NCBI RefSeq assembly: GCF_027604915.1
Contig: NZ_JAJAQC010000052.1
Coordinates: forward strand, 1-54,612
DNA length: 54,612 bases
Origin: Streptomonospora mangrovi
GTDB lineage: Bacteria; Actinomycetota; Actinomycetes; Streptosporangiales; Streptosporangiaceae
Direction: 5' to 3'
The notes beneath the pieces are model-generated. The model worked only from the letters and a program-made list of their open reading frames with translations. It ran no database searches and was not told the origin of the DNA. Numbering within the stretch: the first letter of the stretch is position 1; each line of letters starts with the position of its first letter. Below, one piece after another: positions 1 to 54,612 of the stretch. Made by a program: the position numbers and the translations under genes.

Positions 1-3000
1 CTCCCCCGGCTCGGCGCCGGTCGCGGCGGAGCCGGGGCCGCCGCCCCCGGGCGGCGCGGCGGGCGCGGGCGAGCCGACCAGCTCGCCCAGGGCCACCACC
101 AGCCGGGCCAGCGCGGGCAGGCAGCACGCCTGGGCGACCCACTCGCGCAGCGGCCCGCTCAGCAGCTCGGTGATGTCGTGGAAGGGGTAGTACAGCGCCA
201 GGTAGGTGCCCGCGCCCAGGGAGAGCCCGGCGCAGGCCAGCGCCACCGCGACCGTCCAGGGGCCGGCCAGCAGGCCCAGCAGCCGCCCGCCGAGCGCGGG
301 CCGCCCCGGCTGGGCGTGGCGCAGCGACCGCGACGGCGCGCGGCCCAGCCACCACACGAGCAGCAGCGCGGCGCCCACCACGGCGGCCCCGGCCGCGCCG
401 CCCACCCACAGGCCGTAGAGCGGGCCGAGGCAGACCAGCAGCGGGCGCGGCGGCCGGGCGGGGCCGGCGGCGGGCAGCAGCGCGGCGCGCTCGGCCCGGG
501 TGGGGCGCGGGGCGGGCGCGGCCCGGGGGCGCGCCGACCGGGGCTTGCGCGCCGACACCACGGCCGCCACCGCCACCGCCAGCGCGAACACCGCGCCCAC
601 GCCCAGGGCGGCGTGGTAGGCGGTGTCGGGGGTGTAGGTCAGCGTGACCTGGCCCGAGGCGCCGGCGGGCAGCCGCCACGCCTGCTTCCAGCCGTCCAGC
701 CGCACCGGCTCCAGGGGCGCGTCGGCGCCCTCCAGTGTGGCCCGCCAGCCGTCGTTGAAGTTCTCGTTGACCACCAGGAAGCTGGCCTCGTCCACGGACA
801 CGTCGAACCGGCGCTCGCTGCGGCCCCAGCCGCCCATGGTGTCCACGGGTTCCGTGCGCACCGCCGCGCCGCCGTCGTCCCCGCCGCCGTTCGCGCCGTT
901 CCCGTCGCCCTCGCCGGTCCCGAGCAGCGCGGAGTCGGCGCGGGCGAGCACCGCCGAGCGCACCTGGTACTGGTTGCCGGGGTCCACGGTGAGGCGGTTG
1001 CCGCCCTCGGCGACGGGCACCGGCGAGCAGCTCGCGAAGTCCAGCGGCTCGCCGCGCAGCCGGTCCTCCAGGGTGCCCGAGACGATGCGCGTCTCGACCC
1101 GCTCGCCGTTGACCCGCAGCACCGGCCCCAGGCCGCAGGCGGTGGCGGCGTCGCCGCCCTCCACGGGCGGCAGCGGGTCCACGTCGGGCAGGGTGATGCC
1201 GCGCACCTCCAGCGGCTGGCCCTCGGGCGGGTCGAAGGTGATGGTGAGGTCGCGCGCCGTCAGCGGGGCGAACCCGACCCAGCCGGTGCCGTCCAGCCAG
1301 CCCTCGCGCACGGCCCCGCCCGACTCCACGGTGATCCGGACCGGCCGGGTGACGCTGTCGGCGCGCGGGAACTCCACGCGCAGCCCGTCCAGCTCGGTGG
1401 CGCGGGGCAGGCCGACCTCCAGCCAGGGCCGCCGCTCGTCGGGGTCGGGGTACCAGACGGTGGCCGGGTCGTCGTCCAGGGCGTTGCGGCCCATGGCGGC
1501 GGGGTGCTCCACCGAGGTGGAGGAGGAGGTGACCGTGGGCTCGCCGGAGCCGGCGGCGCGGTTGGCGGCGTTCTCCGCGTCGTGGGGGTCGGTGAGCACC
1601 GCCTGCCCGGTGATGGTGTGGCGGCCCTCGGCGGCGGCGCCGCTGACCTCGAAGGAGCGGTCGAAGGTGTAGGCGTCCTCCCCCTGCACCGCCAGGCCGG
1701 GGTTGCACACCCACACCCGCGAGCCCTCCATGCAGCCGGGCACGGTGCCCACCGAGCCGGTGAACAGGAAGGCCCCGGCGTCGCCGGTGCCCGGGACGCG
1801 CAGGGTGCGCTCGGGCTGGAGGCCGGGCAGGGTGACGCCGGTGATGCCCACGCGGGTGCCGAACCGGTACTCCGGCTCCCAGGCCAGCTCGTCCACGCGG
1901 ATGCGCAGGCGGGTGGTGGTGCCCTGGGGCGCGGTGAACTCCTGGGGGTCGGCGGTGGCGGCGACCGGCGCGGTGGTGCGGTCGTCGTCGGTGATGAGGC
2001 TGATGCGGGCGGGCGGCGGCTCGCCGGGGATCTGCTCGAAGGCGATGGTGAGGTCGCCGACCTCGCGCGGCTCGCTGAACTCCACCTCCAGCCACTGGCC
2101 GACGGCGCCGGTGAACCCGCTGGAGCGCCAGGAGGTGTCGGCGGCGTCGTCCAGGGCGGCGAACGGCATCCGGCCGGGGTCGCGGGTGGTGGGTCCGGCG
2201 TTGGCGCCGGACTCGGTGGAGGACGCGCGGACCCCGGCGATCCCGGTGTGCTCGGCGACTGCGGTGTAGTCGGCCCAGGCGGGGTCGACGATGTCGGGCG
2301 CGGGCGCGTCGCGCTCCAGCTCCTCCTCGGCGGTGAGCGTGTTGCTGATGTTGCGCCGGACGTCGGAGTAGACGATCTCGCGGCGCCGCGCGGTGTCGGT
2401 GACCACCGTGTCCTCGGGCGCGACCGCCTCGGCGCCGGGGTCGTCGCCGATGATGACGGGGCGGTCGTCGGTGAGCATGCCCTGCTCGGCGAGGCTGAGC
2501 AGCGCCTCGGGACCGCCGGTGACGCGCAGGGCGGTGTCGGCGGGCACGGTGCCCACGCGCGGCGCGGCGCCGTCGACGGTGTACACGTCGAGGGCGCGGT
2601 AGGGCTGGTCGTACCAGTCGGCGGCGCGCTGGACGTCGAGCGAGCCGACGTCGGGGCCGAAGGACACCGCGTGGGAGATCCCGGGCGAGGAGTTCAGCGC
2701 CTGGTGCACGCGCGCGGGCCAGCCGCCGTTGATGTTGTCGCGCTGGAGGTCGTTGCGGACCAGCAGGTGGGTGACGCCCATGCGGGCGAGGGTGTCGGCC
2801 AGCCCGGCGGAGCCGCGGCCCGAGGAGATGCGCTGGTCGATCTCCTGGTTGAGCCGGGACACCCCCGCCGAGCCCCACGGGATGATCTGGTGGTTGGTCC
2901 AGGCGCTCTCCATGAGCGGCTGCATGGGCTCGTCCATGGGCCGGCCCCACTCGTACTCGCCGCGCGCCGAGCCGGGCACGGCCATGGTGGTGCCCGAGCC

Positions 3001-4563
3001 GCTGTGCCGGTCCAGCCACTGGGCGGCCTCGTACCAGTAGCCGGGGACGCGCTCGAACCCGCCGGGGGTGGAGACCCCCACGGTGGCCAGCGGGGTCAGC
3101 GTGGCCAGCACCGCCAGGACGCAGGCGGCCGCGGCGACGCGGTGCGGCGCGGGCCACCGGGGAGCGGGCGCCCCGGTCGGCGCGGGCGGCGCGGCGGGCG
3201 GAGGGGGCGCGCCGCCGGGGGCGGAGGCGGCCTCGGAGGCGGGTGCGGCCCCGGGCGGGGGCGCGTCGCGGGCGGCGCGGCGCGCGCGGCGGTCGGCGGC
3301 GTCGCGGGCCACGGCGACGGGCAGCGCGGCCAGGCCCAGCACCACCGGCAGCCGGATCATCGCGTCGAACTTGTGGATGTTGCGGAAGGGGCTGAGCGGG
3401 CCGTCCAGCAGCGCGCGCATGGTCTCGGCGAAGGGGCCGGTGAGCGCGCCGGTGTAGCCGGCCGTCACGATCGCGGTCCCGGCGAGCAGGGTCGTGATGA
3501 GGAAGGCGCGCTCGGGGGTGCGCCGGTTGATGAGCCCGGCGATGCCCAGCCCGGCGACCAGGGCGGTGACCGCCACCAGCCACGGCTCGGTGGACAGCTC
3601 CGCGCCGGCGGGCAGCGCGGGCTGGCCGTGGCCGGGCACGTACCCCATCCAGTTGGAGGCGCCGCGCAGCGCGTTGGTGAGGGTGGTGACGCTGGTGGTG
3701 GTCGCGGCGTCCTCGGTGTAGGGCATGAACGAGAACACGTAGCGGCCCATGAGCAGCAGCGGGACCAGCCACCAGAAGGACACCAGGAACAGCGCGGTCA
3801 GCCACCACCCCAGCAGCCGCCACTTGCGCGGGCCGTTGGCGCGGGTGAGCAGGTACAGCAGCGGCACGACCAGCACCGCGAGTTCGGAGGCGGCGTTGGT
3901 GCCGCCGCACAGCAGGAACGCCAGGGCCGAGAGCAGGGCGGCACGCAGCGGCGGGCGGCCGGCGCGGGTGCCGTGGACCAGGGGGAGCACGATCCAGGGC
4001 AGCAGCATCATCGGCTGCAATTCGGCGGAGTTGTAGGAGAGCAGGGTGAGCACGCGCGGGGAGAGCGCGTAGGCGGCGCCCGCCAGCAGGCGGGTGTGCT
4101 CGGAGCCGATCCCCAGGGCCTCGGCCAGCTTGACGGTGCCCACGAACGCGGCGCACAGCAGCACGGCCATCCACACCCGCTGGACCAGCCATTCGGGCAT
4201 GTCCAGGGCGATGAGCAGGGCGTGGAAGGGGCCGTTGGGGAAGAAGTAGCCGTAGGCCTGGTTCTGCAACTGGCCGAAGTAGGCGGGGTCCCAGAGGTAG
4301 AGCGCGCGGTAGAGGAACCCGAAGGGGTTGACCGTCAGGTCGATTTTTGTGTCGCCGACGATCATCGGCGGGTTGAGGCTGAGCGCCATCGCCCACAGCA
4401 GCAGGCAGACACCGAAGATCTTGAGCCGGCGCAGCAGGCGGCCGTCGGAGGCCGGGGCCGTGGCGGCGGCGGGCGCGGGGCGGGCGGGCGCGTGTGCGCG
4501 CTCGGCGGCGCCGTCGCCGTCCTCGTGCCCTGCGCGCCTGTCCCCGGCTTCGGGACGGGTCAC
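1..4563 (-). CDS. AftD-like GT-C arabinofuranosyltransferase (DUF3367), 3' end cut by window
   Basis: Polyprenyl-phosphate-sugar-dependent integral membrane glycosyltransferase of the AftD/DUF3367 family; it should add sugars to a glycan outside the membrane. The frame opens at GTG 4563, whose GTGA overlaps the stop of the GT4 gene, with AAGGCGG four bases upstream, and stays open to the window edge (1521 codons), so the C-terminus is missing. Near residue 68 a GDTKID segment (candidate GT-C catalytic Asp loop) leads into NPFGFLYRALYLWDP, typical of the family, followed by many hydrophobic segments. Two F5/8-type C (discoidin-like) modules lie near residues 820 (QWLEVEFSEPREVGDL) and 1040, then FLVVNENFNDGWRATL and a late TM helix near residue 1325. 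AftD makes mycobacterial arabinan branches; a Nocardiopsaceae host is not expected to have arabinogalactan, so the real donor is open. Family call strong, substrate inferred. Confidence 0.85.
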   Translation of the reverse strand, partial: MTRPEAGDRRAGHEDGDGAAERAHAPARPAPAAATAPASDGRLLRRLKIFGVCLLLWAMALSLNPPMIVGDTKIDLTVNPFGFLYRALYLWDPAYFGQLQNQAYGYFFPNGPFHALLIALDMPEWLVQRVWMAVLLCAAFVGTVKLAEALGIGSEHTRLLAGAAYALSPRVLTLLSYNSAELQPMMLLPWIVLPLVHGTRAGRPPLRAALLSALAFLLCGGTNAASELAVLVVPLLYLLTRANGPRKWRLLGWWLTALFLVSFWWLVPLLLMGRYVFSFMPYTEDAATTTSVTTLTNALRGASNWMGYVPGHGQPALPAGAELSTEPWLVAVTALVAGLGIAGLINRRTPERAFLITTLLAGTAIVTAGYTGALTGPFAETMRALLDGPLSPFRNIHKFDAMIRLPVVLGLAALPVAVARDAADRRARRAARDAPPPGAAPASEAASAPGGAPPPPAAPPAPTGAPAPRWPAPHRVAAAACVLAVLATLTPLATVGVSTPGGFERVPGYWYEAAQWLDRHSGSGTTMAVPGSARGEYEWGRPMDEPMQPLMESAWTNHQIIPWGSAGVSRLNQEIDQRISSGRGSAGLADTLARMGVTHLLVRNDLQRDNINGGWPARVHQALNSSPGISHAVSFGPDVGSLDVQRAADWYDQPYRALDVYTVDGAAPRVGTVPADTALRVTGGPEALLSLAEQGMLTDDRPVIIGDDPGAEAVAPEDTVVTDTARRREIVYSDVRRNISNTLTAEEELERDAPAPDIVDPAWADYTAVAEHTGIAGVRASSTESGANAGPTTRDPGRMPFAALDDAADTSWRSSGFTGAVGQWLEVEFSEPREVGDLTIAFEQIPGEPPPARISLITDDDRTTAPVAATADPQEFTAPQGTTTRLRIRVDELAWEPEYRFGTRVGITGVTLPGLQPERTLRVPGTGDAGAFLFTGSVGTVPGCMEGSRVWVCNPGLAVQGEDAYTFDRSFEVSGAAAEGRHTITGQAVLTDPHDAENAANRAAGSGEPTVTSSSTSVEHPAAMGRNALDDDPATVWYPDPDERRPWLEVGLPRATELDGLRVEFPRADSVTRPVRITVESGGAVREGWLDGTGWVGFAPLTARDLTITFDPPEGQPLEVRGITLPDVDPLPPVEGGDAATACGLGPVLRVNGERVETRIVSGTLEDRLRGEPLDFASCSPVPVAEGGNRLTVDPGNQYQVRSAVLARADSALLGTGEGDGNGANGGGDDGGAAVRTEPVDTMGGWGRSERRFDVSVDEASFLVVNENFNDGWRATLEGADAPLEPVRLDGWKQAWRLPAGASGQVTLTYTPDTAYHAALGVGAVFALAVAVAAVVSARKPRSARPRAAPAPRPTRAERAALLPAAGPARPPRPLLVCLGPLYGLWVGGAAGAAVVGAALLLVWWLGRAPSRSLRHAQPGRPALGGRLLGLLAGPWTVAVALACAGLSLGAGTYLALYYPFHDITELLSGPLREWVAQACCLPALARLVVALGELVGSPAPAAPPGGGGPGSAATGAEPGE

Positions 4564-6053
4564 GGGGCCGCCTTGGCGCGCGGCGGGCGGGCGCCGGCGT
4601 CGCGGGTGCGGGCCAGGGCCGGCGCGGCGGTGTCGGCGGCGGCCGGGGTGAGGGGCGCGGGTGCGGGGGCCGGGCGGGCCGGCCGCGGCGGGCGCACGGG
4701 GTCGGCGCCGGGCGCGGCACCCGGGGCGGCGGAGGCGGCCGGGGGCGCGGCGGCGGGCACGGGGCGGCCCGCGGCCTCGGCGACCAGCCGGGTCATGGCG
4801 GCGCCGCTGCGCTCCCAGGTGAAGCGCGCGGCCCACGCGCGGCAGTTGCGGCGGATCTGAGCGGCGCGGACGGGGTCGCTGAGTTCCGCCAGAGCCGCGG
4901 CGACGACGTCGGTCAGTTCCTCGCCCTCCCGTACCAGCCAGCCGGTCTCTCCGTGGCGCACCGAATCGCGGAGGCCGTCGACATCGTAGGCGACCGTGGG
5001 CACCCCCAGGCCCGCCGCCTCGATGACGGTCAGACCCCAGCCCTCGAACTCCGAGGCCGTGACGTGCAGGAGGGAGCTGGCCAGCACGGCGTTCTTGTCG
5101 GCCTCGGGCAGGAACCCGTGCAGGCGGACGTGGTCGGCGATCCCGTCGCGGCGGATCTGCGCGGTCAGGGTGGCGCTCTCGGGGCCGCGCCCCACGACGT
5201 GCACCCGCAGGTCGGGGTAGTCGACGCGCAGGTCGCGGGCGAGGTCGACGATGCGCGAGACGCGCTTTTGCACCACGAGGCGGCCGAGGCTGACGATGGC
5301 GGGCGCGCCCATCTCGGCCTCGTTGAGGCAGCGGTCGGGGGCGATGGGCTGGACGGGCGGGCTGCCGTTGTGGACGACGGTGATGGGGGCGCGCCAGCGC
5401 AGTTTCTCACGCATGGCGCGGCGGGAGGACTCCGAGACGGTGACCGTGGGGCAGGAGCGGTAGACGCGGCTGGCCACGGCGCTCTCGATGAAGCGGCCCA
5501 GCCAGGCCAGGGGGCGGTTGAAGTAGGCGTTGAACTGGAGGTCGTGGACGTGGTGCACGACGCTGATGACGCCGGTGCGGCGGGGCAGGACCAGGCGCGA
5601 GAAGAACGGGATGCCGTTCATGCAGTCCAGGGCGGTGTGGAACTCCCGGCGCCACAGCAGAAGCCAGAGCATGACCAGCGGGTAGACGGTGAACTTGCCG
5701 CCCATGCGGCGGATGACGATGCCGTCGCGGGTCTCGACGCGGGCCTGGCCGGGCTCGCGGCTGGTCAGGAAGGTGACCACGGCGCCCTGGCGGGCGAGGT
5801 GGCGGCTCATGCGCCAGGCGTACTCCTCGGCGCCGCCGGCGGCGGCCTGCCAGGGGTCGCGCCAGTTGATCATGACCACGCGCAGGCCGTCGAGGCGGGG
5901 CTGGGCGGGGTCGCCGCCCTCGGCGGCGGGCGCGGCGCCGGTACCGGGCTCCGGGCCGTCGGGGCGCCCGGAGGCGGGGGCGGCGGGGTGGTGCCCGGGG
6001 GCGCCGGAGCGGCCGGGAACCTCGGGGAAAAGGGGTATTTGCTGGTAGGCCAC
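4560..6053 (-). CDS. Glycosyltransferase family 4 (GT-B)
   Basis: Cytoplasmic nucleotide-sugar-dependent glycosyltransferase of family GT4, 497 aa. The N-terminal half has VVMINWRDPWQAAAGGAEEY, the family's glycine-rich acceptor loop. The C-terminal half has IVSLGRLVVQKRV and the E-x7-E donor site in EFEGWGLTVIEAAG. A Pro/Ala-rich tail of about 70 residues follows the domain. I chose GTG 6053 because AGGAG (6063-6059) lies five bases upstream; an open frame extends to 6173 but that part is low-complexity and has no better ribosome site. The stop overlaps the start of the downstream AftD-like gene by four bases, so the two are translationally coupled and probably act on the same glycan: this enzyme in the cytoplasm, the GT-C enzyme outside. 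The sugar cannot be told from sequence. Confidence 0.88.
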   Translation of the reverse strand: MAYQQIPLFPEVPGRSGAPGHHPAAPASGRPDGPEPGTGAAPAAEGGDPAQPRLDGLRVVMINWRDPWQAAAGGAEEYAWRMSRHLARQGAVVTFLTSREPGQARVETRDGIVIRRMGGKFTVYPLVMLWLLLWRREFHTALDCMNGIPFFSRLVLPRRTGVISVVHHVHDLQFNAYFNRPLAWLGRFIESAVASRVYRSCPTVTVSESSRRAMREKLRWRAPITVVHNGSPPVQPIAPDRCLNEAEMGAPAIVSLGRLVVQKRVSRIVDLARDLRVDYPDLRVHVVGRGPESATLTAQIRRDGIADHVRLHGFLPEADKNAVLASSLLHVTASEFEGWGLTVIEAAGLGVPTVAYDVDGLRDSVRHGETGWLVREGEELTDVVAAALAELSDPVRAAQIRRNCRAWAARFTWERSGAAMTRLVAEAAGRPVPAAAPPAASAAPGAAPGADPVRPPRPARPAPAPAPLTPAAADTAAPALARTRDAGARPPRAKAAP

Positions 6054-6322
6054 ATGCACTCCTGTTCCGCCCGTTCCGCCTTGTCGCCCGGCGGCGGCTG
6101 CGTGCCCGCCGGGTGGGGCGCCCGGACGGTGGAACCGGAGCGGCGCACGGCCGGGGTCGATCGGGAGGCGCACCGGGGGTGCGCGGTGGGCGACCGCCGC
6201 GCGGGCGGGCCGGGGCAGGAGGGCCTGCCGCAGGGCGCGCGGGGGTGGGCGCCGAGCGCGGACGGCCCTGCCGAAGACGCCGGAGCGCGCCAGGTCAGGT
6301 CAGGGCCGTGGGCGCGGCGGGG

Positions 6323-6463
6323 TCAGCGGTCGCCGTAGTTGTAGAGGGACTGGTTCACGGGTTCGGTCGACGACGAACTCTGGGTGGCGAACGTGGTTCC
6401 CACCAGCGCCAGCCCGCCCGCCAGTGCCGCGCCGATGACGCAGGCGGCGACGATTTTGATCAC
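6323..6463 (-). CDS. DUF2613-type small membrane/secreted protein
   Basis: A 46-aa protein with one hydrophobic segment (residues 3-27, IVAACVIGAALAGGLALVG) and a short polar tail ending YNYGDR, matching the pattern of DUF2613: a signal-anchor followed by a tail with a conserved Tyr-Gly. The GTG start at 6463 overlaps the TGA of the upstream polytopic gene by four bases, and AAGGAG sits eight bases ahead. From memory, mycobacteria carry a small secreted protein (Rv0236A) next to aftD (Rv0236c), so this adjacency appears conserved and suggests a partner or processing role for the AftD-like enzyme. No catalytic residue is evident. The following 269 bases to the GT4 start hold only a short GC-rich inverted repeat. 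Confidence 0.75.
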   Translation of the reverse strand: MIKIVAACVIGAALAGGLALVGTTFATQSSSSTEPVNQSLYNYGDR

Positions 6464-8823
6464 GTGGAGCGCTCCTTCCGCGATTCCGCACCGGGGGTCG
6501 GGGCGGGACGCCTGGAAACGAGACTAGAACCTGATACAGCAATCGACCAGAGAATTGCCCCAACTGTAACGAACCAGGCTGCGGCTTCCAACCCCGACAG
6601 GGTGTCGTCTGTCGGAGCGACATGCTGATCCGGGAGTTCAAGCAGGGTGAGCCGGGTGCCGTCGTGCACGGTGGCCAGCCCGGCGGCGGCAAGCGAGAAC
6701 CTGTTCTCGCCAGCGAGGGGGCCGAGCGCGGCGGCGGCATCGGGTCCAGCGGCGCCGGGGAGGACGTCGGCGCCCGGATCCCCGGGAAGCGCGGAGCGCT
6801 CCACCAGGACGTAGCGGACACCGAGGTCGCCGAGGGCGGCGGTGTAGGCGGCCAGGCCGGGGTCGGCGGCGTGCAGGCGGTCGACGCGCCGCGCGAGGGG
6901 GTCCTCGCCCTCGACCACGCGCACCGCGCCGCCGGCCTCGACGCGCAGGTCGTCGTTCCACACCGTGCGCCGGTCGAACAGCTTGGTGGCGGGGTCGAGT
7001 ACGACGACTCTATGCCCGTCGCCGCGCCAGTCAAGGCCGCGGTAGGCGCTCCAGGGGAGGACGAGGACGCGGCCGGGGCGGTCGTCGGCGTTGACGATCT
7101 CCTGGACGTGCCGCCACTCCCGCGGATAGTCGAGGGGCGCCAGCCGCCCGGCGGCCCCCCACGCCAACCCGGGCAGCGCGGCCACCGGCGCCAGCGCCAC
7201 GACCACCCCCACCGCCGCCCCGAGGAGCCGGGTGGCGGAACCGGGACCGGCCACAGGCCGGGCGCGGCGGGTCCGGGGCGCGCCGGGCCGGCCGGGCGCG
7301 GGAGGTTCGTCCATCCGGCGGCCTGGCACGCGACCGGGCTTCTTTGCCCCACCGCCCGGCGCGCGGTGGGGTTCGTCCGGCCGGTCCGACGCGGGACCGG
7401 GATCATCCGCCGCTTCGGGGTGGGGTTCGGGTTCGTCCGCCCGGCGCGCCGACGCGCGGCCTGGGTCATCCGTCCCAGCGCCCCGCGCGGGTTCGGGCGC
7501 GCCCCCACGGCCACGGGCACGGGGACCGGCGCCTCCGGTTGTCCACAGGCAGGGCAACCGGTGTGGCGCGGGGCGGTCCCGGTCGGCTTCACTTGAAATA
7601 AGGGGTTCCCCCGGGAGCCGCGCTTCGCCGTGCCCTTCCCCCTCCGCGCGCGCCGCCTGGTCGGCCTCGGCCGTTCGGCGCAGCCACATCAGCACCCCGG
7701 CCATCCCGGCGGCCTGCACCAGGGCCAGCGGCGCCACGTACAACTGGCCGTCGCGCAGCGGGCCGAACCCCGGCCACACCCCGATCAGGGCGGCCACCGC
7801 CGCGCGGCCCGGCTCGGTCACCCCGGCCAGCGCCACCAGCAGTCCGGCCCCCGCCGCCACCGACACCCCCGCCCCGAACCCCGGTGCGCCGCCGCGCCGC
7901 AGCAGCCACACCCAGCCGGCCCCGGCCGCCGCCGACAGCACCAGCCGGCCGGCCGCGAGCACCGGCACGCCGTACCACTCCGGCACCGCCTGGGCGTTCC
8001 AGATCCCGCCCAGCGACACCAGCGAGCCCACCGCGCCGAACGGGGTGTCGGCGCGCGCGGCGAACAGGTCCACGGCCGCAGGGTCGGTCCGCGCGCCGCT
8101 GCCCAGCGCCGGCACCAGCCACGGCAGGCTCACCAGCACCAGCGCGCCGGTCACCAGCCCGGCGCGCCGCAGCGCCCGCCCGGCCGGGCCGCCGCCCAGC
8201 AGCGCGGCGGGCAGCCCCACCAGCGCCGACAGCACCACCGAGGAGAACCCCCCGGCCGCCGCCGGAAGCAGCGCGGTGACCACCGAGGCCAGGCCGCGCG
8301 CGCCGGCGCGCCGCTCCCCCGCCGCGCCCGCCGCCCGGGCGGACCGGTCCGCCCGGTCCGCCCGGCTCAGCCGGGCCACCGCCGCCGCCACCCACGGCAG
8401 CCCGGCGTACCCCAGCAGCATCGCCCACTGCCCCAGCAGCAGCCGCTCGGCCACGAACGGGTTCCACGCGTAGAACAGCGCCGCCGCCACCCGCGCGCCG
8501 GTGTGCGCGTCGGGCACCAGCCGCCCCGCGCCCGCACCCGCCAGTGTGAACACCGCCATCAGCAGCAGCGCCTGCGCGGCGTCGCCCGGCAGCACCAGCC
8601 CCAGCGCGCCCAGCACCGCGTCGCTGGGCACCGCGCGCGGGAACCCGCCCCCGCCGCCCAGGGTCACCGCCGACAGCGGGGGCTCGGGCACGGCCACCAT
8701 GTCGTAGCGCAGCACATAGCCCGGCCTCAGCGCCGGACCCAGCGCGAGCGCGCCCGCCGCCGCGCCCACCGCCCACGGCAGCAGCCGGCCGGCGGCCCCC
8801 GGCGCCGCCCGCCGGGGTCTCAC
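6460..8823 (-). CDS. Polytopic membrane protein, GT-C-like
   Basis: A 787-aa integral membrane protein. The first ~400 residues are a string of hydrophobic helices with GQWAMLLGYAGLPWVAAAV and LVSLGGIWNAQAVPEWYGVP, resembling the membrane half of AftD and YfhO-type GT-C proteins. A hydrophilic Pro/Arg/Asp-rich insert (about 7250-7600, several DEP motifs) interrupts it. An extracytoplasmic domain follows (VLVLPWSAYRGLDW, GVRYVLVERSAL), then a last TM helix. The GTG start at 8823 overlaps the TGA of the SGNH gene (GTGA), and its own stop overlaps the DUF2613 start, so the three are coupled. A glycosyltransferase or flippase-like role in the same glycan pathway is inferred from topology and neighbours; I cannot point to a definite catalytic residue. 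Confidence 0.8.
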   Translation of the reverse strand: MRPRRAAPGAAGRLLPWAVGAAAGALALGPALRPGYVLRYDMVAVPEPPLSAVTLGGGGGFPRAVPSDAVLGALGLVLPGDAAQALLLMAVFTLAGAGAGRLVPDAHTGARVAAALFYAWNPFVAERLLLGQWAMLLGYAGLPWVAAAVARLSRADRADRSARAAGAAGERRAGARGLASVVTALLPAAAGGFSSVVLSALVGLPAALLGGGPAGRALRRAGLVTGALVLVSLPWLVPALGSGARTDPAAVDLFAARADTPFGAVGSLVSLGGIWNAQAVPEWYGVPVLAAGRLVLSAAAGAGWVWLLRRGGAPGFGAGVSVAAGAGLLVALAGVTEPGRAAVAALIGVWPGFGPLRDGQLYVAPLALVQAAGMAGVLMWLRRTAEADQAARAEGEGHGEARLPGEPLISSEADRDRPAPHRLPCLWTTGGAGPRARGRGGAPEPARGAGTDDPGRASARRADEPEPHPEAADDPGPASDRPDEPHRAPGGGAKKPGRVPGRRMDEPPAPGRPGAPRTRRARPVAGPGSATRLLGAAVGVVVALAPVAALPGLAWGAAGRLAPLDYPREWRHVQEIVNADDRPGRVLVLPWSAYRGLDWRGDGHRVVVLDPATKLFDRRTVWNDDLRVEAGGAVRVVEGEDPLARRVDRLHAADPGLAAYTAALGDLGVRYVLVERSALPGDPGADVLPGAAGPDAAAALGPLAGENRFSLAAAGLATVHDGTRLTLLELPDQHVAPTDDTLSGLEAAAWFVTVGAILWSIAVSGSSLVSRRPAPTPGAESRKERST

Positions 8824-10598
8824 TCCGGCACCTCGTACACCACCGTCGCGGAGTAGGCACCGGGCACGAAGTCGCGGTGCGCGCGCACCGCCAGCTCCCA
8901 TCCGGGCGCGCCGTCGGGGGCGACGGTCCAGCGGCGGTCGCCGTTGACCACGGCCGCGCTCTGCCAGCCCGCGCCCTCGCCCGGCCCCTCGCCGTCCTGG
9001 GGGCGGCAGTCGGGTTCGCCCGCCGACCCGCCGCCGGAGGGGCCGTCGCCGGACGGTTCCCCCGGTGAAGGGCGCGGGCTCGGCGGGGCGCAGGAGAGCG
9101 GCCGCCGCCACACCTCGAAGTGCGTGGCGTCGGGCACCTGCGCCCACACCAGCGTGGTGCGGTCCTGCGCCAGCCGCACCCACTCCGGCGCGGGCGGCGG
9201 GTGGTCGCCGGCGGTGATCTCGACGGGGTCGGAGCGCACCCCGCCGTTGTCGCCCTTGAACGGCTGCACGACGAACTCGTAGGTGGCCCCGGCCAGCAGC
9301 CGGTCGATCGTGGCCGAGGGAGGGCCGCCGTCCTCCGGCGCCGCGACCTCCATCGGCAGCCGCACGAGGTCGTCGGGCTCGGGCCGCACCCGCCGCTGGA
9401 ACACGTGGTAGCGGGTGGCGCCGGGCACGGGTTCCCAGGTCAGGCGGACGTCGCGGGCCAGGGCCTCGGCCTCGACCTCGGGCGCGCGGCGCGGACCCAC
9501 GCGGACGTCGGGCAGCGGGCGCGGGTAGGGCTCGCCCAGGTGGAGGGTGGTGGCCAGGGCGTCGGCGAAGGCGGCGGCGATCTTGAGTTCGCCGCGCGCG
9601 TTGGGGTGGGTGCCGTCCCAGGTGTCGTCGGCCGGGGCGTAGCCGCGCGCGGTGCGGGCCACGGTGACCGGGGAGTTCTCGCCGGTGATCTCGGCGGCCA
9701 GGCCGGGCAGGGCGGCGTTGAACTCGGCGATCTCGGCGTTCATCCGCTCGGCGGCGGTGCCGCCCCATACAGGGGTGAGTTCGCCGATGACGATCTGGAG
9801 GTCGCCCCGGGCCACGCGGGCGGTGCTGACGGCGTCGCGGATGTCGGCGAGCGCGGTTTGGGCGGTGCCGCCGGAGACGAAGTCGTTGACCCCGGCCATG
9901 AGCAGGAGGTAGTGGGGGTCGTACTCGGCGACGTGCTCGCCGACGGAGTCGGCGACGTCGCCGGCGGTGCTGCCCCACAGCGCGGCGTGGTCGGTGTCGA
10001 AGTCGGGGTCGGCGTAGCGGGTGTCGCCCTGCGCGCCGGCGACCACGTCGAGCAGGGTGGTGTGGGGGCCGACGAAGTCGACCTCCACACCGGACTCCTG
10101 GCGCAGGTGCCGCCAGAGGCGGTAGCGCCAGGTGTAGTCGCCGCTGCTGCCCTGGGCGATGGAGTCGCCGGCGACCATGACGCGCGCGGTGCCCTCGGGC
10201 GGTGTGGCGACGTCCTCGGGCGCGCCGCCCGGCCCGGCGGCGGCCGGCGGCTCGTCGACCCGGAAGGGACCGGAGGCGAGCTGGATGAGCAGCAGCGTCG
10301 CGCACATGGCCGCTGCGGCGATCCCGAACAACCCCAGCGAGGTCGGCTGAAACCGCGCCCGCCGCCGCGTGCCGGGATCGGTGCCGGTGCCCGGGGCGCC
10401 GGTGCCATCGGTGGGGGCTCCCGCCGGGACGCCGGAGTCGGCGGCGTCGGCGGCGTCGGCAGCACTGGCGGCGGGGCCGTCCGGACCCACGGGAGCGGAC
10501 CGCGCCGGACGGCGGCCCGCCCCCATCGCCGCGCCGATCCGACGCGCGGCGGCGCGCAGCCGCCCGTGGCGGGGCGCTTCCGGCGCACCCCCGCTCAC
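8820..10598 (-). CDS. Membrane-anchored SGNH/GDSL hydrolase with fibronectin III-like domains
   Basis: A predicted lipase/acylesterase-type hydrolase acting outside the membrane. After an Ala/Pro-rich cytoplasmic stretch there is one TM helix (LGLFGIAAAAMCATLLLIQL, about residue 105) and then an SGNH domain: block I VMVAGDSIAQG, block III LLLMAGVNDF, block V DGTHPNARGE. Two fibronectin-III-like beta modules follow (LTWEPVPGATRYHVFQ; LVWAQVPDATHFEVW), separated by a Pro/Gly-rich linker. Start chosen at GTG 10598 with GGGAGGG five bases upstream (592 aa); the frame is open to 10778 but that part is arginine-rich without a ribosome site. It leads the glycan cluster and overlaps the next gene by four bases, suggesting removal or transfer of O-acyl groups on the glycan. 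Substrate unknown. Confidence 0.85.
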   Translation of the reverse strand: MSGGAPEAPRHGRLRAAARRIGAAMGAGRRPARSAPVGPDGPAASAADAADAADSGVPAGAPTDGTGAPGTGTDPGTRRRARFQPTSLGLFGIAAAAMCATLLLIQLASGPFRVDEPPAAAGPGGAPEDVATPPEGTARVMVAGDSIAQGSSGDYTWRYRLWRHLRQESGVEVDFVGPHTTLLDVVAGAQGDTRYADPDFDTDHAALWGSTAGDVADSVGEHVAEYDPHYLLLMAGVNDFVSGGTAQTALADIRDAVSTARVARGDLQIVIGELTPVWGGTAAERMNAEIAEFNAALPGLAAEITGENSPVTVARTARGYAPADDTWDGTHPNARGELKIAAAFADALATTLHLGEPYPRPLPDVRVGPRRAPEVEAEALARDVRLTWEPVPGATRYHVFQRRVRPEPDDLVRLPMEVAAPEDGGPPSATIDRLLAGATYEFVVQPFKGDNGGVRSDPVEITAGDHPPPAPEWVRLAQDRTTLVWAQVPDATHFEVWRRPLSCAPPSPRPSPGEPSGDGPSGGGSAGEPDCRPQDGEGPGEGAGWQSAAVVNGDRRWTVAPDGAPGWELAVRAHRDFVPGAYSATVVYEVPE

Positions 10599-11396
10599 CG
10601 CAGCCCTCCCCGGGTCAGCGGGCTGAGCGGCGGGGCGCCGCGTCCGTGGGGCGCACGCGCGGGCGGCCGCCCGCGCCGGGGGGCCTCTGTGGTTCGGCCG
10701 CCGCACCGCCTCCGTGTGTCCATTCCTCGATTGAACTCCACTCGGCGATGTGCCGCACTCGTCATCCACAGGGCGCACGGACTACGGGCGGTCCGCCCGG
10801 ACGAACCGTGTGTGACGGTGTGCCCGGGCGGACCAAAGTGTCACTTGTCAGGCGATCGGCGGTTACTCCCAGATAACGCCGCCGGACTTTCCGTCGCCCC
10901 CGCCACGGTCGTGCCTCCGCATGTACATAGCCGTTCTCCTCGTCTTCGTCCGGTTCGGTTCACCTCATCGTGCGCGACCGAGGCCGTCGAACGCTCGCGA
11001 CGCGCACTGCTCCAAGCGTGCATCCGCGCGCGGCGGCTGTCTCCCCCTCCGAGGGAACAGCCCTGTGCGGACCGCACCGGAGGCGGGGGCCATCAGCCCG
11101 AAAAGCCGCGTTTCCCGGCTTGCGTGACCGGAATCACTCCCGCGCGAACGCAAGGAGCCTCACGGGCGGAAGCGGCCACGGCCCGGGACCCGCCCGCCAC
11201 CGCCGCACGGCCGCTGCGGTTTCCCGCTCCGCGACCAGGCGCGACGCCCGGCCGGTGCCCTCGCGGGCGCCGCCGAGGGGGCCGCCGGCGGCCCCCTCCA
11301 ATCCGGCCGGAGCACGCCCGCACCCCTGGTGACCTGCGCGCCGGGCACGCCGAGTACCGGGCGGCCAGGCGGCGGGAGCGGCCGGGAGCGGCAGCG
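10599..11396. other. Divergent intergenic region
   Basis: About 800 bases between the minus-strand glycan cluster and the plus-strand transporter. It is lower in GC than the flanks (for example 10840-10990), consistent with promoters. Apart from the small ORF at 10863-10928, none of the open frames here shows actinobacterial codon bias or a recognisable domain. Confidence 0.5.
10863..10928 (-). CDS. Possible 21-aa small ORF upstream of the SGNH gene
   Basis: ATG 10928 is preceded by AGGAG at 10940-10936 with a seven-base spacer, a better ribosome site than most genes here, and the frame closes with TAA at 10863. The peptide is basic and glycine-rich (RRHDRGGGDGKSGG) and ends in a hydrophobic-aromatic IWE. 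It lies about 265 bases ahead of the SGNH gene on the same strand and could be a leader or an independent small protein. I do not recognise it; it could be chance. Confidence 0.25.
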   Translation of the reverse strand: MYMRRHDRGGGDGKSGGVIWE

Positions 11397-11415
11397 TAAA
11401 CTAGAACGTGTTACA
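11397..11415 (+). promoter_or_regulatory. Promoter -10 with overlapping TnnAACnnGTTnnA palindrome
   Basis: TAAACT at 11397-11402 fits a TANNNT -10 box about 100 bases before the DMT transporter. Overlapping it, bases 11402-11415 read TAGAACGTGTTACA, which fits the TnnAACnnGTTnnA pattern known for KstR-type TetR regulators. Repression by a TetR protein is inferred; I see no clear -35. Confidence 0.4.
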
Positions 11416-11506
11416 GGCGCGCGGCCGCCCACGCCCGCGCGCCACTCCACCGCTCAACCGCTCCACCGCCCCGTTGCCCCCTGCCCCACCGAAAGGCGGC
11501 GCCCCC

Positions 11507-12445
11507 GTGACAGGTCTGCTCGCCGCGCTGCTGTCGGCGGCGGTGTACTCCGTCGGGCTCACCATCGAGCAGCGGGCGCTGCACCGCGCCCCCGCCATCG
11601 GGGTCCACCGGCCGCTGCACCTGGCGCGCGTCCTGCTGGGCAACCCCCGCTGGCTCGGCGGGTGCGCGCTCGCCGCCCTGGGCAGCGTGGGGCTGATCGT
11701 CTCGCTGGGGCTGGCGCCGGTGTCGGTGGTGCAGCCCGCCTTCGCCGGGGGCATCTCCACGATGCTGCTGGTGATGGCGCTCGTCCTGGGCGAGCCCATC
11801 ACCCGCGGCGAGCGCGTCGCCCTGGGCCTGATGCCGGTCGCGCTGCTGCTGCTCAGCCTCTCCCTGGACGCGGGCGGGCGCACCGGCACCACGCCGCACC
11901 TGCCGCTGCTGCTGGGCGTCAGCGCGGCGACGGTGGTGGGCTGCGTGATCGTCATGGCCGCCGCCGGGCGCGCCGGGCGCTACGTCTCCGCCGCCGCCAT
12001 GGGCGCCGCCGCCGGGCTCGCCCAGGGGGTCGCCGGCCTCCAGGGCAAGGCCGTGGGCGGCCTGCTCGCCGAACTGGGGCCGCTAGCCGCGATCCCCGCC
12101 GCCCTCGCCTCGCCCTACCCCTACCTCTACGCCGTGGGCTGGGCGGTGGGGATCGTGCTGTTCCAGACCTCGCTCCAGCGCTCGCGCGCCGCCGTCACCG
12201 CGCCCGTGGCCAACGTCGTGGGCAACGTGTTCATGGTGGTCCTGGGCACGGTGGTGTTCGCCGAGGAGCTGCCCAACGACCCCGCCGCGCTCGCGCTGCG
12301 CGTGGCCGGGTTCTGCCTGACGCTGGTGGTGGTGGTGCTCATCCGCGGCAACGTCGCCCGCGCCGAGGCCGACACCGCCCGCAGCCGCGCCGAGGCCGGC
12401 GGCGCGGCGCCCGCGCCCCAGCGCCCGGCCGCCACCGACCGCTGA
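11507..12445 (+). CDS. DMT-superfamily (EamA/NIPA-like) transporter
   Basis: Integral membrane protein of 312 aa with about nine or ten hydrophobic helices and an internal duplication, as in drug/metabolite transporters. The N-terminal helix GLLAALLSAAVYSVGLTIEQ and the segment LGLAPVSVVQPAFAGGI are typical of the actinobacterial multidrug/NIPA-like branch; the second half has AAAGLAQGVAGLQGKAVGG and APVANVVGNVFMVVLGTVVF. GTG 11507 is chosen over the earlier in-frame ATG 11408 because GAAAGGCGG precedes it and the first TM helix starts directly after; residues encoded before it are Pro/Arg-rich. The stop is 15 bases from the stop of the convergent FMN reductase. The transported substrate is unknown. 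Confidence 0.8.
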   Translation: MTGLLAALLSAAVYSVGLTIEQRALHRAPAIGVHRPLHLARVLLGNPRWLGGCALAALGSVGLIVSLGLAPVSVVQPAFAGGISTMLLVMALVLGEPITRGERVALGLMPVALLLLSLSLDAGGRTGTTPHLPLLLGVSAATVVGCVIVMAAAGRAGRYVSAAAMGAAAGLAQGVAGLQGKAVGGLLAELGPLAAIPAALASPYPYLYAVGWAVGIVLFQTSLQRSRAAVTAPVANVVGNVFMVVLGTVVFAEELPNDPAALALRVAGFCLTLVVVVLIRGNVARAEADTARSRAEAGGAAPAPQRPAATDR

Positions 12446-12460
12446 GGCGCCCGGCGCGGC

Positions 12461-13027
12461 CTACACCCGCACCGCCAGCGCCCGGGCCAGCGCCGGCGCC
12501 GCCACGTGCGCCCACGCCGGCACGACGCCCAGCGGGTGCTCCAGTTCGCGCCGGCTGACCAGCAGCCCGGGCTCCACCACCCAGGCGCCGAGGTCGGACA
12601 GCAGCACCCGCAGGTCGTCCTCGATGGTGCGGCCGTTGCGCAGGTCCTCGACCACCGCCATGGGCACGGCCACCCCGTGGCCCAGCCCCAGTTCGGGCAG
12701 CCGGTCGAGGAACACCTTCAGCAGGCCGGTGTAGCTGCCGTGCGCCTGGGGCGAGGCCACCAGCAGCACGTCGCTGCGGCGCACCGCCTCCAGCGCGGCG
12801 AGGAGGTCGCGCCCGGGGCGGGCCGCCAGCAGCGCGGGGCCGAGTTCGGCGAGGTCGACCACCTGCGCGGAGTCGGGCCGGGCGGGCGCCGGGGCCGGGC
12901 GGGCGCCGGGCGCGTGGGTCGCGCGGCCGCCGACGAGGCCGGCGAGGGTGTCGGCCGCCAGTACGGCGGCGCCGCGCACCGCGGAGCGGGGCTCCGGGGC
13001 GGCGACGAGCACGGTGAAACGTGTCAT
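12461..13027 (-). CDS. NADPH-dependent FMN reductase
   Basis: Flavodoxin-fold reductase of 188 aa that would supply reduced FMN to a monooxygenase. The N-terminus FTVLVAAPEPRS is the first beta strand plus phosphate loop, and the segment SDVLLVASPQAHGSYTGLLK is the family's signature around the flavin. ATG 13027 has AGGAG seven bases upstream. The gene lies 320 bases downstream of a cysteine-rich leader peptide on the same strand, which suggests sulfur control and a role like SsuE/MsuE (sulfonate use). No partner monooxygenase is in the window. Family call firm; the sulfur role is inferred from the leader. Confidence 0.85.
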   Translation of the reverse strand: MTRFTVLVAAPEPRSAVRGAAVLAADTLAGLVGGRATHAPGARPAPAPARPDSAQVVDLAELGPALLAARPGRDLLAALEAVRRSDVLLVASPQAHGSYTGLLKVFLDRLPELGLGHGVAVPMAVVEDLRNGRTIEDDLRVLLSDLGAWVVEPGLLVSRRELEHPLGVVPAWAHVAAPALARALAVRV

Positions 13028-13347
13028 AGGGGTTCTCCTGGTCGGTACGGCCGGGCAGGACCACACTGCGCCGAGAACCGGCGCGAAGACGGATGCGGGA
13101 ACGGCGGCGGGCGGCGCTCGACGGCGGCGGGCCGGGGTGGGCCCCCAGGGCTCCGCGGCGTCGCGGGGCGCGTGCTCGAAGGCGAAGGGCTGACGGCGGC
13201 GGGCGGCCGGGTGGGCGGTCACCGGGACCACCGGCTGGTCAGGGCCGTGACGACGGTGTCCGCGGTCCGGGTGCGCCTGCGCGGCGGGCGGCGTGGAGAA
13301 GGGGCCGCCTTCCGGTGCCGGGTCGGGCGGGGCCGTGCCCCGCGGCG

Positions 13348-13425
13348 CTATCTACAACAGAGCGCGCTGGCCTGCTGGCGCAGGTCGACGTGCAAGCGCT
13401 GGACGAGCAGCTCACCGGCGGACAT
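13348..13425 (-). CDS. Putative leader peptide (cysteine attenuator), 25 aa
   Basis: A short peptide ending RLHVDLRQQASALCCR. It matches the actinobacterial 'putative leader peptide' pattern (R-x-HVDL-x-R-x-x-SA-x-C) that I know from upstream of sulfur-metabolism genes. Two adjacent TGT Cys codons (13359-13354) directly precede the last Arg and the TAG. ATG 13425 is favoured because a good promoter (TTGACG, 17 bases, CATTAT) would start RNA at about 13426-13425, making the mRNA leaderless; the earlier ATG 13434 lies inside that -10. A GC-rich hairpin (GGGGC ACG GCCCC) follows the stop. Ribosome stalling at Cys codons could control the FMN reductase downstream. Confidence 0.7.
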   Translation of the reverse strand: MSAGELLVQRLHVDLRQQASALCCR

Positions 13426-13432
13426 GTTCTCC

Positions 13433-13461
13433 ATAATGATCGGGGCGGCGGCTATCGTCAA
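13433..13461 (-). promoter_or_regulatory. Sigma-70-type promoter for the leader peptide / FMN reductase
   Basis: TTGACG at 13461-13456, a 17-base spacer, and CATTAT at 13438-13433. It is the best vegetative promoter match in this stretch, and its predicted start coincides with the leader ATG. Confidence 0.6.
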
Positions 13462-13610
13462 TGCGTGGCGGAGAGGGCCGCCGGCGCCCCTCGGGCGCCG
13501 CCCCGCCCGCCGCCGCGCCGGACCCCCGCACCCCGGTCGGCGGCGCCGGCCCGCCGACGTGGGCGGGCCGCACGGCGCGGTCCGCGCGTGCCCGCCGACC
13601 GGCGGCGCAC

Positions 13611-13654
13611 GCGGCAGACGTGCGGCAGGCATGCGGCAGGCATGCGGCAGACAT
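13611..13654 (+). repeat. Four tandem 11-bp direct repeats upstream of nagA
   Basis: Four contiguous 11-bp units: GCGGCAGACGT, GCGGCAGGCAT, GCGGCAGGCAT, GCGGCAGACAT. Units differ only at positions 8, 10 and 11. The array ends 30 bases before the nagA start and directly abuts TGTGTTATC, a possible -10 region. The helical-turn period suggests a multi-subunit operator; the binding protein is unknown. Confidence 0.75.
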
Positions 13655-13684
13655 TGTGTTATCGGGCACAGGAGGACGCGCGAC

Positions 13685-14839
13685 ATGGGCCAGGGGCCGA
13701 TCGGCACCACACTGACCAACGCTCGGCTGCTCACCCCCCACGGGGTCAGGACCGGGTGGCTCCGGGCCGAGGACGGCCGCATCACCGCGCTGGGCACCGG
13801 CGAGGCGCCCACGGGCGAGGCCCCCGAGCGCGACCTGGGCGGCAAGTGGGTGCTGCCCGGCTGCGTCGACATCCACATCCACGGCGGCGCCGGCGCGGCC
13901 TTCACCGACGCCGACCCCGAGCGCGCGCTGGAGATCGTCCGCTTCAACCGCGAGCACGGCGTCACCACGGTCGTGGGCGGCCTGGTGGCGGCCTCCCCCC
14001 GCGACACCCTGGACCAGATCGCGGCGCTGGCCGAGGTCGCCGACGCCGGCGAACTCGCCGGCATCTACCTTGAGGGCCCCTACATCGCCGCGAGCAAGTG
14101 CGGCGCCCACGACCCCGCCCTGCTGCGCGAACCCGACCTCGCGGAGTTCGCCGCCATGCTGAAGGCGGGCCGGGGCCACATCCGCATGATCACCGTCGCC
14201 CCGGAACTGCCCGGCGCGCTGGAGCTGATCCGCGCGGCCGCCGCCGAGGGCGTGGTGGCGGCGGTGGGCCACACCGAGGCCACCTACGACCAGACCCGCG
14301 CCGCGTTCGACGCCGGCGCCACCGTGGCCACCCACATCTACAACCAGATGCGCCCGCTGCACCACCGCGAGCCCGGCCCCATCGCCGCCGCGCTCAACGA
14401 CGAGCGGGTGACCGTGGAGCTGATCAACGACGGCGTGCACGTCCACCCGGGCGCCGCCGCGATGGCGTTCGCCGCCGCCGGCGCCGAGCGGGTCGCGCTG
14501 GTCACCGACGCCATGGCCGCCACCGGGCTGGGCGACGGCGAGTACACCCTGGGCCGGCTGCGGGTGCGGGTGGTCGACGGCCAGGCGCGCATCCCCGAGA
14601 CCGGGCAGATCGCCAGCAGCACCATCGTGCTGCCCGACGCGGTCCGCCGCGCGGTGCACACCGTGGGCGTGCGGCTGGAGACCGCCGCGCACGCCGCCAC
14701 GGCGGTGCCCGCGCGGGCGCTGAACCTGGCGGGGGTGGGGTCGCTGACCGCCGGCAACCGCGCCGACCTGGTGGTGCTGGACGACAAGCTGGAGGTGGCG
14801 GCGGTGATGCACCGGGGGGCCTGGATCCGCGAGCCCTGA
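13685..14839 (+). CDS. nagA: N-acetylglucosamine-6-phosphate deacetylase
   Basis: Cytoplasmic metal-dependent amidohydrolase of 384 aa: GlcNAc-6-P + H2O to GlcN-6-P + acetate. Visible motifs are the metal-site DIHIHGGAGAAF near residue 61, LEGPY, GHTEATYDQ, THIYNQMRPLHHREPG, the catalytic Asp in LVTDAMAATG near residue 270, and the C-terminal GNRADLVVLD of amidohydrolases. ATG 13685 follows AGGAGGA closely. It is a single gene here, 26 kb from the PTS cluster that would provide its substrate and from the NagB-II-like SIS protein that would use its product. Regulation may act through the 11-bp repeats just upstream. Confidence 0.93.
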   Translation: MGQGPIGTTLTNARLLTPHGVRTGWLRAEDGRITALGTGEAPTGEAPERDLGGKWVLPGCVDIHIHGGAGAAFTDADPERALEIVRFNREHGVTTVVGGLVAASPRDTLDQIAALAEVADAGELAGIYLEGPYIAASKCGAHDPALLREPDLAEFAAMLKAGRGHIRMITVAPELPGALELIRAAAAEGVVAAVGHTEATYDQTRAAFDAGATVATHIYNQMRPLHHREPGPIAAALNDERVTVELINDGVHVHPGAAAMAFAAAGAERVALVTDAMAATGLGDGEYTLGRLRVRVVDGQARIPETGQIASSTIVLPDAVRRAVHTVGVRLETAAHAATAVPARALNLAGVGSLTAGNRADLVVLDDKLEVAAVMHRGAWIREP

Positions 14840-14912
14840 TCGGGGTGCCCGGCCGGTGGGGCAGCGGCCGGACTCACCGGCCGAACCGGCTGACCGCACC
14901 GGGCACGCCGGG

Positions 14913-14935
14913 CGCCCGCCCGCACCGGGCGGGCG
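14913..14935. terminator. Bidirectional hairpin between convergent genes
   Basis: A perfect 10-bp inverted repeat with a three-base loop (CGCCCGCCCG-CAC-CGGGCGGGCG) lies between the nagA stop and the stop of the convergent gene. No U-run is present, as is common in such GC-rich genomes. Confidence 0.6.
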
Positions 14936-14939
14936 GCAT

Positions 14940-15560
14940 CTACCCCTCCCGGACCGTGCCGTCCCAGCGCCACGCGCGCGGGCGCGGGCGGCCCGGGAGG
15001 TCGGCGCGCCCGGTGGACCACAGCAGGGCGGGCCAGGGGGGCGCGTCGGCGGGGGCGTGCGGGAAGAGCCGGGCCAGGGCGCCGGCGCACAGGTCGGCGG
15101 GCGGCTCCCAGGCCAGGCCGAGCCCCTGGGCCATGTCGTGGGTGTGGACCACGGTCTCGACCACCCCCATCGCGGCGAACCCTTCGGGGTCGGACAGGCC
15201 GAACACGTGGTGCGCGCGGGCCTCGGGCGGCGCGGTGCGCACCACGGCCGCCAGCAGCCCCCCGCACGCCTCCAGCACCTCCAGCAGCCCCTCGGGTCCG
15301 GCGGCGGGGTCGGCGTGCACGGTGTTGGCCGGACCTTCCGCCCGCCGCCGCGCGACCGCGAACGGCACCTCCCGGGTGCGCGGCGGCCGGCGCGGCCCGA
15401 GTTGGGCGGCGTAGGCGAAGAGGTCGTCGGCGAGGTGCTCGGCGGTCTCCCAGCAGGTCCACTCCAGCGCTCCGGCGGGGGCGCCCCAGGCGTCGGCGGG
15501 CGCCCGTCCCAGGAGGTCCACGGCGAGCCCCACGGCCCGTTCGACGTCGTCGGCGGTCAT
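14940..15560 (-). CDS. Maleylpyruvate isomerase-like (mycothiol-dependent, DinB fold) protein
   Basis: A 206-aa protein of the DinB/maleylpyruvate isomerase N-terminal superfamily. It has WTCWETAEHLADDLFAYA near residue 33, with a metal-binding His, and VVHTHDMAQGLGL near residue 138, giving the other His ligands of the four-helix-bundle metal site. Family members use mycothiol or bacillithiol as cofactor. ATG 15560. The gene is monocistronic, convergent with nagA, and nothing nearby suggests a pathway; many such genes are orphan detoxification enzymes. Fold call good, reaction unknown. Confidence 0.75.
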   Translation of the reverse strand: MTADDVERAVGLAVDLLGRAPADAWGAPAGALEWTCWETAEHLADDLFAYAAQLGPRRPPRTREVPFAVARRRAEGPANTVHADPAAGPEGLLEVLEACGGLLAAVVRTAPPEARAHHVFGLSDPEGFAAMGVVETVVHTHDMAQGLGLAWEPPADLCAGALARLFPHAPADAPPWPALLWSTGRADLPGRPRPRAWRWDGTVREG

Positions 15561-16030
15561 GGCACGACGCTACTCCCCGCCCGCCCCGGCGCCTCGGCTC
15601 CCCCTTCCCCCTCCTTCACCCCCTTGCTCCCCGCTCCTTTTCCGCGGCGAAAGCGCACGGCGGGGCAACCGGCGACGGTGGTTCGGCGTCTCTTCGCACG
15701 GGGGACCACCGAACACGTGCGGGCCCTGACGTAGGGTCGCCTCCGCCACGAGGGGTGAGACCCGCCCGCACGGGGGTAGTGCCGGGCCCATGCCACCATC
15801 GTGGAAGCCGGACACCGCCGCGCGGAGCGGAACTCGCGCCCTGACCTCCGCCGATCACCGGCGGGCTCGCGCCGAGCCGCGCGCGGGGGCTGATCTGGTG
15901 GCCCGGATCGCCTGTCGCCACCGTACGCGCGTCCGTCCGGCGCTACGATCAGCGAGACCAGAACCGCGCACCGTGAGACCCGGCCCCCCACCGAACCACG
16001 CCGAGCGCGCATTCACCCAGGGGGAACTGT
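15561..16030. other. Intergenic region with candidate promoters
   Basis: About 470 bases between two divergent genes. TACGAT at 15949-15954 could be a -10 for the plus-strand GT2 gene, and TAGGGT at 15734-15739 is another TANNNT box on the plus strand. Open frames in this stretch lack domains and normal codon use. Confidence 0.35.
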
Positions 16031-18211
16031 ATGGACATCGCCGTGTCAGTGGTCGTGCCGGCCTACAACACCGCGGCCGGCATCGTGCGCGGCATCGACT
16101 CCCTGCGGGCGCAGTCACTGCCGCGCGACCGCTTCGAGGTCATCTACGTCGATGACGGCTCCACCGACCGCACCGGCGAGATCCTCGACTCCGAACTCGC
16201 CGACGAACCCAACTTCACCGTCGTGCACATCCCCAACTCCGGTTGGCCGGGGCGCCCCCGCAACATCGGCGTCGACCACGCGCGCGGCGAGTACGTGTTC
16301 TTCATGGACGACGACGACCGCCTCGCGCCCGAAGCCCTCGAACGCATGCTGGCCACCGCCGAGCGCGACCGCGCCGACATCGTCATCGGCCGCGTCGCCG
16401 GGTTCGGCCGCAACGCGCCGCGCGAGGTTTTCCAGCGGCCGATGTCCAACGGCTCGCTGCGCACCCACCCCGTGCTGCTGAGCACGCTGACCGTGCAGAA
16501 GCTGTTCCGCCGCCGCTTCCTGCTCGACAACGGCCTGCGCTTCGCCGAGGGCCGGGTGCGCCTTGAGGACCACATGTTCATGCTGCGCGCCTACCTGGCC
16601 ACCGAGCGGGTGTCGGTCGTGCACGACTACACCTGCTACCACTGGATCCGCAACCAGGGGTTCGGCAACATCTCCTTCGCGCCCAAGGAGCCGGCCGACT
16701 TCCTCGGCAGCGTCGAGCGCATCTTCGACATCATCGACGACGGCGTCGAGCCCGGCGCCTTCCGCGACCGCCTCATCGCCCACTGGTACCGCTCCAAGCT
16801 GCTGGGCCTGTTCCAGGGCCGCAAGTTCCTCCGCCAGGACCTCGACCGCGTCGCCGAGATGCAGGGGATCGCCGCCGACCTCGTCCGGCGGCGCGTCCCC
16901 GACTCCGCCGCCCGCCGGGTGAACGCCATCACCCGCCTGCGCGGCGCCGTGCTGCTGCACGGCGACCCCGCCATGCTGCGCGCCGTCGCCGAGTTCGAGG
17001 CCGACATCGCCCACCGCAGCCGCATCACCGGGTTCCGCTGGTCCGGCGCCGAACTCGGCGTCGAGGTGGAGTCCACGGTGGTGCGCTCCTCCACCGGCCG
17101 CCCGCTGCCCTTCCGCCGCGAGGGCGGCGCCGCCTACTGGGACCTGCCCGACGACCTGCTGGCCGTGCCCGAGATCCGGGCCGCCGCCGAGGTCAGCGGC
17201 GAACTCCCCCGCATCAGCCTGCGCGCGTTCGCCACCCGCTCCGGCGACCCCGCCGTGGTGCGGCTGCCGCTGGACCCTCAACACCACCAGGACCCCGCCG
17301 GCGACGGCCGGTTCCACGTCCGGCTGACCGGCACCGTGCGCGTCGACACCGCCGGCGGCAACCACGGCCGCCCCCTCACCGGCGCCTGGGGCTTCCACAC
17401 CCGTGTCGACGTCGGCGGTGCCGCCGACAACGCCCACCTGGCCGCGCACACCGCCGAGGCCGAGGCCGGCCGCGCGCCCGCGTTCGTGCACTCCGACCTC
17501 GGCGGGCGCTTCCTCAACCCCTACTGGAACAACGAGGGCCGGCTGACGCTGTCGGACAAGGGCAGTTGGCGGCCGCTGCGGCGCGCCCTGCGCACCGGCG
17601 CCGCACCCGCCGTCACCCGCACGCCCGGCGGCCTGCGGCTGGAGATCCCGCTGGCCGTGCAGCCCGCCGACACCGCCGTGCCGCTGACCGTGCGCTGCGT
17701 CCGCGAGGGCCGCGACCCGGTCACGGTCGTGGGCCGGGTGGCCGCGCCCGAGCGGCGGGCGGAGCCGCCCCGGGCCGAGGGCGCCGAGCTTCCCATGGCG
17801 GTGCTCACCGCCACCGTTCCCGTGCCGCCGGGGCGGCTGGGCGCCTGGCACATCGAGGTCGGCGACGCCGGCCGCGTCACCCGGCTGGGCCCGGTGCTGG
17901 TGTGGGGTCCGCGCGGCTGGCGGATCGCCGCCGACTCCGGCCTGCGGCCGCTGGCGCACGGCGCCAAGCGCCAGGCGCGGCGGCTGCCCGCGCCCGTGCG
18001 GGGGCTGCTGCGCGGCGCCCGCGCCCTGGTGCGCGGCGGCGCCGGGCCGGCCGACGGCTCGGCGGGCGCAGCGGCGGGCTTGACGGGCCTGGGGGGCTCG
18101 ACGGGCTCCGGCGGTTCGGGGAGCGCGGTGCCCGCGCCGCGCACCCACGCCGAGCGTCCCGAGGCCGCCGACGACGCCGCGCCCGCGCCGGTGGCCGCAC
18201 CCGAGAAGTAG
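16031..18211 (+). CDS. GT2 glycosyltransferase with C-terminal beta domains (TarS/TarP-like)
   Basis: A 726-aa cytoplasmic enzyme. Residues 1-240 are a GT-A domain: SVVVPAYNTAAGI, VDDGSTDRT, then NSGWPGRPRNIG and a DDDD metal/donor motif (FFMDDDDRL). The SGWPGRPRNIG-to-DDDD spacing is like wall-teichoic-acid sugar transferases (TarS/TarP) and their actinobacterial relatives. Residues about 330-640 are beta-rich with repeated short strands, comparable to the TarS oligomerisation/binding modules. Near 650 a basic amphipathic stretch (AKRQARRLPAPVRGLLRG) could bind membrane, followed by a Gly/Ser/Ala tail. ATG 16031 has GGGGGA just upstream. Likely role: glycosylating a teichoic-acid-like polymer; no polymer synthesis genes are adjacent, so this is inference. 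Confidence 0.82.
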   Translation: MDIAVSVVVPAYNTAAGIVRGIDSLRAQSLPRDRFEVIYVDDGSTDRTGEILDSELADEPNFTVVHIPNSGWPGRPRNIGVDHARGEYVFFMDDDDRLAPEALERMLATAERDRADIVIGRVAGFGRNAPREVFQRPMSNGSLRTHPVLLSTLTVQKLFRRRFLLDNGLRFAEGRVRLEDHMFMLRAYLATERVSVVHDYTCYHWIRNQGFGNISFAPKEPADFLGSVERIFDIIDDGVEPGAFRDRLIAHWYRSKLLGLFQGRKFLRQDLDRVAEMQGIAADLVRRRVPDSAARRVNAITRLRGAVLLHGDPAMLRAVAEFEADIAHRSRITGFRWSGAELGVEVESTVVRSSTGRPLPFRREGGAAYWDLPDDLLAVPEIRAAAEVSGELPRISLRAFATRSGDPAVVRLPLDPQHHQDPAGDGRFHVRLTGTVRVDTAGGNHGRPLTGAWGFHTRVDVGGAADNAHLAAHTAEAEAGRAPAFVHSDLGGRFLNPYWNNEGRLTLSDKGSWRPLRRALRTGAAPAVTRTPGGLRLEIPLAVQPADTAVPLTVRCVREGRDPVTVVGRVAAPERRAEPPRAEGAELPMAVLTATVPVPPGRLGAWHIEVGDAGRVTRLGPVLVWGPRGWRIAADSGLRPLAHGAKRQARRLPAPVRGLLRGARALVRGGAGPADGSAGAAAGLTGLGGSTGSGGSGSAVPAPRTHAERPEAADDAAPAPVAAPEK

Positions 18212-18327
18212 CCGCGCCGCCGCCCGGCACCGGCGGTGCGCGGGGCGGGCGGCGCGCGGTGCTGGGTGCGCCCGCCGCCCGCCGCCCGCCCCGCGCAAAA
18301 CCGGGTGCCGGGTGCGGCCCGGTGGGG

Positions 18328-18333
18328 TAGGGT
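18328..18333 (+). promoter_or_regulatory. -10 box (TAGGGT) for leaderless leader ORF of the efflux gene
   Basis: TAGGGT lies seven bases before GTG 18341, the spacing expected when transcription starts at the start codon. No good -35 is visible. Confidence 0.45.
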
Positions 18334-18340
18334 GCGGGGC

Positions 18341-18406
18341 GTGTCGAGTCCAGAGGCGTCCAAGAAGGGGCTTTCGGTCACCCCCGTCAGCCCCGTGAAC
18401 CCCTGA
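18341..18406 (+). CDS. Possible 21-aa leader peptide of the Cmx-type efflux gene
   Basis: GTG 18341 follows the TAGGGT box by seven bases and the frame stops at TGA 18404-18406. The peptide contains SKKGL and ends SVTPVSPVNP, rich in proline and serine. It precedes a hairpin (18478-18502) and the efflux gene, the layout of drug-inducible attenuators in which a stalled ribosome alters folding. There is no independent proof of translation. Confidence 0.4.
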   Translation: MSSPEASKKGLSVTPVSPVNP

Positions 18407-18477
18407 TTCCCCGGCCCTGAGCGCCGCCGCCCGCGCGGCTGCCCGCTTCCAGGGCGGTCGGGGTGGCTGGCCGTGCG

Positions 18478-18502
18478 GTGACCAGACGTCGTGTCCGGTC
18501 AC
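18478..18502 (+). promoter_or_regulatory. Hairpin in leader of efflux gene
   Basis: GTGACC (18478-18483) pairs with GGTCAC (18497-18502); after an A/C mismatch GAC pairs with GTC around a five-base loop. It ends ten bases before the CGGAG ribosome site (18512-18516), so it could gate translation or transcription. Confidence 0.45.
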
Positions 18503-18523
18503 TCACCACCTCGGAGCCACTCG

Positions 18524-19702
18524 ATGCCCCTGCCCCTCTACCTCCTCGCCCTGGCCGTGTTCGCCATGGGCACCTCGGAGTTCATGCTCGCCGGCCTGCT
18601 GGCCGACATCGCCGCCGACCTCGGCGTCCCGCTGGCCACGACGGGCCTGCTGACCTCGGCCTTCGCCGTCGGCATCGGCGCCGGCGCCCCCCTCATGGCC
18701 GCCCTGTCGCGCACCTGGCCCCGGCGCACCGCCCTGCTGTGCTTCCTCGGGCTGTTCCTGGGCGCCCACGTGGTGGGCGCGCTCACCGGGAGTCTTGCGG
18801 TGCTGCTGGCCACCCGCGTCGTCGCGGCGCTGGCCAACGCCGGGTTCCTGGCGGTGGCCATGACCACCGCCGCCGGCCTCGTTCCGGCCGACCGCACGGG
18901 GCGGGCGCTGGCGGTCCTGCTCAGCGGCACCACCCTCGCCACCATCGCCGGGGTGCCCGGCGGCGCGCTCCTGGGCGCGCTGCTGGACTGGCGCGCCACG
19001 TTCTGGGCCGTCGCGCTGCTGTGCCTGCCGGCGGCGCTGGGCGTGCTGCGCGGTGTCCCGGCCGGTCCGCCCGCGCGCGGCGGCGCCGCCGGCCCGGCCC
19101 TGCGCGGCGAACTCGCCGAGCTGCGGCGCCCGCGCCTGCTGCTGGTCCTGGTGCTGGGGGCGCTGGTGAACGCGGCGACCTTCGCCACCTTCACCTTCCT
19201 CTCCCCCATCACCACCGGCACCGCCGGGCTCGGGGCGCTGTGGGTGCCGGTGGTGCTGGTGCTCTTCGGTCTGGGCTCCTTCGCCGGGGTCACCGCCGCC
19301 GGGCGGCTGGCCGACCGCCGCCCCGGCCTGGTGGTCGGGGTCGGCGGGCCGCTGCTGCTCACCGGCTGGGTCGCACTCGGCCTGACCGCCGCCCACCCGG
19401 CGGCCCTGCTGGTGCTGGTGTTCGCGCAGGGCGCGCTGTCCTTCGGCCTGGGCGGCACGCTGATCGCCCGCGTGCTCCACGAGGGCGCGGGCGCGCCCAC
19501 CATGGCGGGCTCCTACGCCACCGCCGCCCTCAACGCTGGCGCCGCGATCGGCCCCGCCGTCGCCGGTGCGGCCCTGGGCGCCGGGGCGGCCGGGCTGGGG
19601 CCGGTGTGGGTCAGCGCCGCCCTGGTGGCGGCCGCGCTGTGCGTGGCGGCGCCGTTCCACCGCGCCCTCGCGGCCGGCGCCCCGGCGCGGCAGCGGACCT
19701 AG
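18524..19702 (+). CDS. cmx: Cmx/CmrA-family chloramphenicol efflux MFS transporter
   Basis: Twelve-TM drug:proton antiporter, 392 aa, exporting chloramphenicol-type drugs. The N-terminus LYLLALAVFAMGTSEFMLAG with DIAADLGV and TTGLLTSAFAVG is the signature of Cmx/CmrA pumps; LSRTWPRRTALL is the loop 2-3 motif, and GTTLATIAGVPGGALLGALLD is antiporter motif C. ATG 18524 is chosen because CGGAG lies seven bases upstream and the first TM helix begins at once; an upstream in-frame GTG at 18491 lies inside the leader hairpin. The preceding short ORF and hairpin suggest induction by ribosome-targeting drugs. Family call firm, drug range not proven. Confidence 0.88.
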   Translation: MPLPLYLLALAVFAMGTSEFMLAGLLADIAADLGVPLATTGLLTSAFAVGIGAGAPLMAALSRTWPRRTALLCFLGLFLGAHVVGALTGSLAVLLATRVVAALANAGFLAVAMTTAAGLVPADRTGRALAVLLSGTTLATIAGVPGGALLGALLDWRATFWAVALLCLPAALGVLRGVPAGPPARGGAAGPALRGELAELRRPRLLLVLVLGALVNAATFATFTFLSPITTGTAGLGALWVPVVLVLFGLGSFAGVTAAGRLADRRPGLVVGVGGPLLLTGWVALGLTAAHPAALLVLVFAQGALSFGLGGTLIARVLHEGAGAPTMAGSYATAALNAGAAIGPAVAGAALGAGAAGLGPVWVSAALVAAALCVAAPFHRALAAGAPARQRT

Positions 19703-19722
19703 CCAGCGGCCTGCCGGCCGGG

Positions 19723-19741
19723 CCGCCTGGTGGCCAGGCGG
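19723..19741 (+). terminator. Hairpin after the efflux gene
   Basis: CCGCCTGG-TGG-CCAGGCGG, a perfect 8-bp stem 21 bases after the stop codon. No U-run follows. Confidence 0.5.
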
Positions 19742-19878
19742 TCCGGCCGCCGCGCGGCCGCACGGCCCGCCGGGTATCGGCGTGTCACGGCAAGGTTGCG
19801 GAGCGGTTCGGCCACCCAGGGTGACAATGGCCAGACAGCAGGGTCCCGCACCTCACCCGCACCGGCAAGGAGGCCACC

Positions 19879-20193
19879 GTGGTCGAGCCCCGTTCCGCCC
19901 AGTCCCGGCCCGCATCGCCCACGCTGCCCCGCTCCGCTGAACGCGGACACCTCTCGCGCCTGGCCACCGCCCTGGCCCGCTACGGCGTGTGGGCACGGGT
20001 CATCGACGACTCTGCGCCCTACCTGCGGGTGAGCAACCCCGCCTCGGAGTACGCGGTCGAGGACGTGCTGTGCGAGCGCCGCGCCCACGACCACGCGTTC
20101 CTGGCGTCCTTCGGTGTCTACCTGGGCAGCAGCGACAGCCTCGACCTCACCGCCCGCAAGGTCGCCTGGCTGGTCGGCGCGATCAAGGAGTAG
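19879..20193 (+). CDS. Small hypothetical protein (104 aa)
   Basis: GTG 19879 is preceded by AAGGAGG with a five-base gap, a strong ribosome site. After a disordered first 25 residues the sequence (LSRLATALARYGVWARVIDD, VEDVLCERRAHDHAFLAS, VAWLVGAIKE) looks like a compact alpha/beta domain. No motif I recognise; the soluble, acidic-basic mix argues against a membrane protein. It stands alone between the efflux gene and ssrA on the opposite strand. Confidence 0.65.
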   Translation: MVEPRSAQSRPASPTLPRSAERGHLSRLATALARYGVWARVIDDSAPYLRVSNPASEYAVEDVLCERRAHDHAFLASFGVYLGSSDSLDLTARKVAWLVGAIKE

Positions 20194-20307
20194 CCGCCCG
20201 ACCCCGCCGCATCCGGCGGGCCGAGCCCGGTCCGGGGGCGGCGACCACCGGCCGCGAAGGCGGATGAACACCGCCTCGGCGACCAACTCCGCACCACGGA
20301 CACAGAA

Positions 20308-20350
20308 AACGACCCCGCCCGGTGGCCAGAGGCCGCCGGGCGGGGTCGTT
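20308..20350 (-). terminator. Intrinsic terminator of ssrA (tmRNA)
   Basis: A 15-bp perfect stem (arms 20308-20322 and 20336-20350) with an inner GGCC/GGCC pair. On the minus strand it is followed by TTTTC. It starts five bases after the tmRNA CCA end. It could also stop plus-strand transcription from the 104-aa gene. Confidence 0.8.
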
Positions 20351-20354
20351 CGAC

Positions 20355-20727
20355 TGGTGGAGGTGGCGGGAATCGAACCCGCGTCCTTCGATGACGTACA
20401 AGGGCTTCTCCGAGCGCAGTCCGTGCTGCCGTTCTGCTCGGCTCCAGCGCTCCCACGAACAGGTCGCTGACGAGCCCAGCCACGAAAATGTCCCGCTCAG
20501 GCCCCGTGGCCTGATCTGAGCGGTAAGTCCCCTGAACGATGCCGGACACCGGGTCGAGGACGCACCCGGGCCGACAGAGTCGCTATCGCTTAGGCAGCGA
20601 GAGCGAACTCAGTGCGCTTGGAATTGGCACTTGTGTTTAGCGCGAAAGCAGGATTAACGAGGTTACTTCCGCAATCCTCGGCTCGCTTCCCCTCATACGG
20701 CGATCGAAGTCGAAACCGATCACCCCC
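20355..20727 (-). ncRNA. ssrA: Transfer-messenger RNA (tmRNA)
   Basis: Ribosome-rescue RNA that works with SmpB. The 5' end GGGGGTG (20727-20721) pairs over seven positions with the 3' strand before A-CCA (20358-20355 region), allowing one G-U pair. The T-arm reads GGTTCGATTCCCGCC-like before the CCA, and GATCGGTTTCGACTTCG follows the 5' acceptor strand as usual. The tag frame runs 20628-20590: GCC resume codon, then ANSKRTEFALAA and TAA. The tag is the one I recall for Thermobifida fusca. CCA is encoded. SmpB lies 2.6 kb upstream on the same strand, the common actinobacterial arrangement but here separated by an inserted PBP-like gene. Confidence 0.95.
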
Positions 20728-20789
20728 TGTGCAGTTTTCAACGGGCCCAAGCCCGCGCGAGGAACCCCAGGGACTCCCCGTGTGGTTCC

Positions 20790-20819
20790 ACGTTACCGCT
20801 ACAACACGCATGCGGCCAA
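20790..20819 (-). promoter_or_regulatory. Candidate ssrA promoter
   Basis: TTGGCC (20819-20814), an 18-base spacer, and TAACGT (20795-20790). RNA would begin about 56 bases before the mature 5' end, consistent with RNase P processing. The -35 match is weak. Confidence 0.35.
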
Positions 20820-20978
20820 GCCGATTCCCGCCGTTGAGGCCCGATCGGGATCTTTCGCCTGCCGGACGGCGGCGGTCACGCTCCGCGAGCGGTCCGCCGG
20901 AGGGACAACACCCGGGGCCGCCCGGGTGTTCCGGACGCCTACGCCCCGGCCCGCGAACCGGCCCCGGACACGAAGAAT

Positions 20979-21022
20979 CCCTCGCGGGCGCGGACGGGAA
21001 CCATCGACGCTGCCCGCGAGGG
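20979..21022 (-). terminator. Inverted repeat, probable terminator of the PBP-like gene
   Basis: Perfect 11-bp arms CCCTCGCGGGC (20979-20989) and GCCCGCGAGGG (21012-21022) with a 22-base loop. On the minus strand the second arm is followed by ATTCTTCG. It lies 270 bases beyond the PBP-like stop and before the ssrA promoter. Confidence 0.5.
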
Positions 21023-21055
21023 CGGCCGGCAGGGTCGGGCCGGCCTTTCTCTTCG

Positions 21056-21180
21056 GCAGGGCCTCCCCCGAGACGAGGTCCTGCTTACTCAGACTGGTTC
21101 CGCAACCCCCTTTGCGGTCCCAGTCACCCGGAAAGACGCACCCGGGGCGCCCGAAGGTTGCCTCGGTGCCCGATTTTTTT
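21056..21180 (+). ncRNA. Candidate small RNA with two C-rich loops and intrinsic terminator (6C-like)
   Basis: On the plus strand there are three ordered elements. Stem 1, arms 21056-21065 and 21075-21084 (10 bp with one G-U), has a loop opening with a C-run. Stem 2, 21092-21125, is two 6-bp helices (GACTGG/CCAGTC and CCGCAA/TTGCGG) with the loop CCCCCT. Then a terminator-type stem at 21143-21172 is followed by seven Ts (21174-21180). Two hairpins with C-runs in the loops recall the actinobacterial 6C RNA, although the runs here are five Cs rather than six. No plus-strand gene ends here, so the terminator is otherwise unexplained. No promoter was found. Confidence 0.5.
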
Positions 21181-21288
21181 CGAGGGGGTCTCGCACGGTG
21201 CCGGAGGGGCGTGCAGGGTCCCGGACAGGCCGTCCGGTGCGGTCCGGGCCGCACGCGGCCCCGGCCCCCGCCCGGACCCTCTCGGCCC

Positions 21289-23328
21289 CTACTGCGGCAC
21301 GGCCTCCGTGCCGGGCGCCGGAACCGTCGGCGTCGCGCCGGCGCCGGGCTGCTCCTGGCCGGCCGTGTCGCCCTGCGGGGCGGTGTCGGCCGCGTCGGGC
21401 GCCTCCCCGCCGTCCTGGGCCAGGCCCTCGGCGTACCCGGCGGGCAGGGTCTGGAGGAAGGACCCGGCGGCGGTGACCGCGTACTGCTCCCACAGTTGGA
21501 TGGAGGGGTCCACCTCGGCCACCACGGCGAACGCCAGCGGCCCCTGGTAGCCCACGAACCACTGCACCGCCGTGTTCTGGCCCCGCACCTTCTGCTGGGT
21601 GTTGGCCACCTGGCCGTGCACCGGCAGCGTGGTGCCGACGTTGGCGCCAGTGGCGCTCTGCTCCACCACCGCGCGCATCATGTCCTGGACCTGCCCGATC
21701 GCCTGCGGGTCGAGGTCGTGGGACTCCCCGCCCTGCACGTTGGCGGCGTCGTCGTCGGCCACCAGGCGCGGCGCGTGCCAGGTGCCGTCGGCCACGGCGC
21801 CGGCCACCATCGCCATCGACAGCGGGCTCACCCGCACCCGGTCGACGCCGGCCATGGCGGCGGCGGTGTCGGCCGGGGTCTCGGGCGTGGAGAAGTTGCC
21901 GTTGTAGGTGGGGACCGACAGCCGCCAGTCGCCGCCGATGCCGAACCGGGCGGCGGCCGACTCGATCGCCTCGGCGCCCACCTGCTCGCCCATCCGCGCG
22001 AAGGCGGTGGTGCAGGCGTAGGTGAAGTTGGTGGTGAGGTCGGGCAGTCCCGACAGCCCCGTGTTGTTGGGGGTGCGGAACGTGCGGTCGCCCACACGGG
22101 TCTGGTTCTCGCAGGCCATGGTGTCGGCCGGGCGCATGCCGCTCTCCAGCGCGGCGGTGGCCGACACGATGCTGAACGCCTCGCCGGGGCGGTACTCGGC
22201 GGTGAACGCGCCGGTGTCGTCGTCGCCGCCCTGGTTGCCCACGGCCGCCAGGATCTCGCCGGTGCGGGCGTCGAGGGCCACCAGGTAGCCCCGGCCGGGC
22301 AGGGCCGCCAGCGCGGACTCCCCCGCCTCCTGCGCGCGCAGGTCCAGCGTGGTGGTCAGCGACCCGCTCTCCATGCCGGGCCACGAGTGCAGGGTGCCGG
22401 TCTCCTGGCCCTGGGCGTCGACGGTGACCACCGCCGTGGTGGCGGTGCCGGCCAGCCGCTGCTGGAAGACGTTCTGCAAGCCGGTGAGGCCCACGGTGTC
22501 GCCGGCCTGGTAGGTGCCGGCCACGCGGGAGGAGACGTTGTGCTCGGCGGTGCCGGCGACCTGGCCGATAACCGCCTCGGCGGCGCGCGGGTTGAGCCGC
22601 ATCTCCAGCTTCTGCGTCTGTACCCCCGGGATCTCCTTGGCGCGCCGCTCGACGTCGGCCCCGACGTCGCCCTGGCGCATCAGCACCAAGGGCTGGAACT
22701 CCTGCGGCGGCGCCGAGCGCACCCGGTCCAGCAGCGGGTCGGAGTCCTCGCCGAGGAGTTCGGCGAGGTCGGCCACGCCGCGCTCCATGTCGCGCATCTC
22801 GGCGGGGACCACGCCGAAGGCGGTGACGGCGTCGGTGCCCACGAGCGGCTGGTCGTTGCGGTCGAGGATCTGGCCCCGGTCGGGCACGTCGTAGCTGACG
22901 GCGATGCGCTCGTCTTCGCCGAGTTCGGGGTGGATGACCGAGGGCGACCACTCGATGGCCCACCCCGCCGGCCCGCGCGCCAGGTTCATGGAGCCGTCGA
23001 AGTTCCACACGGGGTCGCCGATGCCGAGGTCGGCCTGCCCCTCGAACGCGGCGGTGGCGGTGTCGCCGTCCTGGCTGATCTTGCCCAGCGAGAACCGCAG
23101 TCCGGCGAGGTCGAGCTGGCGGTGGGTGTCCTCCAGCGCCTCGGCGACCTCCTCGGGGTCCCCGTCGGTCTGCTGGGCGGCGGCCGCGTACTCGCCGGCC
23201 TGCCAGTTCAGCAGGAACGTGCGGACCGCGACCTCGGGGCTGGGCTGGGTGGTGCAGCCGGTGACGACGGCCGCGGTGGCCAGCCCGGTGCCCGCTGCGA
23301 GGAGTCGGCGGAGGTGACGGGGGGACAC
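21289..23328 (-). CDS. Penicillin-binding-protein-like lipoprotein, catalytic motifs lost
   Basis: A 679-aa lipoprotein (lipobox VVTGC, Cys25) with an NTF2-like N-terminal domain (residues 28-140, as in MecA), a dimerisation region, and a transpeptidase fold (about 320-650). The fold is clear: GYLVALDARTGEILAAV, then SIVSATAALESG, TTNFTYACTTAFARMG, and AVQWFVGYQGPLAFAVV. The catalytic residues are not: the SxxK position reads PGEAFS (Glu383, Ser386), SxN reads ACT (Ala438, Thr440), and no KTG occurs where VANTQQKVRG stands. It should therefore be a binding or scaffold pseudoenzyme rather than a DD-transpeptidase. GTG 23328 has AAAGGAA seven bases ahead. It lies 23 bases after smpB, co-transcribed with smpB and probably ftsEX. 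Confidence 0.88.
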   Translation of the reverse strand: MSPRHLRRLLAAGTGLATAAVVTGCTTQPSPEVAVRTFLLNWQAGEYAAAAQQTDGDPEEVAEALEDTHRQLDLAGLRFSLGKISQDGDTATAAFEGQADLGIGDPVWNFDGSMNLARGPAGWAIEWSPSVIHPELGEDERIAVSYDVPDRGQILDRNDQPLVGTDAVTAFGVVPAEMRDMERGVADLAELLGEDSDPLLDRVRSAPPQEFQPLVLMRQGDVGADVERRAKEIPGVQTQKLEMRLNPRAAEAVIGQVAGTAEHNVSSRVAGTYQAGDTVGLTGLQNVFQQRLAGTATTAVVTVDAQGQETGTLHSWPGMESGSLTTTLDLRAQEAGESALAALPGRGYLVALDARTGEILAAVGNQGGDDDTGAFTAEYRPGEAFSIVSATAALESGMRPADTMACENQTRVGDRTFRTPNNTGLSGLPDLTTNFTYACTTAFARMGEQVGAEAIESAAARFGIGGDWRLSVPTYNGNFSTPETPADTAAAMAGVDRVRVSPLSMAMVAGAVADGTWHAPRLVADDDAANVQGGESHDLDPQAIGQVQDMMRAVVEQSATGANVGTTLPVHGQVANTQQKVRGQNTAVQWFVGYQGPLAFAVVAEVDPSIQLWEQYAVTAAGSFLQTLPAGYAEGLAQDGGEAPDAADTAPQGDTAGQEQPGAGATPTVPAPGTEAVPQ

Positions 23329-23351
23329 CCTGGTGTTCCTTTCACACGGCC

Positions 23352-23816
23352 TCAGCGGCGGCGCCGGAGCGCGCGCTCGATGTCGCGTTTGGCCTCGCGC
23401 TCGGCGATGTCTTGGCGTTTGTCGTAGCTGCGCTTACCGCGGGCAAGCGCGATCTCCACCTTGGCCCGGCCCTCGCTGAAGTACAGCGAGAGCGGGACCA
23501 GCGTGCGGCCGGGCTCGGCGGTCTTGCCGATGAGCCGGGAGATCTCCTCGCGGTGCAGCAGCAGCTTACGGGGTCGGCGCGCGGCGTGGTTGGTCCAGGT
23601 CCCGTGGGCGTACTCGGGGATGTGGACGTTCTCCAGCCACACCTCGCCGTCCTTGACCTGGGCGAACCCGTCGACAAGGGAGGCGCGTCCGGCCCGCAGC
23701 GACTTGACCTCGGTGCCGGTCAGGACGATGCCCGCCTCGTAGGTGTCGTCGATGTGGTAGTCGTGCCGGGCCCGCCGGTTCTGCGCGATGAGCTTGCGCC
23801 CCTTTTCCCGTGCCAC
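23352..23816 (-). CDS. smpB: SsrA-binding protein SmpB
   Basis: Cytoplasmic tmRNA partner, 154 aa, needed for trans-translation. It shows the OB-fold sequence [20 protein letters not shown], the conserved [23 protein letters not shown], and the C-terminal [18 protein letters not shown] that folds into the mRNA path. GTG 23816. Between ftsX (52 bases upstream) and the PBP-like gene (23 bases downstream), so an operon is likely. The cognate ssrA lies downstream on the same strand. Confidence 0.97.
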
Positions 23817-23868
23817 AGGTGTCCCCTTCCTCAGCCGCTTCCTCGGCCGGACGCGTGCGCGCGCCCGG

Positions 23869-24777
23869 TCAGACCCGCAGGTAGCGCCGCAGCGTCAGGA
23901 ACGACGCGACGGTGCACAGCAGCACGCCGAGGATCAGCGAGACGCCGATCACCGACAGCAGGGAGCCGGTGGAGAGGGTGACGTCGAACTGGAACCACTC
24001 CTGGATCCGGCTCAGCAGCAGGAAGCGCGCCGCGACGATGAACCCGGAGGCGATGATGCCGCCGATGAGGCCGGCGATGGCGCCCTCCAGGAGGAACGGC
24101 AGTTGGATGTAGAAGTTGGACGCACCCACCAGGCGCATGATGCCGGTCTCCTTGCGGCGGCTGTAGGCCGCGAGGCGGACGGTGTTGCCGATGAGCAGGG
24201 CGGCGGCGGCCAACTGCACGAACGCGACGGTGAGCGCGGCGGCGGTCAGGCCGTCGAGCAGGCCGAAGAACTGCTCCAGCACGGCCTGGTCGTCGTAGAT
24301 GGAGTCGATGCCGGGGCTGCCCTCGATGTTGCTGGACACGGCCTCGTACTGGCTGGGGTCGACCAACTGGACCCGGAAGTTGTCGGGGATGTCACCCTCG
24401 CGGACGGCCTCGACCATCGCCTCGTTGTTGGCGAAGCGCTCCTGGAAGTCCTGGAAGGCGTCCTCGGCGCTGATGTACTCGACGCTGCTGACCTCGTCCA
24501 TGCTTTCCAAGGCGCTCTGGACGTCCTGGCGCTGCTGGTCGGTGGCCGGACCGTTCTCCTGACACGTGTTGGAGGTGGAGATCTCCGTGCACATGTAGAC
24601 GGTGAGGGTCACGCGCTCGTCCCAGTACTGGCGCATCTGCGTCACCTGCTGGTTGATCAGCAGGCCGCCGCCGAACAGGGCGAGCGAGATGGCCACCGTG
24701 ACGATGACCGCGACGGTCATCGTCAGGTTGCGACGCAGACCGATCCAGATCTCGGAAAGAACGAATTGAGCTCGCAT
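23869..24777 (-). CDS. ftsX: Cell-division ABC transporter permease FtsX
   Basis: Membrane partner of FtsE, 302 aa, that activates peptidoglycan hydrolases at the division site. There is one TM helix (residues about 20-42), a large extracytoplasmic loop (about 45-170, containing a [11 protein letters not shown] Cys pair), and three C-terminal TM helices with [20 protein letters not shown], the coupling segment. ATG 24777 is preferred over earlier in-frame codons because [17 protein letters not shown] is the conserved start. It lies 75 bases after ftsE and 52 before smpB. Confidence 0.95.
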
Positions 24778-24852
24778 GAGAGTTAAGGGTCCATCCTCGT
24801 GGGCTTCGCCGCGCTGCACTGACCAACGCAGGAGCGCTGGCAGGCCCGTGCG

Positions 24853-25542
24853 TCAGTACGCCTGGCCGTAGACGCCGCGGGACTGGTCGCGCACGACCTC
24901 GCCCTCTTCGAGCTCGATGACGCGCTTGCGCATCGAGTCGACGATGGCGGCGTCGTGAGTCGCCATGACAACGGTCGTCCCGGTCCGGTTGATTCGGTCC
25001 AGCACCTTCATGATGCCGATCGATGTGGCGGGGTCGATGTTTCCCGTCGGCTCGTCGGCCAGCAGGATCTGCGGCCGGTTCACGAACGCGCGCGCGATGG
25101 CGACCCGCTGCTGCTCGCCGCCCGACAGTTCGTCGGGCATGCGGTCGGCCTTGCCTTCGAGGCCGACGAGTTCGACCACCTCCGGGACGACCTTGCGGAT
25201 GAACCGCCGGGGCTTGCCGATGACCTCCAAGGCGAACGCGACGTTCTCGAAGACGTTCTTGTTCGGCAGCAGCCGGAAGTCCTGGAACACGCAGCCGATA
25301 CGCCGACGCAGGTGCGGCACCTTCCAGTTGGACAGGCGCGCGAGGTCCTTGCCGGCGACGTGCACGCGGCCCCGCGTGGGCTTCTCCTCCTTGAGGACAA
25401 GCCGCAGGAAGGTCGACTTGCCCGACCCCGAGGGGCCGACGAGGAAGACGAACTCCCCCTTGTCGACGTCGATCGTAACGTCCTCCAACGCAGGGCGCTT
25501 CTGGGTCGGATAGACCTTGGTGACGTTCTCAAAGTGGATCAC
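24853..25542 (-). CDS. ftsE: Cell-division ABC transporter ATPase FtsE
   Basis: Cytoplasmic ATPase of 229 aa driving FtsX. Walker [10 protein letters not shown] near residue 37, Q-loop CVFQDFRLL, signature [14 protein letters not shown], Walker [13 protein letters not shown], and the switch His in [12 protein letters not shown] 25542 begins the standard [13 protein letters not shown]-terminus. It heads ftsE-ftsX-smpB-PBP, with prfB 324 bases upstream. Confidence 0.96.
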
Positions 25543-25866
25543 AGCGGCATCACAAGGTTCTCAGAGGTTGGGGCGCCCCAGCGGATGTCGGGATCCGCAA
25601 AAGGCAGTACCGGCCACACGGCCAATCGTCAGTGTAGAGGTGATCGCAACCTGGAATGTCCCATTTCGACCCGCAACCTCAGCGGAGGTGCCCCGAACGC
25701 GGGCGGGATGCATGGGAGACGCGATCCGACACAGCCGACCGGCCTGGGTCGTCCCGGCGGACAACCGACACGAGCATATCGGAACTGTCAACCGGCGGTA
25801 ACGCTCACATATACCGCGTAACGGACGCACCGCCGGTTTGCTATCGCGGAGAACCCCGCGCGACCC
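25543..25866 (-). promoter_or_regulatory. prfB-ftsE intergenic region with candidate ftsE promoter
   Basis: TACACT at 25636-25631 on the minus strand is a good TANNNT -10 and would give a 5' UTR of about 85 bases for ftsE. No clear -35. A TTGACA also occurs near 25790 without a matched -10. A short hairpin (CGCGG/CCGCG) lies after the prfB stop. I see no gene here. Confidence 0.35.
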
Positions 25867-26982
25867 CTACCCCTCGGCCGCCTCCTGGCTGCGCATCCAG
25901 CGGATCTCGGCGTCGATGAACGCGTCGATCTCGCCGTCGAGGATCGCACTGGGATTGCCGGACTCCGCGCCGGTGCGGACGTCCTTGACGCTCTGGTAGG
26001 GGTGCAGCACGTAGTTGCGCATCTGGGTGCCCCAACTGCTGACGCTCTCGCCGCGGAGTTCGTCCAGCTCGGCGCGCTCCTCGCGGCGCTTGCGCTCCAG
26101 CAGCTTGGCCTGGAGCATCGACATGGCCGTGGCGCGGTTCTGGATCTGGGAGCGCTCGTTCTGGCAGGAGGTCACGATCCCGGTGGGCAGGTGGGTGATG
26201 CGCACTGCGGAGTCGGTGGTGTTGACGCCCTGGCCGCCGGGGCCGCTGGAGCGGTAGACGTCGATGCGGAGTTCGCTCTCGTCGATGTCGATGTGGTCGC
26301 TCTGCTCCACGACCGGCACCACGTCCACGCCCGCGAACGAGGTCTGGCGGCGGTTCTGGTTGTCGAACGGCGAGATGCGCACCAGGCGGTGGGTGCCGTG
26401 CTCGCCGCGCAGGGTGCCGTAGGCGAAGGGCGCCTTGACGACGAAGCTGGTGGACTTGATGCCGGCTTCCTCGGCGTAGGAGGTCTCGTAGACCTCGGTG
26501 GGGTAGCCGTGGCGTTCGGCCCAGCGGAGGTACATGCGCTGGAGCATCTGCGCCCAGTCGGCGGCGTCGACCCCGCCGGCCTGGGAGTTGATGGTGACCA
26601 GGGCCTCGCGTTCGTCGTAGGGGCCGTTGAGCAGGGTGCGGACCTCAAGCTCGCCGATGTCGCCGCGCAGGGAGTCGAGTTCGGAGTCGGCCTCGGCGAG
26701 GGTGTCGGCGTCGTCCTCGGAGGCGGCCAGCTCGTAGAGCACGCTGAGGTCGTCGAGGCGGCGCCGGATGCTGCCGACCTTGCCCACGGTGGATTCGAGG
26801 TTGGAGAGCCTGCGGGTGACCTTCTGCGCCTCGCCGGGGTCGTTCCACAGCTCGGGGTCGGCGGACTGCTCGCGCAGCTCCTCGATCTCGCGCTGCTTGG
26901 CGTCGAGGTCGAGCACGGCCTCGACGCTCGCCAGCGTCGACGAGAGTTCCTTGATCTTTTCCGCGGGGTCTAGGTCTGCCAC
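25867..26982 (-). CDS. prfB: Peptide chain release factor 2
   Basis: Terminates translation at UGA and UAA. 371 aa, continuous in one frame, without the programmed frameshift (CUUUGA) of many bacteria. The stop-codon recognition motif SPF is present ([12 protein letters not shown]), and the GGQ loop reads [21 protein letters not shown] 26982 has no Shine-Dalgarno; TAGACT (26995-26990) lies seven bases upstream, which suggests a leaderless mRNA. Followed on the same strand by ftsEX-smpB as in many actinobacteria. Confidence 0.96.
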
Positions 26983-26989
26983 AGGCTCA

Positions 26990-26995
26990 AGTCTA
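26990..26995 (-). promoter_or_regulatory. -10 box of likely leaderless prfB mRNA
   Basis: TAGACT at 26995-26990 with exactly seven bases to GTG 26982. No convincing -35. Confidence 0.45.
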
Positions 26996-27028
26996 GGGTC
27001 TGCGCACGCTGTTTCCGGACGGCGGCGG

Positions 27029-30000
27029 CTAGTCGGCCGACAGCAGCGAGCGCACCGACCGCAGGGCCACCGACAGGGTGGCGAGGTCCCACTGGTCGGC
27101 CTCGCGGATCTCGGTCAGGGTCTGCTCGGAGCGCCCCACCGCCACGGAGTTGCGCTCCAGCCACCGCTCGCGCAGCGTGTCGGGGTGCTCGCCGGCCTCG
27201 CCGCACAGCAGGACCTCGCGGGTCAGCTCGGCGTGGGCGGCGTAGAGGTCGTCGCGCAGCGCCGCGCGGGCCATGGTCAGCCAGCGGTCGGTGCGCGGCA
27301 GCGCGATGATGCGCTCGCGCAGGGTGCCGATCTGGAGGCTCTCGGCGAGGTCGAAGTAGACCTCGGCGACGTCCAGCAGGGAGCGCCCGGTGCGCTGGGC
27401 CACGGTGATCACGTCGAACGTGGAGTAGGCGGGCACCATCGCGGCGACGCGCTCGGCCAGCTCGGCGGGCACGCCCTCCTTGGTGAAGCGGTCGCGCCGG
27501 TCGGCGAAGGACCGGCGGTCGCGGCCGTTGACCAGCTTGGGAAGCTGCGGGACGAGTTCGGCCACGCCGTCGGCGAACGCCGCGATCTCGTCGCCCAGGT
27601 CGAAGGGCGACTTGCGGTTGCGCAGCAGCCAGCGGGCACCGCGCTCGATGAGCTTGCGCGCCTCCAGCAGCATGGCCAACTGCACCCCGGCGTCGACCCA
27701 GTGGTCCAGGCCCTCGACCGCGCGCCAGAAGTCGCCCAGCCCGAACACCTCGCGCACCACCAGGTAGGCCCGCGCGATGTCGGCGGGCGCGGCGCCCAGC
27801 TCCTCGTTGACGCGGAAGGCGAAGGTGGTGCCGCCCCGGTTGACCATGTCGTTGACGATCTGGTTGGTGATGATCTCGCGGCACAGCGGGTGGCCCGGCA
27901 TGGCCTCGGCGAACCGCTCCCGCAGCGCCGTGGGGAAGTAGTCGACCAGGGTGCGCCGCAGGTAGGGGTCGGAGGCGAGGTCGGAGGCCGCGATCTCGTC
28001 CTTGAGGGTGTTCTTGGTGTAGGCCAGCACGGTGCCGAACTCCGGCCCGGTCAGCCCCTGGCCGGCCTGGCGGCGGGCGGCGATCTCCTTGTCGTCGGGC
28101 AGGGTCTCGAGCTTGCGCTTGAGCCGGCCGTCGCGTTCGAGCTTGCGCAGGTAGCGGGCGTGGACGTGCATCATGGCGCCGGCCTGGCGGCGGGCGGCGG
28201 CCAGCACGACGTTCTGCGCGTAGTTGTTGTCCAGCACCAGGTCGGCAACCTCGTCGGTCATGCTCAGGAACAGCTCGTCGCGCTCGGGCTTGGTGAGCCG
28301 GCCCTCGCGGACCTCGCGGTCGAGCATGATCTTGATGTTGACCTCGTGGTCGGAGGTGTCCACGCCGGCGGAGTTGTCGATGAAGTCGGAGTTGACCCGG
28401 CCGCCGGCCTTGGCGAACTCGATGCGCCCGGCCTGGGTGAGGCCGAGGTTGCCGCCCTCGCCGACGACCTTGCAGCGCAGGTCGGCGCCGTTGACCCGGA
28501 CGGGGTCGTTGGCCTTGTCGCCGACGTCGGCGTTGGACTCCGCGGCGGACTTCACGTAGGTGCCGATGCCGCCGTTCCACAGCAGGTCCACCGGCGCGGT
28601 GAGGATGTGCCGGATCAGCTCGAAGGGCGGCAGCGCGGTCACGCCGTCGTCGATGCCGAGGGCCTCGCGGACCTGCGGGGTGATGGGGATGGACTTGGCG
28701 GTGCGCGGGTGCACGCCGCCGCCGGCCGAGATCAGCGAGGTGTCGTAGTCGGCCCAACTGCTGCGCGGGAGGTCGAACAGGCGCCGGCGCTCGGCGAAGG
28801 ACCGCTCGGGGTCGGGGTCGGGGTCGAGGAACACGTGGCGGTGGTCGAACGCCGCGACGAGCCGGGTGTGGCGCGACAGCAGCATGCCGTTGCCGAACAC
28901 GTCGCCGGACATGTCGCCGATGCCCACGGCGGTGAAGTCCTCGTTCTGGATGTCCACCCCCATCTCGCGGAAGTGGTACTTCACCGACTCCCAGGCGCCG
29001 CGCGCGGTGATGCCCATGGCCTTGTGGTCGTAGCCGACCGAGCCGCCCGAGGCGAAGGCGTCGCCCAGCCAGAAGTCGCGCTCCACCGAGATGCCGTTGG
29101 CGATGTCGGAGAAGGTGGCGGTGCCCTTGTCGGCGGCGACCACGAGGTAGGAGTCGTCGGCGTCGTAGCGCACGACGCCCTCGGGGTGCTGGACCTCGCC
29201 GCCGACGAGGTTGTCGGTGACGTCCAGCAGGCCGCTGATGAACTGCTTGTAGCAGGCCACGACCTCGGCCATGACGGCGTCGCGGTCGCCGCCGGCGGGC
29301 AGCCCCTTGCAGACGAACCCGCCCTTGGCGCCGCTGGGCACGATGACGGAGTTCTTCACCATCTGCGCCTTGACCAGGCCCAGGATCTCGGTGCGGAAGT
29401 CCTCGAAGCGGTCGGACCAGCGCAGGCCGCCGCGCGCCACCGCGCCGAAGCGCAGGTGCACGCCCTCGAAGCGCGGCGAGTAGACGTACATCTCGAACCG
29501 GGGCCGGGGCGCCGGGAGGTCGGGGATGCGCTGGGGGTCGAGCTTGTAGACCAGGTAGGGCTTGGCGCCGTCGGCGCGGCCCTGGTAGTAGTTCGTGCGC
29601 AGGGTGGCCTCGATGGCGGCGAGGAACCAGCGCAGGATCCGGTCCTGGTCGAGGCTGGCGACCTGGTCCAGCTCGCCGCGGATCTCCTCGGTGATGGCCT
29701 CGGTGCGTTCGGCGCGGCCGGTGGCGTGGTCGGGGTCGAACCGGGACTCGAACAGCCGCACCAGCAGGTTGGCCACGTGCACGTTGGCCACCAGCACGTC
29801 GGCGATGTAGGCGGGGCTGAACGTGCTGCCGGTCTGGCGCAGGTACTTGGCGTAGGCGCGCAGGATGGTGAGCTGGCGCCAGTCGAGGCCGCCGCGCACC
29901 ACCAGGGCGTTGAACCGGTCGGACTCGCCGCGGCCGTGCCACAGCGCGGTGAACGCCTCCTCGAAGAGGTGCTTGAGGCGGTTGGCGGGGAGTTCGACGG

Positions 30001-31927
30001 CGTCGGTCAGCGGCGCCAGGCCGAAGTCGTAGATCCAGGCGCGGCCGGTGCGGGGGCCGGCGACCCCGTAGGGGCGCTCGTCGTTGACCTGCACGCCCAT
30101 GTGCTCCAGCAGCGGCAGCACCCGCGACAGCGAGATCGGCTCGCCCTTGCGGTAGACCTTGAGCCGCCACTCGCCGGGCTCGGCGGCGGCCGGGCGGTAG
30201 AGGTTGACGGCGAGTTCGTCGTCGCCGAGCTGGTCGAGGCGGTGGAGGTCGTCCACGGCGGTGGCCGCGGGGGTGTCGACCTTGTAGCCCTCGGGCAGTG
30301 CCCCGCCGTAGGTGTCGAGGAGTTCGGCGGCGCGGGCGGCGCCGAAGCGGGCGCGCAGCTCGTCGGAGAGGTCGTCGGCCCAGGAGCGGGTGGCGGCCAC
30401 GACCTCGGCCTCCAGGGCGGCGTGGTCGTACTCGGCCAGCAGCCGGCCGCGTTCGGCGCGCACCACCAGGTAGAGCTGGGCGAAGGGCGCGGAGCCGACC
30501 ATGACGCTGTGGTCCATGGTGGCGCCCTCGAAGGCGCGGGCCAGCACGCGCTGGATGTCGAGGCGGACGTCGGTGTTGTAGCGGTCGCGCGGCATGTAGA
30601 CCAGGCACGACATGTAGCGGCCGTAGGGGTCGCGGCGCAGGAACAGCTTGGTGCCGCGCTTCTCGCGCAGCCGCAGCACGCTGAGCACGATGTCGTGCAA
30701 CTGGTCGACGGGGGTCTGGAGCAGCTCCTCGCGGGGGAAGCCCTCGAGGATCTCGGTGAGGTCCTTGCCGTCGTAGCTGTCGGGGTCGAACCCGGCGGTC
30801 TGGAGGATCTCGGCGTGCTTGCGCGCCAGGATCGGGATCTCGGTGATGCTCATGGTGACCGCCTCGTGGGTGTAGAGACCCAGGAAGCGGTACTCGCCGA
30901 CGACGCGGCCCTCGCTGTCGAACCGCTTGACGCCGAGGTAGTCGAGGTACTTGCGGCGGTGCACGGTGGCGCGGGAGTTGGCCTTGGTCAGCACCAGGAC
31001 GTGGGGTTCGCGGGCCTTGGCGCGGGCCTCGGGCGGCAGCAGCGCGAAGCTCTCGGAGACCGCGGAGTCGCCGCGCAGCAGCCCCAGGCCGGTGCCGGTG
31101 CGCGGGCTGAGGCCGAGTTCGGCGGAGTCGGCGGCGTCGGCGGGCTCGCCCGACCTGGTGACCAGGCGGTACTCGCGGTAGCCCATGAAGTGGAAGTGGC
31201 GGTCGGCGGCCCAGCGCAGGAACGCCACGCTCTCGCGGATCTCGGCGGGGTCGACCCCGCCGGCGGCGATGGAGTCGGCGGTGCGCTCCAGTTCGTCGGC
31301 GAGCAGGCGGGCCTGGCGGCGCATGCGGTCGGTGTCCTCGTCCACGTTGTGGACGTCGGCCAGCACGCGTTCGAGGTCGGCCGCCAGCTCCTTCTGCGCG
31401 GTGGGGTCGGGGCGGCGGTCGATCTCCAGGTGCATCCACGACTCCTGGAGGGGCACCAGGCCGTCGGGGTCGAAGTCGGGGCCGGGCTCGATCTCGCGGA
31501 GGTCGCCGGCGACGTCGCGGGCCACGCGCACCTGCGGGTGGATGACCACGGCGTAGCCGATGCCGCGGCGGTCCAGTTCCATGGTGACGGAGTCGACGAG
31601 GAAGGGGGCGTCGTCGGTGACGACCTCGACAACGGTGTTGCCGTTGTCCCAGCCGTCGCGCTCGACTGTGGGGGTGTAGACGCGCACCTTGGCCCGGCCC
31701 TGGGGCCGGTGCCGGGCGAAGGCCAGGTGGGCCGCCGCCGGGCCGCAGATCTCGGCCGGCTCGCGCTCCCTCAGCTCCTCGACGGCGACGTGGCGGTAGT
31801 AGAACCCGAGGAACCGGCGGGTGCCTTCGGGGCCGCCGGGGGCGTCGGCGAGAAGAGGCCAGTCGGAGCACTGCTCGACGGAGTCGCGCAGTAGGTGGTC
31901 CATGACATCGGCGTGCTGCCCGGACAT
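27029..31927 (-). CDS. gdh: NAD-specific glutamate dehydrogenase, large (~180 kDa) type
   Basis: Catabolic enzyme: glutamate + NAD+ to 2-oxoglutarate + ammonium + NADH. At 1632 aa it matches the LGDH family of Streptomyces and Caulobacter. The long N-terminal region carries ACT-like segments ([20 protein letters not shown]). The catalytic part follows: [30 protein letters not shown] (catalytic Lys, about residue 870), [15 protein letters not shown] (dinucleotide site), then a long C-terminal helical domain. ATG 31927; GGGAG lies 12 bases ahead. Single gene, between prfB and a HAD gene, in the same neighbourhood as pruA, whose product is glutamate, so proline and glutamate breakdown are clustered. 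Confidence 0.95.
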
Positions 31928-32290
31928 GGTGCGATCTCACTCCCTTGTGAGTCGTTGGGGGGCCGGCTCGGGGCCGGTGGGCCCGGAAAAGGGTCGTATG
32001 ACGGCTATGAAGTTGTGCGCCGGCGGCGCCCGCGGGGGCGCGGTCGGCGGGGGCCGCCCGGGGAGGGGCGGGGCCTGTGCGCACAGGGGCGGGTGTCCGG
32101 CCGGACGGCGTTGTCCGGCCCCCGCCTGCGCCCAGGCTAGCGGGTGGGCTACCCCGGATTCGCGATCAACACCGTTAACTGTGCGTTTAGCTTGTTTAGC
32201 GGCGCATTGCGGTACCCGGCGTTCGGCGCGTTCCCCCGTACACGGTACGCGGCGGGCGCACCGGCACAAGAGGGCGGCCGGGACCGGCCG
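31928..32290. promoter_or_regulatory. gdh upstream region with AT-rich direct repeat
   Basis: 360 bases ahead of gdh. A strikingly AT-rich island (32160-32215) contains GTTTAGC twice, at 32185-32191 and 32194-32200, a 9-bp period, next to GTTAACTG. Further towards gdh, TAGCCT near 32136 (minus strand) could be a -10. A regulator site is plausible; I cannot assign one. Confidence 0.4.
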
Positions 32291-33004
32291 TCAGGTGGCG
32301 GCGGCGGTGGCCTGCCGCAGGGCGCTGAGCAGGCGGTCGGTGTCGGTGAGGTCCTCGAGGACGTGCTGGGCGCCGGCGGCGCGCAACTGGGACTCGGTGG
32401 CCGAGCCGCTGACGACCGCCACGGGGGTGGCGTGGCCGATGACGGCGGCCTCGACGTCGCGCGGGGACTCGGTGATGTAGACGGTGGCGGCCTCGGAGAA
32501 CGCGGCGTTGCGGGCCTCGGCGGCGCGCATGCGGGTGAACTGGATCAGGCTGGCCTTGGGGTAGTGCTCGGAGCCGAACCCGCCGATGCTGAGGTCGAGG
32601 TAGCGGTCCAGGCCGAAGGCCGACAGCTTGGCCACGGCGTTGGCCATGATGGTGCCGGTGACCACGGTCTGCACGGTGTCGTCCAGGGCGGCGACGGCGG
32701 CCAGCGCCTCGCGCGCGCCGGGCATGGCGCGCCCGCGCACGGTCAACTGGTCGCGGCGGCGGGCGAAGGACTCCCCCAGCGCCTCGATGAAGTCGGCCAG
32801 GGGTTCCTCACCGGGGTCGAGGCGGACGTCGTTGCGCGCCAGGAACTCGAAGAAGACCTCGGAGTCGGTGCGGCCGCTCGTGGAGGCGAGGTAGACCAGC
32901 GGCGCGCCGGTGACGCGCTCGAACGCCTCGGCGTAGGCGGCCCGGGTGACCTGGGCGACGTCCACGAGCGTGAGGTCGATATTCCACAACACCAGCCGGC
33001 TGAT
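32291..33004 (-). CDS. HAD-superfamily protein with Asn at the nucleophile position; apparent ATC start
   Basis: A 237-aa haloacid-dehalogenase-fold protein with a helical cap. Motif I reads LVLWNIDLTLVD: the usual nucleophile Asp is Asn, and the second Asp is present. Motif II VVTGT and motif III YPKASL are normal. Motif IV reads YITESPRDVEAA, with Glu for the first acidic residue. Phosphatase activity is therefore doubtful. The start is odd: AAGGAG (33016-33011) lies six bases before ATC 33004, which would begin SRLVLWNIDL, the expected N-terminus; the only other starts are GTG 32992, too deep in motif I, or GTG 33082, across low-complexity sequence. I annotate ATC. Divergent from the 552-aa gene. 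Confidence 0.75.
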   Translation of the reverse strand: MSRLVLWNIDLTLVDVAQVTRAAYAEAFERVTGAPLVYLASTSGRTDSEVFFEFLARNDVRLDPGEEPLADFIEALGESFARRRDQLTVRGRAMPGAREALAAVAALDDTVQTVVTGTIMANAVAKLSAFGLDRYLDLSIGGFGSEHYPKASLIQFTRMRAAEARNAAFSEAATVYITESPRDVEAAVIGHATPVAVVSGSATESQLRAAGAQHVLEDLTDTDRLLSALRQATAAAT

Positions 33005-33133
33005 GGGAGGCTCCTTGAGGGGTGGGTGTGCGGGTGTTCGCCCCCTTATTTTGCCCCACGCCGGGCGCCCGGGGGCCTGCACCGCGGTTTGGCCGCCGCT
33101 CGCGATGGAACGCCGCCGCCCCCGGGAGCGTCA

Positions 33134-34792
33134 ATGCCGCTGAACCCCCTGAGCCCCGAGGACGGCCCCGTGGTCAACAACCTGAGCAACAGCTTCTTCG
33201 GCAGCGACAACAGCTTCGGCGGCCGGATCGCCGACCAGCGGCAGAACGAGGCCATCCACGACCTCGACGCGCGCCTGGCGAGCACCCACTCGCGCCTGAA
33301 CTCCGAGATGCGGCGCATCAGCGGCAGCCTGGAGCAGCGGCTGGACCGCCTGGCCACCTCCTTCGACGCCTTTGTCGAGTTGAGCGACGTGCGGGCGCTG
33401 CTGGCGATGTTCCCCGAGGCCGCCGTGGCGCGCTACCGCACCCACCGGATGCTGGCCGGGGAGGCGGCCGACGACGGCGACCGCGACGACGTCGCGGGCT
33501 ACTGGCTGTGCCCGGCGGCGCGCGGCCTGGCCGCGGCCGTGCGGGGCGACTCCGCGGCGGCCCGGCGGCGGGTCGGCGAGGCGGCGGCGCTGGACGCGCT
33601 GCGCGCGGGCACGTTCGCGCTGCTGGCCGCGGCGACGGCGGCGCCCGACGAGGCGCCCGCGCTGGCCGACTGGATCCTGCCCAAGATCCTGCCGGAACTG
33701 CCCGACGAGGTGGCCCGCCACCAGCGGGCGCTGTGGCTGCTGGCGGCCGACGGCCTGCTGGGCGGCCCCGCCCGCGAGTACGTGCGCGCCCTGGCCGCCG
33801 ACGCGGTGCGCCGCGCCGAGGAGGGAGGAGGCGGCGCGGAGGCGGCGGCGGACTTCTGGGCCACCGTGGCGCCCGCCTCGACCCCGGCCTCCGGCGCGCG
33901 GGTGCTTGAGGGGGGCGGCGGCGCCGCCCACGCCCGGGTGGTGGCGGCGAGCCGGCTGGCGGCGCTGCGCGCGTGGCTGGAGGAGGCGCTGGCGCCGGAG
34001 GCCGGGGACGGGGCCGGGGCCGGGTCGGCGGGCGCCGGCGCGGGCGGCAGCGGGCCGGGCGCCGTGCGGGTCGCCCCCGAGGCCGCCGAGACGCTGCGGC
34101 TGCTGGTGGACGAGGGCAGCACCGAGGAGGCGCCCCTGCTGGCGCGCGCCGCCCAGTTGCGCGCGGTCGTGGAAAGCAGCGGCGGCGCCTCGCCGGAGGA
34201 CCCGGTGGCCGCCTGGACCGACCCGGCGGGGTCGGCCGCCGACCTGCTGCGCGCCGACGCCGCCGCCTCGGCGCCGGCGTCCCGGCGCGCGCTCGCGGTG
34301 GCGGTCCAGGCGCCGGCCGTCCTGGCCGCCGCCCAGGACCTCGCCCGGCGGGCGGGCGAGCCCGTGCCCGACGAGGCCCAGGTCACCCACCACGGCCGCC
34401 GGGTGCGGGTGACCTCCGCCTGCCCCGACCCCGCGTCGCTGTCGGCGGCCGACGCGGCGCTGGCCGCCGCCTACGCCCGCGACCGGGGTGACCGGATCAG
34501 GGCCGCCGCGGCGGGCGGGGTGGCCGTGCTGGCGGCGGTGGCGGCGCTGCTGGGCACCGCCGTGCTGTGGGTGGTCGCGGCGGCGGGACTGGCGGCGGCG
34601 GGCGGGTTCGCCTACCGCGACCGCGCCGGCGCCCGCGCCGCGGCGGCGTCGGTGGCCGACGCGCGGCGGGCCCTGCGCGCCAAGGCCGACACCGGCGTCC
34701 GGGAGTGGCGCGCGGAGCTGGCCGCGGCCGAGGACGCGGCGGCGCGGGCGCAGGACGAACTCGCGAAGGTGCGGCGACTGCTGGCGGGCTGA
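33134..34792 (+). CDS. Unknown 552-aa protein: coiled coil N-terminus, two C-terminal TM helices
   Basis: ATG 33134 has GGGAG five bases upstream. Residues about 15-80 are polar and then coiled-coil-like (NEAIHDLDARLASTHSRLNS, EMRRISGSLEQRLDRLATSF). A long alpha-helical Ala-rich domain follows with an aromatic-rich core (VAGYWLCPAARGLAAA; LADWILPKILPELPDEV) and a Gly/Ala linker near residue 300. Near residue 455 there are two adjacent TM helices (VAVLAAVAALLGTAVLWVVA and the next), then a basic helical tail of about 60 residues with a coiled-coil pattern. This resembles membrane-shaping or scaffold proteins in layout, but I see no GTP-binding motif. It is not a family I recognise. Monocistronic, convergent with pruA. 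Confidence 0.75.
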   Translation: MPLNPLSPEDGPVVNNLSNSFFGSDNSFGGRIADQRQNEAIHDLDARLASTHSRLNSEMRRISGSLEQRLDRLATSFDAFVELSDVRALLAMFPEAAVARYRTHRMLAGEAADDGDRDDVAGYWLCPAARGLAAAVRGDSAAARRRVGEAAALDALRAGTFALLAAATAAPDEAPALADWILPKILPELPDEVARHQRALWLLAADGLLGGPAREYVRALAADAVRRAEEGGGGAEAAADFWATVAPASTPASGARVLEGGGGAAHARVVAASRLAALRAWLEEALAPEAGDGAGAGSAGAGAGGSGPGAVRVAPEAAETLRLLVDEGSTEEAPLLARAAQLRAVVESSGGASPEDPVAAWTDPAGSAADLLRADAAASAPASRRALAVAVQAPAVLAAAQDLARRAGEPVPDEAQVTHHGRRVRVTSACPDPASLSAADAALAAAYARDRGDRIRAAAAGGVAVLAAVAALLGTAVLWVVAAAGLAAAGGFAYRDRAGARAAAASVADARRALRAKADTGVREWRAELAAAEDAAARAQDELAKVRRLLAG

Positions 34793-34818
34793 CCGCCCGG
34801 CACGCCGGCACCGGGCGG
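34793..34818. terminator. Convergent hairpin terminator
   Basis: CCGCCCGG (34793-34800) and CCGGGCGG (34811-34818) with a ten-base loop, between the convergent 552-aa gene and pruA. Confidence 0.55.
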
Positions 34819-34825
34819 GCGGTCC

Positions 34826-36454
<1,629 letters not shown>

Positions 36455-36612
36455 CGCACTGCCTCCCGGTCGGGGTGGGGCGTGGCCTGGGCGGCGCCGG
36501 GCCGGGTGCGGGCCGGCGCCGGTCTCCACGCGGTCATGCATACCCGGGGGCGCGTGTGCGGTAATCGTCCGGCGCGCGGGTGCGCCGGCGGGGCGGGGCG
36601 CGCGGGCGCGCC

Positions 36613-37077
36613 TCAGCGGCGGCCCAGCAGGTCGGGCAGCTCCTGGACGGCGTACCAGAGCAGTTCGTGGTCGTCGTCGTGCCCGGCGGCGGGGTCGGCG
36701 GCGGCCGCGGCGATCGCGTCGGCGGCCTCGGGGGCGTCGACGTGCAGGGCGGCGACGCGCTTGAGCGGCACCGTCCCTGCCACGGTGACGGCGGCGGGGT
36801 CGTCGGCCTCCGGCGCGGCCGCCACGGCGGCCTCGGAAATCTCGGCGGCGACCACGGCGCGCCGGCGCGGGGCGGCGGGGTCGGCGGCCAGTAGCCGCAC
36901 GCTGGCGCGGGCGGCCCCGCGCAGCGCCTCGTACTCCAGTTCCTCGTCGTCGGCCGGGCGGTCGCCGCCGCTGAGGTGCGGGGTGACGGCGTAGGCGCGC
37001 AGCGGGGCGCCGCCGATGTGCCCGTCGTCGAGGAGGGCGGCGAGGCCGGTGAAGGTGCTGGGAAGGTAGATGCGCAT
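36613..37077 (-). CDS. DUF6912 family protein
   Basis: A 154-aa protein beginning MRIYLPSTFTGLAALLDDG, then APLRAYAVTPHLS, ELEYEALRGAARASVRLLAA and RRAVVAAEIS, a pattern I know from a conserved actinobacterial hypothetical family (DUF6912). It ends LLWYAVQELPDLLGRR. ATG 37077; only a weak ribosome site. It lies between pruA and a HAD gene, all on the minus strand, with gaps over 130 bases. Function unknown. Confidence 0.75.
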   Translation of the reverse strand: MRIYLPSTFTGLAALLDDGHIGGAPLRAYAVTPHLSGGDRPADDEELEYEALRGAARASVRLLAADPAAPRRRAVVAAEISEAAVAAAPEADDPAAVTVAGTVPLKRVAALHVDAPEAADAIAAAAADPAAGHDDDHELLWYAVQELPDLLGRR

Positions 37078-37213
37078 CCGTGGCTCTGGTCGAATCGGCG
37101 GGTCGGGCGGGTGGACGGGGGGCGGCCGGGCGCGGGCGGCGGGCCGGTGCGCGCGGCGTGCCAAGTGTGCCAGAGCCGCCGGGCGGTGCGCCCGGCGACT
37201 CGGCGGCCGGCGG

Positions 37214-37918
37214 TCAGGAGGCCCGGGGCCGGGTGGGCCGGGGCGGGCTGGGCGGGGTGGGCAGGGGGTCGAACTCCACGCCGCAGGTCTCGGCGAGGCG
37301 CTGGCGGGTCTCGGCCGGGTCGGTGTGCAGGATGCCGGTCATGCCCAGTTCGACGGCGGCGCGCACGTTGTGCTCGATGTCGTCGATGAACACGCACTCC
37401 TCGGCGGGCACGCCCGTCAGTTCGACGGCGTGGCGGAAGATCTCGGGTTCGGGCTTGCGCATGCCCACCTCGCCGGAGATGACGACGGCGTCGAAGGTGT
37501 CGGCGAAGCGCTCGTGGGGGTAGCCGTTGCCCCAGGAGTTGGACAGCAGGCAGGTGCGCACCCGCCGTGTGCGCGCCTGGCGCAGCAGCGCGTACATCTC
37601 CTCGACGGGGTGGAACCCGGAGAACATCCGGGTGATGAGCCCTTCGGCGGGCACCGGGCCGCCGTCGAGCAGGCGGAGTTCGGCGGCCAGCAGCCGCTCG
37701 AACTCGGCGACGGCGACCTCGCCGCGCTCCAGGGCGTGGATGGGGTTGGCGCCGGCCGGCCCGCCGGCGTAGGCGCCCTCGACCCAGGCGCGCATGACCG
37801 CGCGGTAGCCCTGGCGGTCGATGCCGTCGGCCACCAGCCAGGCGTCGATGGTCTCGCGTAGGGGGGAGGTCAGCACGCCGCCCCAGTCGGTGATGATCGC
37901 ACGGCACTGCTTGGCCAT
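37214..37918 (-). CDS. HAD-IA hydrolase (ACAD10 N-terminal-like)
   Basis: A 234-aa HAD phosphatase. Motif I IITDWGGVLTSPL has the nucleophile Asp with Gly-Gly in place of the second Asp, usual for the epoxide-hydrolase/ACAD10 N-terminal branch. Motif II is LLSNSWGNGY, motif III RKPEPEIF, motif IV CVFIDDIEHNV. ATG 37918 with GAGG six bases upstream. It is divergent from an ACAD10/11-like acyl-CoA dehydrogenase with a shared 213-base control region. In ACAD10 a HAD domain is fused to the dehydrogenase, so the pair likely acts in one hydroxyacyl-CoA or related acyl pathway. Confidence 0.85.
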   Translation of the reverse strand: MAKQCRAIITDWGGVLTSPLRETIDAWLVADGIDRQGYRAVMRAWVEGAYAGGPAGANPIHALERGEVAVAEFERLLAAELRLLDGGPVPAEGLITRMFSGFHPVEEMYALLRQARTRRVRTCLLSNSWGNGYPHERFADTFDAVVISGEVGMRKPEPEIFRHAVELTGVPAEECVFIDDIEHNVRAAVELGMTGILHTDPAETRQRLAETCGVEFDPLPTPPSPPRPTRPRAS

Positions 37919-38097
37919 GTACTGCCTCGCCTTCGCTCGTGGGCGCCCGCCGCCGTGCGCCGGGCCGGCGCGCGGCCCGGCGGCCCCGCCCGCGGCGGGG
38001 CGCCCGTCGTCGCCGCAGGCCCGGGGCGGGTTTGTTCCCGCGCCGGGGCGCGGCCAACCGTCGCGGCGGCGGACCGCCACCACCCGGACCACACGGT

Positions 38098-38124
38098 ACC
38101 GACCAGTCGGTCGGATGGCATACT
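38098..38124 (+). promoter_or_regulatory. TetR-type palindrome and -10 of leaderless acyl-CoA dehydrogenase promoter
   Basis: ACCGACCAGTCGGT (38098-38111) is a perfect palindrome of 6-bp arms with a two-base centre, the shape of TetR/AcrR operators. CATACT (38119-38124) is seven bases before ATG 38132, implying a leaderless mRNA. The palindrome covers the -35/spacer, so binding would repress. It may also affect the divergent HAD gene. Confidence 0.6.
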
Positions 38125-38131
38125 GCGGTAC

Positions 38132-39331
38132 ATGGACTTCGACCCCAGCCCCACCGCGCGGGAGTACCTCGCCACCCTGCACGAGTTCATGGACCAGCAC
38201 GTCTACCCCGCCGAACCCGTCTACCACCGGTGGCGGGCCGAGGCCGGGCACGACAACCACGACCTGCCGCCGGTCATGGAGGAGCTGAAGGCCGAGGCGC
38301 GCCGCCGCGGCCTGTGGAACCTGTTCCTGCCCGACGTGAGCGGGCTCAGCGTCACCGACTACGCCGCCCTGGCCGAGGTCACCGGACGCTCGCCGGTGCT
38401 GGCGCCCCAGGCGCTGAACTGCTCGGCGCCCGACACCGGCAACATGGAGGTGCTGCACATGTTCGGCACCCCCGACCAGCGCAAGCGCTGGCTGGAGCCG
38501 CTGCTGGAGGGCCGGATCCGCTCTGCGTTCGCCATGACCGAGCCCGACGTCGCCTCCTCCGACGCCGCCAACATCGCGACCTCCATCGTGCGCGACGGCG
38601 ACGACTACGTGATCAACGGCCGCAAGTGGTGGATCAGCGGCGCGGCCGACCCCCGCTGCGCGGTGTTCATCGTCATGGGCAAGACCGACCCCGACGGCCC
38701 GGCCCACCGCCAGCAGTCGATGATCCTGGTGCCCCGCGACACCCCCGGCGTGGAGGTCGTGCGCTCGCTGCCGGTGTTCGGCTTCCAGGACCAGGAGGGG
38801 CACTGCGAGCTGCGGTTCACCGACGTCCGGGTGCCGGCGGCCAACCTCGTCTCCGGCGAGGGCGACGGGTTCATGATCGCCCAGGCGCGGCTGGGGCCGG
38901 GCCGCGTGCACCACTGCATGCGCGCCATCGGCATGGCCGAGCGCGCGCTGGAGCTGATGGTGCGCCGCGCCAACGAGCGGGTGGCGTTCGGCAAGCCGCT
39001 GGCCGCCCAGGGCGTGGTGCAGCAGCAGATCGCGGAGTCGCGGCTGGCGATCGAGCAGGCCCGGCTGCTGGTGCTCAAGACCGCCTGGCTGATCGACAAC
39101 CACGGCACCAAGGAGGCGCGCACCGAGATCTCGGCGATCAAGGTGGCGGCGCCGCGCACGGCCGTGGAGGTGATCGACCGCGCCATCCAGGTCTACGGCG
39201 GCGCCGGGGTGAGCGACGACTTCCCGCTCGCCCAGATGTACGCCCACGCCCGCGCCATGCGGATCTTCGACGGCCCCGACGAGGTGCACCTGCGGGCGCT
39301 GGCCCGCCAGGAGACCAAGCGGCACGCCTGA
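38132..39331 (+). CDS. Acyl-CoA dehydrogenase, ACAD10/11-like
   Basis: FAD enzyme of 399 aa oxidising acyl-CoA esters. FAMTEPDVASSDAAN and YVINGRKWWISGA form the FAD/substrate region, RVAFGKPLAAQGVVQQ is the conserved helix, and IQVYGGAGVSDDFPLAQMY the C-terminal FAD-contact segment. The overall pattern is that of ACAD10/11, which act on 4-hydroxyacyl-CoA derivatives. ATG 38132; no Shine-Dalgarno, consistent with a leaderless transcript from the adjacent -10. Its divergent partner is a HAD phosphatase, but no APH-type kinase (the third ACAD10 function) is in the window. Confidence 0.9.
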   Translation: MDFDPSPTAREYLATLHEFMDQHVYPAEPVYHRWRAEAGHDNHDLPPVMEELKAEARRRGLWNLFLPDVSGLSVTDYAALAEVTGRSPVLAPQALNCSAPDTGNMEVLHMFGTPDQRKRWLEPLLEGRIRSAFAMTEPDVASSDAANIATSIVRDGDDYVINGRKWWISGAADPRCAVFIVMGKTDPDGPAHRQQSMILVPRDTPGVEVVRSLPVFGFQDQEGHCELRFTDVRVPAANLVSGEGDGFMIAQARLGPGRVHHCMRAIGMAERALELMVRRANERVAFGKPLAAQGVVQQQIAESRLAIEQARLLVLKTAWLIDNHGTKEARTEISAIKVAAPRTAVEVIDRAIQVYGGAGVSDDFPLAQMYAHARAMRIFDGPDEVHLRALARQETKRHA

Positions 39332-39340
39332 GCGCCCGGC

Positions 39341-39383
39341 CCGCCCGCCCGGCGGCGCCAGGGCGGCTCCGCCGGGCGGGCGG
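39341..39383. terminator. Strong hairpin between convergent genes
   Basis: Perfect 15-bp arms (39341-39355 and 39369-39383) with a 13-base loop, between the dehydrogenase stop and the GH3 stop. Confidence 0.65.
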
Positions 39384-39467
39384 CGCGGGCCGGTCCCGCC
39401 CGCCGGGGACGCCCGCGGCACCCCGGGGCGGGCGCAGCCGCGGGGTGCCGCGACCACTACTGCGGGA

Positions 39468-41162
39468 TCAGTACTCCAGGCCGTCGCCGAAGCGCAGGTC
39501 GGTGCCGGGGATGTCGACGGGCAGCCGGCCCGAGGGCGCGACCTCGCCGGCGATGACCCGGGCCGCCGCCGCGCGCGAGGGGTCCACCGCGGAGTAGGTG
39601 GCCAGGTAGGCGTCGGCGTCGGGCAGGTCGGCGATGTCGTAGGGGTTGCCCTGGGCCACCACCGCCACCGGGGTGCCCGAGGCGGCGGCGGAGGCCACCA
39701 GGGCGGCCTGGCCGGCGTCGCCGCGCGCGTTGAGGGTGCCCACGACCGCGAGGTCGGCCCCGGCGGGGTCGGCGGTGACGGTCAGCCCCAGCCGCTCCAG
39801 CTCCGCGCCGATCTCCTCGGCGCCGGTGCCGGTGACGCTGACGGTGGCGCCCTCGGCGGCGGGCAGCGCGCCGCCCTCGTTGCGCAGCAGGGTCACCGAC
39901 CGCTCCGCCAGCTCGGCCGCCGCCGCCCGGTGGTCGTCGGTGCCCAGGGCGCCGGCGGCGGCCTGGACGTCGGCGGGTTCGGCGTCGAACAGGCCGCGTT
40001 CGGCCTTGACCTTGAGGATGCGGCGCACGGAGGCGTCGAGCCGGTCCTGGCTGATGCGGCCGTCCTCGACGGCGGCGCGCAGCGCGTCGACGGCGGCCTG
40101 GGGGTCGGGCGGCATGAGAAGCTGGTCGACCCCGGCCAGCACGGCGCGCACCGCGACCTCGCCGTCGTCGTGGGTCTGGCGCACGCCCTCCATGTTGAGG
40201 GCGTCGGTGGTGACCATGCCGTCGTAGCCGAGTTCGCCGCGCAGGACGTCGCGCACCACGCGGGGCGAGAGGGTGGCGGGCTCGCCGGAGTCGTCCAGCG
40301 CGGGCAGGACCAGGTGGGCGGTCATGACGGCGTCGACGTCGGCCTCGACCGCGCGGCGGAACGGCGGGAGGTCCTCGCGCTCCCACTCCCGGCGGGTCTT
40401 GTCGACGACGGGCAGCCCGGTGTGGCTGTCGGCGGCGGTGTCGCCGTGGCCGGGGAAGTGCTTGACGACCGGCACCACGCCGGCGTCGGCGAACGCCTCG
40501 GCCTCGGCGGCGGCCAGGTCGGCGACCAGGTCGGGGTCGGAGCCGAACGAGCGGATGCCGATGACGGGGTTGGCGGGGTCGGAGTTGACGTCGGCGTCGG
40601 GGGCGTAGTCGAGGTTGATGCCCAGCGCGGCCAACTCCTCGGCGGTGACGCGGGCCAGGGCGGCGGCCTGGTCGGGGTCGCGGGTGGCGCCCACCGCCAT
40701 GGCGTCGGGGAACCGGGTGCCGATCTCCAGCCGCGACACCATGCCCTGCTCCTGGTCGATGCCCAGGAACAGCGGCACCCCGGCGCCGTGGTCGGCGGCG
40801 GCCCGCTGGAGGCCGTTGGACATGCGGGCGATCTGCTCGGCGCCGGTGAGGCTTTCGGGGAAGTAGATGAGCCCGCCGGGGCGGTAGCGCGAGACCAGGT
40901 CGGCGCTGTCCTGGGCGGTGGTGCCCTCGGCGGTGAGCACCAGGAGCTGGCCGATCTTGTCGGCGGTGGACATGCCGGCCAGGACCTCCTCGGCCTTCTC
41001 CTCGGCCAGGCGCTCACGCTCGCGCTCCCGCCGGCGTTCCAGCTCCTGGGCGTCGGGCGAGGACTCCGCGTCTGAGGGCCGTTCGGCACCGCCGGGTGCG
41101 CAGGCGGAGGTGAGGACCAGGGCGAGGGCGCCCAGGAGCGCGAGGATGCGGCAGGGGTGCAT
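39468..41162 (-). CDS. Secreted GH3 beta-N-acetylhexosaminidase lipoprotein (NagZ/LpqI-like)
   Basis: Releases terminal GlcNAc from muropeptides or chito-oligomers at the cell surface. 564 aa; signal peptide with lipobox VLTSAC (Cys21), a charged linker, then the GH3 barrel: LFLGIDQEQGMVSRL and KHFPGHGDTAADSHTGLP (the His/Asp acid-base loop diagnostic for NagZ, about residue 231), the nucleophile Asp in VTTDALNMEGV (about 317), and a GH3 C-terminal alpha/beta domain. ATG 41162 has GGAAGG six bases upstream. It is next to the PTS amino-sugar cluster, supplying GlcNAc for uptake. In M. tuberculosis, from memory, the homologue lpqI lies beside aftD. Confidence 0.92.
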   Translation of the reverse strand: MHPCRILALLGALALVLTSACAPGGAERPSDAESSPDAQELERRRERERERLAEEKAEEVLAGMSTADKIGQLLVLTAEGTTAQDSADLVSRYRPGGLIYFPESLTGAEQIARMSNGLQRAAADHGAGVPLFLGIDQEQGMVSRLEIGTRFPDAMAVGATRDPDQAAALARVTAEELAALGINLDYAPDADVNSDPANPVIGIRSFGSDPDLVADLAAAEAEAFADAGVVPVVKHFPGHGDTAADSHTGLPVVDKTRREWEREDLPPFRRAVEADVDAVMTAHLVLPALDDSGEPATLSPRVVRDVLRGELGYDGMVTTDALNMEGVRQTHDDGEVAVRAVLAGVDQLLMPPDPQAAVDALRAAVEDGRISQDRLDASVRRILKVKAERGLFDAEPADVQAAAGALGTDDHRAAAAELAERSVTLLRNEGGALPAAEGATVSVTGTGAEEIGAELERLGLTVTADPAGADLAVVGTLNARGDAGQAALVASAAASGTPVAVVAQGNPYDIADLPDADAYLATYSAVDPSRAAAARVIAGEVAPSGRLPVDIPGTDLRFGDGLEY

Positions 41163-41501
41163 GGCGGACCTTCCGAGGACGGCGGCGGAGGCGGCGCGGC
41201 GGGCGAGGCTGCGGGCGGCCGGCGCTGCGGGGCCGGAGGGACCGAAGAGGCCGCCGCGTGCGTGCGCGGCGCGGGCGGGTGCCCCGGCGGACCCACAATA
41301 ACGTTTCGCGGCCCGGCGGGCGGCCGTTGTCCACAGCCCCGCCGGCGTGCCGCGCGGGCGCCCCGCAGAGCGCGCCGGCCCGCTCCCCCGCGCCGGTCCC
41401 CCTTCCCGCGCCGGCCCCGCCCCCGGAGAACGCGGCGGGGGCCGCGGGAACCCCCGCGACCCCCTCGCCCGCGTCGGGGCGGACCTTTATCGGCGCCGGC
41501 G
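41163..41501. other. Intergenic region between ptsI and the GH3 gene
   Basis: About 340 bases. It contains GC-rich inverted repeats near 41415-41450 that may end the pts operon, and a less GC-rich patch at 41290-41340 (AACGTT, TTGTGG on the minus strand) that is the likely GH3 promoter region. No gene seen. Confidence 0.4.
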
Positions 41502-43184
41502 CTACAGCCCCAGCTCGGCCAGGCCGGGCAGGGCGGCGGCGGCCGCCGCGCGCGCCTCCTCAGGACCGCGCGCGGCCAACGCGGCGGCGGCGGCCGCCCG
41601 GCACTGGGCCAGCTCGACCCGCGCCAGCGCCGCACGCACCAGCGGCAGCGCCGAGGCGCCCATGGACAGGCTGGTCACGCCCAGACCGGTCAGCACGCAC
41701 GCCAGCAGCGGGTCGGCGGCGGCCTCGCCGCAGACGCCGCAGGGGCGCCCCGCCTCGGCGGCGGCCGACGCCGCCACCGACACCAGGTCCAGCACGCCCG
41801 GCTGCCAGGGGTCCTGGAACCGGCCCAGGCCGCCGGTCTCGCGGTCGGCGGCGCAGGTGTACTGGGTGAGGTCGTTGGTGCCGATGCTGAAGAACGCGGC
41901 GGAGGCGGCGATGTGGCGGGCGCGCAGCGCCGCCGCCGGGACCTCGATCATGACCCCGGCCTGCTCCACCCCGGCCTTGGCCGCCGCGGCGGCGAACCAG
42001 TCGGCGTCCTCGGCGTCGGTGACCATCGGCGCCATGACCTGGAGTTCGGCGTCGGTGCCGCGCTCGGCCTCGGCGAGGGCGGCCAACTGGGCGTCCATGG
42101 TCTCGGGGAAGCGGCGCATCATCCGCAGCCCCCGCTCCCCCAGCGCCGGGTTGGGCTCGGCCGCCGGGGCGGGCAGGAACGCCAGCGGCTTGTCGGCGCC
42201 GGCGTCCAGCGTGCGCACCACGACCTTGCCGCCCGGGAACGCCTCCAGCACCGCGCGGTAGGCGGCGACCTGCTCGTCGTGGCCGGGCGCGTCGGCGCGG
42301 TCCAGGAACAGGAACTCGGTGCGGTAGAGGCCGACGCCCTCGGCGCCGTTCTCCAGGGCCGCCGGGAGGTCCTGGGGGCCGCCGATGTTGGCCAGCAGCG
42401 GCACCGGGTGGCCGTCGGCGGTGCGCCCGGGTCCGCTGCTCTGCGCGGCGGCCCTGGCGCGGGCCGCAGCGGCGGTGGTGGCGGCCTCGACGGCGGCGGG
42501 GTCGGGGTCGGCCACGACCTCGCCGGTGGCGCCGTCGACCAGCAGCAGGGTGCCCTCGGCGATGGCGTCGGCGCCCGCGCAGGCCACGACGGCCGGCAGC
42601 CCGAGGGACCGGGCGAGGATGGCGGTGTGGCTGGTGGGGCCGCCCTCGCGCGTCACGAACGCCACGACCTGGGCGGGGTCCAGGACGGCGGTGTCGGCGG
42701 GTGCGAGGTCCTCGGCGACGAGCACGAACGGGCTGTCGGAGTCGGGGATCCCCGGGATCGGCGCCCCCATGAGGCGGGCGACGATGCGGTCGCGCACGTC
42801 GTCGAGGTCGGCGACGCGCGCGGCCAGGTACTCCCCCGCGCTCGCGAGCATGTCGCGGTAGACCGCCATGGCCTCCGACACCGCCCGCGCGGCGTCGGCG
42901 CCCTCGCCCACGCGGCGGCGGACGTCGTCGGCCAGGGCGGGGTCGCGGGCCATGAGCGCCTGGGCGCTCAGCACCTCGGCGGCCTCGCCCCCGGCCCGCT
43001 CGCCGCGCGCGGTGAGGTCCTGGGCGGTCTGCTCCATCGCGGCCACGGCGCGCCGCGCCTCGGCCTCGGCGTCGCCTGCGTGGCGGGCGTCGGGGGCGGG
43101 CTGAGGCACCTCGCGGGTCAGGCGCTTGACGGGGCCGTAGCCCGCGCCCGGGCTGACCCCGGCCCCTCGGTAGGTCTGCGCCAT
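41502..43184 (-). CDS. ptsI: PTS enzyme I (phosphoenolpyruvate-protein phosphotransferase)
   Basis: First PTS enzyme; moves phosphate from PEP to HPr. 560 aa. The phospho-His lies in EGGPTSHTAILARSLGLPAV (about residue 187); VGLYRTEFLFLDR and SIGTNDLTQYTCAADR are PEP-domain signatures, and the catalytic Cys lies in RPCGVCGEAA (about 483). ATG 43184 (MAQTYRG) is chosen with GGGGGA four bases upstream; GTG 43196 is also in frame but overlaps the ptsH stop. Twelve bases after ptsH, so translationally linked; last gene of the SIS-EIIB-EIIA-HAD-HPr-EI run. Confidence 0.95.
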   Translation of the reverse strand: MAQTYRGAGVSPGAGYGPVKRLTREVPQPAPDARHAGDAEAEARRAVAAMEQTAQDLTARGERAGGEAAEVLSAQALMARDPALADDVRRRVGEGADAARAVSEAMAVYRDMLASAGEYLAARVADLDDVRDRIVARLMGAPIPGIPDSDSPFVLVAEDLAPADTAVLDPAQVVAFVTREGGPTSHTAILARSLGLPAVVACAGADAIAEGTLLLVDGATGEVVADPDPAAVEAATTAAAARARAAAQSSGPGRTADGHPVPLLANIGGPQDLPAALENGAEGVGLYRTEFLFLDRADAPGHDEQVAAYRAVLEAFPGGKVVVRTLDAGADKPLAFLPAPAAEPNPALGERGLRMMRRFPETMDAQLAALAEAERGTDAELQVMAPMVTDAEDADWFAAAAAKAGVEQAGVMIEVPAAALRARHIAASAAFFSIGTNDLTQYTCAADRETGGLGRFQDPWQPGVLDLVSVAASAAAEAGRPCGVCGEAAADPLLACVLTGLGVTSLSMGASALPLVRAALARVELAQCRAAAAAALAARGPEEARAAAAAALPGLAELGL

Positions 43185-43196
43185 GTCGTCCCCCAC

Positions 43197-43460
43197 CTAG
43201 TCGGCGTTCGCGATCTCGGCGAGGCGGTCGAGCAGGGCGTCGGCCTCGGGACCCTCGCCCTCGACGTCGATGACGATCTCGTCGCCGTTGCGGACGTCCA
43301 GGCCCATCACGGCGAGGATGCTCTTGGCCGACACGGGGGTGCCCTCGCCCTTGGCGACGGTCACCTGCCCCTCGGCCTTGGACGCGGCCTCCACGAACAT
43401 GGCGGCGGGGCGGGCGTGCAGGCCGACCTTGGACTCGACTGTGACTCGGCGTTGGGCCAC
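43197..43460 (-). CDS. ptsH: PTS phosphocarrier protein HPr
   Basis: Small phosphocarrier, 87 aa, between EI and EIIA. Active-site His15 lies in VGLHARPAAMFVEAA, and the regulatory-Ser region is SAKSILAVMGLDV (Ser47). GTG 43460 with AGGTG four bases upstream. It lies 62 bases after the HAD gene and twelve before ptsI. Confidence 0.95.
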   Translation of the reverse strand: MAQRRVTVESKVGLHARPAAMFVEAASKAEGQVTVAKGEGTPVSAKSILAVMGLDVRNGDEIVIDVEGEGPEADALLDRLAEIANAD

Positions 43461-43522
43461 GAGGCACCTACTTTCCGGGTAGCTGGGATGTGGTTCGGGG
43501 TGGTCAGGCGGGCGGTGCGGGG

Positions 43523-44206
43523 TCAGGCGGGGGTGCCGGGGCGGTCGACGCGGGCCAGCCGGGGCCAGTCGACCTCGGTGAGGTGGTCGACGATCAGGTC
43601 GGCCCCGCTCAGCACGGCGGGGTCGTGCGTGGTCGTGATGGCGACCACGCGCATCCCCGCGCGCCGGCCCGCCTCGATCCCGGCGGGTGTGTCCTCGAAC
43701 ACGACGATGTGCTCGGGTGCGTATCCCAGCAGATCGGCTCCGGCGAGGTAGCCCTGGGGGTGGGGTTTGCCCTCGGTCACGTCGGCGGCGGTGATGAGCC
43801 CCTTGAACATGGAGCGCACCCCCAGCCGCTCCAGGGCGATCTCGGCCCACTGCGGGCCGGCCGAGGTGACCAGCGCGAAGGGCACTCCCTCGGCGTGCAG
43901 GCGGCGCACGAACGCCGCCGACTCCGGGAGTTCGCGGGTCTCGGGCAGGTCGGGGGCGGACTGGATGACCTGGAGTTCGGCCAGCAGGACGTCCCAGGTC
44001 ACGCCGGGGAAGAGGGAGGGGTCCTCCTCCAGGACGTCGGTGCCGCGCCGCCCCATGAAGCGGTGCAGGGTGGCTTCGTCGTGGGGGATGTTGTGCAGGT
44101 CCAGCAGCCGCGACCAGACCTCCATGGAGCGCGGCTCGGAGTTGATGAGGGTGCCGTCGAGGTCGAAGAGGGCGGCGCGGGGCAAGGTGTCGTTCTGGTG
44201 GCTCAT
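43523..44206 (-). CDS. HAD-IA sugar phosphatase / beta-phosphoglucomutase-like
   Basis: A 227-aa HAD enzyme with full motifs: AALFDLDGTLINSE (I), ALVTSAGP (II), GKPHPQGYL (III), VVFEDTPAGIEA (IV), and a helical cap. ATG 44206 overlaps the stop of the EIIA gene by four bases (ATGA) and HPr follows 62 bases on, so it is embedded in the PTS operon. Likely a sugar-phosphate phosphatase, for example draining excess GlcNAc-6-P or GlcN-6-P; the exact substrate is inferred only from position. An isomerase (phosphoglucomutase) role is less likely without the extra cap residues, which I cannot judge. Confidence 0.88.
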   Translation of the reverse strand: MSHQNDTLPRAALFDLDGTLINSEPRSMEVWSRLLDLHNIPHDEATLHRFMGRRGTDVLEEDPSLFPGVTWDVLLAELQVIQSAPDLPETRELPESAAFVRRLHAEGVPFALVTSAGPQWAEIALERLGVRSMFKGLITAADVTEGKPHPQGYLAGADLLGYAPEHIVVFEDTPAGIEAGRRAGMRVVAITTTHDPAVLSGADLIVDHLTEVDWPRLARVDRPGTPA

Positions 44207-44649
44207 GCCCACCTGAACAACGTGTCGCCCGCCGCGACTTCCCCGGCGGCGGGGTCGGCGACCGCGTCGGCCCGGGCCTCCAGCGCCACGACCGGCACGA
44301 TCGCGGACATGCCCTGGCGCTCCACCTCGGCGGGGTCCCACCGGATGACGGGGGTGCCGGGCTCGACCTCGGCGCCCTCCTCGACCAGGGTGGCGAAGCC
44401 GGCGCCGTCGAGCTTGACGGTGTCGATGCCCAGGTGCACCAGGACGCCCCGCCCGCCCTCGCCGAGCACGAGGAAGGCGTGGGGGTGGAGCTTGACGACG
44501 CGCCCGGCGATGGGCGCGACCGCCTCCTGGGGCCGGGGGGCGGGCCGCACGGCCACGCCGGGGCCGACCATCCCCTGCGCGAAGACGGGGTCGTCGACCT
44601 CGCTCATCGCGACGGCGGTGCCGGGGACGGGGGTGAGGACGGTGAGCAC
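44203..44649 (-). CDS. crr: PTS glucose/GlcNAc-type EIIA
   Basis: Soluble EIIA of 148 aa, receiving phosphate from HPr and passing it to EIIB. Pattern APIAGRVVKLHPHAF (supporting His55/His57) and VHLGIDTVKLDGAGF with phospho-His72, then GTPVIRWD and the C-terminal GDTLFRW, all of the Glc family. GTG 44649 with AGGAGG five bases upstream. It overlaps the HAD gene start. As in Streptomyces, EIIA is a separate protein, which suits a role in both transport and regulation. Confidence 0.92.
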   Translation of the reverse strand: MLTVLTPVPGTAVAMSEVDDPVFAQGMVGPGVAVRPAPRPQEAVAPIAGRVVKLHPHAFLVLGEGGRGVLVHLGIDTVKLDGAGFATLVEEGAEVEPGTPVIRWDPAEVERQGMSAIVPVVALEARADAVADPAAGEVAAGDTLFRWA

Positions 44650-44777
44650 GGCCACCTCCTTGTCGAACGGGGCGCTGCGGGCACAGGGTGCCGGCCGCGC
44701 CGGTGGCGGATGTCGGTGCGCCGGGGAGGGCGCGGTCGCCGGTCCGCGCGCCCAAAGGCGCCGACCGGCGCGCGGCC

Positions 44778-45014
44778 TCAGCCCAGCAGGTCCTGGATGT
44801 CGTCGGTGAGCGCGTCGGCCTCGGGGCCCACCACCACCTGCACGACGTTGCCGGAGATCAGCACGCCGTGCGCGCCGGCCGCCTTGAGCGCCGGTTCGTC
44901 GACCTTGCCGGGGTCGCCGACCTCGGTGCGCAGCCGGGTGATGCACGCCTCGATGTCCTCGATGTTGTCGGCGCCGCCGAGCCCGGCGACGATCGCCGCT
45001 GCCTTGTCGGCCAT
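44778..45014 (-). CDS. PTS EIIB, glucose/GlcNAc family (NagF-like)
   Basis: A 78-aa free-standing EIIB. Phospho-Cys24 lies in EDIEACITRLRTEV, the glucose-family motif; it ends VGPEADALTDDIQDLLG. ATG 45014 with GGAGGAA upstream. Split EIIB and EIIC is the arrangement I know for Streptomyces GlcNAc transport (NagF and NagE2). It sits between the SIS gene (127 bases upstream) and EIIA (128 downstream). Its EIIC is on the divergent strand. Confidence 0.93.
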   Translation of the reverse strand: MADKAAAIVAGLGGADNIEDIEACITRLRTEVGDPGKVDEPALKAAGAHGVLISGNVVQVVVGPEADALTDDIQDLLG

Positions 45015-45141
45015 GGGTTCCTCCAGTTGTGTGCTAGGAGCGCCGGCGCGCCGGGCGGGGGCCCGCGCGGGCGCGCGGGCCGGTGCCGCCGGAGGCGGGC
45101 GCTGGGGATTCTCCGAGCTTACGGCCCGGTGGGAGCGGCGC

Positions 45142-46185
45142 CTAGGAGGTCTGGGTGACCTTGCCGAGGCCGCGCGGGGCGTCGGGGTTGTAGCCCAGGC
45201 GCCGGGCGAGCCGCTCGGTGATGAGCTGGGCGGGGACGATGAGGCCGATGGGGGCCAGCCACTCGGGCAGGTCGGGCACCGGCACGGAGAGGTCGCAGGC
45301 GCCGGCCAGGGCGGCGCCGCCGCCGATGCCGAAGGCGGGCGCGCCGGCGGCGGTGACCCGCTCGGCCAGGGCGACCGTGCCCGCCAGGGTGGGGCCGCTG
45401 TTGGCGGCGGTGAGCAGGGCGGGGGTGGTGGAGTCGACCACCGCGATGGGGCCGTGCAGCAGGTCGGCGTAGGACAGGCCCATGGCGTGCAGGTAGCACG
45501 CCTCCTTGAGCTTGAGGGCGGCCTCCAGGGCGGTGGAGAACGCCATGCCGCGCCCCGACACGACGGCGCCCTGGACGCCCACCAGGCGCTCCACGATGGC
45601 CTCGACGTCGTCCTGGGGCTGGGCGAGGAGCTGGTCGACGGCGTCGGGCACCCGGGTCAGCTCGGCGGGGTCGAGGTCGGCGCCCAGCCCCAGCGCGAGG
45701 ACCGCCAGCGCGGCGAGCTGGGTGGTGTAGGTCTTGGTGGCGGGCACGGCGAGTTCGGTGCCGGCGCGGGTGAGGAGCGCGACGTCGGCGGCCTCGGCCA
45801 GGGGGGAGCCCTCGCCGTTGGTGACGGCCACGGTGCGGGCGCCGCAGTCGGCGGCCCACGCCATGGTCTGCACGATCTCCTCGGTGCGCCCGGACTGGGA
45901 GATGGCCACGGCCAGCACGCCGTCGAGGTCCACCCGGGCGCCGTAGGTGGTGGCGATGGAGGGCGAGGCGAGCGTGGCCAGGCGCCCGCTGTGCGCCTGG
46001 AGGAGGTAGCCGCCGTAGACGGCGGCGTTGTCGGAGGACCCCCGGGCGATGAACAGCACCTGGCGGGTCTGGCGGCCCAGGGCGGCGATCTCCGAGGTCA
46101 GCGGCAGCAGGGTGTCGAGCGTGGCGCGCAGCGCCGCCGGCTGCTCGGCGATTTCAGCGCGCATGACGCTGGTGGTGGTTGTCAT
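45142..46185 (-). CDS. SIS-domain glucosamine-6-phosphate deaminase-like protein (NagB-II type)
   Basis: Two SIS domains in 347 aa, without the glutaminase domain of GlmS, the form of NagB-II/GlmD deaminases: GlcN-6-P to fructose-6-P + ammonium. Sugar-phosphate loops are LFIARGSSDNAAVYG and VAISQSGRTEEIV in the first SIS, VVSGRGMAFSTALEAALKLKE and the HGP of LLHGPIAVV in the second; the C-terminus LGYNPDAPRGLGKVT is GlmS-like. ATG 46185. First gene of the minus-strand PTS operon, divergent from the GntR regulator. No classical nagB is in the window, so this would complete the pathway after nagA. Confidence 0.88.
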   Translation of the reverse strand: MTTTTSVMRAEIAEQPAALRATLDTLLPLTSEIAALGRQTRQVLFIARGSSDNAAVYGGYLLQAHSGRLATLASPSIATTYGARVDLDGVLAVAISQSGRTEEIVQTMAWAADCGARTVAVTNGEGSPLAEAADVALLTRAGTELAVPATKTYTTQLAALAVLALGLGADLDPAELTRVPDAVDQLLAQPQDDVEAIVERLVGVQGAVVSGRGMAFSTALEAALKLKEACYLHAMGLSYADLLHGPIAVVDSTTPALLTAANSGPTLAGTVALAERVTAAGAPAFGIGGGAALAGACDLSVPVPDLPEWLAPIGLIVPAQLITERLARRLGYNPDAPRGLGKVTQTS

Positions 46186-46281
46186 CGTGTCTTCCCTTGG
46201 TTCTCCAGCCGCGCCGGTGCACCGCTGACCTGCGACGACGGCGCCGGGCAGGGGGGCGGTCCGGATGCGGGCGTCCACATG

Positions 46282-46334
46282 TTGACACACCGAGCCGACC
46301 TGTGGTCTAGTCCGGCCTATACCAGTCATACCAG
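46282..46334 (+). promoter_or_regulatory. GntR/EIIC promoter with DasR-like operator half-sites
   Basis: TTGACA (46282-46287), an 18-base spacer, TCTAGT (46306-46311). Overlapping the -10 is TGGTCTAG (46303-46310), the half-site of DasR dre elements, and ATACCAG occurs twice (46319-46325, 46328-46334). TGGT...ACCA arms flank the start point. Autoregulation and control of the divergent SIS operon are inferred. Confidence 0.6.
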
Positions 46335-46362
46335 AATGTCACACGACGGAACAGGCACGCCC

Positions 46363-47103
46363 ATGGCGATCGACCCCACGAGTCCGGTCCCGAAGTACTC
46401 CCAGCTTCGGGACATCCTGCTGGACTGGATCGTCGAGACGGGCCTGTCGGTGGACGACCCCATCCCCTCCGAGCGCGAACTGGGCGTGCGCTACGGCCTG
46501 TCCCGCATGACGGTGCGCCAGACCATCGACCTGCTGGTCTCGGAGGGCAAGCTGTACCGGGTCCCCGGCAAGGGCACGTTCCTGGCCCGGCCCAAGATCC
46601 AGATGTCGCTGGCGCTGGCCTCCTTCACCGAGGACATGCGCGCCCGCGGCTTCCGGCCCGGCTCCCAGGACCTGCTGCGGCGCGTCGTCCCCGCCAGCGG
46701 CGGCACCGCCCGCGCCATGGGCCTGGCGCCCGAGACCCCGGTCCACCACATCGAGCGGCTGCGCACCGCCGACGACGAGCCCATGGCCGTGGAGCGCTGC
46801 ACCATCCCCGTGGACCTCGCGCCCGACCTGGAGCGCCACTCCCTGACCGGCCGCTCCCTGTACTCCGTCCTGGAGCAGGAGTACGGGATCATCCTCGACT
46901 CCGGCGAGCAGACCATCGAGGCCGGGGTCTGCGACCCCGCCGACGCCAAACTGCTCGGGCTGCCCCAGGGCAGCCCGGTGCTGTCCATGCGGCGCCGCAG
47001 CTACGCCAACGGCCGCTGCGTGGAACTGGCGGTCTCGCGCTACCGCGCGGACCGCTACACCCTCCACTCCCGCCTCGATCCCCGACGTCCGAGCGGCTCC
47101 TGA
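46363..47103 (+). CDS. GntR/HutC-family regulator, DasR-like
   Basis: Amino-sugar-responsive repressor of 246 aa. The N-terminal winged helix runs VPKYSQLRDILLDWI, PIPSERELGVRYGLSRMTVR, QTIDLLVSEGKLYRVPGKGT; the C-terminal UTRA domain has SFTEDMRARGFRPGSQ, HIERLRTADDEPMAVE and SLYSVLEQEYGI, as in DasR/NagR. GlcNAc-6-P or GlcN-6-P is the expected effector. ATG 46363 is chosen because GGAACAGG precedes it; ATG 46336 lies about 17 bases after the predicted RNA start without a ribosome site. It is 72 bases ahead of EIIC. Confidence 0.9.
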   Translation: MAIDPTSPVPKYSQLRDILLDWIVETGLSVDDPIPSERELGVRYGLSRMTVRQTIDLLVSEGKLYRVPGKGTFLARPKIQMSLALASFTEDMRARGFRPGSQDLLRRVVPASGGTARAMGLAPETPVHHIERLRTADDEPMAVERCTIPVDLAPDLERHSLTGRSLYSVLEQEYGIILDSGEQTIEAGVCDPADAKLLGLPQGSPVLSMRRRSYANGRCVELAVSRYRADRYTLHSRLDPRRPSGS

Positions 47104-47175
47104 CCAGCGCCCGGATCCCCGCGCACGCCTGCCGTGCATCCACCACATCCGACCCGTACACCAGTGGGAGGAACC

Positions 47176-48633
47176 GTGAGTTCCACTTCGACCGCCGCCG
47201 GCGGTCAACCCCAGACATCATCGGGATCGTCCTCGGCGATCCTGGGCGTGCTCCAGCGCATCGGCCGCAGCCTGATGATGCCCATCGCCGTCCTGCCGGC
47301 CGCCGCCATCCTGCTGCGCCTGGGCCAGGGCGACATGCTCGGCTCCAACGGCGCCGACCCCGGCGGCCTCGCCGACGTCGGCGGCTTCGGCTGGATGGCG
47401 CCGGTGGCCGGCGTCATCGGCACCGCCGGCGACGCCCTCTTCCAGGCGCTGCCGCTGCTGTTCGCGGTGGGCGTGGCCATCGGCTTCGCCCGGCGCGCCG
47501 ACGGCTCCACCGCCCTGGCCGCGGTGGTGGGTTACGTGGTGTTCGACCGCGTGACCCGCTACATGTTCTTCAACTTCGACCCCAGCGGCGAACTGCGCGA
47601 GGCGGTCACGACCTTCGACGCCGAGGGCGCCGAGGCCATCAACTGGGGCGTCAAGAACCCCACCGACGTCCTCGGCGGCATCGTCATCGGCCTGCTGGCG
47701 GCGCTGCTGTGGCAGCGCTACTACCGGGTGAAGCTGCCGGCCTGGCTCGGCTTCTTCGGCGGCCGCCGGTTCGTCCCCATCATCACGGCTGTGGCGGCCC
47801 TGGTGGTGGCGGTGGTCTTCGGGTTCGTATGGCCCACGGTGGGCGGCTGGATCAACGGCCTAGGCGAGTGGATCGTGGGCTCGGGCGCGGTGGGCGCCGG
47901 CGTCTACGGCGTGGTCAACCGGCTGCTGCTGCCCTTCGGCCTGCACCACATCGTCAACTCGGTGGTGTGGTTCGTGTTCGGCAGCTACACCGACCCGGCC
48001 ACCGGCGACGTGTTCCACGGCGAGATCAACCGCTACCTGGCGGGCGACCCCACGGCCGGCGGCTTCCTGTCCGGCTTCTTCCCGGTGCTGATGTTCGGCC
48101 TGCCGGCGGCGGCCCTGGCCATGTGGCGCGCGGCGCACCCCAGCCAGCGCCCGGCGGTGGGCGGCATCATGATCTCGGCGGCGCTGACGGCGTTCGTCAC
48201 CGGTATCACCGAGCCGATCGAGTTCGCGTTCATCTTCATCGCGCCGGTGCTCTACGTGGTGCACGTGGTGCTGACCGGTGTGTCGATGGCGGTGCTCAAC
48301 GCGCTCGACGCCCACCTGGGCTTCGGCTTCTCGGCGGGCCTGATCGACCTGCTGCTCAACGCGTTCAAATCCAACACCACCGGGCTGGTGTGGATCCTGC
48401 TCATGGGCGTGGTCTACTTCGCCCTGTACTACGTGATCTTCTACTTCCTGATCACGCGGATGAACCTGCCCACGCCCGGGCGGGAGCCCATCGAGGAGAA
48501 GGCGTCGGTGGCGGCCAACCCCGACGCCGCGCCGGCTGAGGCGGGCACCGGCACCGCGACCGGCACGGCCGACAAGGGCGGCACCACCGGCACGGGCGGC
48601 GAGGGCGGCACCCCGCCGCCGGCCGCGCCCTAG
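47176..48633 (+). CDS. PTS EIIC, GlcNAc/glucose family (NagE2-like permease)
   Basis: Membrane permease of 485 aa that translocates GlcNAc (or glucose). Features: LQRIGRSLMMPIAVLPAAAIL at the start, GFARRADGSTALAAVVGYVV, the substrate-site segment LPFGLHHIVNSVVWF, and the conserved ITEPIEFAFIFIAPVLY. About ten hydrophobic segments and a Pro/Gly/Thr-rich C-terminal tail; no EIIB or EIIA domain is attached, matching the separate genes across the divergent promoter. INWGVKNPTDVLGGI is GlcNAc-type rather than glucose-type to my eye. GTG 47176 with GGGAGG upstream. Co-transcribed with the GntR gene. Confidence 0.92.
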   Translation: MSSTSTAAGGQPQTSSGSSSAILGVLQRIGRSLMMPIAVLPAAAILLRLGQGDMLGSNGADPGGLADVGGFGWMAPVAGVIGTAGDALFQALPLLFAVGVAIGFARRADGSTALAAVVGYVVFDRVTRYMFFNFDPSGELREAVTTFDAEGAEAINWGVKNPTDVLGGIVIGLLAALLWQRYYRVKLPAWLGFFGGRRFVPIITAVAALVVAVVFGFVWPTVGGWINGLGEWIVGSGAVGAGVYGVVNRLLLPFGLHHIVNSVVWFVFGSYTDPATGDVFHGEINRYLAGDPTAGGFLSGFFPVLMFGLPAAALAMWRAAHPSQRPAVGGIMISAALTAFVTGITEPIEFAFIFIAPVLYVVHVVLTGVSMAVLNALDAHLGFGFSAGLIDLLLNAFKSNTTGLVWILLMGVVYFALYYVIFYFLITRMNLPTPGREPIEEKASVAANPDAAPAEAGTGTATGTADKGGTTGTGGEGGTPPPAAP

Positions 48634-48655
48634 GTCCACCGGCACCACCTCAAGG

Positions 48656-48687
48656 GGCGGGTCCCGCGCAGGCGGGGCCCGCCTTTT
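48656..48687 (+). terminator. Intrinsic terminator of the EIIC gene
   Basis: GGCGGG-T-CCCGC pairs with GCGGG-G-CCCGCC around a short loop and is followed by TTTT (48684-48687), 22 bases after the stop. Confidence 0.85.
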
Positions 48688-48775
48688 CGTCTGGCGCGCC
48701 CTCCCCCGCCGGCGCCCGCCCGGCGCGGCGGGGTGCGTGGGGGCGGCGGTCGCGCCCCGAGACCCCCGGGAACGC

Positions 48776-48812
48776 CGACGGCGGCCGGAGGGGAACCCTC
48801 CGGCCGCCGTCG
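48776..48812. terminator. Bidirectional hairpin downstream of secA
   Basis: Perfect 17-bp arms (48776-48792 and 48796-48812) with a GAA loop, 27 bases after the secA stop on the minus strand. Confidence 0.7.
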
Positions 48813-48839
48813 CGGCGCGCGGACCCGGCCGCCCAACCG

Positions 48840-51743
<2,904 letters not shown>

Positions 51744-52016
51744 TTGCTATGCGCTCCTCGCAGATCTGGGCCCGCGTCCGGAGGCGGGACGGATCCTTGA
51801 CCCCCAGCTTTCCATCGTAGGCGACCCTATTGCCTCGCCGTACACGCACGCGTCGTCACTGTGGATGGCCGCCGGGCGTGCCGCCGCCGGTTGTCCGCCG
51901 TTTACTTCGCAGGTGGCGGGGATACCCGAAGGAGGAAGACGGAAAGGACGCAAGGACCCGAGCCGAAAACGGCAGCGCGTGCCAGGAGCACGCCGATTGG
52001 TACCGGGGGTGCCGAA

Positions 52017-52451
52017 ATGACCGAACCGAAAGGCCGCGACACCGGATACGACGACCCGAGCACCGGCGGCGGCGAGTTCGAGCGCGACAAGAAGCAGGAG
52101 CACCGCTACGTCCGGGGCTACCAGGGCGAGGGCGGGCAGTTCGCGCCCACCCAGAGCCACCGCGGGCGCCTGGGGTCCTGGCTGGCGGTCGGCGTGATCG
52201 TCGTGGGGTTCGTGCTGGGCGGCCTGGGGATCGCGCTGGGCCTCAACTGGTGGCTGATCGGCGCCGCGCTGGTGCTGATGGCCGTGGGCGGTGTGCTCTG
52301 CTTCGTCACCGACATCTTCACCGACGTCGTGCTGGACTCCCCCCACCACGAGTCGGAGGAGCCGCACAACACCCCGCTGCACCGGATCAAGTCCCACGAC
52401 CGCGCCCAGGCCGAGCTGCGCGACGGCCACCGCGCCGCCACCGACGGCTAA
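52017..52451 (+). CDS. Two-TM small membrane protein (HGxxPAAW-like layout)
   Basis: 144 aa: a polar N-terminus of about 55 residues, two TM helices (LAVGVIVVGFVLGGLGIALG and WLIGAALVLMAVGGVLCFVT), and a charged C-terminus. The entry to helix 1, SHRGRLGSWLAVGVIVVGF, resembles the actinobacterial HGxxPAAW family but lacks the exact motif. ATG 52017 with GGGGGT upstream; the frame is open further upstream without a better site. It lies between secA and hpf; no function can be given. Confidence 0.7.
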   Translation: MTEPKGRDTGYDDPSTGGGEFERDKKQEHRYVRGYQGEGGQFAPTQSHRGRLGSWLAVGVIVVGFVLGGLGIALGLNWWLIGAALVLMAVGGVLCFVTDIFTDVVLDSPHHESEEPHNTPLHRIKSHDRAQAELRDGHRAATDG

Positions 52452-52493
52452 AGCCGGCCCGGTCCGTTCCCACCCCAACCGACGCCCCGACCC

Positions 52494-52521
52494 GACGCCC
52501 CGGCCCGCGTGCCGGGGCGTC
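52494..52521 (+). terminator. Hairpin after the two-TM protein gene
   Basis: GACGCCCCGGC (52494-52504) and GCCGGGGCGTC (52511-52521), a perfect 11-bp stem with a six-base loop. Confidence 0.6.
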
Positions 52522-52620
52522 CGTGTGCGCCCGTCCGGGCTCGCGGGGGTGCGGGGACGGACGGCGCGGAGGGGACGGGCGGGACGGTCGGGGCCGCGGG
52601 TGTCGCGGCGGTGTGCACAC

Positions 52621-52659
52621 GCGTGGTCCCGGAGCGGCCGAACCGCTCCGGGACCACGC
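52621..52659. terminator. Hairpin downstream of hpf
   Basis: Perfect 17-bp arms (52621-52637 and 52643-52659) with a five-base loop, 22 bases beyond the hpf stop on the minus strand. Confidence 0.7.
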
Positions 52660-52680
52660 CAACGCACCCGCCGGGCGGGG

Positions 52681-53358
52681 TCAGTCGACCAGGCGGAGCA
52701 CGCCGTAGTCGAAGCCCTTGCGGCGGTAGACCACGCTGGGGGCGTCGCGGTCCTCGTCGTGGAACAGGTAGAAGTCGTGGCCGACGAGTTCCATCTCCAG
52801 GAGGGCCTGGTCGATGGTCATCGGCTTGGCCGAGTGGAACTTCTCGCGGACGATCACGGGCCGGCCGCCCTGGGTGTCGAGTTCGACGAACTCGTCGGCG
52901 AACTGGTCGTCGACGGCGGCGCCGTCGAACTCCTCGGGCTCCTCGGCCGGACGCGGCACCGCCGGGGGCTCGGCGACCTCCCCGAGGGGACCGGGGCCGC
53001 CGTTGGCGAGGCCGGCGGTGGCGGCGGCCACCGACACCGGGGCGCGGTTGCCCTTGTGGACCTTCTTGCGGTCGGCGAGTTTGCGCAGCCGCGCCTCGAT
53101 GCGGTCGACCGCCTGGTCGAGGGCGTTGTAGCGGTCGGGGGCGCACGCCTCGCTGCGGATCACCGGGCCGGCGGAGCGGATGGTCAGCTCGACGCGTTCG
53201 CACTCGTCGGCCATCCGGGGATTCCGCTCCTTGGACACCTCCACATCGACGGTCATGCCTTTCTTCTCCCACTTGGAGAGCTTGCTCAGCTTGTTCTCGA
53301 CGTGCTGCCGGAACTTGTCGCTGACACCCGTGCGGCGACCTTTGACGATGATGTCCAC
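52681..53358 (-). CDS. hpf: Long-form ribosome hibernation promoting factor
   Basis: Binds idle ribosomes and pairs them into 100S particles. 225 aa: N-terminal HPF/YfiA domain (IIVKGRRTGVSDKFRQHVEN to RIEARLRKLADRKK, residues 1-105), a linker, and the C-terminal dimerisation domain (VIVREKFHSAKPMTIDQALL, HDFYLFHDEDRDAPSVVYRR, GFDYGVLRLV). GTG 53358 with GGGGG four bases upstream. A 7-bp hairpin (53378-53397) sits just before the ribosome site. Upstream on the same strand is comF; the 836-base gap carries a promoter and several stems. Confidence 0.95.
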   Translation of the reverse strand: MDIIVKGRRTGVSDKFRQHVENKLSKLSKWEKKGMTVDVEVSKERNPRMADECERVELTIRSAGPVIRSEACAPDRYNALDQAVDRIEARLRKLADRKKVHKGNRAPVSVAAATAGLANGGPGPLGEVAEPPAVPRPAEEPEEFDGAAVDDQFADEFVELDTQGGRPVIVREKFHSAKPMTIDQALLEMELVGHDFYLFHDEDRDAPSVVYRRKGFDYGVLRLVD

Positions 53359-54194
53359 TAGACCCCCTTCAACGCGTGGCCATCGCAGGTGATGGCCTTC
53401 TTAGCTGGCGTTTCACCGCAGCGCGCCGGCGGCGCGAAGCGGCTCGACGTCTCCGCGTGCCTCCTCTCCGAACCGCCCGCCGCGTCGGAGAGGCGAGCGC
53501 GGGCGGCTGAGTCGGTCCTGGTGCGTCTGGTGTTGTGGCTCTCCGTATACCCACAAGATCACGGCTCGTATCCGGGTACGGGGCGCCAATCGCGCGGCGG
53601 CGCGGGCCGCGCCGGCCACCGGGGGCGCCGGCCGCGCGAAGGGCACGGCGGACGGCCGCGCGGCGCGGGCGGCGGCAGCGGGTGGGGCGAGCGAGGCCGG
53701 TGGGGCGGCGCGCGGGGACGCGGCACAGCGGCCGGCGGCGCGCGGGCACGGCGAAGAAGCATGCCACCCGTCCGGCCGACCTGGTCTTCGTCCCCACATC
53801 CGCCTGCTGAGGGGGTCGCCGCGCTTGAGTGCGACTACTGCCCTTCTCCCGCCAGCGAGGGACATCGGGTCCCTCCGCGGGGCAGGACTTACCTCTAAGC
53901 CGCACCGTGATCGGTCGACGAAAAGTCGCCTTACGTGGGCCGTTTCGCCTGCGGCTGGCATCGGCTTGCCGGATCCGCGCCCCCGCGAGGGGGCGCTGTA
54001 CCCGGCGCAACCACGGACCCGGACGGGTGCCATGCCCTGAACGCTAACCCGAGTTCCCTCAGATGTCAGGTCGTGATCGTGCTCCGTACGGCCTCGGCGG
54101 GCACGTGAACCGCGGTGAACCCGCCGATCAGGCGGGAAATCACGGACAAAGGTAAAAAATCGCCGCAGGTGTGCCGCACGGGCTCCCCGGGGGC
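53359..54194 (-). promoter_or_regulatory. Long structured upstream region of hpf
   Basis: 836 bases without a supported gene. On the minus strand there is a good promoter, CTGACA (54069-54064), 17 bases, TAGCGT (54046-54041), giving an RNA start near 54034, about 675 bases before hpf. Downstream stems include 53977-53996 (8 bp, four-base loop), 53857-53875 (7 bp), 53463-53493 (9 bp) and 53378-53397 (7 bp). GGGTAT at 53552-53547 resembles a SigB/SigF-type -10. Frames here use rare codons such as TTA, so they are not counted as genes. T6 at 54159-54154 may end comF transcription. Confidence 0.5.
54041..54069 (-). promoter_or_regulatory. Sigma-70-type promoter upstream of hpf
   Basis: CTGACA, 17-base spacer, TAGCGT on the minus strand; both hexamers fit the actinobacterial housekeeping consensus (TTGACN, TANNNT). 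Confidence 0.55.
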
Positions 54195-54612
54195 TCACCG
54201 GCGCTCGCTCAGCACTGCTCCGCCCACCACCCGCGCCCCGGCGGCGCGCAGCGCCCGCGACGCCTCGGCCAGGGTGGCGCCGGTGGTCAGCACGTCGTCG
54301 ACGACCACGACCACGGCGCCGCGCAGGTCGCCCGGGTGGGCGCGCGCACCGGCCCGGCCGGGCGCGGCCGAAGGCCCGGCGCGGACCGCCAGCGCGCCGG
54401 TGAGATTGGCCCGGCGGCCCCGGGAGTCGAGCCCGACCTGGTCGGCCACGCGCCGCCGGTGGGCCAGCAGCGGCGCCACCCGGTGGGCGCGGGCGACCGG
54501 GGCGCGCGCGGCGGCGCGCAGCAGCAGGGCGACGGGGTCGTAGCCGCGCCGGCGCAGCGCGCCGGGCCGGGCGGGCACCGGCACCAGCAGCACGCCCCGG
54601 CGCCGCCCGGCC
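54195..54612 (-). CDS. comF: ComF-family phosphoribosyltransferase, 5' end cut by window
   Basis: C-terminal 138 residues of a ComF/GntX-type protein. Conserved [19 protein letters not shown], then NLTGAL, and the PRPP loop [21 protein letters not shown]. The frame is open to the window edge, so the N-terminal zinc-finger part is outside. Neighbour of hpf as in Streptomyces. Role in DNA uptake is not proven in actinobacteria. Confidence 0.88.

What the first reader, a model, noticed from the sequence alone, without database searches (positions are those of the whole stretch)
21289..23328. Penicillin-binding lipoprotein with all three catalytic motifs replaced, in the smpB operon
The transpeptidase fold is well preserved (GYLVALDARTGEILAAV, SIVSATAALESG, WFVGYQGPLAFAVV), yet SxxK is ExxS (PGEAFS), SxN is AxT (ACTTAF), and KTG is absent (VANTQQKVRG). 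Loss of all three with an intact frame points to selection for a non-enzymatic role, such as a regulator or partner of active PBPs or of FtsEX, with which it appears co-transcribed.
Basis: partly seen in the sequence, partly recalled or inferred. Interest (0 to 1): 0.8.

Follow-up and report, generated by a model that had tools for sequence, protein, structure and literature searches.

The report
Dead penicillin-binding protein beside smpB
A large family of soil actinobacteria carries a cell-wall-building enzyme look-alike that lost its whole active site long ago yet has been kept in the same place in the genome, so it most likely now works as a binding or regulatory part rather than as an enzyme.

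Summary
The minus-strand gene at 21289-23328 codes for a 679-aa lipoprotein, MecA_N + PBP_dimer + Transpeptidase, with SxxK, SxN and KTG replaced. It is neither local decay nor a sequencing error: among 157 distinct orthologues 0 keep the SxxK lysine and 0 of the 154 readable there keep the KTG lysine. The gene follows smpB, with ftsE-ftsX before and usually ssrA after. In the order sample 244 of 245 genomes of the family match; in the other the contig ends inside the gene. At the same place in a sister family of the order and in two other families of the class the PBP is intact. So an active enzyme was probably disarmed once (clade support 100/100) and then kept: dN/dS 0.205 against 0.239 for an active paralogue. 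Over longer distances constraint has moved from the transpeptidase to the MecA_N domain. Best reading: a non-enzymatic, membrane-anchored binding or regulatory module of the wall machinery. A specific FtsEX link is not shown. I found no description in the open papers searched; the main actinobacterial PBP review was not readable.

The parts
21289..23328 (-). pseudo-PBP gene (679 aa lipoprotein, class B PBP architecture, catalytic motifs lost)
23254..23256 (-). lipobox cysteine C25 (VVTGC), nearly invariant in the 62-row alignment
22912..23238 (-). MecA_N (NTF2-like) domain, residues 31-139; more conserved than in the active paralogue in 16 matched genomes
22393..22887 (-). PBP_dimer (pedestal) domain, residues 148-312
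21544..22290 (-). transpeptidase domain, residues 347-595, fold intact in the model
22171..22182 (-). SxxK position (residues 383-386), here EAFS
22009..22017 (-). SxN position (residues 438-440), here ACT; Cys439 kept
21604..21612 (-). KTG position (residues 573-575), here QVA
23352..23816 (-). smpB, directly upstream (23 bp)
23869..24777 (-). ftsX (start taken as ATG 24777; the listed open frame begins at GTG 24819)
24853..25542 (-). ftsE
25867..26982 (-). prfB (release factor 2; name recalled from its translation, not scanned against a library)
20355..20727 (-). ssrA (tmRNA), 561 bp after the pseudo-PBP

Best explanation
It is a naturally dead class B penicillin-binding protein (a pseudo-transpeptidase). 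SHOWN BY COMPARISON: the gene after smpB is an active MecA_N-type class B PBP in neighbouring families, and in the family that holds Streptomonospora, Nocardiopsis, Thermobifida, Nonomuraea, Streptosporangium and Actinomadura (plus one genome of a second family, G037) it has lost the SxxK lysine, the KTG lysine and nearly always the SxN asparagine; these dead copies are one clade and the protein is kept, with lipid anchor, NTF2-like MecA_N domain, pedestal domain and an intact transpeptidase fold in the model. INFERRED: a single early loss; it no longer crosslinks peptidoglycan or binds beta-lactams covalently, but works outside the membrane by binding. The selected surface is chiefly the MecA_N domain, with the pedestal and transpeptidase domains as scaffold, and the partner is most likely a component of the septal or lateral wall-building machinery (a SEDS glycosyltransferase, an active PBP, or a hydrolase controller), or nascent peptidoglycan itself. 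Crosslinking is left to active PBPs, including the separate active MecA_N paralogue. Rough split: non-enzymatic and under selection 0.9; MecA_N-centred binding role in wall assembly 0.5.
For: Motifs: SxxK lysine 0 of 157, KTG lysine 0 of 154 readable. Spread: 244 of 245 genomes of the family in the order draw match strongly, and in the one miss the contig ends inside the gene; dead or alive was read in the 157 sequences, not in all 245 genomes. Position: smpB upstream within 1.5 kb in 30 of 30 (26 of them within about 125 bp), in 78 of 80 named loci and in 53 of 53 further loci, about 10 of which repeat genomes already counted; tmRNA gene downstream in 26 of 30 and found in 76 of 80 named loci. 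Origin: intact PBP at the same place in G038-G040, G046 and G126. One clade: 100/100 with 22 rows. Constraint: dN/dS 0.205 whole gene, 0.064 pedestal, 0.226 transpeptidase, against 0.239 for the active paralogue in the same pair; 16 further pairs chosen for closeness have a median of 0.278. Shift of constraint in 16 matched genomes: MecA_N identity 0.499 against 0.395 in the active paralogue (ratio 1.26, bootstrap 1.15-1.40), transpeptidase 0.418 against 0.543, active-site segments 0.440 against 0.661. Of ten positions newly fixed in the dead clade, seven (30, 35, 56, 73, 75, 100, 102) lie in or at the edge of MecA_N. Fold: model pLDDT 88, pTM 0.84; best PDB match B. subtilis PBP3. Precedent: catalytically dead B. 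subtilis PBP2B still supports division (PMC5656894, summary and passages); C. difficile PBP3 aids asymmetric division without its catalysis (PMC12713402, passages).
Against: No partner is identified. The gene neighbourhood is inherited from the active ancestor, so it says little about the new role. dN/dS is higher than for ftsX (0.179) and smpB (0.088) in the 16 pairs, and in the closest pair, G000/G003, the signal-plus-MecA_N region is the loosest part (0.511), which does not agree with the longer-range domain result. The sixteen matched genomes are related, so the bootstrap is not fully independent. In the G000/G003 pair and in the 16 pairs the pedestal or N-terminal part is at least as constrained as MecA_N alone could explain. 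The tree does not resolve the dead clade's sister group (AU p 0.216 for grouping with the smpB-linked actives). A few copies look broken: L135 and G353, where the frame stops early.
Confidence: 0.6

Rival explanations
1. It is an unselected, decaying copy kept only because it sits between two useful genes (smpB and ssrA).
For: Transpeptidase domain and active-site segments have relaxed relative to the active paralogue; among the loci read, L135 is broken into shorter frames and the G353 copy stops early.
Against: A long open frame in nearly all orthologues listed, in about 50 genera; dN/dS under 0.5 in all 16 pairs and close to the active paralogue's in the closest pair; invariant residues remain in all three domains.
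Confidence: 0.07
2. It is a partner or activator of FtsEX, as EnvC (a degenerate hydrolase; recalled) is in E. coli, coupling FtsEX to wall hydrolases.
For: ftsE, ftsX and smpB lie on the PBP's strand before it in 78 of 80 loci; extracellular lipoprotein anchor; rates of FtsX and of the pedestal domain covary after removing prfB and ftsE (partial r 0.66 over pairs of 68 loci).
Against: The same order surrounds the active PBP orthologues; FtsX and SmpB, not known to interact (recalled), covary nearly as much (0.57), and SmpB with the pedestal 0.51; FtsX with the MecA_N domain only 0.32. A gene reading as an S41 protease separates ftsX from smpB in the 4 of 9 wide-gap loci that I translated.
Confidence: 0.15
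3. It is still an acyl-transferring enzyme that uses another nucleophile, for example the serine or threonine that stands where the SxxK lysine was.
For: Ser or Thr at that position in 126 of 157; Cys439 and Cys406 are invariant in the 62-row alignment.
Against: The position is Gly in 30 and Gln in 1 of 157; Cys406 and Cys439 are conserved in the active enzymes too, so they look like a structural pair; active-site segments are hardly better conserved than the rest of the domain (0.440 against 0.413, whereas 0.661 against 0.518 in the active paralogue); I saw no conserved replacement base.
Confidence: 0.04
4. It is a peptidoglycan sensor: the NTF2-like/lobe region binds nascent wall, as the allosteric site of PBP2a does, and signals to other synthases.
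For: Same fold as PBP2a, for which a complex with a peptidoglycan analogue at an allosteric site is solved (entry title of 3zg5); constraint moved to MecA_N.
Against: The ligand site of PBP2a was not mapped onto this protein here (no coordinates could be compared); no signal partner known.
Confidence: 0.14

Closest known systems
Bacillus subtilis PBP3 (PbpC), S. aureus PBP2a, E. faecium PBP5 (MecA_N-bearing class B PBPs)
   Same: Domain order MecA_N, PBP_dimer, Transpeptidase; best sequence and fold matches (TM-scores 0.53-0.64 by query length).
   Different: Those are enzymes with SxxK/SxN/KTG (recalled, and PMC5656894 passages for PBP3's serine); this protein and its orthologues lack them.
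smpB-linked intact class B PBPs of sister families (loci L086, L087, L089-L091)
   Same: Same genomic place (ftsE-ftsX-smpB-PBP) and same architecture.
   Different: All motifs intact; tmRNA gene found near only in G126 and, 2.7 kb off, in G046.
Catalytic-dead laboratory mutants: B. subtilis PBP2B(S309A), C. difficile PBP3(S299A)
   Same: Show that a class B PBP can serve division without catalysis (PMC5656894, PMC12713402, passages read).
   Different: Engineered single substitutions in otherwise active enzymes; here the loss is natural, nearly complete and ancient.
EnvC and other degenerate LytM factors (recalled, no call)
   Same: A wall enzyme that lost its catalytic residues and became a regulator working with FtsEX.
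   Different: Different fold; FtsEX link not shown here.
Class A PBPs of Streptomyces lacking SxxK (Molecules 2016, PMC6273383; its PBP section read whole)
   Same: Report of actinobacterial PBP sequences without SxxK.
   Different: Class A, SxN and KTG mostly kept, a minority of sequences, judged by the author able to function as PBPs.

Membership tests
class B PBP, MecA_N-bearing subgroup | PBP_dimer plus Transpeptidase domains, no glycosyltransferase domain | tested here: met
   only three Pfam domains found, all over cut-off
class B PBP, MecA_N-bearing subgroup | N-terminal MecA_N (NTF2-like) domain | tested here: met
   (44.8 bits, cut-off 22)
class B PBP, MecA_N-bearing subgroup | PBP2a-like overall fold | tested here: met
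   (predicted model)
class B PBP, MecA_N-bearing subgroup | catalytic SxxK, SxN and KTG motifs | tested here: not met
class B PBP, MecA_N-bearing subgroup | covalent penicillin binding / DD-transpeptidase activity | not testable with these tools
   predicted absent from the motif loss
MecA / PBP2a beta-lactam resistance family (NCBIfam) | score over the curated cut-off | tested here: not met
   54.3 bits against 750 for MECA_PBP2A
FtsEX regulator of the EnvC type | coiled coil plus LytM/M23 (or NlpC/P60) domain (recalled) | tested here: not met
   only PBP domains; a functional analogy stays open
lipoprotein | signal peptide with lipobox cysteine | tested here: met
   (VVTGC, C25), C25 nearly invariant; judged from sequence by eye, no lipidation test

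The most novel reading that the evidence does not exclude
A whole actinobacterial family depends on a dedicated dead PBP whose working part has become the MecA_N domain: a new type of wall regulator made from an enzyme, acting as an obligatory adaptor or peptidoglycan sensor for the septal machinery, and by construction insensitive to beta-lactams.
Probability: 0.25. Interest if true: 0.8.

Novelty: new variant of a known kind. Interest (0 to 1): 0.62.

Why it matters
Laboratory mutants have suggested that class B PBPs do something in division besides crosslinking. Here evolution ran that experiment: the chemistry was removed and the protein kept across about 50 genera, with intact relatives still standing at the same place in sister families and an active paralogue in the same cell. 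That gives a clean comparative system to find what the non-catalytic part of a MecA_N-type PBP is for, which bears on low-affinity PBPs such as PBP2a. It also warns that the automatic name 'penicillin-binding transpeptidase' would mislead for this orthologue group.

Tried and rejected
Recent decay or sequencing error: rejected, the loss is shared by all orthologues read. Local duplicate of the C83 paralogue: disfavoured, ten paralogues of the family and of G037 form their own clade (100/99) and holding them with the dead clade is weakly rejected (AU p 0.030); but the dead clade's exact sister is unresolved. Other nucleophile: no universal candidate. Dedicated SEDS partner by gene count: uninformative, SEDS number runs from 1 (an 83% complete genome) to 5 in the family and is 2 in the f2 and f3 genomes searched. 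Rate covariation with FtsX: not specific. A first genome-contig scan with the single protein found no relative; the alignment query did, keeping the best 80 of 470. Promoter/terminator scan: nothing above chance. NCBIfam: no model over cut-off. Apparent K[TS]G in G031 and PGSxxK-like strings in L088 and L285 lie elsewhere in the proteins. Of the ten transpeptidase hits in the own genome the simple pattern found no SxxK in L185 and L193; one search shows L185 (FtsI-like) intact, while L193 (362-aa frame) could not be read and stays open.

Novelty searches: (open PMC papers only). The review most likely to list these proteins (J Antibiot 2015, 68:223, cited in PMC6273383) is not held, so prior notice of single sequences cannot be excluded.

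Full report
WHAT IS THERE. The gene lies on the minus strand, 23328 down to 21289, 679 codons with a GTG start. It has a signal peptide with lipobox VVTGC, MecA_N at 31-139, PBP_dimer at 148-312 and Transpeptidase at 347-595. It follows smpB by 23 bp; smpB follows ftsX by 52 bp; ftsE and prfB lie before, and the tmRNA gene begins 561 bp after it. The window genome belongs to the genus of Streptomonospora sp. PA3: G004, listed as same genus, has the same protein core and contig length as the PA3 record.

THE MOTIFS. PGEAFS stands for PGSxxK, ACT for SxN, QVA for KTG. Five genomes of the genus (71-94% identical) and more distant ones agree. Over 157 distinct orthologues (156 of the family, and G037 of a second family): SxxK lysine 0, replaced by S 78, T 48, G 30, Q 1; SxxK serine 11; SxN serine 43; SxN asparagine 7; KTG lysine 0 (V 72, Q 59, I 18, L 4, T 1, and 3 gaps). 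A count on 132 sequences, which still holds a few same-genome duplicates, found 57 keeping none of the seven residues and nine keeping three, the maximum. By contrast all 5 smpB-linked active PBPs and all 22 MecA_N-type paralogues read keep SxxK, SxN and the KTG lysine, and all 26 other class members keep the SxxK lysine and SxN; two of these have T for the first serine and TTG for KTG.

HOW WIDE. A relatives search of 60 genomes gave a match in each, though outside the family many are paralogues. A draw of 249 genomes from the order gave strong matches in 248; within the window's family 244 of 245, and the one miss, G161, has its contig end 195 bp after smpB with the start of the gene readable. 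Strength alone does not separate dead from active copies (the three active ones of the neighbouring family score 1e-174 to 1e-186), so I read the motifs in 30 of the lower-scoring genomes too: dead wherever the residues are present; three of these are cut short, two at contig ends and one (G353) by an early stop. By my count the motifs were read in 51 of the 55 genera of the family in the draw. Eighty named loci, the best 80 of 470 hits, span Streptomonospora, Nocardiopsis, Marinactinospora, Thermobifida, Actinomadura, Nonomuraea, Microbispora, Streptosporangium, Sphaerisporangium and others; in all 80 both lysines are gone.

PLACE. smpB lies upstream within 1.5 kb in 30 of 30: within about 125 bp in 26, and 230-730 bp from the start I chose in four (G016, G019, G024, G036), where the true start may be further upstream. 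In the next set smpB was found in L039-L060 (22 of 22) and in L088 and L092-L098 (8 of 8), not in L062, which begins at a contig start. Among the 80 named loci it is there in 78, the exceptions being a contig start (L134) and a second copy in one assembly (L152); in 53 of 53 further loci it is found again, about ten of them genomes counted before. A tmRNA gene is found downstream in 26 of 30 and in 76 of 80. ftsE, ftsX and smpB stand on the PBP's strand in that order in 78 of 80, prfB too in 71 of 80 within the 6 kb flank (my count). In 9 of 80 the gap between ftsX and smpB exceeds 500 bp; in the four of these whose gap I translated it codes for what reads as an S41-type protease (named from recalled sequence features, not scanned).

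ORIGIN. In three genomes of another family of the order (G038-G040) and in G046 and G126 of other families of the class, the gene right after smpB, again after ftsE and ftsX, is an intact PBP of the same architecture. A tmRNA gene was found near it only in G126 and, 2.7 kb away, in G046. The dead copies form one clade with 100/100 support on a tree of 53 rows built without the motif columns (a quick tree of 69 rows agrees). The sister group is not resolved: grouping with the smpB-linked actives is not rejected (p 0.216), grouping with the family's active paralogues is weakly rejected (p 0.030). Synteny is therefore the main argument that the dead gene descends from the smpB-linked active one. 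The f2 genome G037 keeps three of seven residues (S, S, G) and falls inside the dead clade.

STILL SELECTED. Window genome against its 94% relative G003: dN/dS 0.205 for the gene (pedestal 0.064, transpeptidase 0.226, tail 0.219, signal plus MecA_N 0.511), 0.157 smpB, 0.075 ftsX, 0.042 ftsE, and 0.239 for the active MecA_N paralogue over its last 560 codons. In 16 further pairs, chosen by me for closeness among the 80, medians are 0.278 (PBP), 0.320 (transpeptidase part), 0.261 (N-terminal part), 0.179 (ftsX), 0.088 (smpB). So the gene is constrained, about as an active paralogue is, less than its neighbours.

WHERE THE CONSTRAINT SITS. In 16 genomes that have both genes (15 of the family and G037), mean pairwise identity is, dead against active: MecA_N 0.499 / 0.395; pedestal 0.389 / 0.465; linker 0.425 / 0.426; transpeptidase 0.418 / 0.543; active-site segments 0.440 / 0.661. 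In each of the three active groups MecA_N is the least and the transpeptidase the most conserved domain; in the dead clade MecA_N is the most conserved and the pedestal the least. Of ten positions fixed (90% or more) in the dead clade and rare in actives, seven lie at 30-102. The close pair G000/G003 points the other way (MecA_N region loosest, pedestal tightest), which I take as short-range noise but cannot exclude as a warning.

STRUCTURE. AlphaFold2 on 62 sequences gives pLDDT 88 and pTM 0.84 with all three domains. Foldseek's best solved match is B. subtilis PBP3, then PBP2a and E. faecium PBP5. The motif positions fall at the canonical places: start of helix 382-395, the turn before helix 440-450, and strand 570-581.

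CONTEXT IN THE CELL. The window's genome has ten transpeptidase hits and four SEDS proteins. The C83 MecA_N paralogue is intact (SIFK, SCN, KSG), and the FtsI-like L185 is too; one hit, L193, could not be read. Three SEDS genes lie on contigs with a class B PBP gene nearby, one does not (positions). SEDS counts do not track the pseudo-PBP clearly.

HOW IT MOST LIKELY WORKS. Without the lysines of SxxK and KTG and usually without the serine and asparagine, acylation chemistry is not expected. What is kept is a lipid-anchored ectodomain with a binding-type NTF2-like domain now under the strongest long-range constraint. Two precedents show division roles of class B PBPs without catalysis (PMC5656894, PMC12713402; passages read). 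I therefore favour an adaptor or regulator of wall synthesis acting through MecA_N. FtsEX as the partner is possible but rests on gene order that predates the loss, and on rate covariation that is not specific.

NOVELTY. No paper describing this orthologue group was found (searches, open papers only; the 2015 review of actinobacterial PBPs was not readable). As a kind of thing it is a new variant: a pseudoenzyme branch of a known protein family, unusual in being present in every sampled genome of its family, ancient, nearly complete in its loss, and paired with active relatives at the same place and in the same cell.

Noticed in passing
L073, L074 (genomes G052, G075): Class-level MecA_N-type PBPs with TAFK in place of SxxK and TTG in place of KTG: possibly a second, independent start of motif loss.
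   Followed up: no
L152 and L180 (Nonomuraea sp. MG754425): Two pseudo-PBP loci in one assembly; L152 has no smpB in its flanks.
   Followed up: no
L136, L144, L132, L153 (4 of the 9 loci with a wide ftsX-smpB gap): A gene that reads as an S41 carboxy-terminal processing protease lies between ftsX and smpB.
   Followed up: partly
tmRNA genes in the loci: The predicted tmRNA tag varies from 12 to 18 residues (for example ANSKRTEFALAA to ANVKHSEKVSQDSLALAA); the short odd one of G024 may be a miscall.
   Followed up: no
G000:C24:84946-86028 (L198): A fourth SEDS protein with no transpeptidase hit on the same contig among the ten found.
   Followed up: no
G000:C6:22612-23274 (L193): A short transpeptidase-family hit (362-aa frame) in which no catalytic motif was recognised by a simple pattern; a family scan with wrong coordinates failed.
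   Followed up: partly
L135 (Nocardiopsis sp. CNR-923) and L286 (G353): The pseudo-PBP appears interrupted; in L135 the longest open piece is 473 aa. Left as they are.
   Followed up: no
window 18491-19702 (+): An MFS transporter gene beyond the tmRNA gene.
   Followed up: no
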